Shown in pieces: positions 1 to 35,451 of a stretch of DNA of 35,451 nucleotides. The notes under the pieces were generated by a model. The model was not told the origin of the DNA. It saw only the letters and a list, made by a program, of their open reading frames with translations, and did not search any database. This DNA is from a virus. Each line of letters opens with the position of its first letter. Positions within the stretch are counted from its first letter, which is position 1. The translations under genes were made by a program, and so were the position numbers. The stretch is taken from positions 1 to 35,451 of IMG/VR virus record IMGVR_UViG_3300021061_000042; one strand, written 5' to 3'.

Positions 1-1
1 G

Positions 2-154
2 TCGTGCGAGAAGGAGCTGCGCGCCGCCGAGCGGGTGATCGTCGCCCTGCTCGCGGAGCTCCACGGCTCGGCGCGGCCGATCGATCCGACGGTGCGGCGC
101 CAGGCGTACGTGTGGCTCTACGAACACGCGAGCCGCGAGGAACAGCGAGGCTGA
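2..154 (+). CDS. C-terminal part of an unknown protein (5' end outside window)
   Basis: This is an open frame running in from the left edge, about 50 residues ending in TGA at 152-154. Codons end almost entirely in G or C, as in the sure genes of this window, and the peptide is charged and helix-like (AAERVIVALLAELHG, then VRRQAYVWLYEHAS). No start codon is required inside the window, so the gene is cut by the edge. It is followed after 4 nt by the next start codon, which suggests an operon leading to the helicase. I do not recognise a family. Whether it continues from the gene cut at the right edge (as in a circular genome) cannot be decided here. Confidence 0.6.
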   Translation, partial: SCEKELRAAERVIVALLAELHGSARPIDPTVRRQAYVWLYEHASREEQRG

Positions 155-158
155 GCCG

Positions 159-347
159 ATGTGCTGCGCCCTCCGCGATTGCGGCCGTCGCCAGTGTCGC
201 GTGTGCAGCTGGGCGCGGATCCCGTCCGGCATTTCGGCGTCGACGGCGGAACCGATGCGCGAGGACGCGAAGCCCGATCTGCCCGAGAAGCGGAAACCGA
301 GTATGACCATGCCGAAGAAGCGGCACCGCGTCGGACCCCACGCATGA
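159..347 (+). CDS. Small cysteine-rich protein
   Basis: A 62-residue protein with five cysteines near the N-terminus (C2, C3, C8, C13, C16), a pattern that could bind zinc, followed by a basic, proline-rich tail. It starts 4 nt after the upstream stop, and its TGA overlaps the ATG of the helicase as ATGA, the coupling used by most genes in this genome. The GC-rich third codon positions support coding. The function is unknown. The alternative reading, that the helicase frame extends upstream through this region from position 161, gives an Arg/Ala-rich low-complexity extension typical of a shadow frame, so I prefer this small gene. Confidence 0.55.
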   Translation: MCCALRDCGRRQCRVCSWARIPSGISASTAEPMREDAKPDLPEKRKPSMTMPKKRHRVGPHA

Positions 348-1597
348 GCAGCCTGCTTGCCGCCGCGTCGACCGGCTACCAGTTGCGCGTCTACCAGGAC
401 AACGCCGTCAAGCGCGCGCGGATGTATCTGACTGATCGGCGGTTCACGGGCCGCCACGGCGTCATCGTCGCGCCGACCGGATCCGGCAAGTCGCTCATCA
501 TCGCGGCGATCGCGACGGCGCTCGACGCGCCCTGTATCGTGTTCCAGCCCTCACGCGAGATCCTCGCGCAGAACGCCGAGAAGCTGCGCGGCTACGGCTA
601 CGCGCCGGAGATCTTCTCGGCCTCGCTCAATCGCAAGCGCATCGGCGCGATCACGCTCGCGACGATCGGCAGCGTCGTCAAGCACGCCGCGCAGTTCCAA
701 GCATTCCGCTACGTGCTGATCGACGAGTGTCACCTCGTGAACGCAAAACAGGGCATGTATCGCCAGTTTCTCGACGGCCTGCAGCACGCGCGCATCCTGG
801 GGCTCACAGCGACGCCCTATCGGCTCGCCTCGAATGCACTCGGCTCGCAGTTGCGCTTCCTCACGCGGACGCGGCCGCGGGTGTTCCAGGACGTCGTGCA
901 GTACACGAACCTGGCGCCGTTGTTTCGCGCCGGCTTCCTGGCGCCGATCGCGTATCACCGCGAGCCGCTCCTCGACCAGGCGCAGCTCCGGTTGAATTCG
1001 ACCGGCGCGGATTACGACAACCAGGCGGTGCAGCAGCACTTCGCGGAGATCGGCTTCGCCGCGCGGCTCCGGGCCCGCGTCGAGCAGCTGCTCGCCGAGG
1101 GCCATCGGAACGTCCTCGTCTTCACGCGGTTCACGGACGAAGCGCGTGCCCTCGCGCAGGCCATCCCGGGCGCCGCAGTCGTCACCGCGGACACGCCGGA
1201 CCATGAGCGCGCCGGCATCCTGCAGGGGTTTCGCGACGGGCGGATCCGCGTCGTCACGAACGTTGGCGTGCTTACCGTGGGGTTCGACTATCCCGAGCTG
1301 ACGACCGTCGTGCTCGCGCGGCCGACGATGTCGCTGGCGCTCTACTACCAGATGGTCGGGCGCGTGCTGCGTCCGCATCCCTCGAAACCGACCGCGCACG
1401 TCGTCGACCTGGTCGACCTGGTGACGCGTTTCGGGCGCATCGAGGATCTGCACATGCAGCCGGGCGGGCCGAAAGGTGACCAGTGGGTCATCGTGTCGAA
1501 CGGCGTCCCGCTCACCAATGTGTATTTCGGGCCGCCGCGCGGGCCCGCCACGTTTCGCAACGCACAGGAGGCCCCATGCACGCCGTCACGCTCGTAA
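344..1597 (+). CDS. SF2 DEAD/DEAH-box helicase
   Basis: A 417-residue superfamily 2 helicase with ordered motifs. Motif I is APTGSGKS (residues 43-50), motif II is DECH (127-130), motif III is GLTATP (153-158), and the second RecA-like lobe has LVFTRF (258-263), TVGFDYPEL (311-319) and motif VI QMVGRVLRP (336-344). This is the compact two-lobe layout common in phage replication helicases, which unwind or remodel DNA with ATP. The ATG at 344 was chosen because it overlaps the previous stop (ATGA) and because the in-frame upstream extension is low-complexity. The next gene starts 22 nt before its end. The family call is secure, but the exact role (replication, recombination or branch migration) is inferred. 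Confidence 0.92.
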   Translation: MSSLLAAASTGYQLRVYQDNAVKRARMYLTDRRFTGRHGVIVAPTGSGKSLIIAAIATALDAPCIVFQPSREILAQNAEKLRGYGYAPEIFSASLNRKRIGAITLATIGSVVKHAAQFQAFRYVLIDECHLVNAKQGMYRQFLDGLQHARILGLTATPYRLASNALGSQLRFLTRTRPRVFQDVVQYTNLAPLFRAGFLAPIAYHREPLLDQAQLRLNSTGADYDNQAVQQHFAEIGFAARLRARVEQLLAEGHRNVLVFTRFTDEARALAQAIPGAAVVTADTPDHERAGILQGFRDGRIRVVTNVGVLTVGFDYPELTTVVLARPTMSLALYYQMVGRVLRPHPSKPTAHVVDLVDLVTRFGRIEDLHMQPGGPKGDQWVIVSNGVPLTNVYFGPPRGPATFRNAQEAPCTPSRS

Positions 1598-2235
1598 TGC
1601 CGCGCACCCAAGCCCGGAAGGCGTACCTCGAGTACCGCAAACTCGTGACCCGCGATCGCGACGCCGAGGATCAGCGCCGGCGCAACGAGGACGCCGCCTT
1701 GATGCGCGCGTATCGCGAGATCGCGCGCGGCAACCCCGTTATCGACCTGCCGCACACCATGCGCGCCGCCGGTCTCGGTGCAGACTTCTACCCGAAGCTC
1801 GCCATCGGCCGGGCCGACAAGGCGCACTGCTGGGTGGAGATGTTCGCCGGCGGCGGGGCGGTGTTCACCGGCTACGACCCTGGTAAGTATTACCGCGGTC
1901 GCCCTGCGGCATCGACCCGTGCCGAACTGCCCGCTGGCACGTTTGAGACCTGGTCTACGCGCTGGAACAACGAGCGGAACACCGCCCAATACGTGAATCG
2001 CCCCAGTGATTGGTCACGAAAGGCGAAGGCCCTCACGCCGACGGTGCCCGCGGAGTTGCGTCCGAAGGCGAGCCTTGAGCGGTTCTGCATCTTGTGGGAG
2101 GCGGTGTGGACGCGCGAAGCGCCCCGCGATCCGATGCTTCTGAAGCCGCTCGGTGGACCGTTCTACGCCGTCGTCGCCGTGTGGGACCTCACCGAGCTTG
2201 AGCGTGCCGTGCTGCGCGGCCGCATCGGCGAGTGA
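1576..2235 (+). CDS. Unknown protein, 219 aa
   Basis: An ATG at 1576 is preceded by a strong Shine-Dalgarno sequence (AGGAGG near 1566-1571) and the gene overlaps the helicase end by 22 nt. The first ~70 residues are charged and helical (RKLVTRDRDAEDQRRRNED). The middle is rich in aromatic and glycine residues (HCWVEMFAGGGAVFTGYDPG), and the C-terminal part contains FCILWEAVWTREAPRDPM. No recognised motif or membrane segment is visible. It lies between the helicase and the packaging block and ends right at the first copy of the intergenic repeat. Start and coding status are well supported. The function is unknown. Confidence 0.75.
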   Translation: MHAVTLVMPRTQARKAYLEYRKLVTRDRDAEDQRRRNEDAALMRAYREIARGNPVIDLPHTMRAAGLGADFYPKLAIGRADKAHCWVEMFAGGGAVFTGYDPGKYYRGRPAASTRAELPAGTFETWSTRWNNERNTAQYVNRPSDWSRKAKALTPTVPAELRPKASLERFCILWEAVWTREAPRDPMLLKPLGGPFYAVVAVWDLTELERAVLRGRIGE

Positions 2236-2276
2236 CCGTGTAATCGTTTGCGCCCGCCGACTCAACCATGCACTCT
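2233..2276 (+). repeat. Intergenic element, copy 1 (diverged)
   Basis: This is the first of three related intergenic elements (the others are at 4937-4989 and 7810-7860). The shared core is ACCGTGTAATCG, then TTGCGCC, then CTCAACC. This copy is the most diverged: its right half carries a CGCCGA insertion and the arm of the small hairpin is weaker. It begins at the stop codon of the upstream gene and ends at the start codon of the next. It stands at the head of the terminase sub-block. Its function is unknown; a shared regulatory site is an inference. Confidence 0.6.
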
Positions 2277-2570
2277 GATGTGGACGCCGTGAGATTCGAC
2301 GACGACGGCGATCGGCCCGCCCACGACGGCCGCATGGTCCGCAGAGTGCTGCGCGCCCTCAAACAGCCGCGCACCATCGCCGACGTCGCGGCGGCGCTCA
2401 GGTGGCCCTGGAAAACCGCGCACTCGTGGGTGCACTACCTGCTGCGGACCGGGCGCGTCGTGAAGGTCGGCACGAAGCCGGGCGGCCGTCGCGCCGGCGT
2501 CTATCAGCGGTCGTACCAGCGCGCGGCCAGCTCGCGGACGCTGAAAGTCATTCCCAAGGAGCGGTTGTGA
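2268..2570 (+). CDS. Winged-helix/HTH-like DNA-binding protein
   Basis: A 100-residue basic protein. Residues ~28-62 (VLRALKQPRTIADVAAALRW, then AHSWVHYLLRTGRVVKVG) look like a winged helix: a helix-turn-helix with TIADVAAAL as the first helix, followed by a recognition helix and a GRVV wing strand. The tail is Arg-rich. It immediately follows repeat copy 1 and is two genes upstream of the candidate small terminase, so it could be a late-gene regulator or a DNA-recognition partner of packaging. The upstream sequence shows no strong Shine-Dalgarno because the repeat occupies it. The fold is inferred from pattern only. Confidence 0.65.
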   Translation: MHSDVDAVRFDDDGDRPAHDGRMVRRVLRALKQPRTIADVAAALRWPWKTAHSWVHYLLRTGRVVKVGTKPGGRRAGVYQRSYQRAASSRTLKVIPKERL

Positions 2571-2785
2571 TTCTGGTGCTGCGCGCGGAGTTGTTCGAGG
2601 GTGATGACACCGGCACGCGGCTGCAGGCGCGCATCGACGCCGGCGAAAAGCCGTTCGCTGCGTGGGTTATCGACCTGGGCCGCATTGAGGAGGATCGTGC
2701 AGATTTGCTGCGGCGCTGTCTGCACCCGGCGATGAACGTCCTCGCTCGGCCGATCGAGCAGGCGATCGACAGTTTTCAAAAGTAG
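2567..2785 (+). CDS. Unknown small protein, 72 aa
   Basis: A GTG start at 2567 overlaps the upstream stop (GTGA), with a Shine-Dalgarno AAGGAG at 2556-2561, giving VILVLRAELFEGDDTG and ending in QAIDSFQK. The protein is acidic and probably alpha/beta, with a single cysteine in LLRRCLHPAMN. No family is recognised. Translational coupling to the winged-helix gene and the position just before the terminase genes suggest co-expression with packaging functions. Confidence 0.6.
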   Translation: MILVLRAELFEGDDTGTRLQARIDAGEKPFAAWVIDLGRIEEDRADLLRRCLHPAMNVLARPIEQAIDSFQK

Positions 2786-2797
2786 AGCGATCTAGAC

Positions 2798-3082
2798 ATG
2801 AAGGGCCAGAAGACCGGCGGCCGTCGCAAAGGCACGCCGAATAAAGCGACCGCCGACGTGAAAGCCGCGGCTGCGAAGCACTCCGACGAGGCGATCAAGA
2901 CGCTCGTCGCGATCATGAAGAACCCGAAGGCCGACGACCGCGCGCGCATCGCCGCCGCGAAGGAGATCCTCGATCGCGCCCACGGCAAGGCCCCGCAAGC
3001 GATCACCGGGCCCGAGGGCGGGGACCTCTCGATGGTCATCAAGAAGATCGTCCACGTGCACGAAGATGGCACGCCGGCGTAA
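2798..3082 (+). CDS. Candidate terminase small subunit / DNA-binding protein
   Basis: A 94-residue protein starting KTGGRRKGTPNKATADVK, the Gly/Arg/Lys 'GRRKGTPNK' N-terminus seen in many small phage proteins encoded directly before terminase. A helical body follows (ALVAIMKNPKADD-type segment, then RIAAAKEILDRAHGKAPQA). The gene overlaps the large terminase start by 17 nt. From position and size I infer a small terminase subunit or accessory DNA-recognition protein. The sequence alone does not show the usual HTH clearly, so a conserved phage protein of unknown role remains possible. Confidence 0.6.
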   Translation: MKGQKTGGRRKGTPNKATADVKAAAAKHSDEAIKTLVAIMKNPKADDRARIAAAKEILDRAHGKAPQAITGPEGGDLSMVIKKIVHVHEDGTPA

Positions 3083-4508
3083 GGCCGCCGCGGCTACGCT
3101 GCCGCCGCCGGCCGACGACGAGTGCCGCATGCACTGGCGCGGCCAGCAGTCGGTCGCGCTGAAGGACACCACGCGCGAGCTCGACGTCGAGGGCGCGCTC
3201 CGCGCCAGCAAGACGACCATCTGCCTCTGGAAGGAGCTCAACGCCTATCTCAATCACCCCGGCATGCACGGCATGTTGTGTCGCTGGACCGACGACGCGA
3301 CGCATTCACTCCTGAAACCGGTGTGGCGCGCGATCTGCGCGAAGGCCGGCGTCGCGCTCAAGTGGCACGCCGAGGAGCAGTACGACGAGCTCCCGAACAA
3401 GGCGCGCGTCTACATCCGCGGACTGAAGACGCAGGATCAGACGCTGCGCTATGCGAAGTTCCGCGGCCTGACGTTGTCACGGGTCTACGTCGACCAGGCC
3501 GAGGAGCTGCCGCACGACGTGTACCTCGAGCTCGCGGCGCGGCTCTCGCAGAAGGGCTTTCCGCACCAGATCACCATCTCGCCGAACGCGGTCGAGGAAA
3601 CGCACTGGATCGCCCGTGAGTTCCCGACCGACAATCGTTTTCTCCCGCAGCGCAAGTACATCTCCCTGAGCGTGCACGACAATGCCCACAACCTGGCGCC
3701 GGAGGTCATCCCGACGCTTGAGCGGCTCTATCCGCCGTCGCACCCGAAGCACCGCACAATGGTGCTCGGCAAGCGCGGGCTGAACGTCATCGGCGAGCCG
3801 GTCTACAAGGGCGCGTTCGAGCGGAAGCGGCACGAGGGCCCGGCGGAGTTCGACGCGACGCTGCGGCTGCTGATGGCGCTCGACTTCGGCAAGCACCATC
3901 CCTGCGTCGTGTTCAAACAGATCAGCGCGTTCGGCCAGGCGCGGTTCCTCGCCGGCATCCTGGGGCAGTCGCTCTATCTCGACGCGTTCATGGATCTGGT
4001 GCTGCACTACCGCGCGCTCTGGTTCCCGGGCGCGATCGAGATCGCCGAGTGCTGCGACCCGGCCGGCGCGACCGACACGAGTCACGGCACGAAGGGGGCG
4101 GTCGCCACGCTGCGTGAGAAGGGCGTCCACCCGCGGTCCGTGCCCGACAGCAACTCCCCGATCGTGCGCCTGGCGATGATCGAGCGCATGGCGGGGCAGA
4201 TGCGCAAGCGGGCGGCGGACGGGAGCGAGGCCTTCCTCGTGTCGAACAGTGATCGCTGGCTGCGCATCTCGGCCGACAACGTCGTCGTGGATCGGTTCCT
4301 TACCGACGGGTTCGAGGCCGGCTACGTCTGGTCGCCGCACACGGTGAGCGTCAACAACAAGCCCGTGCGGGTGCCGAAGAAGGACGGCTGGTATGAGCAC
4401 GGCCAGAACTGCGCGGAGTACCTCGAGGTGAACTTCGGGGCGCCGTGGAAGAAGCCGGTCGAGGAGGAAGAGCCCGAGCCGTATCGGCCGGTGAGCCCAT
4501 GGGGATGA
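3066..4508 (+). CDS. terL: Terminase large subunit (packaging ATPase/nuclease)
   Basis: A 480-residue protein with both TerL domains. The ATPase has a deviant Walker A, EGALRASKTT (residues 42-51), a Walker B-type YVDQAEE (141-147) with DQAEE in place of the usual DExxE, and a coupling-like segment ISPNAVEETHW (171-181). The C-terminal nuclease begins at LMALDFGKHHPC, with D273 as a likely metal ligand, and continues with AECCDPAG (D331). TerL drives DNA into the prohead through the portal and cuts the concatemer. Length is typical. The start ATG overlaps the upstream gene, and the stop overlaps the next ATG (ATGA). Downstream portal, scaffold and coat genes agree with this role. Confidence 0.93.
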   Translation: MARRRKAAAATLPPPADDECRMHWRGQQSVALKDTTRELDVEGALRASKTTICLWKELNAYLNHPGMHGMLCRWTDDATHSLLKPVWRAICAKAGVALKWHAEEQYDELPNKARVYIRGLKTQDQTLRYAKFRGLTLSRVYVDQAEELPHDVYLELAARLSQKGFPHQITISPNAVEETHWIAREFPTDNRFLPQRKYISLSVHDNAHNLAPEVIPTLERLYPPSHPKHRTMVLGKRGLNVIGEPVYKGAFERKRHEGPAEFDATLRLLMALDFGKHHPCVVFKQISAFGQARFLAGILGQSLYLDAFMDLVLHYRALWFPGAIEIAECCDPAGATDTSHGTKGAVATLREKGVHPRSVPDSNSPIVRLAMIERMAGQMRKRAADGSEAFLVSNSDRWLRISADNVVVDRFLTDGFEAGYVWSPHTVSVNNKPVRVPKKDGWYEHGQNCAEYLEVNFGAPWKKPVEEEEPEPYRPVSPWG

Positions 4509-4951
4509 CGCGTGACGACGTGACGCTCGCGCTGTTCCTCGAACGGGCTTTTCGCGAGCAGCTGATTGACGCCCGCCTGGCGGCGCTGGCGCGGGAGTGG
4601 GCAGAGACCGAAGCGGACCCGCCGGCGGATCCGGCCATGGCGCGCCTCGTCTGGCTCTCGCGACAACTGCGCGCCAGCTACCTCAAAACAGCGGCGAACG
4701 CTCTCGTCGGCAACCTGTACAGCGTGCCGGCCGACAAACTGCGGCCTGGCGACGAATTTGCGCTCGGCGGACGGCGATGGCGAGTGATCGAGCAACACCC
4801 GCCGACCGAAGATGCGCGCGGGCAGCGCCAAGTGAACGGCATCTTGCGCTACGAGCTCGCCGGTGACGGGTCTGGGTCGCAGTTCGTGCCAGAGGTGCGC
4901 GACTACTTTCAGCACATCCAGACGATCGTCGACCCCGACTCAACCGTGTAA
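4505..4951 (+). CDS. Unknown protein, 148 aa
   Basis: ATG at 4505 overlaps the terminase stop as ATGA; an in-frame ATG at 4499 is an alternative. The N-terminal third is helical (LALFLERAFREQLIDARLAAL). The second half looks like a small beta domain (LRPGDEFALGGRRWRVIEQ). The last residues, DSTV plus the TAA stop, are written by the second copy of the intergenic repeat, so the element may have redefined the gene's 3' end. No family is recognised. Position between terminase and portal is typical for small head-assembly or accessory genes. Confidence 0.7.
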   Translation: MTRDDVTLALFLERAFREQLIDARLAALAREWAETEADPPADPAMARLVWLSRQLRASYLKTAANALVGNLYSVPADKLRPGDEFALGGRRWRVIEQHPPTEDARGQRQVNGILRYELAGDGSGSQFVPEVRDYFQHIQTIVDPDSTV

Positions 4952-4989
4952 TCGGTTGCGCCGATCTCAACCATTCGCGCATTCTGCTG
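4937..4989 (+). repeat. Intergenic element, copy 2
   Basis: Reads GACTCAACCGTGTAATCGG then TTGCGCCGATCTCAACC, followed by ATTC, CGCAT and CTGCT blocks also found in copy 3. It can fold two ways: AACCG-TGTAAT-CGGTT, or CGGTTG pairing with the downstream CAACC. It contains the stop codon of the upstream gene and ends just before the GTG of the next. It stands at the head of the portal sub-block. Similarity to copy 3 is near-perfect over ~33 nt and recognisable over ~50. Confidence 0.75.
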
Positions 4990-4992
4990 CGC

Positions 4993-5160
4993 GTGACCCC
5001 CACCGAGCGCACGGTGCACGACTTCTGCGCCCGCGTCGCCTTCGCCCGCGTCGCCCGCGAGCTCGCCGACCAGCAGCGCGAAGCCGCTGAGGCCGCACGG
5101 GACTGGCCGCACGGCGCCGCGCTCGTCGCCGTCATCCCCGCCCCGCAGGGGCACGCCTGA
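4993..5160 (+). CDS. Unknown small protein, 55 aa
   Basis: A GTG start at 4993 gives VTPTERTVHDFCARVAFARV and continues as an Ala/Arg-rich helix, ending PAPQGHA. Its TGA forms a TGATG overlap with the next gene, and codons end in G or C throughout. There is no clear Shine-Dalgarno, because the intergenic repeat lies directly upstream. No function is recognised. It may be a small helical protein or a leader peptide linked to the repeat. Coding is likely but not certain. Confidence 0.45.
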   Translation: MTPTERTVHDFCARVAFARVARELADQQREAAEAARDWPHGAALVAVIPAPQGHA

Positions 5161-5426
5161 TGGTCCCCACCGCTGGCTTCAAGCCGAACGCCGCCGGTCT
5201 CTACGTCCCCGAAGAGCACGCCCGCGCCCGCGAGGTGTGGACGTTCGACGAATGGCGCGCGATCGAGAAGGCCAGCAAGCTGCTGAAGGGCCGCGCGCTG
5301 GCGCTCGTGTTCCGGTGCGAGGCGCCGGCGTGTCCGGATCCGACGATTCGGCGTGAGCCGCTGCTCGGCGGCGAGATCCGGCTCCGGTGCGGGTGTAAGG
5401 ATCGCATCTTCACGCGGCACGTCTGA
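5160..5426 (+). CDS. Small protein with C-terminal cysteine pairs, 88 aa
   Basis: ATG at 5160 overlaps the previous stop (TGATG). The protein starts MVPTAGFKPNAAGLYVPEEH, has a helical middle (WRAIEKASKLLKGRALAL), and ends with cysteines arranged like a zinc ribbon: FRCEAPAC followed ~20 residues later by RCGCKDRIF. Zinc binding is an inference from this spacing. It is two nucleotides upstream of the portal gene and presumably co-translated with it. I do not recognise a named family. Confidence 0.65.
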   Translation: MVPTAGFKPNAAGLYVPEEHARAREVWTFDEWRAIEKASKLLKGRALALVFRCEAPACPDPTIRREPLLGGEIRLRCGCKDRIFTRHV

Positions 5427-5428
5427 CC

Positions 5429-7588
5429 ATGGCCGACACCGACGACGGCGCGCTGAAGGAACTCCGCGAGCGCTTCGAATACGCGCATAACGAGTGGCAG
5501 CCGATCCGCGAGGAAGGCGCCAAGGACATGCGCTACATCGCCGGCGACCCGTGGGATCCGAAGGATCGCCGGGCGCGCGAGGAGGCGAAGCGCCCGGTGC
5601 TCTCGCTCGACGAGCTCGGGCAGTACGTCAATCAGCTCGTGAACGACGTCCGCGCGTCGAAGCGCGCGATCCGGATCACGGCGACCGGCAACGGCGCCAA
5701 CGACGCCCTCGCCAACGCGCGCGCGAACCTGATTCGCCAGATCGAATACAAGTCGCACGCGCAGATGGCGTACACCACCGCATTCGAGAACGCGGTCCAG
5801 CGTGGGTACGGGTTTCTGCGGGTCTCCGCCACGTACGCGCAGCGCACCGTGGACAAACCCACCGCCCGCAGCTTCGACCAGGAGCTGCGCATCGATCCGA
5901 TCGTTAATCCCGACCTGGTGACGCCGGACCCTGACGCGCTCCGTCCGGACATGAGCGATCAGCGGTACGCCTTCGTGCGCGAGGCCTGGCTGCACGAGGA
6001 CTTCAAGCGCAACCCGCTGTTTCGCGGCGCGACGATCAAGAACTTCTCGGGCAACAACGTCTTCAGTGAGGCGGGGCCGCTCTGGCTGAACGACAAGAAA
6101 GTGTGGGTCGCGGAGGCCTGGGCTATCGAGTCCAAGCCGCGCACGCTGGTGCTGTTGCCGCATCCGACACATCCAAAGGACGGGGAACCGCAGGCGGTCT
6201 GGCGCGACACGATGACCGATGCCGACTGGCGCGCGGAGAAAGGTCGCGTCATCCGCGAGCGTGAGGTCGACGCGCCGTACGTCTGTCAAAAGCTCACCAA
6301 CGGTCTCGAGATCTTCAAAACGGTCGACTGGCCAGGCGAGTACATCCCGATCGTCGCGTGCCTCGGCAAAGTGATCTGGGTCGACGAAGGGAATGGTCCG
6401 AAACGCAAGGTTCTGTCGCTCATTCGCCTGGCCCGCGATCCCTACATGCTCTACTGCTACTACCGCTCATGCGAGGCGGAGCTCGTAGGTATGACGCCGA
6501 AGTTCCCGTACTTCGCGTACGAGGGGCAACTCACGCCCGCGCAGTTGAAGAACCTCCAGAAGTCGCTGCACGAGCCAGTCGCCGTCGTCACGGTGAAGCC
6601 GACCGTCGAGGGTGTGCCGGCAGGGACCGTGCTGTCATTCCCTGCGCGGCAACCGTACGAGCCGCCGATTGCCGGCCTCGAGGTCGGCGCTGAAGCGGCT
6701 CGCCGGGCCATCCAGTCGGCGATGGGTAGCGGGTTTCTCCCGACGCAGGCCCAGCGGCGCAACGAAAAGAGCGGCGTCGCACTCCGGCAGATCGAGACGA
6801 GCGCGCAAAAGGGCTCGTATCACTTCATCGACCACTACGAGGACGCGCTCCGGCACTGCGGCGTCGTCTTGAACGACCTGATTCCCCACTACTACGACAC
6901 GGCGCGCGATATTCACGTGCGCAAGCCGGACGACACGCCGATCCAGCTGCGCATCAACGATCCGAACACCGTCGACGAGGAGTCGCAGCAGCCCATCATC
7001 CTGACCGAGGGCGATTACGACGTGACGATCTCGACCGGCCCCAGCTTCGAGAGCGAGCGTGAGCAGGCGAGCACATTCGCCGACACGCTCATCGGCGCGC
7101 GGCCGGAGGTCTTCGCGCTCATCGGCGACCTCGTCATCAAGTTGAAGAACCTCGGGCCGATTGGCGACGAGATGGCCAAACGGCTCGAGACGATGCTGCC
7201 GGCGCCCGTCAAGCAGGCGAAGGACGGCGGCCAGGTGCTGCCGCCGCAGGTCCAGCAGCAGCTCGCCCAGGCACAGCAGATGGTCGAAGCGGCCATGGCG
7301 AAGGTCCAGGAGCTGCAGCGCATCATCGACACGGATGCCGTCAAGGGCGAGCGCGACGTGCAGCTCGCGCAGCTGAAGGCGCACCTCGAACTGGGCCTGC
7401 AGCAGCTGAAAGGCGAGCAGGCACTCGAACAGCTCCGCGAGAAGGGCGCGATCGCCGACCGCGACCGCGAAGACAGCCAGGCGCACGAGCTCGGGATGCA
7501 CGCCGCCGACGCCGCGCAGGCGGTCAGCCAGGCCGAACGCGCCGCGGCGCTGCGTCCCATGCCCGGGCCCGCCGGCGCCGGGCTGTGA
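5429..7588 (+). CDS. Portal protein, P22 type
   Basis: A 719-residue protein resembling the P22 gp1 portal family, the dodecameric ring at one head vertex through which DNA enters and leaves. The N-terminus (FEYAHNEWQPIREEGAKDMRY, then GDPW and RPVLSLDELGQYVNQLVND) is the characteristic entry to this family. The core contains the long clip and wing region. The C-terminal ~130 residues are Gln/Ala-rich coiled coil (QVQQQLAQAQQMVEAAMAK and beyond), equivalent to the helical barrel of P22 portal. Length matches P22 gp1 (725 residues). It follows terminase and precedes scaffold and coat, the P22 order. Confidence 0.9.
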   Translation: MADTDDGALKELRERFEYAHNEWQPIREEGAKDMRYIAGDPWDPKDRRAREEAKRPVLSLDELGQYVNQLVNDVRASKRAIRITATGNGANDALANARANLIRQIEYKSHAQMAYTTAFENAVQRGYGFLRVSATYAQRTVDKPTARSFDQELRIDPIVNPDLVTPDPDALRPDMSDQRYAFVREAWLHEDFKRNPLFRGATIKNFSGNNVFSEAGPLWLNDKKVWVAEAWAIESKPRTLVLLPHPTHPKDGEPQAVWRDTMTDADWRAEKGRVIREREVDAPYVCQKLTNGLEIFKTVDWPGEYIPIVACLGKVIWVDEGNGPKRKVLSLIRLARDPYMLYCYYRSCEAELVGMTPKFPYFAYEGQLTPAQLKNLQKSLHEPVAVVTVKPTVEGVPAGTVLSFPARQPYEPPIAGLEVGAEAARRAIQSAMGSGFLPTQAQRRNEKSGVALRQIETSAQKGSYHFIDHYEDALRHCGVVLNDLIPHYYDTARDIHVRKPDDTPIQLRINDPNTVDEESQQPIILTEGDYDVTISTGPSFESEREQASTFADTLIGARPEVFALIGDLVIKLKNLGPIGDEMAKRLETMLPAPVKQAKDGGQVLPPQVQQQLAQAQQMVEAAMAKVQELQRIIDTDAVKGERDVQLAQLKAHLELGLQQLKGEQALEQLREKGAIADRDREDSQAHELGMHAADAAQAVSQAERAAALRPMPGPAGAGL

Positions 7589-7589
7589 G

Positions 7590-7805
7590 ATGGCGACGAT
7601 CCCGTACGACCCGAACGCCGTCGCGTATCGGGACGCGCGGGGCTGTCACGGCAAGGTGAAGTTCCCCTCGAAGAAAAACGCGCGCGCCCGGGCGCGGCTG
7701 CTCGGCGGGTCGCTCGACGCCTACAAGTGCGTGCTCTGCCGCGGCTGGCACATCGGCCACGGCCGATCCCGGAACCCGCATCGGGCGCCGAACGCGCCGT
7801 TCTGA
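7590..7805 (+). CDS. Small zinc-ribbon-like protein, 71 aa
   Basis: ATG at 7590 lies one nucleotide after the portal stop. The sequence has C29-H30, a basic segment (KVKFPSKKNARARARLLGG) and then YKCVLCRGWHIGHG. The 'Y-x-C-x2-C-x3-H-x2-H' ending is seen in many tiny phage and bacterial proteins. A zinc-bound fold is likely; the role is unknown. It ends at the third copy of the intergenic repeat and is the last gene before the non-coding structured region. Confidence 0.7.
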   Translation: MATIPYDPNAVAYRDARGCHGKVKFPSKKNARARARLLGGSLDAYKCVLCRGWHIGHGRSRNPHRAPNAPF

Positions 7806-7809
7806 GGCC

Positions 7810-7860
7810 GACTCGACCGTGTAATCGGTTGCGCCGATCTCAACCGTTCCGCATACTGCT
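7810..7860 (+). repeat. Intergenic element, copy 3
   Basis: Nearly identical to copy 2 over GACTC(A/G)ACCGTGTAATCGG and TTGCGCCGATCTCAACC, continuing with GTTC, CGCATACTGCT. Here the second hairpin is best: CGGTTG (7826-7831) pairs with CAACCG (7841-7846), competing with the ACCG-TGTAAT-CGGT hairpin. It begins 5 nt after a stop codon and opens the non-coding region before the scaffold and coat genes. A regulatory role (promoter, operator or RNA switch) is inferred from its repeated location. Confidence 0.75.
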
Positions 7861-7873
7861 CAGCGGTTTGACC

Positions 7874-8020
7874 GTCGTGCCGCCGGAGTCGCGCCCGGTG
7901 TAGCGGGTTCCCCAACCTGCACGACGCGCACAAGGGGATCACCACGGAATTGGGGCCGTGTGACGCACGCGAGCGATCGCGGAGCTGCACACGGCCTTTT
8001 TCGTTGTCCGGGGTGATCCC
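7874..8020 (+). ncRNA. Nested-hairpin non-coding region between portal-block and scaffold genes
   Basis: Between 7806 and 8038 no convincing gene is visible on either strand, but three sets of long inverted repeats are. GTCGTGC (7874-7880) pairs with GCACGAC (7919-7925). GGGATCACC (7935-7943) pairs with GGTGATCCC (8012-8020). Inside the second lies the terminator hairpin 7954-7996. The left hairpin encloses a GCGGG/CCTGC stem with loop TTCCCCAA that recalls a T-arm, although the 52-nt span is too short for a tRNA. Possible roles are a leader or attenuator controlling coat expression, a stable small RNA, or a processed mRNA end. Structure is seen; function is not known. Confidence 0.45.
7954..8001 (+). 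terminator. Intrinsic terminator before the scaffold gene
   Basis: GGCCGTGTG (7954-7962) pairs perfectly with CACACGGCC (7988-7996), immediately followed by TTTTT (7997-8001). This is a textbook rho-independent terminator with a 25-nt loop that can itself fold (GCGA/TCGC). It would end transcripts from the terminase-portal block, so scaffold and coat would need read-through, antitermination or a promoter within the preceding element. Confidence 0.75.
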
Positions 8021-8038
8021 GCTCTTCACCGGAGGGAC

Positions 8039-9130
8039 ATGGACACCGAGACCACCACGGGACCCGACGCCCCAGCCGCCGCCTCGTCACCGGCACCCGT
8101 CGACGGCTCGACGTACCTCGCCTCGCTGACGCGTGAACAGCGTCAGGAATGGAACCGGACCGGGACGCTCCCGGACGCGACGACCCCTGCGGACTCGTCA
8201 TCCGCCCAGCCTGGCGACCAGGCCGCGTCAACGGACGCGTCACGTGCGGCCGCCTCGGAACCGGCCAACCCCGCAGACAAGCAGAAAGCCCCGCGCCCCG
8301 ACGTAAAGGCGCGCAACGCGCAACTCGATGGCGAGATCGCTGAGCTGAAAGAGAAGCTGCGCCTGCGCGCCACGCTCCGCGAAGAGCTCGCCCGCACCGA
8401 CCGGCCGACCCCTGACGCGCGCACCTCGGACTCGTCACCCGAGCGGCCGAAGACGACGCGGGAAGAGTGGCAGCGCTATCGCGCGATGCCGGACGCTCCG
8501 CAGCCGGACAAGTTCGAGCACTACGAGGACTTCACGGCCGCGATGAGCGTGTTCATCGCCGACAAGCGCTTCGAGGAGCGCGAGCAGGCTTCGCGCGTCG
8601 ACGCGTCGCAGCGCGCGCACGTCGAGCGCGTGCAGCGCACCGTCGCCGACGCGAACAAGCGGATCGAGGAGCACTGCCAGGCGGATCCCGCGTTCCGCGA
8701 CAAGGTGCACCCGGACCTGCTCGAGATCGTGCCGGCCGGCCTCCTCGCGCTGCAGCCGAACGCCGCGATCGGGCCGCACAACGTTGTGGCGCAGGAAATC
8801 CTCGAGTCGAAGGTCATGCCGCAGCTGTTCGAGTACTTCTCGACGCCAGACGGCATTCAGGAATGGGCCTCGTTGATGGCGCTGCCGCCGACGAAGCTGC
8901 TCCTGGGGTTCGGACGGATCGAAGCGCGCTTTCTGCCTGCTGCGGGCACAGCGGCGGCCGGCGAGAAGAAGCCAGCCGCCAAAACGGTCACGACAGCCCC
9001 GGAACCGCCGACGACCCTCGGCAAGAAGGCGACCGATCCGGTCGATCAGGCCGAGAGCGCGGTGAAGAACGGGGACTTTCGCGCATACAAGCGCCTCGCC
9101 GACCGCGAGGACCTGAACGCGCGTAGGTAG
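8039..9130 (+). CDS. Scaffolding-like head assembly protein
   Basis: A 363-residue, highly charged, Ala/Pro/Thr-rich protein directly upstream of the coat gene. The N-terminus is disordered and acidic. A coiled-coil segment (QLDGEIAELKEKLRLRATLRE) is at ~100-120, a helical core (HYEDFTAAMSVFIADKRFEEREQ) at ~160-185, and the C-terminus is a short basic helix-rich tail (GDFRAYKRLADREDLNARR) like the coat-binding end of scaffolds. Scaffolds direct coat assembly into proheads and then leave. Length is close to P22 gp8 (303) with an extended N-terminus. Shine-Dalgarno GGAGGG lies a few bases before ATG 8039. The call rests on composition and position. Confidence 0.75.
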   Translation: MDTETTTGPDAPAAASSPAPVDGSTYLASLTREQRQEWNRTGTLPDATTPADSSSAQPGDQAASTDASRAAASEPANPADKQKAPRPDVKARNAQLDGEIAELKEKLRLRATLREELARTDRPTPDARTSDSSPERPKTTREEWQRYRAMPDAPQPDKFEHYEDFTAAMSVFIADKRFEEREQASRVDASQRAHVERVQRTVADANKRIEEHCQADPAFRDKVHPDLLEIVPAGLLALQPNAAIGPHNVVAQEILESKVMPQLFEYFSTPDGIQEWASLMALPPTKLLLGFGRIEARFLPAAGTAAAGEKKPAAKTVTTAPEPPTTLGKKATDPVDQAESAVKNGDFRAYKRLADREDLNARR

Positions 9131-9132
9131 CC

Positions 9133-10383
9133 ATGCCAGTCACCAACAACTTCAAGAAGGTCGATTACGTCACGATGGAGACCCTCCGGCTGTTCATGCA
9201 CAGCTCGGAGATCTTCGCGAACATGCGGCACGACCACGAGGAGGACTTCAAAAAGGAGTTCGCCGTGGGCGATCGCATCCGCGTGAAATTCCCGTGGCGG
9301 CCTGTCATCCGCGACGGGTTCACGTACACGCCGCAGAATATCGAGCGCCTCGAAACGACCATCGTCGTCGATCAGCCCTTCGGCATCGACTTCGAATGGG
9401 ACACGATCGACAAGCTCCTGAACATGGAGCGCGGCGAAGAGCGCGTGAAGAAGGAGTACCTGCGGCCGGCGGCGCTGTATCTCGCGGCCGAAGCCGACAA
9501 GCGCGCCGCGGCGTTCGCCTACAAGAACACCGGCAACATCACGGGGCAGCTCGGGACCAACCCGACGACGTTCGATGCGACGTCCGCCGCCGTGCGCCAG
9601 CGGTTCGTCGAAATGAGCTCGCTCTCCGACGACCAGGGCATCTACGTGCCGCCGGCCGTGATGCGCGCCATCAAGGGCGGCTCCGACGGCAACCTGGCCC
9701 GGTTCGGGCCGGTCGAGGACATCAAGAAGCTGTACCGCCAGGGCGTCGTCGGCAAAGCGGACGGCTTCGAGTGGACCGAGTCGATGTCCCTGAAGTCACA
9801 CACCGCCGGCACGTGGGCGGGTGCCGTCACGTTGAACGGCGCGGTCGCCAACGGCGCCACGTCGCTCGCCGTCACCTGCACGACCGGCGACACGTTCAAG
9901 GAAGGCGACGTCATCGGCCTGGGCAGCGTGTATCGCGTGAACCCCGTGACGCGCGAGCGCACCGAGTCGGCGAACACGATGACGGTGACGGTGGCGGCGG
10001 ACACCGTCGGCGTCATCTCGGCGGCCACGGTGCAGATCAAAGAGACGCTGTACTTCAGCGGCAACTACCAGAACATCGACGCGCAGCCGGCCAATGGCGC
10101 CACGCTGACGCTCTTCCCGGGCACGACGTCCCCGAACGGCAAATCTGGCAAGCAGGGCCTCGCGTTCACGCGTGACGCCTTCGCCGGCATCAGCCTGCCG
10201 CTCCCCATGCCGAAGAACGAGGAGCTCGTCTCGCAGACGACCGACCCGGACACCGGCATCTCCATCGCGTTCATCCGCAGCTTCGACGCGGTCAACCGCA
10301 AATGGGTGAATCGCTTCGACGTGCTCCTCGGCTTCGGCCGGCTGCACTGCGAGCTCGCGGCGATGCGCATCCTCTGCGCCTAG
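9133..10383 (+). CDS. Major coat protein, P22 gp5-like
   Basis: A 416-residue protein matching the P22 coat family in length (430) and features: an N-arm (NNFKKVDYVTMETLRLF), a segment with DRIRVKFPWRP and ERLETTIVVDQPFGIDFEW, an alpha-rich middle (RPAALYLAAEADKRAAAFAY), a beta-rich region with Thr/Val-rich strands (~225-320), and a C-terminal strand-rich end (KWVNRFDVLLGFGRLHCELA). It forms the icosahedral shell. It starts 2 nt after the scaffold stop, so the two are co-translated. HK97-fold membership follows from the family. Confidence 0.88.
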   Translation: MPVTNNFKKVDYVTMETLRLFMHSSEIFANMRHDHEEDFKKEFAVGDRIRVKFPWRPVIRDGFTYTPQNIERLETTIVVDQPFGIDFEWDTIDKLLNMERGEERVKKEYLRPAALYLAAEADKRAAAFAYKNTGNITGQLGTNPTTFDATSAAVRQRFVEMSSLSDDQGIYVPPAVMRAIKGGSDGNLARFGPVEDIKKLYRQGVVGKADGFEWTESMSLKSHTAGTWAGAVTLNGAVANGATSLAVTCTTGDTFKEGDVIGLGSVYRVNPVTRERTESANTMTVTVAADTVGVISAATVQIKETLYFSGNYQNIDAQPANGATLTLFPGTTSPNGKSGKQGLAFTRDAFAGISLPLPMPKNEELVSQTTDPDTGISIAFIRSFDAVNRKWVNRFDVLLGFGRLHCELAAMRILCA

Positions 10384-10414
10384 TCGGCTGACAACCAGGA
10401 GACCTGAGACCATC

Positions 10415-11689
10415 ATGACCCTCAAGACCTTCTCGCGCGCAGCCGTTGCGGTCCTGCTCGGACTGCTCCTCTACACGGTCCCCGTCCCCACGCAGACGGC
10501 GACCACGTCGACCACGCTCTCGAGCGCGGTCACCAGCACCAGCGCCAACACCGTTGTTCTCGCGTCGGCGACCAACGTCGACGCCGGCGGCGCGATCTAT
10601 GTGGGTAGCGAACGGATGGACGTCGTGTCCGTCAGCGGCACGACCGCGCAGGTCCGCCGCGGTATGGGCGGCTCGCGCGCGTCGACGCACGCGAGCGGCG
10701 CCGTCGTCTACGTCGCGTCCTCCTCGCAGAAGGCGGGTGTCTTCCGCAGCGATCAGCGCCCGGGCGGCACCTGCACGCGTGCCAATGAGCCGTTCCTGCC
10801 GCAGATCGACGCGGCCGCGGGCGTGATCTGGGACTGCGTCGCACCGGGCGGGGCAAAAACGCCGACTGGGTACTGGACGCGCCTCAATGCCGCGCCGGCG
10901 GGCTTCAACGGCCACCTGCAGGTCGGCGGCGATGCGCATATCAATGGGCACCTGTATGTGCGCGAGGAGTTCGATCAGGGCTTCATCGTCGCGGAGAATG
11001 ACGCGACCGGCCTGCTGATCAAGTCCGTCTCGGACACCGACGACAACGTCGTGATCGGCTCGCCGCTCGGGCTGATCTCGTATCGCGAGGAACAGGCGAA
11101 GACGGCGTCCTCGTGGGCGATCGTCGACGGTAAGCTCAATATCGAAGCCGACAACACGACCGACAACGAAGGGGTCGAGATCGTGTTCGGCGGCGATGGC
11201 GCGAACACGACCGAAGGCGTCATCGTCGCGGGGACGAGCGGCGGGTGCTTCACGGCCTCGATCACCATCACCGATATCTCGGGCACCGACCAGGTCCTCA
11301 TTGGCTGGCGGCAGAACGAGACCTGGCAGGACGCGGCCGCGTTCGACGGCTACACCGTCTGGCACACCATCGGCGTCACCGCGACCGACGGCTCGATTAC
11401 CTCGAAGGCGGAAGTCTCGAGCGCGACGGGGACCGACGACACAACCGTCGACTGGGCCGACGGCGAGACACGCCTGCTGCGGTCCTGCGTCTCGAAGGCG
11501 GGCGTCTTCTCGGCGTTCTACTCCGCGGCGGGCGGCTCCACGTTCAGCGCGGTCACGATGACGAACAGCGGCAAGACCGCGACCGCCGGCGTCCAGATGT
11601 ATCCGTTCCTCTCGTATCTCGCGGCCGGCACCGATGGGCCTGGCCCGATCTACGTGAACTGGGTCGAGATCTCGGCGCCGCCGCAGTAG
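10415..11689 (+). CDS. Signal-peptide-bearing beta-rich protein in the head operon
   Basis: A 424-residue protein with Shine-Dalgarno AGGAGA before ATG 10415. The N-terminus TFSRAAVAVLLGLLLYTVPV followed by PTQTATTS has a basic residue, a hydrophobic core and a polar cleavage zone, a Sec-type signal. The rest is Thr/Ser/Gly-rich beta. Residues ~30-100 (TTLSSAVTSTSANTVVLAS, IYVGSERMDVVSVSG, VRRGMGGSRASTHASG) resemble a small virion-associated beta domain common in phage genomes. A jelly-roll-like region follows (SWAIVDGKLNIEADN, then VYVNWVEI-type end strands). A decoration or receptor-binding protein is plausible. Position after the coat gene supports a virion role, while the export signal is unexplained. 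Confidence 0.65.
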   Translation: MTLKTFSRAAVAVLLGLLLYTVPVPTQTATTSTTLSSAVTSTSANTVVLASATNVDAGGAIYVGSERMDVVSVSGTTAQVRRGMGGSRASTHASGAVVYVASSSQKAGVFRSDQRPGGTCTRANEPFLPQIDAAAGVIWDCVAPGGAKTPTGYWTRLNAAPAGFNGHLQVGGDAHINGHLYVREEFDQGFIVAENDATGLLIKSVSDTDDNVVIGSPLGLISYREEQAKTASSWAIVDGKLNIEADNTTDNEGVEIVFGGDGANTTEGVIVAGTSGGCFTASITITDISGTDQVLIGWRQNETWQDAAAFDGYTVWHTIGVTATDGSITSKAEVSSATGTDDTTVDWADGETRLLRSCVSKAGVFSAFYSAAGGSTFSAVTMTNSGKTATAGVQMYPFLSYLAAGTDGPGPIYVNWVEISAPPQ

Positions 11690-11722
11690 CGCGGCCGCCC
11701 GGTTCCCTGATCCGTGGTTGTT

Positions 11723-11753
11723 GCCCGGGCGGCGCCGCTGCCCGGGCCCTTTC
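11723..11753 (+). terminator. Probable terminator or attenuator hairpin
   Basis: GCCCGGGC (11723-11730) repeats as its own complement at 11740-11747, giving an 8-bp stem followed by CCCTTTCCT. An upstream segment GCCGCCCG (11694-11701) can instead pair with CGGGCGGC (11726-11733), which would break the hairpin, an attenuator-like alternative. The T-run is short and the area is GC-rich, so some pairing is expected by chance. Confidence 0.4.
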
Positions 11754-11772
11754 CTGCACGAGGACCTCACAC

Positions 11773-12009
11773 ATGGGTGACGCCAACAGCCCGCATCGCA
11801 ATGTCGACAAGAACGGCCAGTACCTCGAGTACCCACGCATGCTCCACAAGGCCGGCGGCAAGGAGCTCGTCGTGGCGAACGACGCCGAGTGTGACGCCGC
11901 GCGGAAACAGGGTTGGTCGCTCGAGCCGATCGTCGACGAGCCGCAGGCCGAGGCGGCCGACGCGTCGCCGGCGGCGGACGACAAGCCGAAGAAGGGCGCG
12001 AAGAAGTAG
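11773..12009 (+). CDS. Small Lys/Asp-rich protein, 78 aa
   Basis: ATG 11773 is preceded by a Shine-Dalgarno-like GAGGA. The sequence GDANSPHRNVDKNGQYLEYP, then a body with KELVVANDAECDAARKQGW, and a disordered acidic-to-basic tail ending KPKKGAKK. Similar short proteins sit between coat and head-tail connector genes in many phages, but no function is assigned to them. The acidic/basic tail is typical of disordered accessory peptides. It lies 19 nt before the gp4-like gene. Confidence 0.6.
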   Translation: MGDANSPHRNVDKNGQYLEYPRMLHKAGGKELVVANDAECDAARKQGWSLEPIVDEPQAEAADASPAADDKPKKGAKK

Positions 12010-12028
12010 CGCGCCGCAGTGAGCGCTG

Positions 12029-12745
12029 ATGGCCACGACGCGTGAACTGCTGATCGGGTCGCTGCGCGAGCTCGCGCTGATCGACCCGATCGATCCGGTG
12101 CCGCCGGAGATGCTGCAGTACGCGCTCGACACGCTCAATCGCCTGCTCGATCTCTGGAACGCGAAAGGGCAGGGCCCGTACGCGGAGCTGTTCTCGACGT
12201 TCACCCTGACGCCGAGCCTCAGTCCGCACACGATCGGGCCCTCGACCGCGACCTGGCCGCTGGCCAAGCGCCCGAAAGCGATCCTCAGCGCGTCGCTCAT
12301 CGTCTCGAGCGTCTATTCGCCGATCACGGTGCGCGACGCGCAATGGTACGCGGCGCTGCCGTCGCCGGCGCAGACCGGCGCGATCGTCACGGACGTGTTC
12401 TACAACCCGACGACCGTCAACGGCTCGCTGTATTTCTGGCCAGTGCCCACGACGGCGTATCAGGTGCGGCTGCAGACCAAAGGGATCCTCGCGGCCCTTG
12501 CGCTCGAGGACGCCTTCACCCTGCCCGAAGGCTACGAGGAGGCGCTGCGGCTCACCGTCGCCGAGCGCCTGGCGCCGTCCTTTGGCGTGGCCCTGACAGC
12601 CGAGACCGTGCAGCACGCGCGCGATGCGCGATCGACGGTGTTCGGCAACAACGACACGGCGCCGCGCCTGGCGACGGCCGATGCCGGCATCCCGGGCGCG
12701 TGCGTCGGCGCTGACTACGACTACCGGAGAGGACCGTACCGATGA
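12029..12745 (+). CDS. Head-tail adaptor, P22 gp4-like
   Basis: A 238-residue protein with the N-terminal signature of the gp4/tail accessory factor group: TRELLIGSLRELALIDP, then EMLQYALDTLNRLLDLWNAKG. A beta middle (FSTFTLTPSLSPHTIGPS) and FWPVPTTAYQVRLQTKG, and a helical segment LPEGYEEALRLTVAERLAPSFG follow. gp4 docks on the portal after packaging and closes the head; this protein is longer than P22 gp4 (166). It lies between coat and the gp10 homologue, as expected. The last codons overlap the next gene as ATGA. Confidence 0.8.
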   Translation: MATTRELLIGSLRELALIDPIDPVPPEMLQYALDTLNRLLDLWNAKGQGPYAELFSTFTLTPSLSPHTIGPSTATWPLAKRPKAILSASLIVSSVYSPITVRDAQWYAALPSPAQTGAIVTDVFYNPTTVNGSLYFWPVPTTAYQVRLQTKGILAALALEDAFTLPEGYEEALRLTVAERLAPSFGVALTAETVQHARDARSTVFGNNDTAPRLATADAGIPGACVGADYDYRRGPYR

Positions 12746-13122
12746 CGATCACTCCTCGCGTGCGCGCGCGCGCGCTCGCGCTCTCGCTCTCGTTGCTGCT
12801 GATCGCCTCGGCCGTCGTCGCGCAGCCGTGGCGCTATGTCGTCTACGAGCAGTTCACGATCGACAACTCCGCGGATCAGTTCACCGCGGCGACCATCAAC
12901 GAAGGCAGCGGCCATCCGGCCGCAACGCTCGGGATCTGCAAGCTGGTGACGGCGGAGATTCGGTATCGCCTCGATGGCACCGCCCCGACGACCACCGTCG
13001 GCGACGTCTGGTCGGTGAATGAGACCAAAACGATCGTCGGCAACGACCTCCTCAATAACTTCCGTGGCATTCGCACTGGCGCCACGAGCGGAGAACTCAA
13101 TTGCCACTTCTTCGCGCAATAG
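12742..13122 (+). CDS. Small exported protein, 126 aa
   Basis: ATG 12742 overlaps the adaptor stop (ATGA). The N-terminus, RVRARALALSLSLLLIASAV then VAQPW, is a strong signal peptide with likely cleavage after VAQ or at ASAVVA. The mature ~95 residues have EQFTIDNSADQFTAATI, YRLDGTAPTTTVGDVWSV and a C-terminal LNCHFFAQ with two cysteines in total (GICKLVTAEI and NCHF) that could form a disulfide after export. The fold looks all-beta. Similar non-exported small proteins occur near phage connector genes, so a virion role remains possible. Confidence 0.65.
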   Translation: MTITPRVRARALALSLSLLLIASAVVAQPWRYVVYEQFTIDNSADQFTAATINEGSGHPAATLGICKLVTAEIRYRLDGTAPTTTVGDVWSVNETKTIVGNDLLNNFRGIRTGATSGELNCHFFAQ

Positions 13123-13781
13123 CGGTCGGCCTGGCGCTCCTGGTCGGGCCGCTGATGTTGTCGTCGGTGCCGTCGCTCGCGCAAGCGCCGCGACCGCTGC
13201 CGATGACGTCGACGAGTAGCGGCGGCGGCACGACCTGCACCGCGTCCGCGAATCAGGTGCTGTTCTTCAACGGGAGCAGCGTGTGTGTCAGCGATCCGGA
13301 TATGACGTTCGCCACCGACACGCTCACGGTGACGAAACTCGTTACGCCGTCAGTTGACAGCGGGGTCGCGAACACCGCCATCGTGTTGAAGTCCCCGACG
13401 GGGAGCACCGCTGGCTTGATCAGTATTCAGTCCGGCGCGACGGTGCGGGCGCTGGTCGGCGGCAATGCGTCTGAGAGCTACATCCAAGGTCAGCCGAGCC
13501 TGCCGATCAACTTCTACAACGGGGCCGGCAGCACCGTGAACATGGCGATTCTCGACGCCGGGGCGCTCCGCATTGGCAGTTGGACGGCGGCACTGACGGC
13601 GGGTGCCCTCGGGCTGCCGAAGATGACGGCCTCGGGCACCGCTCCGGGCGCCGCGGGCCTCAAGCTCGAAGTCGTCTGTGGCACCAACGCCGGCAGCGCC
13701 AAGATCATCGCCTACGCGGGCACGTCGACGACGGCGACGACGGTGCTGGACAACATCGGCTCCGGCGTCACCGGGTGCTGA
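13101..13781 (+). CDS. Exported beta-rich protein, 226 aa
   Basis: TTG at 13101 is the best start: GGAG at 13090-13093 lies 7 nt upstream, and it yields a complete signal peptide (LLRAIAVGLALLVGPLMLSS then VPSLAQAP). The mature part is Ser/Thr/Gly-rich with a segment CTASANQVLFFNGSSVCVSD (two cysteines) and repeating beta strands typical of tail-spike-like stalks (DTLTVTKLVTPSVDSG, IGSWTAALTAGALGLPK). It ends with VVCGTNAGSAKIIAYAGTS and GSGVTGC. It overlaps the previous gene by 22 nt. It is probably a fibrous or surface protein; an exact role is not recognised. Confidence 0.65.
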   Translation: MPLLRAIAVGLALLVGPLMLSSVPSLAQAPRPLPMTSTSSGGGTTCTASANQVLFFNGSSVCVSDPDMTFATDTLTVTKLVTPSVDSGVANTAIVLKSPTGSTAGLISIQSGATVRALVGGNASESYIQGQPSLPINFYNGAGSTVNMAILDAGALRIGSWTAALTAGALGLPKMTASGTAPGAAGLKLEVVCGTNAGSAKIIAYAGTSTTATTVLDNIGSGVTGC

Positions 13782-13860
13782 CGCGCGCATGATCGGTTCA
13801 ATCGTTCCGCACGGGGCGCGCGAGGCGGAACAGCAGGGCACCGCGCCGGAGGACAGTCCA

Positions 13861-14307
13861 ATGCGAACCCGTTTGCTGATCCTGACGCTGCTGCTGGCCC
13901 TGGCCGTACCAGCCGTACCAGTCCACGCGCAGAACACGTCGACGACCATGATGGCGCTCGTCTCGTCCCCGCAGTTCACCAACCGGCTGCAGTACCTCGG
14001 CGCACAGGTGGCGAAGGAAGTGCTCGAAGAGGCGGCCTCCGCCAGCGCGAATGGCGTCATTCCGGCGTACACCGCGGCGTGTCATACCCGGCGTGTCGCG
14101 TTGGCGCGCGCCTTTCTGATCGGTCCTGCCGGGTATGCGTCGATTTCCGCGGTCCTCATCGTCGGCGTCAACGTGTCCGGTGCGGTCATCGTCGGCACCG
14201 CGACCGGCAGCGGCGCGACGGCCGACAGTTCGGCGTCGGATGGGTCGATCCAACAGGCGTATCGCGTGATCTGGAACGCGCTGTCCGGCTGCGCGACGAA
14301 CGAGTAG
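13861..14307 (+). CDS. Exported protein, 148 aa
   Basis: ATG 13861 has a strong Shine-Dalgarno GGAGG about 8 nt upstream, preferred over an in-frame ATG at 13790. The N-terminus LLILTLLLALAVPAVPVHAQ is a clear signal peptide with an AxA-type site (VHAQ). The mature part has SPQFTNRLQYLGAQVAKEVLEEA, a helix reminiscent of small phage proteins, then two Cys-containing segments (AACHTRRVALARAFLIGPAG and SGCATNE) and an apolar stretch SAVLIVGVNVSGAVIVG. No family is recognised. A GCCGTACCA direct duplication lies inside the signal-peptide codons. Confidence 0.65.
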   Translation: MRTRLLILTLLLALAVPAVPVHAQNTSTTMMALVSSPQFTNRLQYLGAQVAKEVLEEAASASANGVIPAYTAACHTRRVALARAFLIGPAGYASISAVLIVGVNVSGAVIVGTATGSGATADSSASDGSIQQAYRVIWNALSGCATNE

Positions 14308-14316
14308 GTGAATGCC

Positions 14317-15807
14317 ATGCCCGCTCGCGCGCTGGTGGTGTTGCTCGCGATGCTGACGCCCTTCCCGGCCTTCGTCGGCGGCGCCTACGCTTCGCAGTCG
14401 CCCGTCTCGGCGAACGAAGCGCTGGTGAATTGGTACGTCGAGCAGATCGAGTCCGCCGGCGCGACGTCGCGCTGGGCGCTGTACCCGACGCCCGGGTTCC
14501 GCGCGCGCCGCGAGTTCCCGACGTCCGTCGGCCGCGCGGCGTTCGCCGAGAACGGCCGCGTGTTTGTCATCTTCGGCAACACGCTCTACGAAGTCTACGA
14601 GGACTGGAGCTTCGAAGCGCGCGGCGGCATGACGCTCGCCGTCGACGACAACCCGGCCACGATCTGCAGCAACGGCAGCGGCGGCCAGCAGCTCTTCATC
14701 ACGAGCGGCGACAAGGGCTATTGCTACGACCTGGTCGGGAACACGCTGACCGAGGAGCTCTCGAGCGGCGCGACGATGGGCGGCTACGCCGCGAGCTTCT
14801 TCCTGGCGTTCGATCGCACCAATGCGCGCATCCGCACGTCCGCGGCGTTCGACGGCACGAGCTGGGACCCGACCGATATCGCCGAGCGCACCAGCGGCGC
14901 CGACGACTGGCAAGCCATGCTGGTCAACCCGTACGGCTACGTGTTCCTGCCGGGCAGCAAGACGAGCGAATTCTGGTACGCCGTCGGCGGCGCCGGGTTC
15001 CCGTTCGCGGTCGATCCCAGCGGCCTGGCCGAAGAAGGCATCGCGGCGCCGTTCTCGCTGCAGCAGGCTGGCAAATCGGTCGTGTGGCTGGCGACCAACG
15101 CGAACGGCGGGTATCAGGTCATGCGCGCGAGCGGGTTCACGCCGGAGCGCATCTCCGATCACGCGCTCGAGTTCGCCCTCTCGACCTACGGCGACGTGTC
15201 GAACGCGATCGGCGAGACCTACGAGGACCGCGGCCACGCCTTCTACCTGCTGACCATTCCGGGCGCGCGCGTCACCTGGGCGTACGACTTCACCACGCAG
15301 CGCTGGGCACAGCGCGGCACCTGGATCGCCGCGGACAACGCCTACACCTACCTGCGGCCGACGTTCCACTGCTTCGGCTTCCACAAACACCTGATGGCCG
15401 ATCGCGAGTCGAACGTGCTCTACGAAATGTCGCACGCGTTTGCGACGGACGTCGACGATCGGCCGATTCGGCGCTTGCGCCGCACCCCGGCGCTCACCAA
15501 TCAGCACACACGCCTCTTTTTCGACACGCTCGAGATCCTGTTTCAGACCGGCATCGGCGTCGCCGACGGCGAGGACCAGGACGTCGACCCGCAGGTGATG
15601 CTGCGCGTGTCGAACGACTTCGGGCAGACCTGGGGACACGAGCACACCGCGTCGGCCGGCAAGATCGGCGAGTTCTGGCGGCGGGTGCGGTTCTGGAACC
15701 TCGGGAGCGGCCGCGGCCGCGTCTACGAGGTGGTGGTCTCGGCGGCGGTGCCGTGGCGCATCACCGACGCGTATCAGCAGGTGCGGGGCAGTCGTGAGGG
15801 CGCCTGA
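14317..15807 (+). CDS. Tail accessory factor, P22 gp10-like
   Basis: An approximately 496-residue protein (P22 gp10: 472) of the packaged-DNA stabilisation family, which binds beneath gp4 in the tail tube. Family features: FVGGAYASQSP then NWYVEQIESAGA and ALYPTPGF near the N-terminus, a beta-propeller-like series (GRVFVIFGNTLYEVY), and the typical SKTSEFWYAVGGAGFPF region. The start is uncertain: GTG 14308, ATG 14317 and ATG 14350 are in frame. Homologues usually start close to FVGG, which would favour 14350 and remove the hydrophobic ALVVLLAML stretch. AGGTGA near 14306-14311 favours the earlier ones. The stop overlaps the next ATG (TGATG). Confidence 0.8.
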   Translation: MPARALVVLLAMLTPFPAFVGGAYASQSPVSANEALVNWYVEQIESAGATSRWALYPTPGFRARREFPTSVGRAAFAENGRVFVIFGNTLYEVYEDWSFEARGGMTLAVDDNPATICSNGSGGQQLFITSGDKGYCYDLVGNTLTEELSSGATMGGYAASFFLAFDRTNARIRTSAAFDGTSWDPTDIAERTSGADDWQAMLVNPYGYVFLPGSKTSEFWYAVGGAGFPFAVDPSGLAEEGIAAPFSLQQAGKSVVWLATNANGGYQVMRASGFTPERISDHALEFALSTYGDVSNAIGETYEDRGHAFYLLTIPGARVTWAYDFTTQRWAQRGTWIAADNAYTYLRPTFHCFGFHKHLMADRESNVLYEMSHAFATDVDDRPIRRLRRTPALTNQHTRLFFDTLEILFQTGIGVADGEDQDVDPQVMLRVSNDFGQTWGHEHTASAGKIGEFWRRVRFWNLGSGRGRVYEVVVSAAVPWRITDAYQQVRGSREGA

Positions 15808-16286
15808 TGGCCACGCCGCGGCCGCGCATCCCGCACGGGGAGCCGCTCGTCGATCGGCAGGGGCTGATGCGCCTGCCGTGGGTGACGTGGTTTCGCGGGC
15901 TGCGCACCGATCTCGACAGCACGCCGCGCGCCGAAACGACGCCGATCACGGTGACGGGCCAGAGCGCCGCGATCGGCCTCACGGCGATCCCCACGGCGAC
16001 GCTGCCGGCCGGGTTGTACCTCGTGACGGCGTTTCTGCGCGTCACGACCGCCGCCGGCGTCTCGAGCTCCGTCACGTTGACCATCACGTTCACGAGCGGC
16101 GGCGTGACGTGCACGTTCAGCGGCGCCGCGTTGACGGCGAACGCGACCAACGCGCCGCAGGCGCACACGTGGTTGCTCAAAATCGACGCGGCCACGCCGG
16201 TCAGCTACTCGACGGCGTACGTGTCGAACCCCGCCGCGGCGATGCGGTACGAGCTCTCGATCGTGTTTCAGCGGATCGATGCGTGA
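15807..16286 (+). CDS. Probable tail-associated protein, 159 aa
   Basis: Starts at a TGATG overlap with the gp10 homologue. The N-terminal ~40 residues contain RIPHGEPLVDRQGLMRLPWV then TWFRGL, a segment seen at the start of short phage tail proteins. The rest is a single beta-sandwich-like domain (TPITVTGQSAAIGLTAIPT, LYLVTAFLRVTTAAG, VTLTITFTSGGVTCTFSG, MRYELSIVFQRID). There is no signal peptide, unlike several upstream genes. It may be a tail-tip or needle analogue by position, but no gp26-like coiled coil is seen, so the role is unassigned. Confidence 0.65.
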   Translation: MATPRPRIPHGEPLVDRQGLMRLPWVTWFRGLRTDLDSTPRAETTPITVTGQSAAIGLTAIPTATLPAGLYLVTAFLRVTTAAGVSSSVTLTITFTSGGVTCTFSGAALTANATNAPQAHTWLLKIDAATPVSYSTAYVSNPAAAMRYELSIVFQRIDA

Positions 16287-16298
16287 GAAGGAGCCCTG

Positions 16299-17651
16299 AT
16301 GCCGCCGCGTAACCGCTACACCCGCTACGAGCGCCCGTCCGAGTGGATCACCGGCGAGGAGGACGTCTACACGACGGACGGTGGCAACCGCCTCGACCCA
16401 CCGGTCGACGCGCCGCCGGTGCCGCCGATCGGCGACGAGACCAATCCGTACGTGCCGGCGGCGCCGGCGAACGCGGCGGTGCCGGTCACGCGGCCGCCGG
16501 TGCATCTCGCGCAGACGCCGAATCGCGGCACGAGCGAGTACACGCTCGACCAGTGGAATCAGGCCTGGCGGGCGTCGGACCCGTATCAGCAGTGGATGGC
16601 GTCGCGGGGCTATCGGCTCGACGGGCGGCAGAAGCTCAGTGAGCGCGATCGCGAGGACCTGGCGAACTACGCGCGGCAGCACGGCATTGCGTTGCCGGGC
16701 GGCATGAAGTTCGACGACTACGGCAATGCGAATCAGCGCAACAACCTCTGGCGCAACGTCGCGATCGGCGCTGGGGCGGGCGCGGCGGCATTGTTTGCGG
16801 CGCCGGCGCTCGCCGGGCTGCTTGGCGGCGGAGGGGCGGCGGCGGGTGCCGCGGGTGCAGGCGCGGCAGCGGCTGGTGGAGGGGCCGCGGCTGCCGGGGG
16901 CGCCGCCGCGGCGGGAGCAGCGGGGGCAGGCATGGCAGCAAGCAGCTGGCTACCACACGTGATTACGGGGATCACCGGCATTGCGACCACCGGAATGGCG
17001 AATCGTGCGCAGTCGCGATCGGCAGAACGGGCCGCGGCGACCGCGGCCGCGTCGGAAGGCCGCACGCTCGACTACTACCGCGAGCGAGACAAGGCCGAAG
17101 CGGACGCCAAAGCGCTCGCGGACGCGGACGCCAAAGCGCGCTGGGAGGCCGAACAGGAATTCCGCCGCCGGCAGTGGGACGCCGATCAAGCCGAGCGCGA
17201 GCTGCAGCGCCGCTGGGCGGAAGAGGATCGCGCCTACGAGCTCGAGCAACGCCGCCTCCGCGATGAAGAGCGCGCCGCGCAGCAGCGTGCGCGCGACGAG
17301 CACGCCGCCTACGAGCGCGAGATGGCGCCGGTCTGGGCGGCCGAGGCGGAACGCCAGCGCCAGGCGCGGGCCGCGCGCTACGCGCCCTACAACAACCTGC
17401 GGACGGGCGCGCTGGCCAATCTCGGGCAGCTCCTCGGCCTCTCGCCGGGCGCGATCCCGGGCGCCTCGCCGGCCGGGGCGTCGAGCAGCGCGGCGCCGAC
17501 GCTCGCCACGTTGCTGAACTTCCCCGCGCAGAGCGGTCAGGCGCCGGGCGCCGCGGCCGCGCCGTACACGCCGGCGACGATGGCCAACTTCACGCCAGCG
17601 ACGGCGGCGTACACGCTCGGCGAGCTGCTCAACCTGCGGAGGGGTGCCTAG
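16299..17651 (+). CDS. Candidate DNA-ejection (internal virion) protein 1
   Basis: A 450-residue protein with Shine-Dalgarno AAGGAG before ATG 16299. Layout: Pro-rich disordered N-terminus (1-75), a helical part with YTLDQWNQAWRASDPYQQW (~80-100), a long Gly/Ala-rich hydrophobic segment (~145-230, glycine-zipper-like, ending HVITGITGIATTGMANRA), and a highly charged coiled coil (~255-355, EQEFRRRQWDADQAERELQ and onward). The C-terminus has short Ala-Thr-Leu-Leu-Asn-Phe-type repeats. Membrane-active zipper plus coiled coil in the gp7/gp20/gp16 position fits proteins that form a channel for DNA entry. The assignment is by architecture and context. Confidence 0.6.
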   Translation: MPPRNRYTRYERPSEWITGEEDVYTTDGGNRLDPPVDAPPVPPIGDETNPYVPAAPANAAVPVTRPPVHLAQTPNRGTSEYTLDQWNQAWRASDPYQQWMASRGYRLDGRQKLSERDREDLANYARQHGIALPGGMKFDDYGNANQRNNLWRNVAIGAGAGAAALFAAPALAGLLGGGGAAAGAAGAGAAAAGGGAAAAGGAAAAGAAGAGMAASSWLPHVITGITGIATTGMANRAQSRSAERAAATAAASEGRTLDYYRERDKAEADAKALADADAKARWEAEQEFRRRQWDADQAERELQRRWAEEDRAYELEQRRLRDEERAAQQRARDEHAAYEREMAPVWAAEAERQRQARAARYAPYNNLRTGALANLGQLLGLSPGAIPGASPAGASSSAAPTLATLLNFPAQSGQAPGAAAAPYTPATMANFTPATAAYTLGELLNLRRGA

Positions 17652-18623
17652 ATGGCCACGCCGTACGTCCCTGAGAGGCCGATCACGTGGCAGATGGTCG
17701 GCGGCCAGTGGGTGCCGATGGTCTCGGCCGACGGCGCGCCGAGCCCCGGCGGCGATATGGGCGGCGGCGCCGTGCTGCCCCCGGGGGAAGATCTCGTCGG
17801 CGGCGGCGATGATGTCTGGTACGGCGCGGTCGACGATCAGGGGCGTACGTTTCCCAATTACCGCCCGCCCGCGCTGCCCCCGCCGACGAGTCCCGGGGCC
17901 CCGACGCGGGACGGCTTTGCATTTCCGCGCTTTCGGCCGACGCCGTTCGAGCGCCCGGCCGACTTCGAGGCGCCGGCGCCGTTCTCGTACGCCGAGTTTG
18001 CGTACGACGCGTTCCGGCCGGATCTCGGCCCGCTCGAGCTCACGCCGTTCCAGGCGCCGACGCTCGAGGACGCCGCGCGCGAACCCGGCTATGCGTTCGC
18101 GCGCGACGAGGGACTGCGCGCGATGACCAACAGCGCCGCGGCGCGCGGTCTGCTGCGCACAGGCGGCACGCTGAAAGAGCTGCTCGGGTGGGGCAACCGC
18201 TTCGCGGAGCAGAACTACCACAACGTCTACAACCGCGCGGCGGACACGCACGATCGCAACGTCGGCCAGACGCTGCAGGCGCGCCAGCAGCGGTTCGGCG
18301 AGCTCGCGGACACCTACGATCGCAATCGGGCGAATGCGTTCGGTACCTACACGGCCAATCGCGCCAACGCGGCCGACGCGTACACGACGAACTACAACAT
18401 CGCGCGCGACACGTGGAGCGGCAACGTCGCGAATCGCCAGGGCGCGTATGACCGCACGTTCGCCGCGGAGCAAGCGGCGTTCAACCCCGAGTTCCGCGGC
18501 GCCGAGCTGACGTTCGAAGATCTGTATCGCCGTTGGGCGACCGACAAGGACGACGCGTACAAGCGCTGGCGGGACCAGCTTGATGCCATGACGCGGCTGG
18601 CCACACTGCCGCCGATGGAGTAA
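17652..18623 (+). CDS. Candidate DNA-ejection / DNA-transfer protein 2
   Basis: A 323-residue protein starting on the base after the previous stop. The N-terminal third is Pro/Gly-rich. At ~145-175 it has EPGYAFARDEGLRAMTNSAA then ARGLLRTGGTLKEL, a segment that recurs in internal DNA-transfer proteins of podoviruses. After it, a helical repeat region with the pattern YDRNRANAFGTYTANRANAA and YNIARDTWSGNVANRQGA runs to ~255. It ends in a helix-rich WATDKDDAYKRWRDQLDAM. The role, ejection with the genome, is inferred from this family feature and the neighbours. Confidence 0.65.
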   Translation: MATPYVPERPITWQMVGGQWVPMVSADGAPSPGGDMGGGAVLPPGEDLVGGGDDVWYGAVDDQGRTFPNYRPPALPPPTSPGAPTRDGFAFPRFRPTPFERPADFEAPAPFSYAEFAYDAFRPDLGPLELTPFQAPTLEDAAREPGYAFARDEGLRAMTNSAAARGLLRTGGTLKELLGWGNRFAEQNYHNVYNRAADTHDRNVGQTLQARQQRFGELADTYDRNRANAFGTYTANRANAADAYTTNYNIARDTWSGNVANRQGAYDRTFAAEQAAFNPEFRGAELTFEDLYRRWATDKDDAYKRWRDQLDAMTRLATLPPME

Positions 18624-18630
18624 GCGCGCG

Positions 18631-20232
18631 ATGCCCTACACCCGCGTCGACTACGTGCCGCAGCCGTTCGTGCGTGAGCCCTACCGCTCGCGGTACGGCG
18701 ACACGATCGGCGAGCTGCTCGGGCTCTCCGGCCGCCGCGCCGCGGAGCTCGAGCTGCGCCGCGGCGACAGCCAGGCACAGATGTGGCAGTCGGTCGGGGA
18801 CACGATCGCGCGCACCATTGGCGGCTGGCAGCAGTCGCGTGACATGGAGCGGCAGCGGGCGATCGAGGATCGCCGGCGCGGTCAGGAGGACGAGGCGCGC
18901 GAGCTGCAGCTGCGCACCGGCCGCGCCCAGGCGGCCGCGGTCGAGCAGGAGCAGCGCGGGCAGGCGTTCGAGCGGTCGATGCTGCCGCTCGCGCTGAAGC
19001 GCGGCGAGGACGGCGTGACGCGGTTCGATCGCGATCTGCTGACGCAGGAATTCACCAACGCCGGCCTGGCCGATCGACTGCCGGACGTGTTCCAGCGGCT
19101 CGACGAGCAGGACAACGCGGCGCTCGCGGTCCTGAACGCCCGGCGGGATGCGGTTGCGAGCGTGTTCTACGGCGTGCTGCAGGGCGGCAATCGTCCGGAG
19201 TCGTTCGCCGCGGCGCTCGAGTACGCGCGCGCGAATGATCTGGCGCCGGCGCGCGAGCTCGACGTGCTCGATCGCATGGCGAGCCAGGACCCGGCATCGA
19301 TCGCCGAGCTCACGCGCGCCGTCGTCGGCTCGTCGCCGAAGTTCGCGTCGCTCATCAAGCCGAAAGAGCCCGTGAAGCTCGGACCCAACGAGCTGCTCGT
19401 CGACCCTCAGACGCGCGAGACCATTGCACAGGGCATCCGGCCACCGGAGAAGCGGAACCTGCAGCGCGAAACGGCGATGGTCGGCGGTCGGCCGACGTTC
19501 GTCAACTTCGATCCACAGAGCGGCGAGTACTTTGATCTCCAGGGCAATCCGATCGCCGAGCTGAGTCCGGTTCCGCCTCAGCGACCGGATCCAGGCCCCT
19601 CGTTCCAAGCGAAAGAGGTGCTGAACGACGAGGGTGTGCCGGTCATGGCCAACTTCGACGCGCGCACCGGTCGCTATGTCGGTCCGGACGGCGAGCCGAT
19701 TACGAATCCGCGGCCAGTGCCGTCGGCGCTCGAGACGCAGGACGCGCGCAAGTTTCAACAGGCCGGTCCGATTCTCAACGCACTTTCCGAACTGTCCGAG
19801 CGGATCAATACCCAGCAGGGCCTGCTCGCGAAGATGGCGGGCGGCGCCGCAAAGCTCGCCGCGCAGGCCAATTATGACGACGACGTGGCGGAATACACGG
19901 CGCTGATCGAGAGCTTCACGCCACTCGTGGCGCGGGCGTACGGTCACACGGGCGTGCTGACGCAGCAGGATGTGGACAGCGTGAAGGCGATGTTCCCGAA
20001 GCCGGGTGATTCGAAGTCGCTACGCGATCGCAAGATCAAGCGCGTGCTGGAGATTACCAACTCGTTGCAGAACCTATCGTCAACGTCGACGCAGGCGGCG
20101 GTGCCCGATCGGCCGGCAGGCGGCACCGCCACGCCCCGTGAAGGCGAGCAGGGTGTCATCGACGGCAAGCCCGTCGAGTGGCGCACCATCAACGGCCAGA
20201 GCGGCTGGGTGCCGAAGGGATGGAAGCCGTAG
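18631..20232 (+). CDS. Candidate DNA-ejection / internal virion protein 3
   Basis: A 533-residue protein. The N-terminus contains GDTIGELLGLSGRRAAELEL and a long charged coiled coil (WQQSRDMERQRAIEDRRRGQ and on to ~125). The middle is helical. Around residues 280-375 there are two similar units (GRPTFVNFDPQSGEY.. and GVPVMANFDARTGRY..), a short internal duplication. The C-terminal domain has FTPLVARAYGHTGVLTQQDV then SVKAMFPKPGDS, a segment I associate with phage internal proteins. The tail ends in a Gly/Trp-rich SGWVPKGWKP. No enzymatic motif is seen. Function is inferred from position among ejection genes. Confidence 0.6.
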   Translation: MPYTRVDYVPQPFVREPYRSRYGDTIGELLGLSGRRAAELELRRGDSQAQMWQSVGDTIARTIGGWQQSRDMERQRAIEDRRRGQEDEARELQLRTGRAQAAAVEQEQRGQAFERSMLPLALKRGEDGVTRFDRDLLTQEFTNAGLADRLPDVFQRLDEQDNAALAVLNARRDAVASVFYGVLQGGNRPESFAAALEYARANDLAPARELDVLDRMASQDPASIAELTRAVVGSSPKFASLIKPKEPVKLGPNELLVDPQTRETIAQGIRPPEKRNLQRETAMVGGRPTFVNFDPQSGEYFDLQGNPIAELSPVPPQRPDPGPSFQAKEVLNDEGVPVMANFDARTGRYVGPDGEPITNPRPVPSALETQDARKFQQAGPILNALSELSERINTQQGLLAKMAGGAAKLAAQANYDDDVAEYTALIESFTPLVARAYGHTGVLTQQDVDSVKAMFPKPGDSKSLRDRKIKRVLEITNSLQNLSSTSTQAAVPDRPAGGTATPREGEQGVIDGKPVEWRTINGQSGWVPKGWKP

Positions 20233-21993
20233 ATGCCGCAGGCCTCGCCGTTCGTCTCCACGGATCCCAACGCCGCGCGGCGTGTGACGTCGCCGTCAGC
20301 CGCGCCATCACGGTCCCCGTTTGTGTCGACTGACCCCAGTGCGGGGCGCGCGCCGGACGTGTACGACCGCCGCGACGTGGTGTTTCGCTCATCGACGGGG
20401 CCGTCGCACCCGGCGGCCGATCTCGCGCGCGGCGTCGGAGCCGGCCTCGCTTCGACCGTGTATCACGGCGGCGATCTCGTGCGGCGTCTGTTCGGCATGG
20501 AGCGCATCATCGACCATCCCGAGGCGCAAGCGGCGATGACGCCGCCGGAATCCGTGGCCGGACAAATCGGCTTCTACGGTGAGCAGATCGCCGAGTTCGC
20601 GTCACCGCTGGCGCGCGTGTCGCGCGCGCTGAGCGGATCGCGCCTGGGCACTCGGGCTGTTGGCGAGGCGGCCGCCAGCGGAGGCGTGGCGGCGCTGCAG
20701 TCGGGCGGCGATCCCGGCACGGTTGGCACTGCGGTTGTGGCCGGTGCGGTGCTCCCCGTCGCTGGCGTGGCGTTGCGCGCGAGCGGCCGGGCTGCGCAGC
20801 GCGCCGCCGCGGGCGCACGCGAGGGAGGGATCGGCGGTGCCGTTGCCGGCGCCATTCGCACGGCCGCGCCGCAGCAGCCGCGCACCATGTTGGTGCAGGC
20901 ACTCAAGCCCCGCTCGACAAATACGCGATTCGAGCAGTCCCTCGATCGCGCGATGCCGGAGCTAAAAATCACCGAGGAAACGCTCGGCCGGCCGATCGCG
21001 AGCATCGACGACTTACTCGAAGCCACACGCGCCGCGAAACAGCGCGTCCGCGCGCAGTACGACGAGCTCGCGGGACCAATGCGTGAGATGGGATCGACGG
21101 TCGACTTGACGCCGGTCGCTGAAGCCGCCGCGAGAAGTATTCCGCGCAAGACGCTGCTGGAGAACCCCGCGAAGGCCAAGGCGTTGATCGAGCGGAGCGC
21201 GGTCTATCGCCGACGCCTGCCGATCGAAGAGGCCGAGGAGATCCTTCGCGACACCAACGCGGAGCTCGACGGCTTCTACGCGAAGTACCCGACCGCGCAG
21301 CGCAAGGCGCTCGCGTCGGATCCGGAGATCGCCGCGCTCGAGGCGCAGGCCACGGCACTGCGCAACGTGATCTACATGACGCTGGATCACCCTGGCCAGG
21401 GCGCGGCGGCGCGTGAGCTGAACCGCCGCTACGGTGCCCTGATGAGCGTCGAGCACGAGACCTATCGTCGTGCGAATGTCGCGAAACGGCAGCAGCCCGA
21501 GAGCCTCAACGAGCAGATCAGCAACGCGCGCGCGGCGGGTGACTTCGCTCGCGGCGCGTGGCGGCTCGCGCACAAGGATCTCACCGGCTTCGCGGACATC
21601 GCGAGCGCGCACGCGATGCGCAGCGCTGCCAAGTTCATGAAGGAGCAGCAGACGACGGACGCCTTGATTCGCCGTGCGTTTGCGTCCTTTGACGGTCGCC
21701 CGGCGCCGGTGGAGATGCCACGCCGCCCGGCGGTTCGTGGGTTGCTGACGCGCGGCCCTCGGTTCACACCGCCGCCAGCGGACGATTCCTATGTGCGCGG
21801 GGTCCCTGCGGAACCGGCCCGTCGTGACGTGCGCGGCCTCTTGCCGCCAGCACGCCAGACACGTGTGACGCCGCCGCCCGCCGATGGAAGCCGCGTGCAG
21901 TCGACGCGCGCCGGAGAATACCTGCGATGGGATCCGCAGCAGCGACGCTGGGTCAAGGTCTATCTGGGTGTGGGGCGCGAGAGCGGACGATGA
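20233..21993 (+). CDS. Candidate DNA-ejection / internal virion protein 4
   Basis: A 586-residue protein starting on the base after the previous stop. The N-terminus has two SPFVSTDP units. A Gly/Ala-rich, membrane-compatible region spans ~120-215 (VGEAAASGGVAALQSGGD, VAGAVLPVAGVALRASG). A long helical domain follows (~235-480). The C-terminus holds two copies of VRGLL..R.TPPPAD.S and ends RWDPQQRRWVKVYLGVG. The combination fits the largest of the ejection proteins (gp16-like position). The 3' 41 nt are overlapped by an antisense gene. No lytic transglycosylase motif is visible. Confidence 0.6.
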   Translation: MPQASPFVSTDPNAARRVTSPSAAPSRSPFVSTDPSAGRAPDVYDRRDVVFRSSTGPSHPAADLARGVGAGLASTVYHGGDLVRRLFGMERIIDHPEAQAAMTPPESVAGQIGFYGEQIAEFASPLARVSRALSGSRLGTRAVGEAAASGGVAALQSGGDPGTVGTAVVAGAVLPVAGVALRASGRAAQRAAAGAREGGIGGAVAGAIRTAAPQQPRTMLVQALKPRSTNTRFEQSLDRAMPELKITEETLGRPIASIDDLLEATRAAKQRVRAQYDELAGPMREMGSTVDLTPVAEAAARSIPRKTLLENPAKAKALIERSAVYRRRLPIEEAEEILRDTNAELDGFYAKYPTAQRKALASDPEIAALEAQATALRNVIYMTLDHPGQGAAARELNRRYGALMSVEHETYRRANVAKRQQPESLNEQISNARAAGDFARGAWRLAHKDLTGFADIASAHAMRSAAKFMKEQQTTDALIRRAFASFDGRPAPVEMPRRPAVRGLLTRGPRFTPPPADDSYVRGVPAEPARRDVRGLLPPARQTRVTPPPADGSRVQSTRAGEYLRWDPQQRRWVKVYLGVGRESGR

Positions 21994-22144
21994 GCACCGA
22001 TAGAAACACGACGAGGAACACGAGGACCGGGCGCCAACCGACCCAGTCGGCCCAGCGCGCGACCGTGATGACGACCCAAATGCCAAACGCGAGCGCGATC
22101 GCGGTGAGCCAGATTCGATCGAGCCATAGGCGCCAGCGGGACAT
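21953..22144 (-). CDS. Small two-helix membrane protein encoded antisense
   Basis: A 63-residue frame on the minus strand starting at the complement of CAT 22142-22144. It begins MSRWRLWLDRIWLTAIALAF, has a second apolar stretch VLVFLVVFLSVLIV after WADWVGWRP, and ends in a basic tail. Two clean transmembrane helices with Trp and positive residues at the borders are unlikely by chance. The plus strand here reads a Thr/Arg/Ser-rich stretch using AGG, AGA and CGA codons that neighbours avoid. A GGGG lies a few bases upstream as a weak ribosome site. It could be a holin-like or superinfection protein. The CATG start overlaps the tail-fibre ATG on the other strand. Confidence 0.5.
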   Translation of the reverse strand: MSRWRLWLDRIWLTAIALAFGIWVVITVARWADWVGWRPVLVFLVVFLSVLIVRSRAPHPDRP

Positions 22145-23723
22145 GAGCCCCAGTCTAGTCAGACGCCGCCGCGTTGTCACGTGCCTCGTCGTGCTCGCGC
22201 TCGTGCTGCCGGCGATCGCCGCCGCCCAGGGCACCATGGCGCCCGTCGGCCGGCAGCAGTTCCACGACGCCAACGGCAACCCGCTCAACGGCGGCAAGCT
22301 CTATACCTATCTCGCCGGCACCAACACGCCGGAGCCGGTCTATCAGAACGTCACGCTGACGACGCCGCATGCGAATCCGGCGGTGACCGACGCGAGCGGC
22401 TGGCTCACGTTCTATCTGGCGCCCGGCAAGTCGTACAAGTTCGTCCTCAAGACGAGCGCCGACGTGACGATCTGGACGCAGGACAACATCCCGGCGGTCC
22501 CTGCGTCGTCGACCAACCAGGACATCACCGGCATCGCCGGCGAGTCGCTGCTCGCGGGCGAGCTCTGTTACCTCTCCGACGGCACCGGCGGCGGTATTGC
22601 CGGATCCTGGTACAAGGCGGACGCGGATTTCCCCTACGCGTCCACGACGCCCCAACTCGGATTCGTGCTCGCGACACTTTCAGTCGGGGAATCGGGCACG
22701 TTTCGCCAGGCCGGCGCCATGACGCTGGCGGGCCCGCTGACGCCGGGTGCGCAGTACTTCGTCAGTGCCACGGCCGGCGCGATCACCGCGACCGCCCCCA
22801 CCAGCGCGCGGGCCGTGGGGGTCGCGGCCTCCACGACGTCGCTCAACGTCGCAACCAATCCCGTCAATCCGCTCGCGGATCCGCGACCGTGTGACGGTCG
22901 ACTCACGTTGACGAGCGGTACCCCCGTCACGACCACCGATGTCACGGGCGCTGCGACGATTTATTGGACGCCGTACCAGGGGAATCGCTGTGCGCTCTGG
23001 AACGGTTCGCAGTGGATCACCTACGCCTTCACGGAGCGGTCGCTGGCGTTGTCGGTCACATCGGGCTTCAACGCGGATGTCTTCGTGTTTGACGCCAACG
23101 GGACGCTCACGCTGGAACTGCGCATCTGGACAAACGACACGACGCGAGCGGTGGCGCTGGCGCTACGCGACGGGGTGTACGTGAAGTCCGACGCTCACAC
23201 CCGGCGCTACCTCGGCACCATTCGCGCGACCGGCACGAATCAGACCGAGGACTCCTTTGCGAAGCGATTTGTGTGGAACTACTACAACCGGGTGCCGCGG
23301 CCGCTGCGCGTGACGGAGGCCACGAACAGCTGGACTTACACGACCGCGACCTGGCGACAGGCGAACGGCAGCACGAGCAATCAGGTGGCCGTCGTCATCG
23401 GCGTCGCGGAAGTGCCCCTCGACCTGCGCCTCCGCGCGGGGAGCTCGAACGACAACGCCGGCGTCGGCATGAGCGTCGGGATCGGGCAGGACTGGACGTC
23501 GGGCCTCCCGACGACGGGCGGGCTGTTCGGCCAGGCCACGAGCCCCGTGGCGAACTACATCGTCGGGCACGTCGCGCTGCTGCGCCTCATCCCCGCGGTG
23601 GGGTACCACTACTACGCCTGGCTCGAGTACTCGGCCGCGACGGGGACGACGACCTGGTACGGCGACAACGGCGGCGCCGACCAGGGACCGTACAGCGGCA
23701 TCGACGGCGTGATTGAGGGGTGA
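22143..23723 (+). CDS. Tail fibre/spike protein with N-terminal signal peptide
   Basis: A 526-residue protein. Residues ~1-30 (SLVRRRRVVTCLVVLALVLP then AIAAAQG) form a Sec-type signal. Directly after it comes VGRQQFHDANGNPLNGGKLY then TYLAGTNTPEPVYQNVT, the 'DANGNPLxGGKLYTY' domain that opens many phage tail fibres and receptor-binding proteins, including NPAVTDASGWLTFYLAPG and YKFVLKTSADVTIWTQDN. The remaining ~400 residues are beta-rich, including a C-terminal sandwich-like part (YNRVPRPLRVTEATNSWTYT, YYAWLEYSAATG). An in-frame ATG at 21990 exists, but its extension looks like the shadow of the antisense gene. It probably determines adsorption; the export signal is unusual. Confidence 0.75.
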   Translation: MSPSLVRRRRVVTCLVVLALVLPAIAAAQGTMAPVGRQQFHDANGNPLNGGKLYTYLAGTNTPEPVYQNVTLTTPHANPAVTDASGWLTFYLAPGKSYKFVLKTSADVTIWTQDNIPAVPASSTNQDITGIAGESLLAGELCYLSDGTGGGIAGSWYKADADFPYASTTPQLGFVLATLSVGESGTFRQAGAMTLAGPLTPGAQYFVSATAGAITATAPTSARAVGVAASTTSLNVATNPVNPLADPRPCDGRLTLTSGTPVTTTDVTGAATIYWTPYQGNRCALWNGSQWITYAFTERSLALSVTSGFNADVFVFDANGTLTLELRIWTNDTTRAVALALRDGVYVKSDAHTRRYLGTIRATGTNQTEDSFAKRFVWNYYNRVPRPLRVTEATNSWTYTTATWRQANGSTSNQVAVVIGVAEVPLDLRLRAGSSNDNAGVGMSVGIGQDWTSGLPTTGGLFGQATSPVANYIVGHVALLRLIPAVGYHYYAWLEYSAATGTTTWYGDNGGADQGPYSGIDGVIEG

Positions 23724-23725
23724 CG

Positions 23726-24055
23726 ATGACGGACGACGTCACGATCGGCGAGATTCATCGCCGCCTGGTCGACATCGACGAGCGGCACAGTCATCAGCTG
23801 AACGAGATTGCCACGCAAGTGCGGATCACCAATGGCCGCACGACGCGGCTCGAGGAGCGCGTCACCGGGCATGACCATGAGCTGAAGAACCTGAAGCGTG
23901 TGGACGTGCCGGCGCCGCTGCCGCCCGAGCTCCGAGAATTGATCGACCTGGCGCGCGACGCGCGCGGCGTCGCGCGGTTCGGCAAAGCGATGTGGGCGAT
24001 CGGCGGCGCCATTGTGCCGATCGTGATCTGGTTACTGTCACAGGTGCAGCGATGA
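23726..24055 (+). CDS. Coiled-coil protein with C-terminal membrane anchor (XhlA/spanin-like)
   Basis: A 109-residue protein. Residues ~5-55 form a heptad-rich helix (IHRRLVDIDERHSHQLNEIA, TTRLEERVTGHDHELKNLKR), followed by a Pro-rich linker and one transmembrane segment at the C-terminus (MWAIGGAIVPIVIWLLSQVQ). This is the layout of XhlA-type and related phage lysis accessory proteins. The GTG at 23720 is an alternative start. ATGA overlap with the muramidase gene makes a lysis role likely. The exact function is inferred. Confidence 0.65.
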   Translation: MTDDVTIGEIHRRLVDIDERHSHQLNEIATQVRITNGRTTRLEERVTGHDHELKNLKRVDVPAPLPPELRELIDLARDARGVARFGKAMWAIGGAIVPIVIWLLSQVQR

Positions 24056-24591
24056 CCGACGACGAGATCCTCGACGCCGTGCTCGCGCGCGAGGGCGGCT
24101 TTCGCGCCGCGGTGCGACGCCCGGACGGCTCGATCGACCCCGACACGATGTACGGCGTGACGGCGCCGGTGCTCGGCGAGTGGCGCAAGCTCGGTCGGCC
24201 CGCCACGATCGCGGAGCTGCAGGCGATGCCCATCAGTGAAGCGCGCGAGATCTTCCGCATGCGCTACATCATCGGGCCGGGCTTTACCCCGGTGAATGTG
24301 CCGTTCGCGCCGCTGCGCGAGCAGTTGATCGACTTCGGGATCAACAGCGGCCCGGCGCGGGCGATCCGCTGGCTGCAGCGCGTGCTCGGCGTGCCGGAGA
24401 CGAGCACGCTGGACGATCGCACGAAGCGCGCGCTCACGGCGCACGCCGGGCGCCTGGTGAATGACGCGCTCGTGGCCGCGCGGAGCTACATGATCGATCG
24501 CGCGGTCGATACCGGCGCGATGCGAAAGGCGGACGAGGAAGGCGTCGAGAGCCGGGCGCTCTCGTTTTTCCTCTCGAAGCCGACGACGTAA
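24052..24591 (+). CDS. GH108-type muramidase endolysin
   Basis: A 179-residue protein. The N-terminal catalytic domain begins ILDAVLAREGGF, with E14 of EGG as the expected catalytic acid of family GH108 (N-acetylmuramidase). YGVT, IIGPGF and FGINSGPARAIRWLQRVLG follow; the last segment leads into the C-terminal peptidoglycan-binding domain (LDDRTKRALTAHAGRLVN). It cleaves the glycan backbone of peptidoglycan at lysis. The loop after EGG is atypical (RPDGSIDPDTMYGVT replaces the common DPGGATNKGIT). There is no signal peptide, so export depends on a holin. The gene overlaps the upstream gene as ATGA and is followed by a terminator. Confidence 0.85.
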   Translation: MTDDEILDAVLAREGGFRAAVRRPDGSIDPDTMYGVTAPVLGEWRKLGRPATIAELQAMPISEAREIFRMRYIIGPGFTPVNVPFAPLREQLIDFGINSGPARAIRWLQRVLGVPETSTLDDRTKRALTAHAGRLVNDALVAARSYMIDRAVDTGAMRKADEEGVESRALSFFLSKPTT

Positions 24592-24661
24592 CGCACCGTC
24601 GCACGACACGGCGCGGGAGTCGCGACCCGCGCCGGCCGGCGACGACAACTGAGAGCGACCG

Positions 24662-24714
24662 AAGGGGCGGTCGTGTGGCGGGTCTGAAGACTCGCCAGAC
24701 GGCCGCCCCTTTGT
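24662..24714 (+). terminator. Intrinsic terminator after the muramidase gene
   Basis: AGGGGCGG (24663-24670) pairs with CCGCCCCT (24703-24710). The stem continues through CGT/ACG and TGGCG/CGCCA with one wobble and one mismatch, and loop GGTCTGAAGACT. TTTG follows. The long stem and its position 70 nt after a stop codon make it a credible end for the late transcript. The rest of the 151-nt gap 24592-24742 holds no gene; an AGGA just before the next ATG may be its ribosome site. Confidence 0.7.
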
Positions 24715-24742
24715 GTTGTGAACCGCGAACTGTGAGGATTTG

Positions 24743-26116
24743 ATGCCGCCGACGTTTCCGTATCCCGGTGATGCCTTCCTGATCGAGACGCAGCGCGCCG
24801 TCTCCGAGCGCTACGCGCGCGCCGGGCATCCGCTCGATCTCGAGAACACCGTCTGGACCGCACGCACCGCCTATGACAGCGCCTTCATGCCGGCCGACCA
24901 GGCGCGCGCGAAGCACCTCCGCGAGCTCGAGCGCGCGCTCGGCCTCGAGGTCCCGCCGCCGCCGGCGCGGGATCCCATCGTCGGGCAGCTGCGCATCGAA
25001 GGCGGCCTCTACGTCGACGATCGCGGGCCGATTCTCCCGACGTTCCTGCACGCCGGCGATCTCTTCGCGCTCTACGTGCGGGAGCCGGCGGTTGCCCTGC
25101 AGGAGCTCGACGACATGGCCGACGCGGGCTATCACGGGCCGCGCGTCTGGACACATCTGAGCGGTGATTACTGGCGCCGCAAGGATCGCGAGGTCAGCGG
25201 GGAGGACCGCTTCGACGCGCTCGAGGCCTTCAGCGCGGAGCTCACGGCGCGGCAGCTGCTGCCGGTGTGGTCGCAGGGCGACGTCGGCGCGATTCGCGAT
25301 CGCCGCCGCTTCATGGAGCGGCTCGCCACGCTGCCGGCGGCGTTCTGCGATGCCGGCAATGAGGCCTGGCAGACGGGCGAGGCGGATCCGCAGCAGCTCG
25401 CCACCATGATGCGCTGGTATCGCGACGCCGGCGGCCGCGGCATCCGATCGCTGACGTCCCCACCAGGAGAGGAGCAGCACGAGCTCGACGCCTACAGCAT
25501 CGATCCCGCCCAGGTGTTCGACGTGCACGGCTATCGCGGCGGGCACTGGTACGACAAGGCGCGGCACATCTTCTCGATTCCGTGGGAGGTGCGGCCGCTG
25601 CGCCGCCTCGGGATTCAGTCCGAGCACACCGGGCCCGGCGAGCTCGTGACCGTGACCGACAACCCGCACGAGCTCGACGACGAAGCGATGGGCCTGTTCG
25701 CCGCGCAGAGCCTCACGTTCCGCCAGGCCTACATCTACTTCTGCGGCGATGGCATCTGGCGGCGGCAGCCGATCAAGGCGAACGCGGGGTACGCGGCCGT
25801 GGCGCGTGCCAAGACGTATCTGCCGCGCGACGTCATGCGGTTTGGGATGACGCACGGCTATCACGACAAACCGACGCGCGTGTTCACGGTCCCGAACGAC
25901 GCGATGCGCTGCGATCACGCGATCGCGGACGACGGCCGCTTCGTGGCCACGTTGTACGGGCCGGGTCCCGATCGCGCGTTCCCGATTCACCGCAGCTTCA
26001 CCGGATCGCTGATCGACCCCGGCACGGGCGAGGCGACGCCGCTGCAGGCGCGCGCCGGCGAGCACGTGCACATTCCCTTCCGCCGCGGCCGCGTGGTCGT
26101 CGGCCAGCTGGCCTGA
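24743..26116 (+). CDS. Clan GH-A-like glycoside hydrolase
   Basis: A 457-residue protein. Residues ~80-360 look like a (beta/alpha)8 barrel of clan GH-A: LDDMADAGYHGPRVWTHL, then VWSQGDVGAIRD, FCDAGNEAW with Asn206-Glu207 as likely acid/base, VHGYR with His262, and LGIQSEHTG with Glu294 as likely nucleophile. The ~87-residue gap between the two glutamates fits the clan. No signal peptide is present. The C-terminal ~90 residues are a beta domain (FVATLYGPGPDRAFPIHRS, then HVHIPFRRGRVVVGQL). It lies after the terminator, before the holin. It may be a capsule or exopolysaccharide depolymerase or a wall-degrading enzyme; substrate is unknown. Confidence 0.65.
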   Translation: MPPTFPYPGDAFLIETQRAVSERYARAGHPLDLENTVWTARTAYDSAFMPADQARAKHLRELERALGLEVPPPPARDPIVGQLRIEGGLYVDDRGPILPTFLHAGDLFALYVREPAVALQELDDMADAGYHGPRVWTHLSGDYWRRKDREVSGEDRFDALEAFSAELTARQLLPVWSQGDVGAIRDRRRFMERLATLPAAFCDAGNEAWQTGEADPQQLATMMRWYRDAGGRGIRSLTSPPGEEQHELDAYSIDPAQVFDVHGYRGGHWYDKARHIFSIPWEVRPLRRLGIQSEHTGPGELVTVTDNPHELDDEAMGLFAAQSLTFRQAYIYFCGDGIWRRQPIKANAGYAAVARAKTYLPRDVMRFGMTHGYHDKPTRVFTVPNDAMRCDHAIADDGRFVATLYGPGPDRAFPIHRSFTGSLIDPGTGEATPLQARAGEHVHIPFRRGRVVVGQLA

Positions 26117-26130
26117 AAGGACCTGACGCC

Positions 26131-26517
26131 ATGCATGACCTGATTCACGAGAGTCTCCGGACCATCCTCAACGCCGCGATCGTCGCGCTCGTGCCGCTCG
26201 CCGTCGCCGCGCTCGTGCAGCAGCTCCGCAAGATGGGGCTGCAGATCACCCGCGAGCAGGAAGCGCGGCTCGAGCACTACGCCCGCCTGGCGGCTGCCGA
26301 AGCCGAGGAGTGGGCGAGTCAGCGCCTGCGCGCGTCGATCGTTGTGCACTCGGCCGACAAGCTCGAACGCGCGATCGCGTCCCTCGTCGACAAGGTGCCG
26401 GGCATCACGCGCGACGAAGCGCTGCGCGTCATTCACGCGCAGCTGCCCGCGATCGGCGCCGGCGCCGCGGCCGCGCTCTCGGACTTGCGACGGGCGGCGG
26501 CGAACGGGGTGCGCTGA
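26131..26517 (+). CDS. LLH-type holin
   Basis: A 128-residue protein with Shine-Dalgarno AAAGGA upstream of ATG 26131. It has one N-terminal transmembrane segment (ILNAAIVALVPLAVAALVQQ) followed by charged helices KMGLQITREQEARLEHYARL, AAAEAEEWASQRLRAS and ITRDEALRVIHAQLPAIGAG. This is the pattern of the LLH holin family (one membrane span, long cytoplasmic helix with 'AEEW'). A holin would let the endolysin reach the wall, although the muramidase lies ~1.5 kb upstream and the two are separated by a terminator. Confidence 0.75.
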   Translation: MHDLIHESLRTILNAAIVALVPLAVAALVQQLRKMGLQITREQEARLEHYARLAAAEAEEWASQRLRASIVVHSADKLERAIASLVDKVPGITRDEALRVIHAQLPAIGAGAAAALSDLRRAAANGVR

Positions 26518-26783
26518 TGCCGTCGCCCTTGGAGGCGCAGCCGGCGCTGCCGCCGGTTACCAGTGCGCAGCCGATTCGCTCGGCGATGGACAAGGCGCTC
26601 AGCGACACGCTCGCCAAGCTGCCGCCCTCGAGCGGCCGCGGGTTCGTGCAGGTCGACGCCACGAACACCGGCGCACGCGTCGAGGGCGCGGTCCGCGCGG
26701 GCGGGGTGCGCGTCGCTGGCTGGGTGGGCTGGGTGCGCCACGCATCCCCGGAGGCCGGCGTGCGGGCCCGGTGGGACTTCTAG
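26517..26783 (+). CDS. Unknown protein, 88 aa
   Basis: Starts at a TGATG overlap with the holin gene. The N-terminal half is Pro/Ala-rich (EAQPALPPVTSAQPIRSAMD, then KALSDTLAKLPPSSGRGF). The C-terminal half is a short beta region with VDATNTGARVEGAVRAGG and VRVAGWVGWVRH, ending ARWDF. No membrane segment or known motif is visible. Its position in the lysis cluster suggests co-expression with the holin, nothing more. Confidence 0.6.
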   Translation: MPSPLEAQPALPPVTSAQPIRSAMDKALSDTLAKLPPSSGRGFVQVDATNTGARVEGAVRAGGVRVAGWVGWVRHASPEAGVRARWDF

Positions 26784-26808
26784 ACGCACGGCGAAAGGCA
26801 GGTCGGTC

Positions 26809-27390
26809 ATGTCCCTGAGTCGCGACGACGATCCTCCGGTGGCGGTGAGCGTGTCGCTCGCGATTGTGATCGCGTGCGGCGGGGCGATCGCGTGCCTGAC
26901 CGGCTGCGCGCCGGCGCTCATCCGACGGTCGACCGCGATCCTGCACGTCGACGCCGGCTACGAGCCGACGCCCGGCGACGAGATGGGGCCGGCCTACCTG
27001 CAGCTGCACGATCGGTTGACGCGATGGGGCATCGAAATTCACGAGCAGCCGCTGCGGGCCTACGGGCTCGCGGACCTGCGCCGCGGCGTCATCCTGATCC
27101 GCGAAGGCCTGCCGGTGAACGCGCGGTTCGAGGTCCTCGCGCACGAAGCCGCGCACCTGTTCCAGCCGCCGGCGCTCGAGGACAGCTCCACGGCGCAAGT
27201 CTTCGCCGAGCTCGTGGCGGTCGGGATCGCCAAGCACTATGGCTATGCGCGGTACCTCGAGATCTCCGCGCGCTACCTGGCGATGCACAAGCACGCCTTT
27301 GGGGGCGCGAAGTACCTCGAGCGCGATATCGCGTACGCGGTGAAGGCTCTGACCGGCCAGGTGCCGATGCCCGTGCGAGGCACGCCATGA
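26809..27390 (+). CDS. Putative lipoprotein zinc metallopeptidase
   Basis: A 193-residue protein. The N-terminus has a hydrophobic stretch (VAVSVSLAIVIACGG then AIACLTGCAP) with lipobox-like LTGC (Cys33) that would anchor it to a membrane. The mature part contains FEVLAHEAAHLFQP, an HExxH zinc site (His112, Glu113, His116), and 18 residues on TAQVFAELVAVGIAKHYG with Glu134 as a possible third ligand. The arrangement resembles minimal gluzincins such as the ImmA/IrrE group. It is encoded between lysis genes. A role in envelope disruption or cleavage of surface proteins is inferred. Weak Shine-Dalgarno (AAAGGCAGG) precedes ATG 26809. Confidence 0.65.
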   Translation: MSLSRDDDPPVAVSVSLAIVIACGGAIACLTGCAPALIRRSTAILHVDAGYEPTPGDEMGPAYLQLHDRLTRWGIEIHEQPLRAYGLADLRRGVILIREGLPVNARFEVLAHEAAHLFQPPALEDSSTAQVFAELVAVGIAKHYGYARYLEISARYLAMHKHAFGGAKYLERDIAYAVKALTGQVPMPVRGTP

Positions 27391-27599
27391 TCGCGCGGCC
27401 GTGCGGGTGCGACGTCGCCGCGGCGCCGACGCTGGTCGGCTTCACCATTCTCGAGACGCAGCAGACGGTGATCGATCACTACGTCTGCGACTGTTGCGGG
27501 CGCGCGTGGAGCGTGCGGCAACCGGAAGGCCGAGCGCCTGCCGCTGGGAGCGCCGATGCTCCGATCGGCGAGGCAGGTGACTCGGCTGCCGTCACCTAG
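27387..27599 (+). CDS. Small Cys-rich protein, 70 aa
   Basis: Starts at an ATGA overlap with the metallopeptidase gene. Cysteines occur as CGC near the N-terminus and as YVCDCCGRAWSV in the middle, a pattern compatible with a zinc site. The C-terminus is Ala/Gly/Pro-rich and disordered. No family is recognised. It is the last gene before the attachment site, and ends in TAG at 27597-27599. Confidence 0.55.
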   Translation: MIARPCGCDVAAAPTLVGFTILETQQTVIDHYVCDCCGRAWSVRQPEGRAPAAGSADAPIGEAGDSAAVT

Positions 27600-27680
27600 G
27601 ATGACCCTCGCGGACACCCGCCTGCTCGTAAGTCATTGCACGAGAGCGGCTTAGATTCGATTTCGCGCGAGCGTGCGCGC

Positions 27681-27727
27681 GGCTCATAACCCAAAGGTCG
27701 GGGGTTCAAATCCCCCCCCCGCAACCA
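27681..27727 (+). other. attP core: 3' part of an initiator tRNA-fMet gene
   Basis: The 47 nt from GGCTCATAACCC to GCAACCA match the 3' part of a bacterial initiator tRNA: anticodon CAT in loop CTCATAA, an anticodon-stem CC(C), a T-arm GGGGG-TTCAAAT-CCCCC (27700-27716), acceptor strand CCCCGCA, discriminator A and encoded CCA (27725-27727). Acceptor CCCCGCA ends in A72, which gives the C1-A72 mismatch that marks initiator tRNA. The 5' half is absent: the preceding 40 nt form no D-arm or matching acceptor. It lies 8 nt beyond the integrase stop. Integration here would rebuild the host gene. Confidence 0.85.
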
Positions 27728-27735
27728 CGAAATCC

Positions 27736-28899
27736 TTAAGAAATTCGACGATCTGACCGCGGCGCCGCGTCCAACGTGGCGTCCGCGGTTTTGTCATTTT
27801 CAGGCGCTTTCGGGCTCTTGTGGTCGTCGGAGGATGACCCCGAGGATGACCCGTGGCCCCACCCCAGCCGGCCCTCGAGCAGCTCACTGATCCGCCGCAT
27901 CTTCGACAGCCGAATGCCGGTGTAGTGCTTCCGCACCAGCGACAGATCCGAGTGCCCCAGCTGCGCCTGAATGTCGGCGTCCTCGGCGCCACGCTCGGCG
28001 AGCTCAATCCCGACCGCGTGGCGGGCGTTATAGGGCCGCACGCCGGCCGGCCAGCCTGCGGCCCGGACCGCACGCGCGAACGCCGTGGCGTCAATCGTGG
28101 TGTAGCGAATCGGCCCGACCGTGGGGAACGGCCGGCGCGTCCGGAGCAGCGCCTCGAAGGCCGCGCGCTGGTCGCTGTTCAGCACGATCGGGATCGCCTC
28201 GCCGCCCTTCCCGCCCTCGAGCGTCACGACGCCGGCGTCGACGTCGTCGCGGGTCAGCGTCGGCAGCAGGCGATTCACTTGCGAGAGCCGCAGGCCGGTG
28301 CTCGCGATCACCATGTAGACGGCGTGGAAGAGCGGATCGCCGGTGCGCAGCTGCTGCTCGACGCGCTGGATCGTGGCGACGTCGACGAAGGTCGGCTTGC
28401 GCTTCGGCGGCACGGGCACGTCGATGTGATCGAGCGGCGTGCGCGCCTTCTTGTTGTTCGCCAGCGTCACGAAGAAGTGATGCAGCGTGCGGCAGCGGTT
28501 CTGGATCGTCTTGAGCGAGACGCCGGCGGCGCGCCAGGTCGCGATGGCGCGATCGATGTCCTCGGGCCGAATGGTGCCGCGGCGCTTGTCCTGGAACTGC
28601 GCGATCCAGGCGCGCATCTCCGACCGCTTCGATTTCCAGGAGGCCGGCCGCTTCTTCGCGCGTTCGAGGTAGCGCGCGACGTCGGCGGCGAAGGAGCCCG
28701 GGCGGACGATCGGCTGTTCCTCGTGGAGCTCGACGCGGATCCGCTCGCGTTCGCGTTCGATTTCGTGGTACGGCGTGCCGAGCTCGAAGCGCACGCGGCG
28801 GCCGCGTTTGTGCGGGCCGGTGCCGACCTGCACGACCGCGGTCAGCTGGGTCGCGCTGCGGAAGATGCCTTCGGCGACGCGCTTGCCTAGCTTGCCCAT
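27736..28899 (-). CDS. int: Tyrosine integrase
   Basis: A 387-residue site-specific recombinase. The N-terminal part contains a beta-rich arm-binding-like region (FRSATQLTAVVQVGTG), then a core-binding SAM-like domain (~70-155, GSFAADVARYLERAKKRPAS). The catalytic domain has Arg204 (STGLRLSQ), Lys231 (EGGKGGEA), Arg293 in YNARHA, His316 (LGHSDLS) and the nucleophile Tyr326 (KHYTG). The first residue of the usual HxxR box is Tyr290, a tolerated change in some integrases. The C-terminal ~55 residues are a Ser/Asp-rich disordered tail. The gene converges on the att core next to it, so it should catalyse integration into and excision from tRNA-fMet. Confidence 0.92.
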   Translation of the reverse strand: MGKLGKRVAEGIFRSATQLTAVVQVGTGPHKRGRRVRFELGTPYHEIERERERIRVELHEEQPIVRPGSFAADVARYLERAKKRPASWKSKRSEMRAWIAQFQDKRRGTIRPEDIDRAIATWRAAGVSLKTIQNRCRTLHHFFVTLANNKKARTPLDHIDVPVPPKRKPTFVDVATIQRVEQQLRTGDPLFHAVYMVIASTGLRLSQVNRLLPTLTRDDVDAGVVTLEGGKGGEAIPIVLNSDQRAAFEALLRTRRPFPTVGPIRYTTIDATAFARAVRAAGWPAGVRPYNARHAVGIELAERGAEDADIQAQLGHSDLSLVRKHYTGIRLSKMRRISELLEGRLGWGHGSSSGSSSDDHKSPKAPENDKTADATLDAAPRSDRRIS

Positions 28900-28924
28900 T
28901 GAACCTCGAGCTGGCCGTAATGCG

Positions 28925-29746
28925 TCAGCGCGACACGCCGGATAACCGCGCGACGAGCACCCCGATGCCGGGCGTGCCGCTCACCGTGACGTTGTACGTG
29001 ACGGTTCCCGCCATGCTGTTACCACTGACGCGCGTGCTCCACGTACTGATCGCCGCAGTGAGCGTGCCGGACGTCGCCGTGCCCTGAAGGGTAATCGTGC
29101 CGTCATTGCCAATGACGCCGGACACAGGGCCGGTGACTTGGCCGAACTCCACTGTGCCGGCGAGGCTCGCGCCGTTTTGTGAAAACGATAGGCGAATCGG
29201 CAAGAGCGACCCCGGCGGGAACACTCCTCGCTGCGTGCTGCACAGCAGGTCCTGCACCGAGCCGGTGCCATCACAGCGCTCGACGACGTAGTTGCCGCGC
29301 CAGGTGCCGGCGGCATTGAACAGCGCTGTCGCGGTGACTGGAATTGTGTTCGTACCGCTGGTGTGATCGGCGTCGATGGTGATCGTCCCCGAGAACGATC
29401 CGCCGCTCTCGGGCGCGAAGGTGATCGTGATGACCTGCGACCCGCCAGGCCCGATGGTTCCGCTCGTCCAGCTCGTAAAGAAGTGATTCGCAAGCCCACC
29501 CGTGATCGACAGCCCGCGGACGGTCAAGGTGGCGGTGCCGCTGTTGGCCAACGTAATCGTCAGATCGCGCGAGGCACCCACGAATACCTGGCCAAAGGTC
29601 AACGAGCCGGTGATCGCGAGGATTCGGGTCTGCGCTGGCGGGGGCTGCTGGGTGCTCGGCCCGGTGGGGGTGTTCGCCGGCGAGCTGCTGCTACCGCACG
29701 CTGCGGCGAAGATCGCCAACATCAAGGTCGCCGTCCGGGTCATCAT
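28925..29746 (-). CDS. Lipoprotein with choice-of-anchor D (ASH-type) domain; lysogenic 'moron'
   Basis: A 273-residue protein with Shine-Dalgarno AGGAG before tandem ATGs. The N-terminus TATLMLAIFAAACGSSSS has a lipobox with Cys17, then a Pro/Thr linker. Residues ~45-145 form one ASH/choice-of-anchor D domain: GSLTFGQVFVGASRDLTITL, NSGTATLTVRGLSITGG and GGSFSGTITIDADHTSG with PVTATALF. The C-terminal ~125 residues are a second beta domain with two cysteines (ERCDG, LLCSTQ). It is a surface lipoprotein unlike phage structural genes and lies between integrase and repressor, a typical site for genes expressed in lysogens. Function is unknown; surface alteration or exclusion is inferred. Confidence 0.7.
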   Translation of the reverse strand: MMTRTATLMLAIFAAACGSSSSPANTPTGPSTQQPPPAQTRILAITGSLTFGQVFVGASRDLTITLANSGTATLTVRGLSITGGLANHFFTSWTSGTIGPGGSQVITITFAPESGGSFSGTITIDADHTSGTNTIPVTATALFNAAGTWRGNYVVERCDGTGSVQDLLCSTQRGVFPPGSLLPIRLSFSQNGASLAGTVEFGQVTGPVSGVIGNDGTITLQGTATSGTLTAAISTWSTRVSGNSMAGTVTYNVTVSGTPGIGVLVARLSGVSR

Positions 29747-29914
29747 CGTCGCTGCTCCTGGTTAAAGGCGCCGCCGGGGGGAGGCGTGCTCAGCGCGACC
29801 TACGAAAATGAAACCGTCACATCAGCATTCGTCGTTGCATCGAGTACCAGACCAGCGGTAGGGTTCGCTTCTCGGGCTCTCCCTCGCCCGCGGCCGGAGT
29901 CGTCATGGCGTCGG

Positions 29915-30403
29915 TCAACCCCTCCGAGATCTTCTCTGTCGTTCGCGGCTATCGCGCGCTGTCACCCGAGCATCGGCGGTTCGTTCGAATGACGATTGCC
30001 TTTGCGCTTCGGCGGTCTCGTTCATCCGCACCGCGTGACGAATCAGATCCTTTAGATCGTCTGGGCCACGATCGAACGCCCGCGCGATTTCCGTCGCTTC
30101 TTCCGAGATCGGCGTCTCCGTCGGCGCGGCGTTCACGAGGCCACCCGTAAGTTCGTTGGCGACGAGCATGCAGTGCTGAACAAAATCCAGCCGATACACC
30201 TGACAGAGACCCCAGAGAATCGCCATGTTGGGGGGGCGCCCATGCTCGTATTCCGAAACCGTGCGTTTGCCCGTCTTGAACCCGAGGGCTTGTAGCCGCT
30301 CAGCAACCTGATCGAGTGAGTTGCGTTTCCCTAGCAAAGTCTCTCGGTAGCCGCGGAGCCTGTCACCGAACTGCGGCGTCCGCGCGCCGCGCACGACTGG
30401 CAT
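29915..30403 (-). CDS. XRE-family repressor-like protein
   Basis: A 162-residue protein starting MPVVRGARTP. Residues ~11-65 carry an XRE helix-turn-helix: FGDRLRGYRETLLGKRNSLD, then QVAERLQALGFKTGKRTVSE, then YEHGRPPNMAILWGLCQVY. The C-terminal part is helical and charged without a LexA-like protease motif, so self-cleavage is not evident. An in-frame GTG at 30469 would add 22 residues but would run through the divergent promoter; I prefer ATG 30403. Divergent to the Cro-like gene across an operator region, it is the likely lysogeny repressor. The flanking 29747-29914 gap shows no gene, and the local base composition is more AT-rich than the late genes. Confidence 0.75.
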   Translation of the reverse strand: MPVVRGARTPQFGDRLRGYRETLLGKRNSLDQVAERLQALGFKTGKRTVSEYEHGRPPNMAILWGLCQVYRLDFVQHCMLVANELTGGLVNAAPTETPISEEATEIARAFDRGPDDLKDLIRHAVRMNETAEAQRQSSFERTADARVTARDSRERQRRSRRG

Positions 30404-30430
30404 TTTGACCGGCAGTCTAGCGCCGCATTC

Positions 30431-30510
30431 GTGCTCAAAGAGAAACGCGGTTAAAAAAGGTGTTGACACCCAAGCACGTCTGATTTAGGGTTTGTGCTTA
30501 CATGAGCACA
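30431..30510 (+). promoter_or_regulatory. Operator region with repeated GTGCTY / RAGCAC half-sites
   Basis: Four copies of the half-site GTGCT(T/C) or its complement occur between the repressor and Cro-like genes: GTGCTC (30431-30436), AAGCAC (30472-30477), GTGCTT (30494-30499) and GAGCAC (30504-30509). TGTGCT-TACATG-AGCACA (30493-30510) is a perfect 6+6 palindrome spanning the Cro-like start codon, and AAGCAC with GTGCTT forms another, with a 16-nt gap over the -10 box. This is the expected geometry for repressor/Cro competition at a divergent promoter. Confidence 0.65.
30463..30491 (+). promoter_or_regulatory. Sigma-70-type promoter for the Cro-like gene
   Basis: Perfect -35 TTGACA (30463-30468), 17-nt spacer, then TAGGGT (30486-30491) as a -10 with T1, A2 and T6 conserved. 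Transcription would begin near 30498-30502, at or just before the ATG at 30502. The gene has no Shine-Dalgarno, so a leaderless mRNA is likely. Operator half-sites flank both boxes. Confidence 0.65.
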
Positions 30511-30717
30511 GACACGCGGTTCGACGTTGACAAGTTGGTTGACGACCTCGCCGCACGCGGCTGGTTGCCCACCGACCTGGCCCGCGCCGCCCAACTGTCG
30601 GACATGACCATTTCCCGGGTGCTCAAGGGGCAACGCCATAACCCACGCACCTGGAAGCAGATCGCCGACGCCCTCGGCAAGAACATCCGCCGCTACACGA
30701 TCCGGAGGGCCGCCTAA
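30502..30717 (+). CDS. Cro-like HTH regulator
   Basis: A 71-residue protein with a small XRE-type helix-turn-helix: FDVDKLVDDLAARGWLPTDL, ARAAQLSDMTISRVLKGQRH and NPRTWKQIADALGKNIRRY. It lies divergent from the repressor, right behind a strong promoter, and heads the early gene cluster. It would shut off repressor synthesis and favour lytic growth. It appears leaderless. The stop TAA overlaps the next ATG. Confidence 0.75.
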   Translation: MSTDTRFDVDKLVDDLAARGWLPTDLARAAQLSDMTISRVLKGQRHNPRTWKQIADALGKNIRRYTIRRAA

Positions 30718-31106
30718 TGGCCGTCGATCAGGCGCGCCCGCAGGGTCCGCTCCCGCGCGCACAGCGCGCAGAGTTGCTGGCGCCGCACCTCGATCGCGCA
30801 CAGGACCTCGGCGTACTCGAGGCGCTGGCGGCGGAGAGCCTGCAGGTGCAGTGCGTGCGGGACGTCTTCAGCCGCACCAGCCCCGCGACCGGCCTCACCG
30901 ACTACGTGATGGTCTGCCGCACGCATCGCACCGTCGGCGCCCATCACCCCACGGCGTTCGACGCGATGCGCGATCTCTGTCCTGTCGCCGCGGAACTCAA
31001 GATCGGCGCCCGCCGCCTGCGCGAGCTGCGGCGCCTTGGCTTTGTCCAGTTGTCCGATGCCGTTTCCCCCCGGCAAGGAGTCGATCGTGTCGTCGTCGTC
31101 GAGTAG
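30717..31106 (+). CDS. Unknown early protein, 129 aa
   Basis: ATG 30717 overlaps the Cro-like stop. The N-terminus is Pro/Arg-rich (QARPQGPLPRAQRAELLAPH), followed by LESLAAESLQVQC-type helices, HHPTAFDAMRDLC and AAELKIGARRLRELRRLGFV, a basic helix-turn-helix-like end that could bind DNA, and GVDRVVVVE. Three cysteines are scattered. No family is recognised. Position as second early gene suggests regulation or replication. Confidence 0.6.
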   Translation: MAVDQARPQGPLPRAQRAELLAPHLDRAQDLGVLEALAAESLQVQCVRDVFSRTSPATGLTDYVMVCRTHRTVGAHHPTAFDAMRDLCPVAAELKIGARRLRELRRLGFVQLSDAVSPRQGVDRVVVVE

Positions 31107-31512
31107 CACGCAGGTCAATTTGCCGCCGATGGGGCTGGCAACACCACGAAACAAAGTTGCCGCCGCGACGGCAACTTATGGCAACTCGGATGCCGTCGCG
31201 GTCGCGGACGCGCCCGCCGTTGATTTCGTGAAGGTGTGCCTGCTGGCCGGGTCACGGCTTGGGATGCAGGACAAGGAGATGGCGGCGATCTTCGATCTGA
31301 CCGCGCCGGAATTCTCGCGTGCATTCTCGGCGGCCGTCACGGATCGCAACCGCGTAATGAAGACGACGCTGCCGGCGCCCTTCGCGCGCGAGTGCGCAAA
31401 GGTCCTTGGCGAGCTCACCGGGCTGTCGATCTGCGGCGTCGACGACGAGCGGCACGCCGTCGCCGATCTGATGGTGAGCGCCGCGAATTACTTGCGGGTG
31501 GTGCGGCGGTGA
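31087..31512 (+). CDS. Unknown early protein, 141 aa, possibly CII-like
   Basis: GTG 31087 has AAGGAG at 31076-31081 and overlaps the previous gene by 20 nt. The N-terminus is a six-Ser run encoded by TCG/AGT repeats. Around residues 55-95, KVCLLAGSRLGMQDKEMAAI then FDLTAPEFSRAFSAAV resembles a helix-turn-helix, and LPAPFARECAKVLGELTGLS and ADLMVSAANYLRVVRR follow. By place and size it could be an early transcription activator such as CII, but the match is weak. ATG 31057 is an alternative start. Confidence 0.5.
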   Translation: MSSSSSSTQVNLPPMGLATPRNKVAAATATYGNSDAVAVADAPAVDFVKVCLLAGSRLGMQDKEMAAIFDLTAPEFSRAFSAAVTDRNRVMKTTLPAPFARECAKVLGELTGLSICGVDDERHAVADLMVSAANYLRVVRR

Positions 31513-31682
31513 TCGGGTGCCTCGTGGCGGCGTTCCTGGCGTTCGTGTTCGCGGTGGCATCCGCGGCGGCCGCGCAGCTGCTGCCCGTGGGCAGTCCGGA
31601 GCAGCGCGGGGTGTACGTGGAAGCGCTCGTGTCGGCTGGCCTCGGCTACGTGTTCGTCGGGGCCGCGTGGTGGTTGGCATGA
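31509..31682 (+). CDS. Small membrane protein, 57 aa
   Basis: GTG 31509 overlaps the upstream stop (GTGA). Two apolar segments are seen: IGCLVAAFLAFVFAVASAAA (residues 2-21) and VEALVSAGLGYVFVGAAWWL (~37-56), linked by QLLPVGSPEQRGVY. It is a candidate two-helix inner-membrane protein in the early operon. No family is recognised; superinfection exclusion or host-takeover functions are possible for such genes but not shown. Confidence 0.55.
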   Translation: MIGCLVAAFLAFVFAVASAAAAQLLPVGSPEQRGVYVEALVSAGLGYVFVGAAWWLA

Positions 31683-31966
31683 GCGATCGCCCGACGCCGT
31701 TCACCTCGTGGGACGACGTGCCGCTCATCTGCCACATCGACGACGTCGCGCGCGTGCTGCAGCGGTCGGTCACGACGATTTACCGCGAAGTGCGCGCCGG
31801 CACGATGGTGCCGCCGCCGCTGCCGCGCAGCGGCCGCACGACGCCGCTCGAGTGGCGCAAGGTCGATCTCCAGAACTGGTACGAGGGCGGCTACGCGAAG
31901 CATGACGCGCCGGGTGCGCGTCGGCGCCGGCGGCGGCTCGCGCTCGTGCGACAGGTGCCGGCATGA
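31679..31966 (+). CDS. HTH protein, excisionase/MerR-type
   Basis: A 95-residue protein at an ATGA overlap. Residues ~16-55 have ICHIDDVARVLQRSVTTIYR then EVRAGTMVPPPLPRSGRT and LEWRKVDLQNWYEGG, the HTH_17 'phage AlpA/excisionase-like' layout: helix, turn, recognition helix TTIYRE, wing, then W-x-x-x-D-L-x-x-W. The tail is very basic (ARRRRRRLALVRQ). Such proteins are excisionases or regulators of excision and early genes. The direction with the early operon fits lytic induction. Confidence 0.65.
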   Translation: MSDRPTPFTSWDDVPLICHIDDVARVLQRSVTTIYREVRAGTMVPPPLPRSGRTTPLEWRKVDLQNWYEGGYAKHDAPGARRRRRRLALVRQVPA

Positions 31967-32301
31967 CCTTCAAAGCGCACGTCATCGTGACGGTCGAGGC
32001 GGAGACGGTCACGGAGGCCGGCCGTAGCGCCGTCGACCAGTTGCGCCATGGTCGTCTGCCGGACTTCATGTTGCTCGAGCTCGACGCCCACGGCGGGTAT
32101 CGCGCGCCCGCCCTGCCGCACGTCGTCGAGGCCTCGAAGGTCGGGCCCAGTGTCGCGCCAGATCTCCTCGCGTTCGTGCGGGAGTTTGTCACCTGGTGGC
32201 AGCAGGTTGGCGAGACCGTCCACAGCGGCGATGAGAGCCTCGCCGCGTTCGCCGACGACGCCCTCATCCTGCTTGCCAAAGCCGACGGGCGGGTGCGATG
32301 A
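31963..32301 (+). CDS. Unknown early protein, 112 aa
   Basis: ATGA overlap at 31963. It begins as a beta-alpha unit (FKAHVIVTVEAETVTEAGRS then AVDQLRHGRLPDF) and continues with helices LLAFVREFVTWWQQVGETVH and ALILLAKADG. No motif is recognised. It ends with an ATGA overlap to the next gene. Small proteins of this type are common before recombination genes of phages. Confidence 0.55.
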   Translation: MTFKAHVIVTVEAETVTEAGRSAVDQLRHGRLPDFMLLELDAHGGYRAPALPHVVEASKVGPSVAPDLLAFVREFVTWWQQVGETVHSGDESLAAFADDALILLAKADGRVR

Positions 32302-32486
32302 CGCGCGTTGTCCGCGCGCTCGTCGCGCGCCTCTCGCAGCACTGGCACACGCACACCTGTCTCGTCTGCCGCACCGGCTGGCTGTGCAAAGTCCGGCACT
32401 GCGGCCGTTTCACCGTCGCCACGTGCGCGAGCTGCGCCGCGTTGCGGTCCCCTGGTCACGTCCATCCCGAAGGAGTCTCCCGATGA
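32298..32486 (+). CDS. Small zinc-binding-like protein, 62 aa
   Basis: ATGA overlap at 32298. The sequence HWHTHTCLVCRTGWLCKVRH then CGRFTVATCASCAALR holds two CxxC pairs (TCLVC and TCASC) and further Cys and His residues between them, a pattern typical of small zinc ribbons. No function is known. Its stop lies within the ATGATGA start of the ATPase gene. Confidence 0.6.
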   Translation: MTRVVRALVARLSQHWHTHTCLVCRTGWLCKVRHCGRFTVATCASCAALRSPGHVHPEGVSR

Positions 32487-33418
32487 TGAAGATTGTCAAA
32501 GCGACCGATGCGATCCCCGTCGAGCATCCGGTCTTCCTGCTGTTTGGCCAGCCGGGGATCTGCAAGTCGAGCCTCGGCTACTCGATGCCCGACGTGCTCA
32601 CGCTCGACTTCGACAAGGGCGCGCACCGCGCGGCGAACCGCAAGGACACGCTCATCATCGACAGCTGGGCGGACGTCACCGCGCTGATGCACGCCGGCCA
32701 GGCGCTCGACCCGTATCGCTCCGTGGTCGTCGACACGGTCGGCCGCTGCCTCGATGTGATGACCGCGGAGATCGCGCGCGAGAGCCCGAAGCTGGCGCCG
32801 AACGGCAACCTGTCGCAACAGGGCTGGGGCACGCTCAAGACGCGCTTCCGCACGTGGATCGCCTCGCTGCGCGCGCTCGGCAAGGACGTCCTGCTCATCG
32901 CGCACGACAAGGAAGACAAAGACGGCGACGTCCGCGTCGTGCGGCCCGAGATCGTCGGCGGCTCCTACGGCGAAGTGATGAAGATCGCGGACTTCGTCGG
33001 CTACGTCTACATGAACGGCCGCGAGCGCGTGCTCGATTTCAACCCGACGGACCGCTGGATCGGGAAGAACCCGGCGGGCTGGGCGCCGTTCCCGATCCCG
33101 CCGATCGGCAAAGCGCAGGCCTTCATGGCGGACCTCTACGCGCAGGGCCGCGAGGCGCTCGGGAAGATCAGCGAGGCGAGCGCGATCGCGACGCAGCAGG
33201 TCGACGACTGGCGCGCGCAGATCGACACGTTCACGACCGCCGACGAATTCAACCGCGCGGTGACGGAGATCAAGCAGCTCGCACCGGTGGTGCTGCCGCA
33301 GGTGGCCAAGCTGCTGCTCGAGGCTGCGGAGCGCAAAGGCATCCCGTTCGACAAGGTGACGAAGCGGTTCCTTGCGCCGGCGACGCCGGAGCCGGAACCG
33401 GTCGGCAGCCTGCTCTGA
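32483..33418 (+). CDS. Sak4-like phage recombination ATPase (RecA-type single-strand annealing)
   Basis: A 311-residue protein with Shine-Dalgarno AAGGAG upstream of tandem ATGs. P-loop: FLLFGQPGICKSSL (residues 18-31), where Cys27 takes the place of the last Gly of the Walker A signature. Walker B: YRSVVVDTVG with Asp84. DVLLIAHDKEDKDGDVRVVR then PEIVGGSYGEVMKIADFVGY are the conserved middle of the AAA_24/Sak4 family. The ~100-residue C-terminus is helical and variable. Sak4 proteins act with exonucleases in phage recombination. A PD-(D/E)XK nuclease gene follows, as expected. The family call is strong. Confidence 0.85.
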   Translation: MMKIVKATDAIPVEHPVFLLFGQPGICKSSLGYSMPDVLTLDFDKGAHRAANRKDTLIIDSWADVTALMHAGQALDPYRSVVVDTVGRCLDVMTAEIARESPKLAPNGNLSQQGWGTLKTRFRTWIASLRALGKDVLLIAHDKEDKDGDVRVVRPEIVGGSYGEVMKIADFVGYVYMNGRERVLDFNPTDRWIGKNPAGWAPFPIPPIGKAQAFMADLYAQGREALGKISEASAIATQQVDDWRAQIDTFTTADEFNRAVTEIKQLAPVVLPQVAKLLLEAAERKGIPFDKVTKRFLAPATPEPEPVGSLL

Positions 33419-33426
33419 GCGACGCC

Positions 33427-34062
33427 ATGCGCATCAGCACCACGACGCTCGAGTCGTACCGGCTCTTTTGCGAGCCGGACAACGACTGGATGACCGAAGA
33501 CGAGCTCCTCGCGACGATCCGCGGGGAGTTCGTCCCGACGCACGCCGTGCTCCTCGGGCAGGCCTTCGGCCGCGTGCTCGAGGATCCAGACCGCTACAGG
33601 GTGCGGAGCGGCTACATCTGCAACGGCTTCGCGTTCGGCGACGACGTGATGGCCGAGCCCCTCGCGCTGTTCGATCGCCGCGGCGTGTTCGAAGCGAAGA
33701 CGACGAAGGCGTACGGCGACTGCACCGTCGTCGCGAAGGCCGATCAACTGATCGGGACGCGCATCATCGAGAACAAGACGACGCTCTCGACGTTCGACTT
33801 CGACAAGTACGCCAAGAGCTGCCAGTGGCGCTTCATGCTCGACCTGTTCGAAGCGGCCGCGTGCACCTATCACGTGTTCTGCCTCTACGAGGGGTCGACC
33901 GGCGTCATCGAGCTCAAGAGCATCGAGACGTTCACGCTCTATCCATATCCGGCGTTGCATCAGGAGTGCCGCGAGCTCGTCGCGCGGTTTGCCGACTACG
34001 TCCGCGCCAAAGGGCTCGACGGATTACTGCGCGAGCGCCAGCACAAAGCGGAGGCCGCGTAA
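33427..34062 (+). CDS. PD-(D/E)XK exonuclease-like protein
   Basis: A 211-residue protein. The N-terminus has RISTTTLESYRLFCEPDNDW and LLGQAFGRVLEDPDRYR. The nuclease core shows KADQLIGTRIIENKTTLSTF, the D-x(9)-E-x-K form of the PD-(D/E)XK site, and SCQWRFMLDLFEAAACTYHV, a helix with Gln typical of the YqaJ/RecB-like group. Such phage exonucleases resect DNA for annealing by Sak-type proteins; the gene is 8 nt after the Sak4-like gene. Its stop overlaps the next ATG. Polarity and partner use are inferred. Confidence 0.75.
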   Translation: MRISTTTLESYRLFCEPDNDWMTEDELLATIRGEFVPTHAVLLGQAFGRVLEDPDRYRVRSGYICNGFAFGDDVMAEPLALFDRRGVFEAKTTKAYGDCTVVAKADQLIGTRIIENKTTLSTFDFDKYAKSCQWRFMLDLFEAAACTYHVFCLYEGSTGVIELKSIETFTLYPYPALHQECRELVARFADYVRAKGLDGLLRERQHKAEAA

Positions 34063-34334
34063 TGCCGGCGCCCATCATTCTGCAGCGCAGCACGCTCGGC
34101 GAGCTGCTGCGCGCGCTCGAGGACGTGCGCGAACGCCTCGGCGACGAGGTCCTCGTGCTCACCGAAGTGGGATTCAACGGCGGCCGCGACCTGTATGTCG
34201 GCAGCCGCACGCTCACCGTCTACGAGAGCTTCACGGGGAGCTCCGTCACTGTCAGCGCCATCGAGTGCCGCGAAGACGCGATCGCACGCGAGGAGCGCCA
34301 GGCCGCTTCTCTCACCGCAGGAGCGCGATCGTGA
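34062..34334 (+). CDS. Unknown protein, 90 aa
   Basis: ATG 34062 overlaps the exonuclease stop (TAATG). It begins ILQRSTLGELLRALEDVRER then LGDEVLVLTEVGF, with a beta hairpin DLYVGSRTLTVYESFTGSS and an acidic helical end. No motif is recognised. The stop overlaps the next start as GTGA, so it is translated together with the repeat-containing gene. Confidence 0.6.
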   Translation: MPAPIILQRSTLGELLRALEDVRERLGDEVLVLTEVGFNGGRDLYVGSRTLTVYESFTGSSVTVSAIECREDAIAREERQAASLTAGARS

Positions 34335-35451
34335 TCGTCGTCCGCACACAAGCTGAGTTCGACGCCGCGATCGCCGCCGGCGGCCGCGAGATCACCATCG
34401 ACGGTGACGTCACCATCGTCGTCACCAGCGCCGACGAGCTGCTGCTGCAGGTCGTCGGCAGCTCGCAGCCGCGCGTCGTGGCGAGGGACAGCTCGCAGCC
34501 GCGCGTCGTGGCGAGGGACAGCTCGCAGCCGCGCGTCGAGGCGTGGGGCAGCTCGCAGCCGCGCGTCGAGGCGAGGGAGAGCTCGCAGCCGCGCGTCGAG
34601 GCGTGGGAGAGCTCGCAGCCGCGCGTCGAGGCGTGGGACAGCTCGCAGCCGCGCGTCGAGGCGTGGGAGAGCTCGCAGCCGCGCGTCGAGGCGTGGGGCA
34701 GCTCGCAGCCGCGCGTCGTGGCGAGGGACAGCTCGCAGCCGCGCGTCGTGGCGAGGGACAGCTCGCAGCCGCGCGTCGAGGCGTGGGGCAGCTCGCAGCC
34801 GCGCGTCGAGGCGAGGGAGAGCTCGCAGCCGCGCGTCGAGGCGTGGGGCAGCTCGCAGCCGCGCGTCGAGGCGTGGGAGAGCTCGCAGCCGCGCGTCGTG
34901 GCGAGGGACAGCTCGCAGCCGCGCGTCGAGGCGTGGGGCAGCTCGCAGCCGCGCGTCGAGGCGAGGGAGAGCTCGCAGCCGCGCGTCGAGGCGTGGGGCA
35001 GCTCGCAGCCGCGCGTCGTGGCGAGGGACAGCTCGCAGCCGCGCGTCGAGGCGAGGGGCTACGTCCAGCTGTCGGTCAGCGGCCGCACCACGGTTACCGC
35101 GGGCCCGCAGTGCTCGGTCCTGATTGAGGGCGCAGCGCCGCAGGTCGAGGGCGGACAGCAGACGCGGCTCGAGCGCAGCACCGCAGCGGAATGGTGCGCG
35201 TTCTATGGGCTCCCGATCGTCGACGGCGTGGTCACGCTCTACAAGGCAGTCCGTCACGACTTTGCGAGCAACCACGATCCGGCGTTTTTCTGGCGGCCTG
35301 GCACGCTGCCGTCGGTGCCGCGGATGGACGCGCACGAGTGCGGCGTCGGGCTGCACTTCTGCCCGTCACCGGGCCACGCGCGCGCGTTCTATAACGCCGA
35401 GGATGCGCGGTATATCGCCTGCCCCGTGAGCGTCGACGACATTCGCGTGCA
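34331..35451 (+). CDS. Decapeptide-repeat protein (3' end outside window)
   Basis: At least 373 residues, cut by the right edge. GTG 34331 overlaps the previous stop (GTGA). Residues 1-43 form a beta-rich cap (VRTQAEFDAAIAAGGREITI then DGDVTIVVTSADELLLQ). Residues ~44-243 are twenty decapeptides SSQPRV(E/V)A(W/R)x, which probably stack as a beta solenoid. After a closing YVQLSVSGRTTVTAG segment, a globular C-terminal domain starts with LYKAVRHDFASNHDPAFFWR then GTLPSV, ECGVGLHFCPSPGHARAFYN and YIACPVSVDDIRV, which I associate with the DUF7666-type domain found behind such repeats. Function is unknown. It lies in the early recombination cluster, not with tail genes. Confidence 0.7.
   Translation, partial: MIVVRTQAEFDAAIAAGGREITIDGDVTIVVTSADELLLQVVGSSQPRVVARDSSQPRVVARDSSQPRVEAWGSSQPRVEARESSQPRVEAWESSQPRVEAWDSSQPRVEAWESSQPRVEAWGSSQPRVVARDSSQPRVVARDSSQPRVEAWGSSQPRVEARESSQPRVEAWGSSQPRVEAWESSQPRVVARDSSQPRVEAWGSSQPRVEARESSQPRVEAWGSSQPRVVARDSSQPRVEARGYVQLSVSGRTTVTAGPQCSVLIEGAAPQVEGGQQTRLERSTAAEWCAFYGLPIVDGVVTLYKAVRHDFASNHDPAFFWRPGTLPSVPRMDAHECGVGLHFCPSPGHARAFYNAEDARYIACPVSVDDIRV
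34460..35059 (+). repeat. Twenty 30-bp direct repeats within the decapeptide-repeat gene
   Basis: The unit AGCTCGCAGCCGCGCGTCG + (T/A)GGCG(A/T)GGG.. occurs 20 times without spacers, in strict 30-bp register (GCTCGCAGCC starts at 34461, 34491 ... 35031). Variation is limited to a few positions, giving the unit endings VARD, EAWG, EARE, EAWE, EAWD and a final EARG. Units 1-4 (VARD VARD EAWG EARE) recur as units 9-12, i.e. after 240 bp, which indicates block duplication. The frame is kept because 30 is a multiple of three. Confidence 0.95.

Follow-up and report, generated by a model that had tools for sequence, protein, structure and literature searches.

Promoter-like repeats at the heads of three late-gene blocks in a P22-type temperate phage, and a candidate phage-encoded regulator

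The window analysed here, the whole 35,451-base source record of an IMG/VR virus, carries P22-type portal and coat genes together with scaffold, terminase and integrase genes, and judging by the encoded integrase the phage is temperate. Three promoter-like elements on the + strand head its late-gene blocks. P1 (2235-2276) stands at the head of a block made up of g3 (2268-2570) and the genes for the small and large terminase subunits (terS and terL, 2798-4508, + strand). Read from the ATG at 2268, g3 encodes 100 amino acids, its predicted real start being the GTG at 2289, and its product is a predicted winged helix. P2 (4943-4985) heads the portal block, in which an open reading frame with a GTG start (4993-5161) lies directly behind the element and overlaps the next gene by TGATG; the P22-type portal gene is found at 5429-7588 (PF16510, E 1e-107). 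P3 (7816-7857) stands ahead of the scaffold and P22-type coat genes (8039-10383, with the coat at 9133-10383; PF11651). The genes of all three blocks are on the + strand, and the assignment of the blocks to terminase, P22-type portal, and scaffold plus P22-type coat made in an earlier first-pass annotation was correct.

The three elements share the 20-mer ACCGTGTAATCGNTTGCGCC, which occurs exactly three times, each time on the + strand, at 2235-2254, 4943-4962 and 7816-7835, with no further copy at up to three mismatches in the whole 35-kb record (shuffles give 0.02). Copies 2 and 3 are 95% identical across 42 nt (4935-4976 and 7808-7849). In most copies the stop codon of the preceding gene falls within the element or close to it, which is to be expected in compact phage genomes; in the window these are TGA 2233-2235 at copy 1, TAA 4949-4951 within copy 2 and TGA 7803-7805 just 5' of copy 3. 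The first-pass annotation had described a three-copy element at stop codons and at the heads of late blocks, and it is borne out here as a set of exact, one-strand repeats, the conserved unit being longer than the repeat described there because a hexamer 19-21 nt downstream, which had been missed, belongs to it. In P1 the parts are a dyad ACCG-TGTAAT-CGTT (2235-2248), a core (2240-2250) ending in TTG (2248-2250) and a -10-like CACTCT (2271-2276); in P2, ACCG-TGTAAT-CGGT (4943-4956), core 4948-4958, TTG 4956-4958 and CATTCT (4980-4985); and in P3, ACCG-TGTAAT-CGGT (7816-7829), core 7821-7831, TTG 7829-7831 and CATACT (7852-7857).

The survey covered ~140 loci related in their portal or coat genes, and the stretch before the portal was compared with the stretch between portal and scaffold, a search blind to the letters of the window. 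Besides the window, this comparison yielded exact repeats in L007 (20 nt, CTACGGGGTAATCGGTTGCA at 4020 and 6556), L030 (18 nt, GAAGCGTGAAATTGCTGG at 1394 and 3587) and L105 (20 nt, CTAGAGTGCGTAATTGCTTG at 9815 and 12154, its only two occurrences in a 41-kb record), compared with 12-14 nt at most for the longest exact repeat in shuffled flanks. The letters of the repeat vary from phage to phage around a common core, GTAATYGSTTG (in L030 the variant GAAATTGCTGG), and in 1.54 Mb of sequence from relatives the mismatch-free core occurs six times on the + strand, in every case at portal/scaffold boundaries. A diverged third copy was located by synteny in L105 at the head of the terminase block (~6231-6291; GACCGTGTAATTTTACTTGC...TAGAAT-6-ATG), where the fit needs a longer core and a 22-nt distance; thus, P1, P2 and P3 are present in both the window and L105. 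A fifth carrier, L161, was chosen for a portal 64% identical to that of L105 and was fetched once the -10 rule described below had been seen; its site, GTAATTGCTTG, 20 nt, CACACT, 8 nt and the scaffold ATG, fits that rule exactly. The P1 region of L007, L030 and L161 and the P2 region of L161 lie beyond contig ends.

In the coat tree, the window, L030, L105 and L161 form one clade (support 100/100), and L007 lies outside it on a long branch. Every boundary covered in this closest clade bears the element, so the absence from close relatives that the first-pass annotation had named as a counter-indication is not seen. Since four of the five carriers belong to one clade, part of the conservation is shared descent. 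In most relatives (~100 loci) no repeat can be recognised where the carriers have theirs, and these phages must be regulated otherwise. The spacing of ~2.7 and 2.9 kb, whose evenness had earlier been thought notable, is not conserved: the portal-to-scaffold copy distance is 2.54, 2.19 and 2.34 kb in relatives and L105 P1 lies ~3.5 kb from its P2, so that the values in the window reflect block length only. Wider searches gave no match among named phage records and, in a genome collection, one distant prophage-like locus, L082, which lacks the element; in a bipartite motif scan of a viral collection, among the matches listed, only L105 has related portal or scaffold genes, and L223 has one distant coat match. 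Exact core matches in L004-L006 are coding coincidences within another phage's open reading frame and were set aside; also set aside were other matches in viral contigs that have no repeats at the matching places, and an extra match in the L161 contig (5576) that lies inside a long opposite-strand open reading frame. In L161, an open reading frame with a DPPYG motif (~815-1460; DNA methyltransferase-like) has been inserted after the portal and ahead of P3, leaving the element next to the scaffold.

The hexamers at the nine core-aligned sites are CACTCT, CATTCT, CATACT, GACCAT, CACACT, TAGACT, CACCAT, CAGGAT and CACACT. All nine, and all ten once L161 is included, have A at position 2 and T at position 6 and lie 19-21 nt past the core, most of them conforming to CANNCT. 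The pattern was noticed by eye and then tested: NANNMT at an offset of 19-21 is present at ten of ten sites, a count reached by none of 5,000 shuffles (null maximum 6). In L007, L030 and L105, the bases between core and hexamer are not common to a phage's two copies. In leave-one-phage-out models all ten sites rank at the top of their own record, with P1 third in the window. The TTG and the hexamer are placed so that 16-18 nt separate a -35 from a -10 hexamer, which is sigma70 spacing. TTG is found at eight of ten sites (TGG in L030), the remainder of the -35 hexamer matches TTGACA poorly, position 1 of the -10 is mostly C rather than the usual T, and a standard sigma70 consensus scan did not call the sites. 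Given that C and the outcome of the scan, the promoters would need help. A sigma54 promoter (GG-N10-GC) was considered and rejected, the window copies having GT for GG.

Counted from the hexamer's first base, the start codon is 12, 12, 13, 14, 14, 14, 17, 18, 20, 36 and 187 nt away at the 11 sites (the start codon for L105 P3 being ATG 12208). Six of these fall at 12-14 nt, for which chance gives ~0.09 per site, and the GTG directly behind P2 is among the short distances, at 13 nt. Leaderless bacterial genes have ~12 nt from -10 to start codon (PMC3160421), and several of the mRNAs would therefore be leaderless; at P2, transcription is predicted to start at or near GTG 4993.

We consider it likely that P1, P2 and P3 are coordinated sigma70-type late promoters in which the -35 is overlapped by a phage-specific operator. 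The repetition of the element, its position, its conservation across phages, the spacing of the -10-like box and the start-codon distances are direct observations; from them we infer transcription initiation at P1-P3 and positive control. The suggestion in the first-pass annotation of a shared late-gene promoter or operator is accordingly retained, on account of the same boundaries, the -10-like box at fixed spacing and the prediction borne out in L161, and its RNA switch is not, for reasons given below. In such a circuit, host RNA polymerase of the sigma70 type would use -35 (TTG...) and -10 hexamers that are both weak and stand 16-18 nt apart, and a phage-specific two-fold box, the imperfect inner dyad ASYG-N6-YGST, would overlap the -35 with its centre near -43, close to a class II activator position. 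One phage protein, probably a small DNA-binding protein of the phage's own, would bind all copies and turn on the packaging (P1), portal (P2) and scaffold-coat (P3) blocks together.

A candidate for this protein is the product of g3, which lies directly behind P1 and ahead of the terminase genes in the window, L105 and L007. Homologues are found only in L105 and L007 (44% and 40%), the other two carriers whose contigs cover that region, and no notable match came from ~59 further relatives in which >4.2 kb precede the portal, several of them duplicate contigs; the co-occurrence of g3 with the element rests on three phages. The structural model has a mean pLDDT of 71 and an H-H-H-E-E order, and its best fold matches are winged helices of the MarR, PapI and ArsR types (E ~0.005). 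Pfam, PHROGs and NCBIfam give no family match of the RinA/Ltr type, and the cysteines of a CX2CX22CX4C zinc finger are absent. On this basis, g3 is a plausible but tentative choice as the binder and regulator of P1-P3, at a little less than an even chance. Were it the binder, g3 would be autoregulated since it sits behind P1: made from the P1 operon, it would act on all three sites and control its own operon. L007 lies outside the coat clade yet carries both the element and g3. The scaffold encoded directly behind its P3 is 42% identical to that of the window, nearly matching the 44-46% of clade members, and together these observations suggest that element and regulator have been inherited together.

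The same promoters could instead carry a repressor operator, leaving the late genes silent in the lysogen and expressed upon release. The integrase of this temperate phage, the Cro/CI-type HTH proteins encoded at 29915-30717 and the overlap of the box with the -35, which also suits repression, all fit that arrangement, but the poor match of -35 and -10 to consensus is better suited to an activator-dependent promoter, and g3 is the one HTH protein seen to track the element across phages, in a comparison that covered g3 alone. We consider repression improbable, if still the foremost alternative. That the sites are promoters read by an RNA polymerase or sigma factor which the phage itself encodes, and which has its own specificity, is very unlikely. 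Such specificity would explain why the sequence diverges phage by phage, and exact units of 18-20 nt are about the size of single-subunit polymerase promoters; however, a separate -10-like box at sigma70 spacing would not be expected, no sigma70 region 2 domain was found in the window or L105 (the two longest records, possibly partial; the control worked), and no phage polymerase is present among the window and L105 proteins scanned by Pfam.

An element acting in the transcript as a hairpin, processing site, antitermination site or translation control is about as unlikely. Window copy 2 can fold a 6-bp stem, and one pair flips from C-G to G-C between lineages, the halves of the dyad changing jointly (left C to G, right G to C) in what amounts to one event. 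Nevertheless, across the ten sites 80% of cells pair, which is within the shuffle control (55/500), as is the covariation that the first-pass annotation had proposed as a check (59/500); the outer pairs are broken at four of ten sites, and the copies are not predicted to form the same stems. Folded singly, they score no better, or just slightly better, than shuffles, and Rfam holds no match to the element. The two mutually exclusive hairpins described earlier thus reduce to at most the imperfect dyad, with no conserved RNA stem. The same symmetry would be expected of DNA bound by a dimer, and an operator of that kind accounts for the dyad no less well than an RNA stem does. Least probable of all is a recombination joint, or a mobile repeat, whose role is to mark module exchange and promote it. 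The terminase modules between copies do differ: the large terminases of the window (terminase genes, 2798-4508), L007 (2112-3524) and L105/L030 (8108-9592 in L105) give no mutual tblastn matches and represent at least three families, all of which have close relatives among phages that lack the element, and modules therefore change between fixed promoters. A small cysteine-bearing protein, g10, is likewise encoded before P3 in the window (7590-7805) but before P2 in L105 (9597-9818). The earlier suggestion of a joint thus has some foundation, but a joint is not needed, and the exchange of modules is not evidence that the element drives recombination. Against a joint, the sequence is particular to each phage, the element varies little in orientation or start-codon distance, the -10-like box persists where neighbouring bases do not, and the 35- and 41-kb records have no copies elsewhere.

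As coordinated late promoters, P1-P3 would work like several known late regulons, those of phages P2 and Mu and of the RinA/Ltr type, and by sequence they belong to none of them. P22 late transcription depends on Q antitermination from one late promoter, and although the portal and coat genes are homologous (PF16510, PF11651), the late region here contains three separate promoter-like sites. In phages P2 and 186, late promoters with TGT-N12-ACA, four of them in P2, are activated by Ogr/B (P4 delta), Ogr being a zinc-finger protein (PMC3931495). The likeness is that a temperate phage has several late operons which share a short dyad-like site at their heads and are switched on jointly by one small phage protein; here, in contrast, the box is ASYG-N6-YGST abutting the -35, the candidate is a winged helix rather than a zinc finger, and the Ogr-type TGT-N12-ACA (~-55) is absent from the aligned sites. 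In Mu, the late promoters lys, I, P and mom are activated by C (PMC4461284), an arrangement that likewise couples several late promoters to one phage activator; here, leaderless start-codon coupling is predicted in addition, and no Mu C-related activator was found in Pfam or PHROGs. In Firmicutes phages, RinA/Ltr/Alt, small proteins encoded just ahead of terminase, activate late transcription, and the promoters described for them have one main late promoter preceded by a number of direct repeats (PMC13123087). The similarity to g3 is one of position only, as here there are three promoters with one box each and g3 has no family match. The SAS/ESAS of cluster K mycobacteriophages (GGGATAGGAGCCC), which lie 3-7 bp before the start codons of non-structural genes and contain a Shine-Dalgarno core, are also short repeats that keep one orientation where genes begin and in some cases overlap the stop codon upstream (PMC3203893), but the present element differs in sequence, precedes structural genes, has no Shine-Dalgarno core and ends its own core ~33-56 nt before most starts.

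A more far-reaching proposal, which we regard as rather doubtful, is that this P22-like group exchanged a single-promoter late operon for a leaderless regulon of three promoters, with g3 as a new winged-helix activator, a box that co-diverged with it and packaging modules that can be swapped. If true, uncultured P22-like phages would gain a predicted late circuit in which the site and a candidate regulator are named and the transcript starts are predicted exactly, and fixed promoters could frame terminase modules of different families. The approach used here, in which relatives are compared at corresponding gene boundaries for short exact repeats with the letters left free, offers a simple route to finding such regulons in metagenomic phages.

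Between P3 and the scaffold, the window also has a nested hairpin with a U tract (7934-8021, + strand; fold z-score -3.25 for 7905-8040), a terminator or attenuator candidate with 9-nt outer arms GGGATCACC/GGTGATCCC and inner arms GGCCGTGTG..CACACGGCC-TTTTT. It is peculiar to the window; L030, L105 and L161 have no room there. Either P3 transcripts would be attenuated at this point, or the hairpin would stop upstream transcripts while transcription from P3 would somehow read through it. Elsewhere in the window, the - strand beside the integrase (28925-29746) encodes a protein with a HYDIN/ASPM-type Ig-like domain, possibly cargo, and near the right end of the record (34457-35059) about twenty 30-nt repeats lie head to tail in an open frame and would thus encode a repeated decapeptide.
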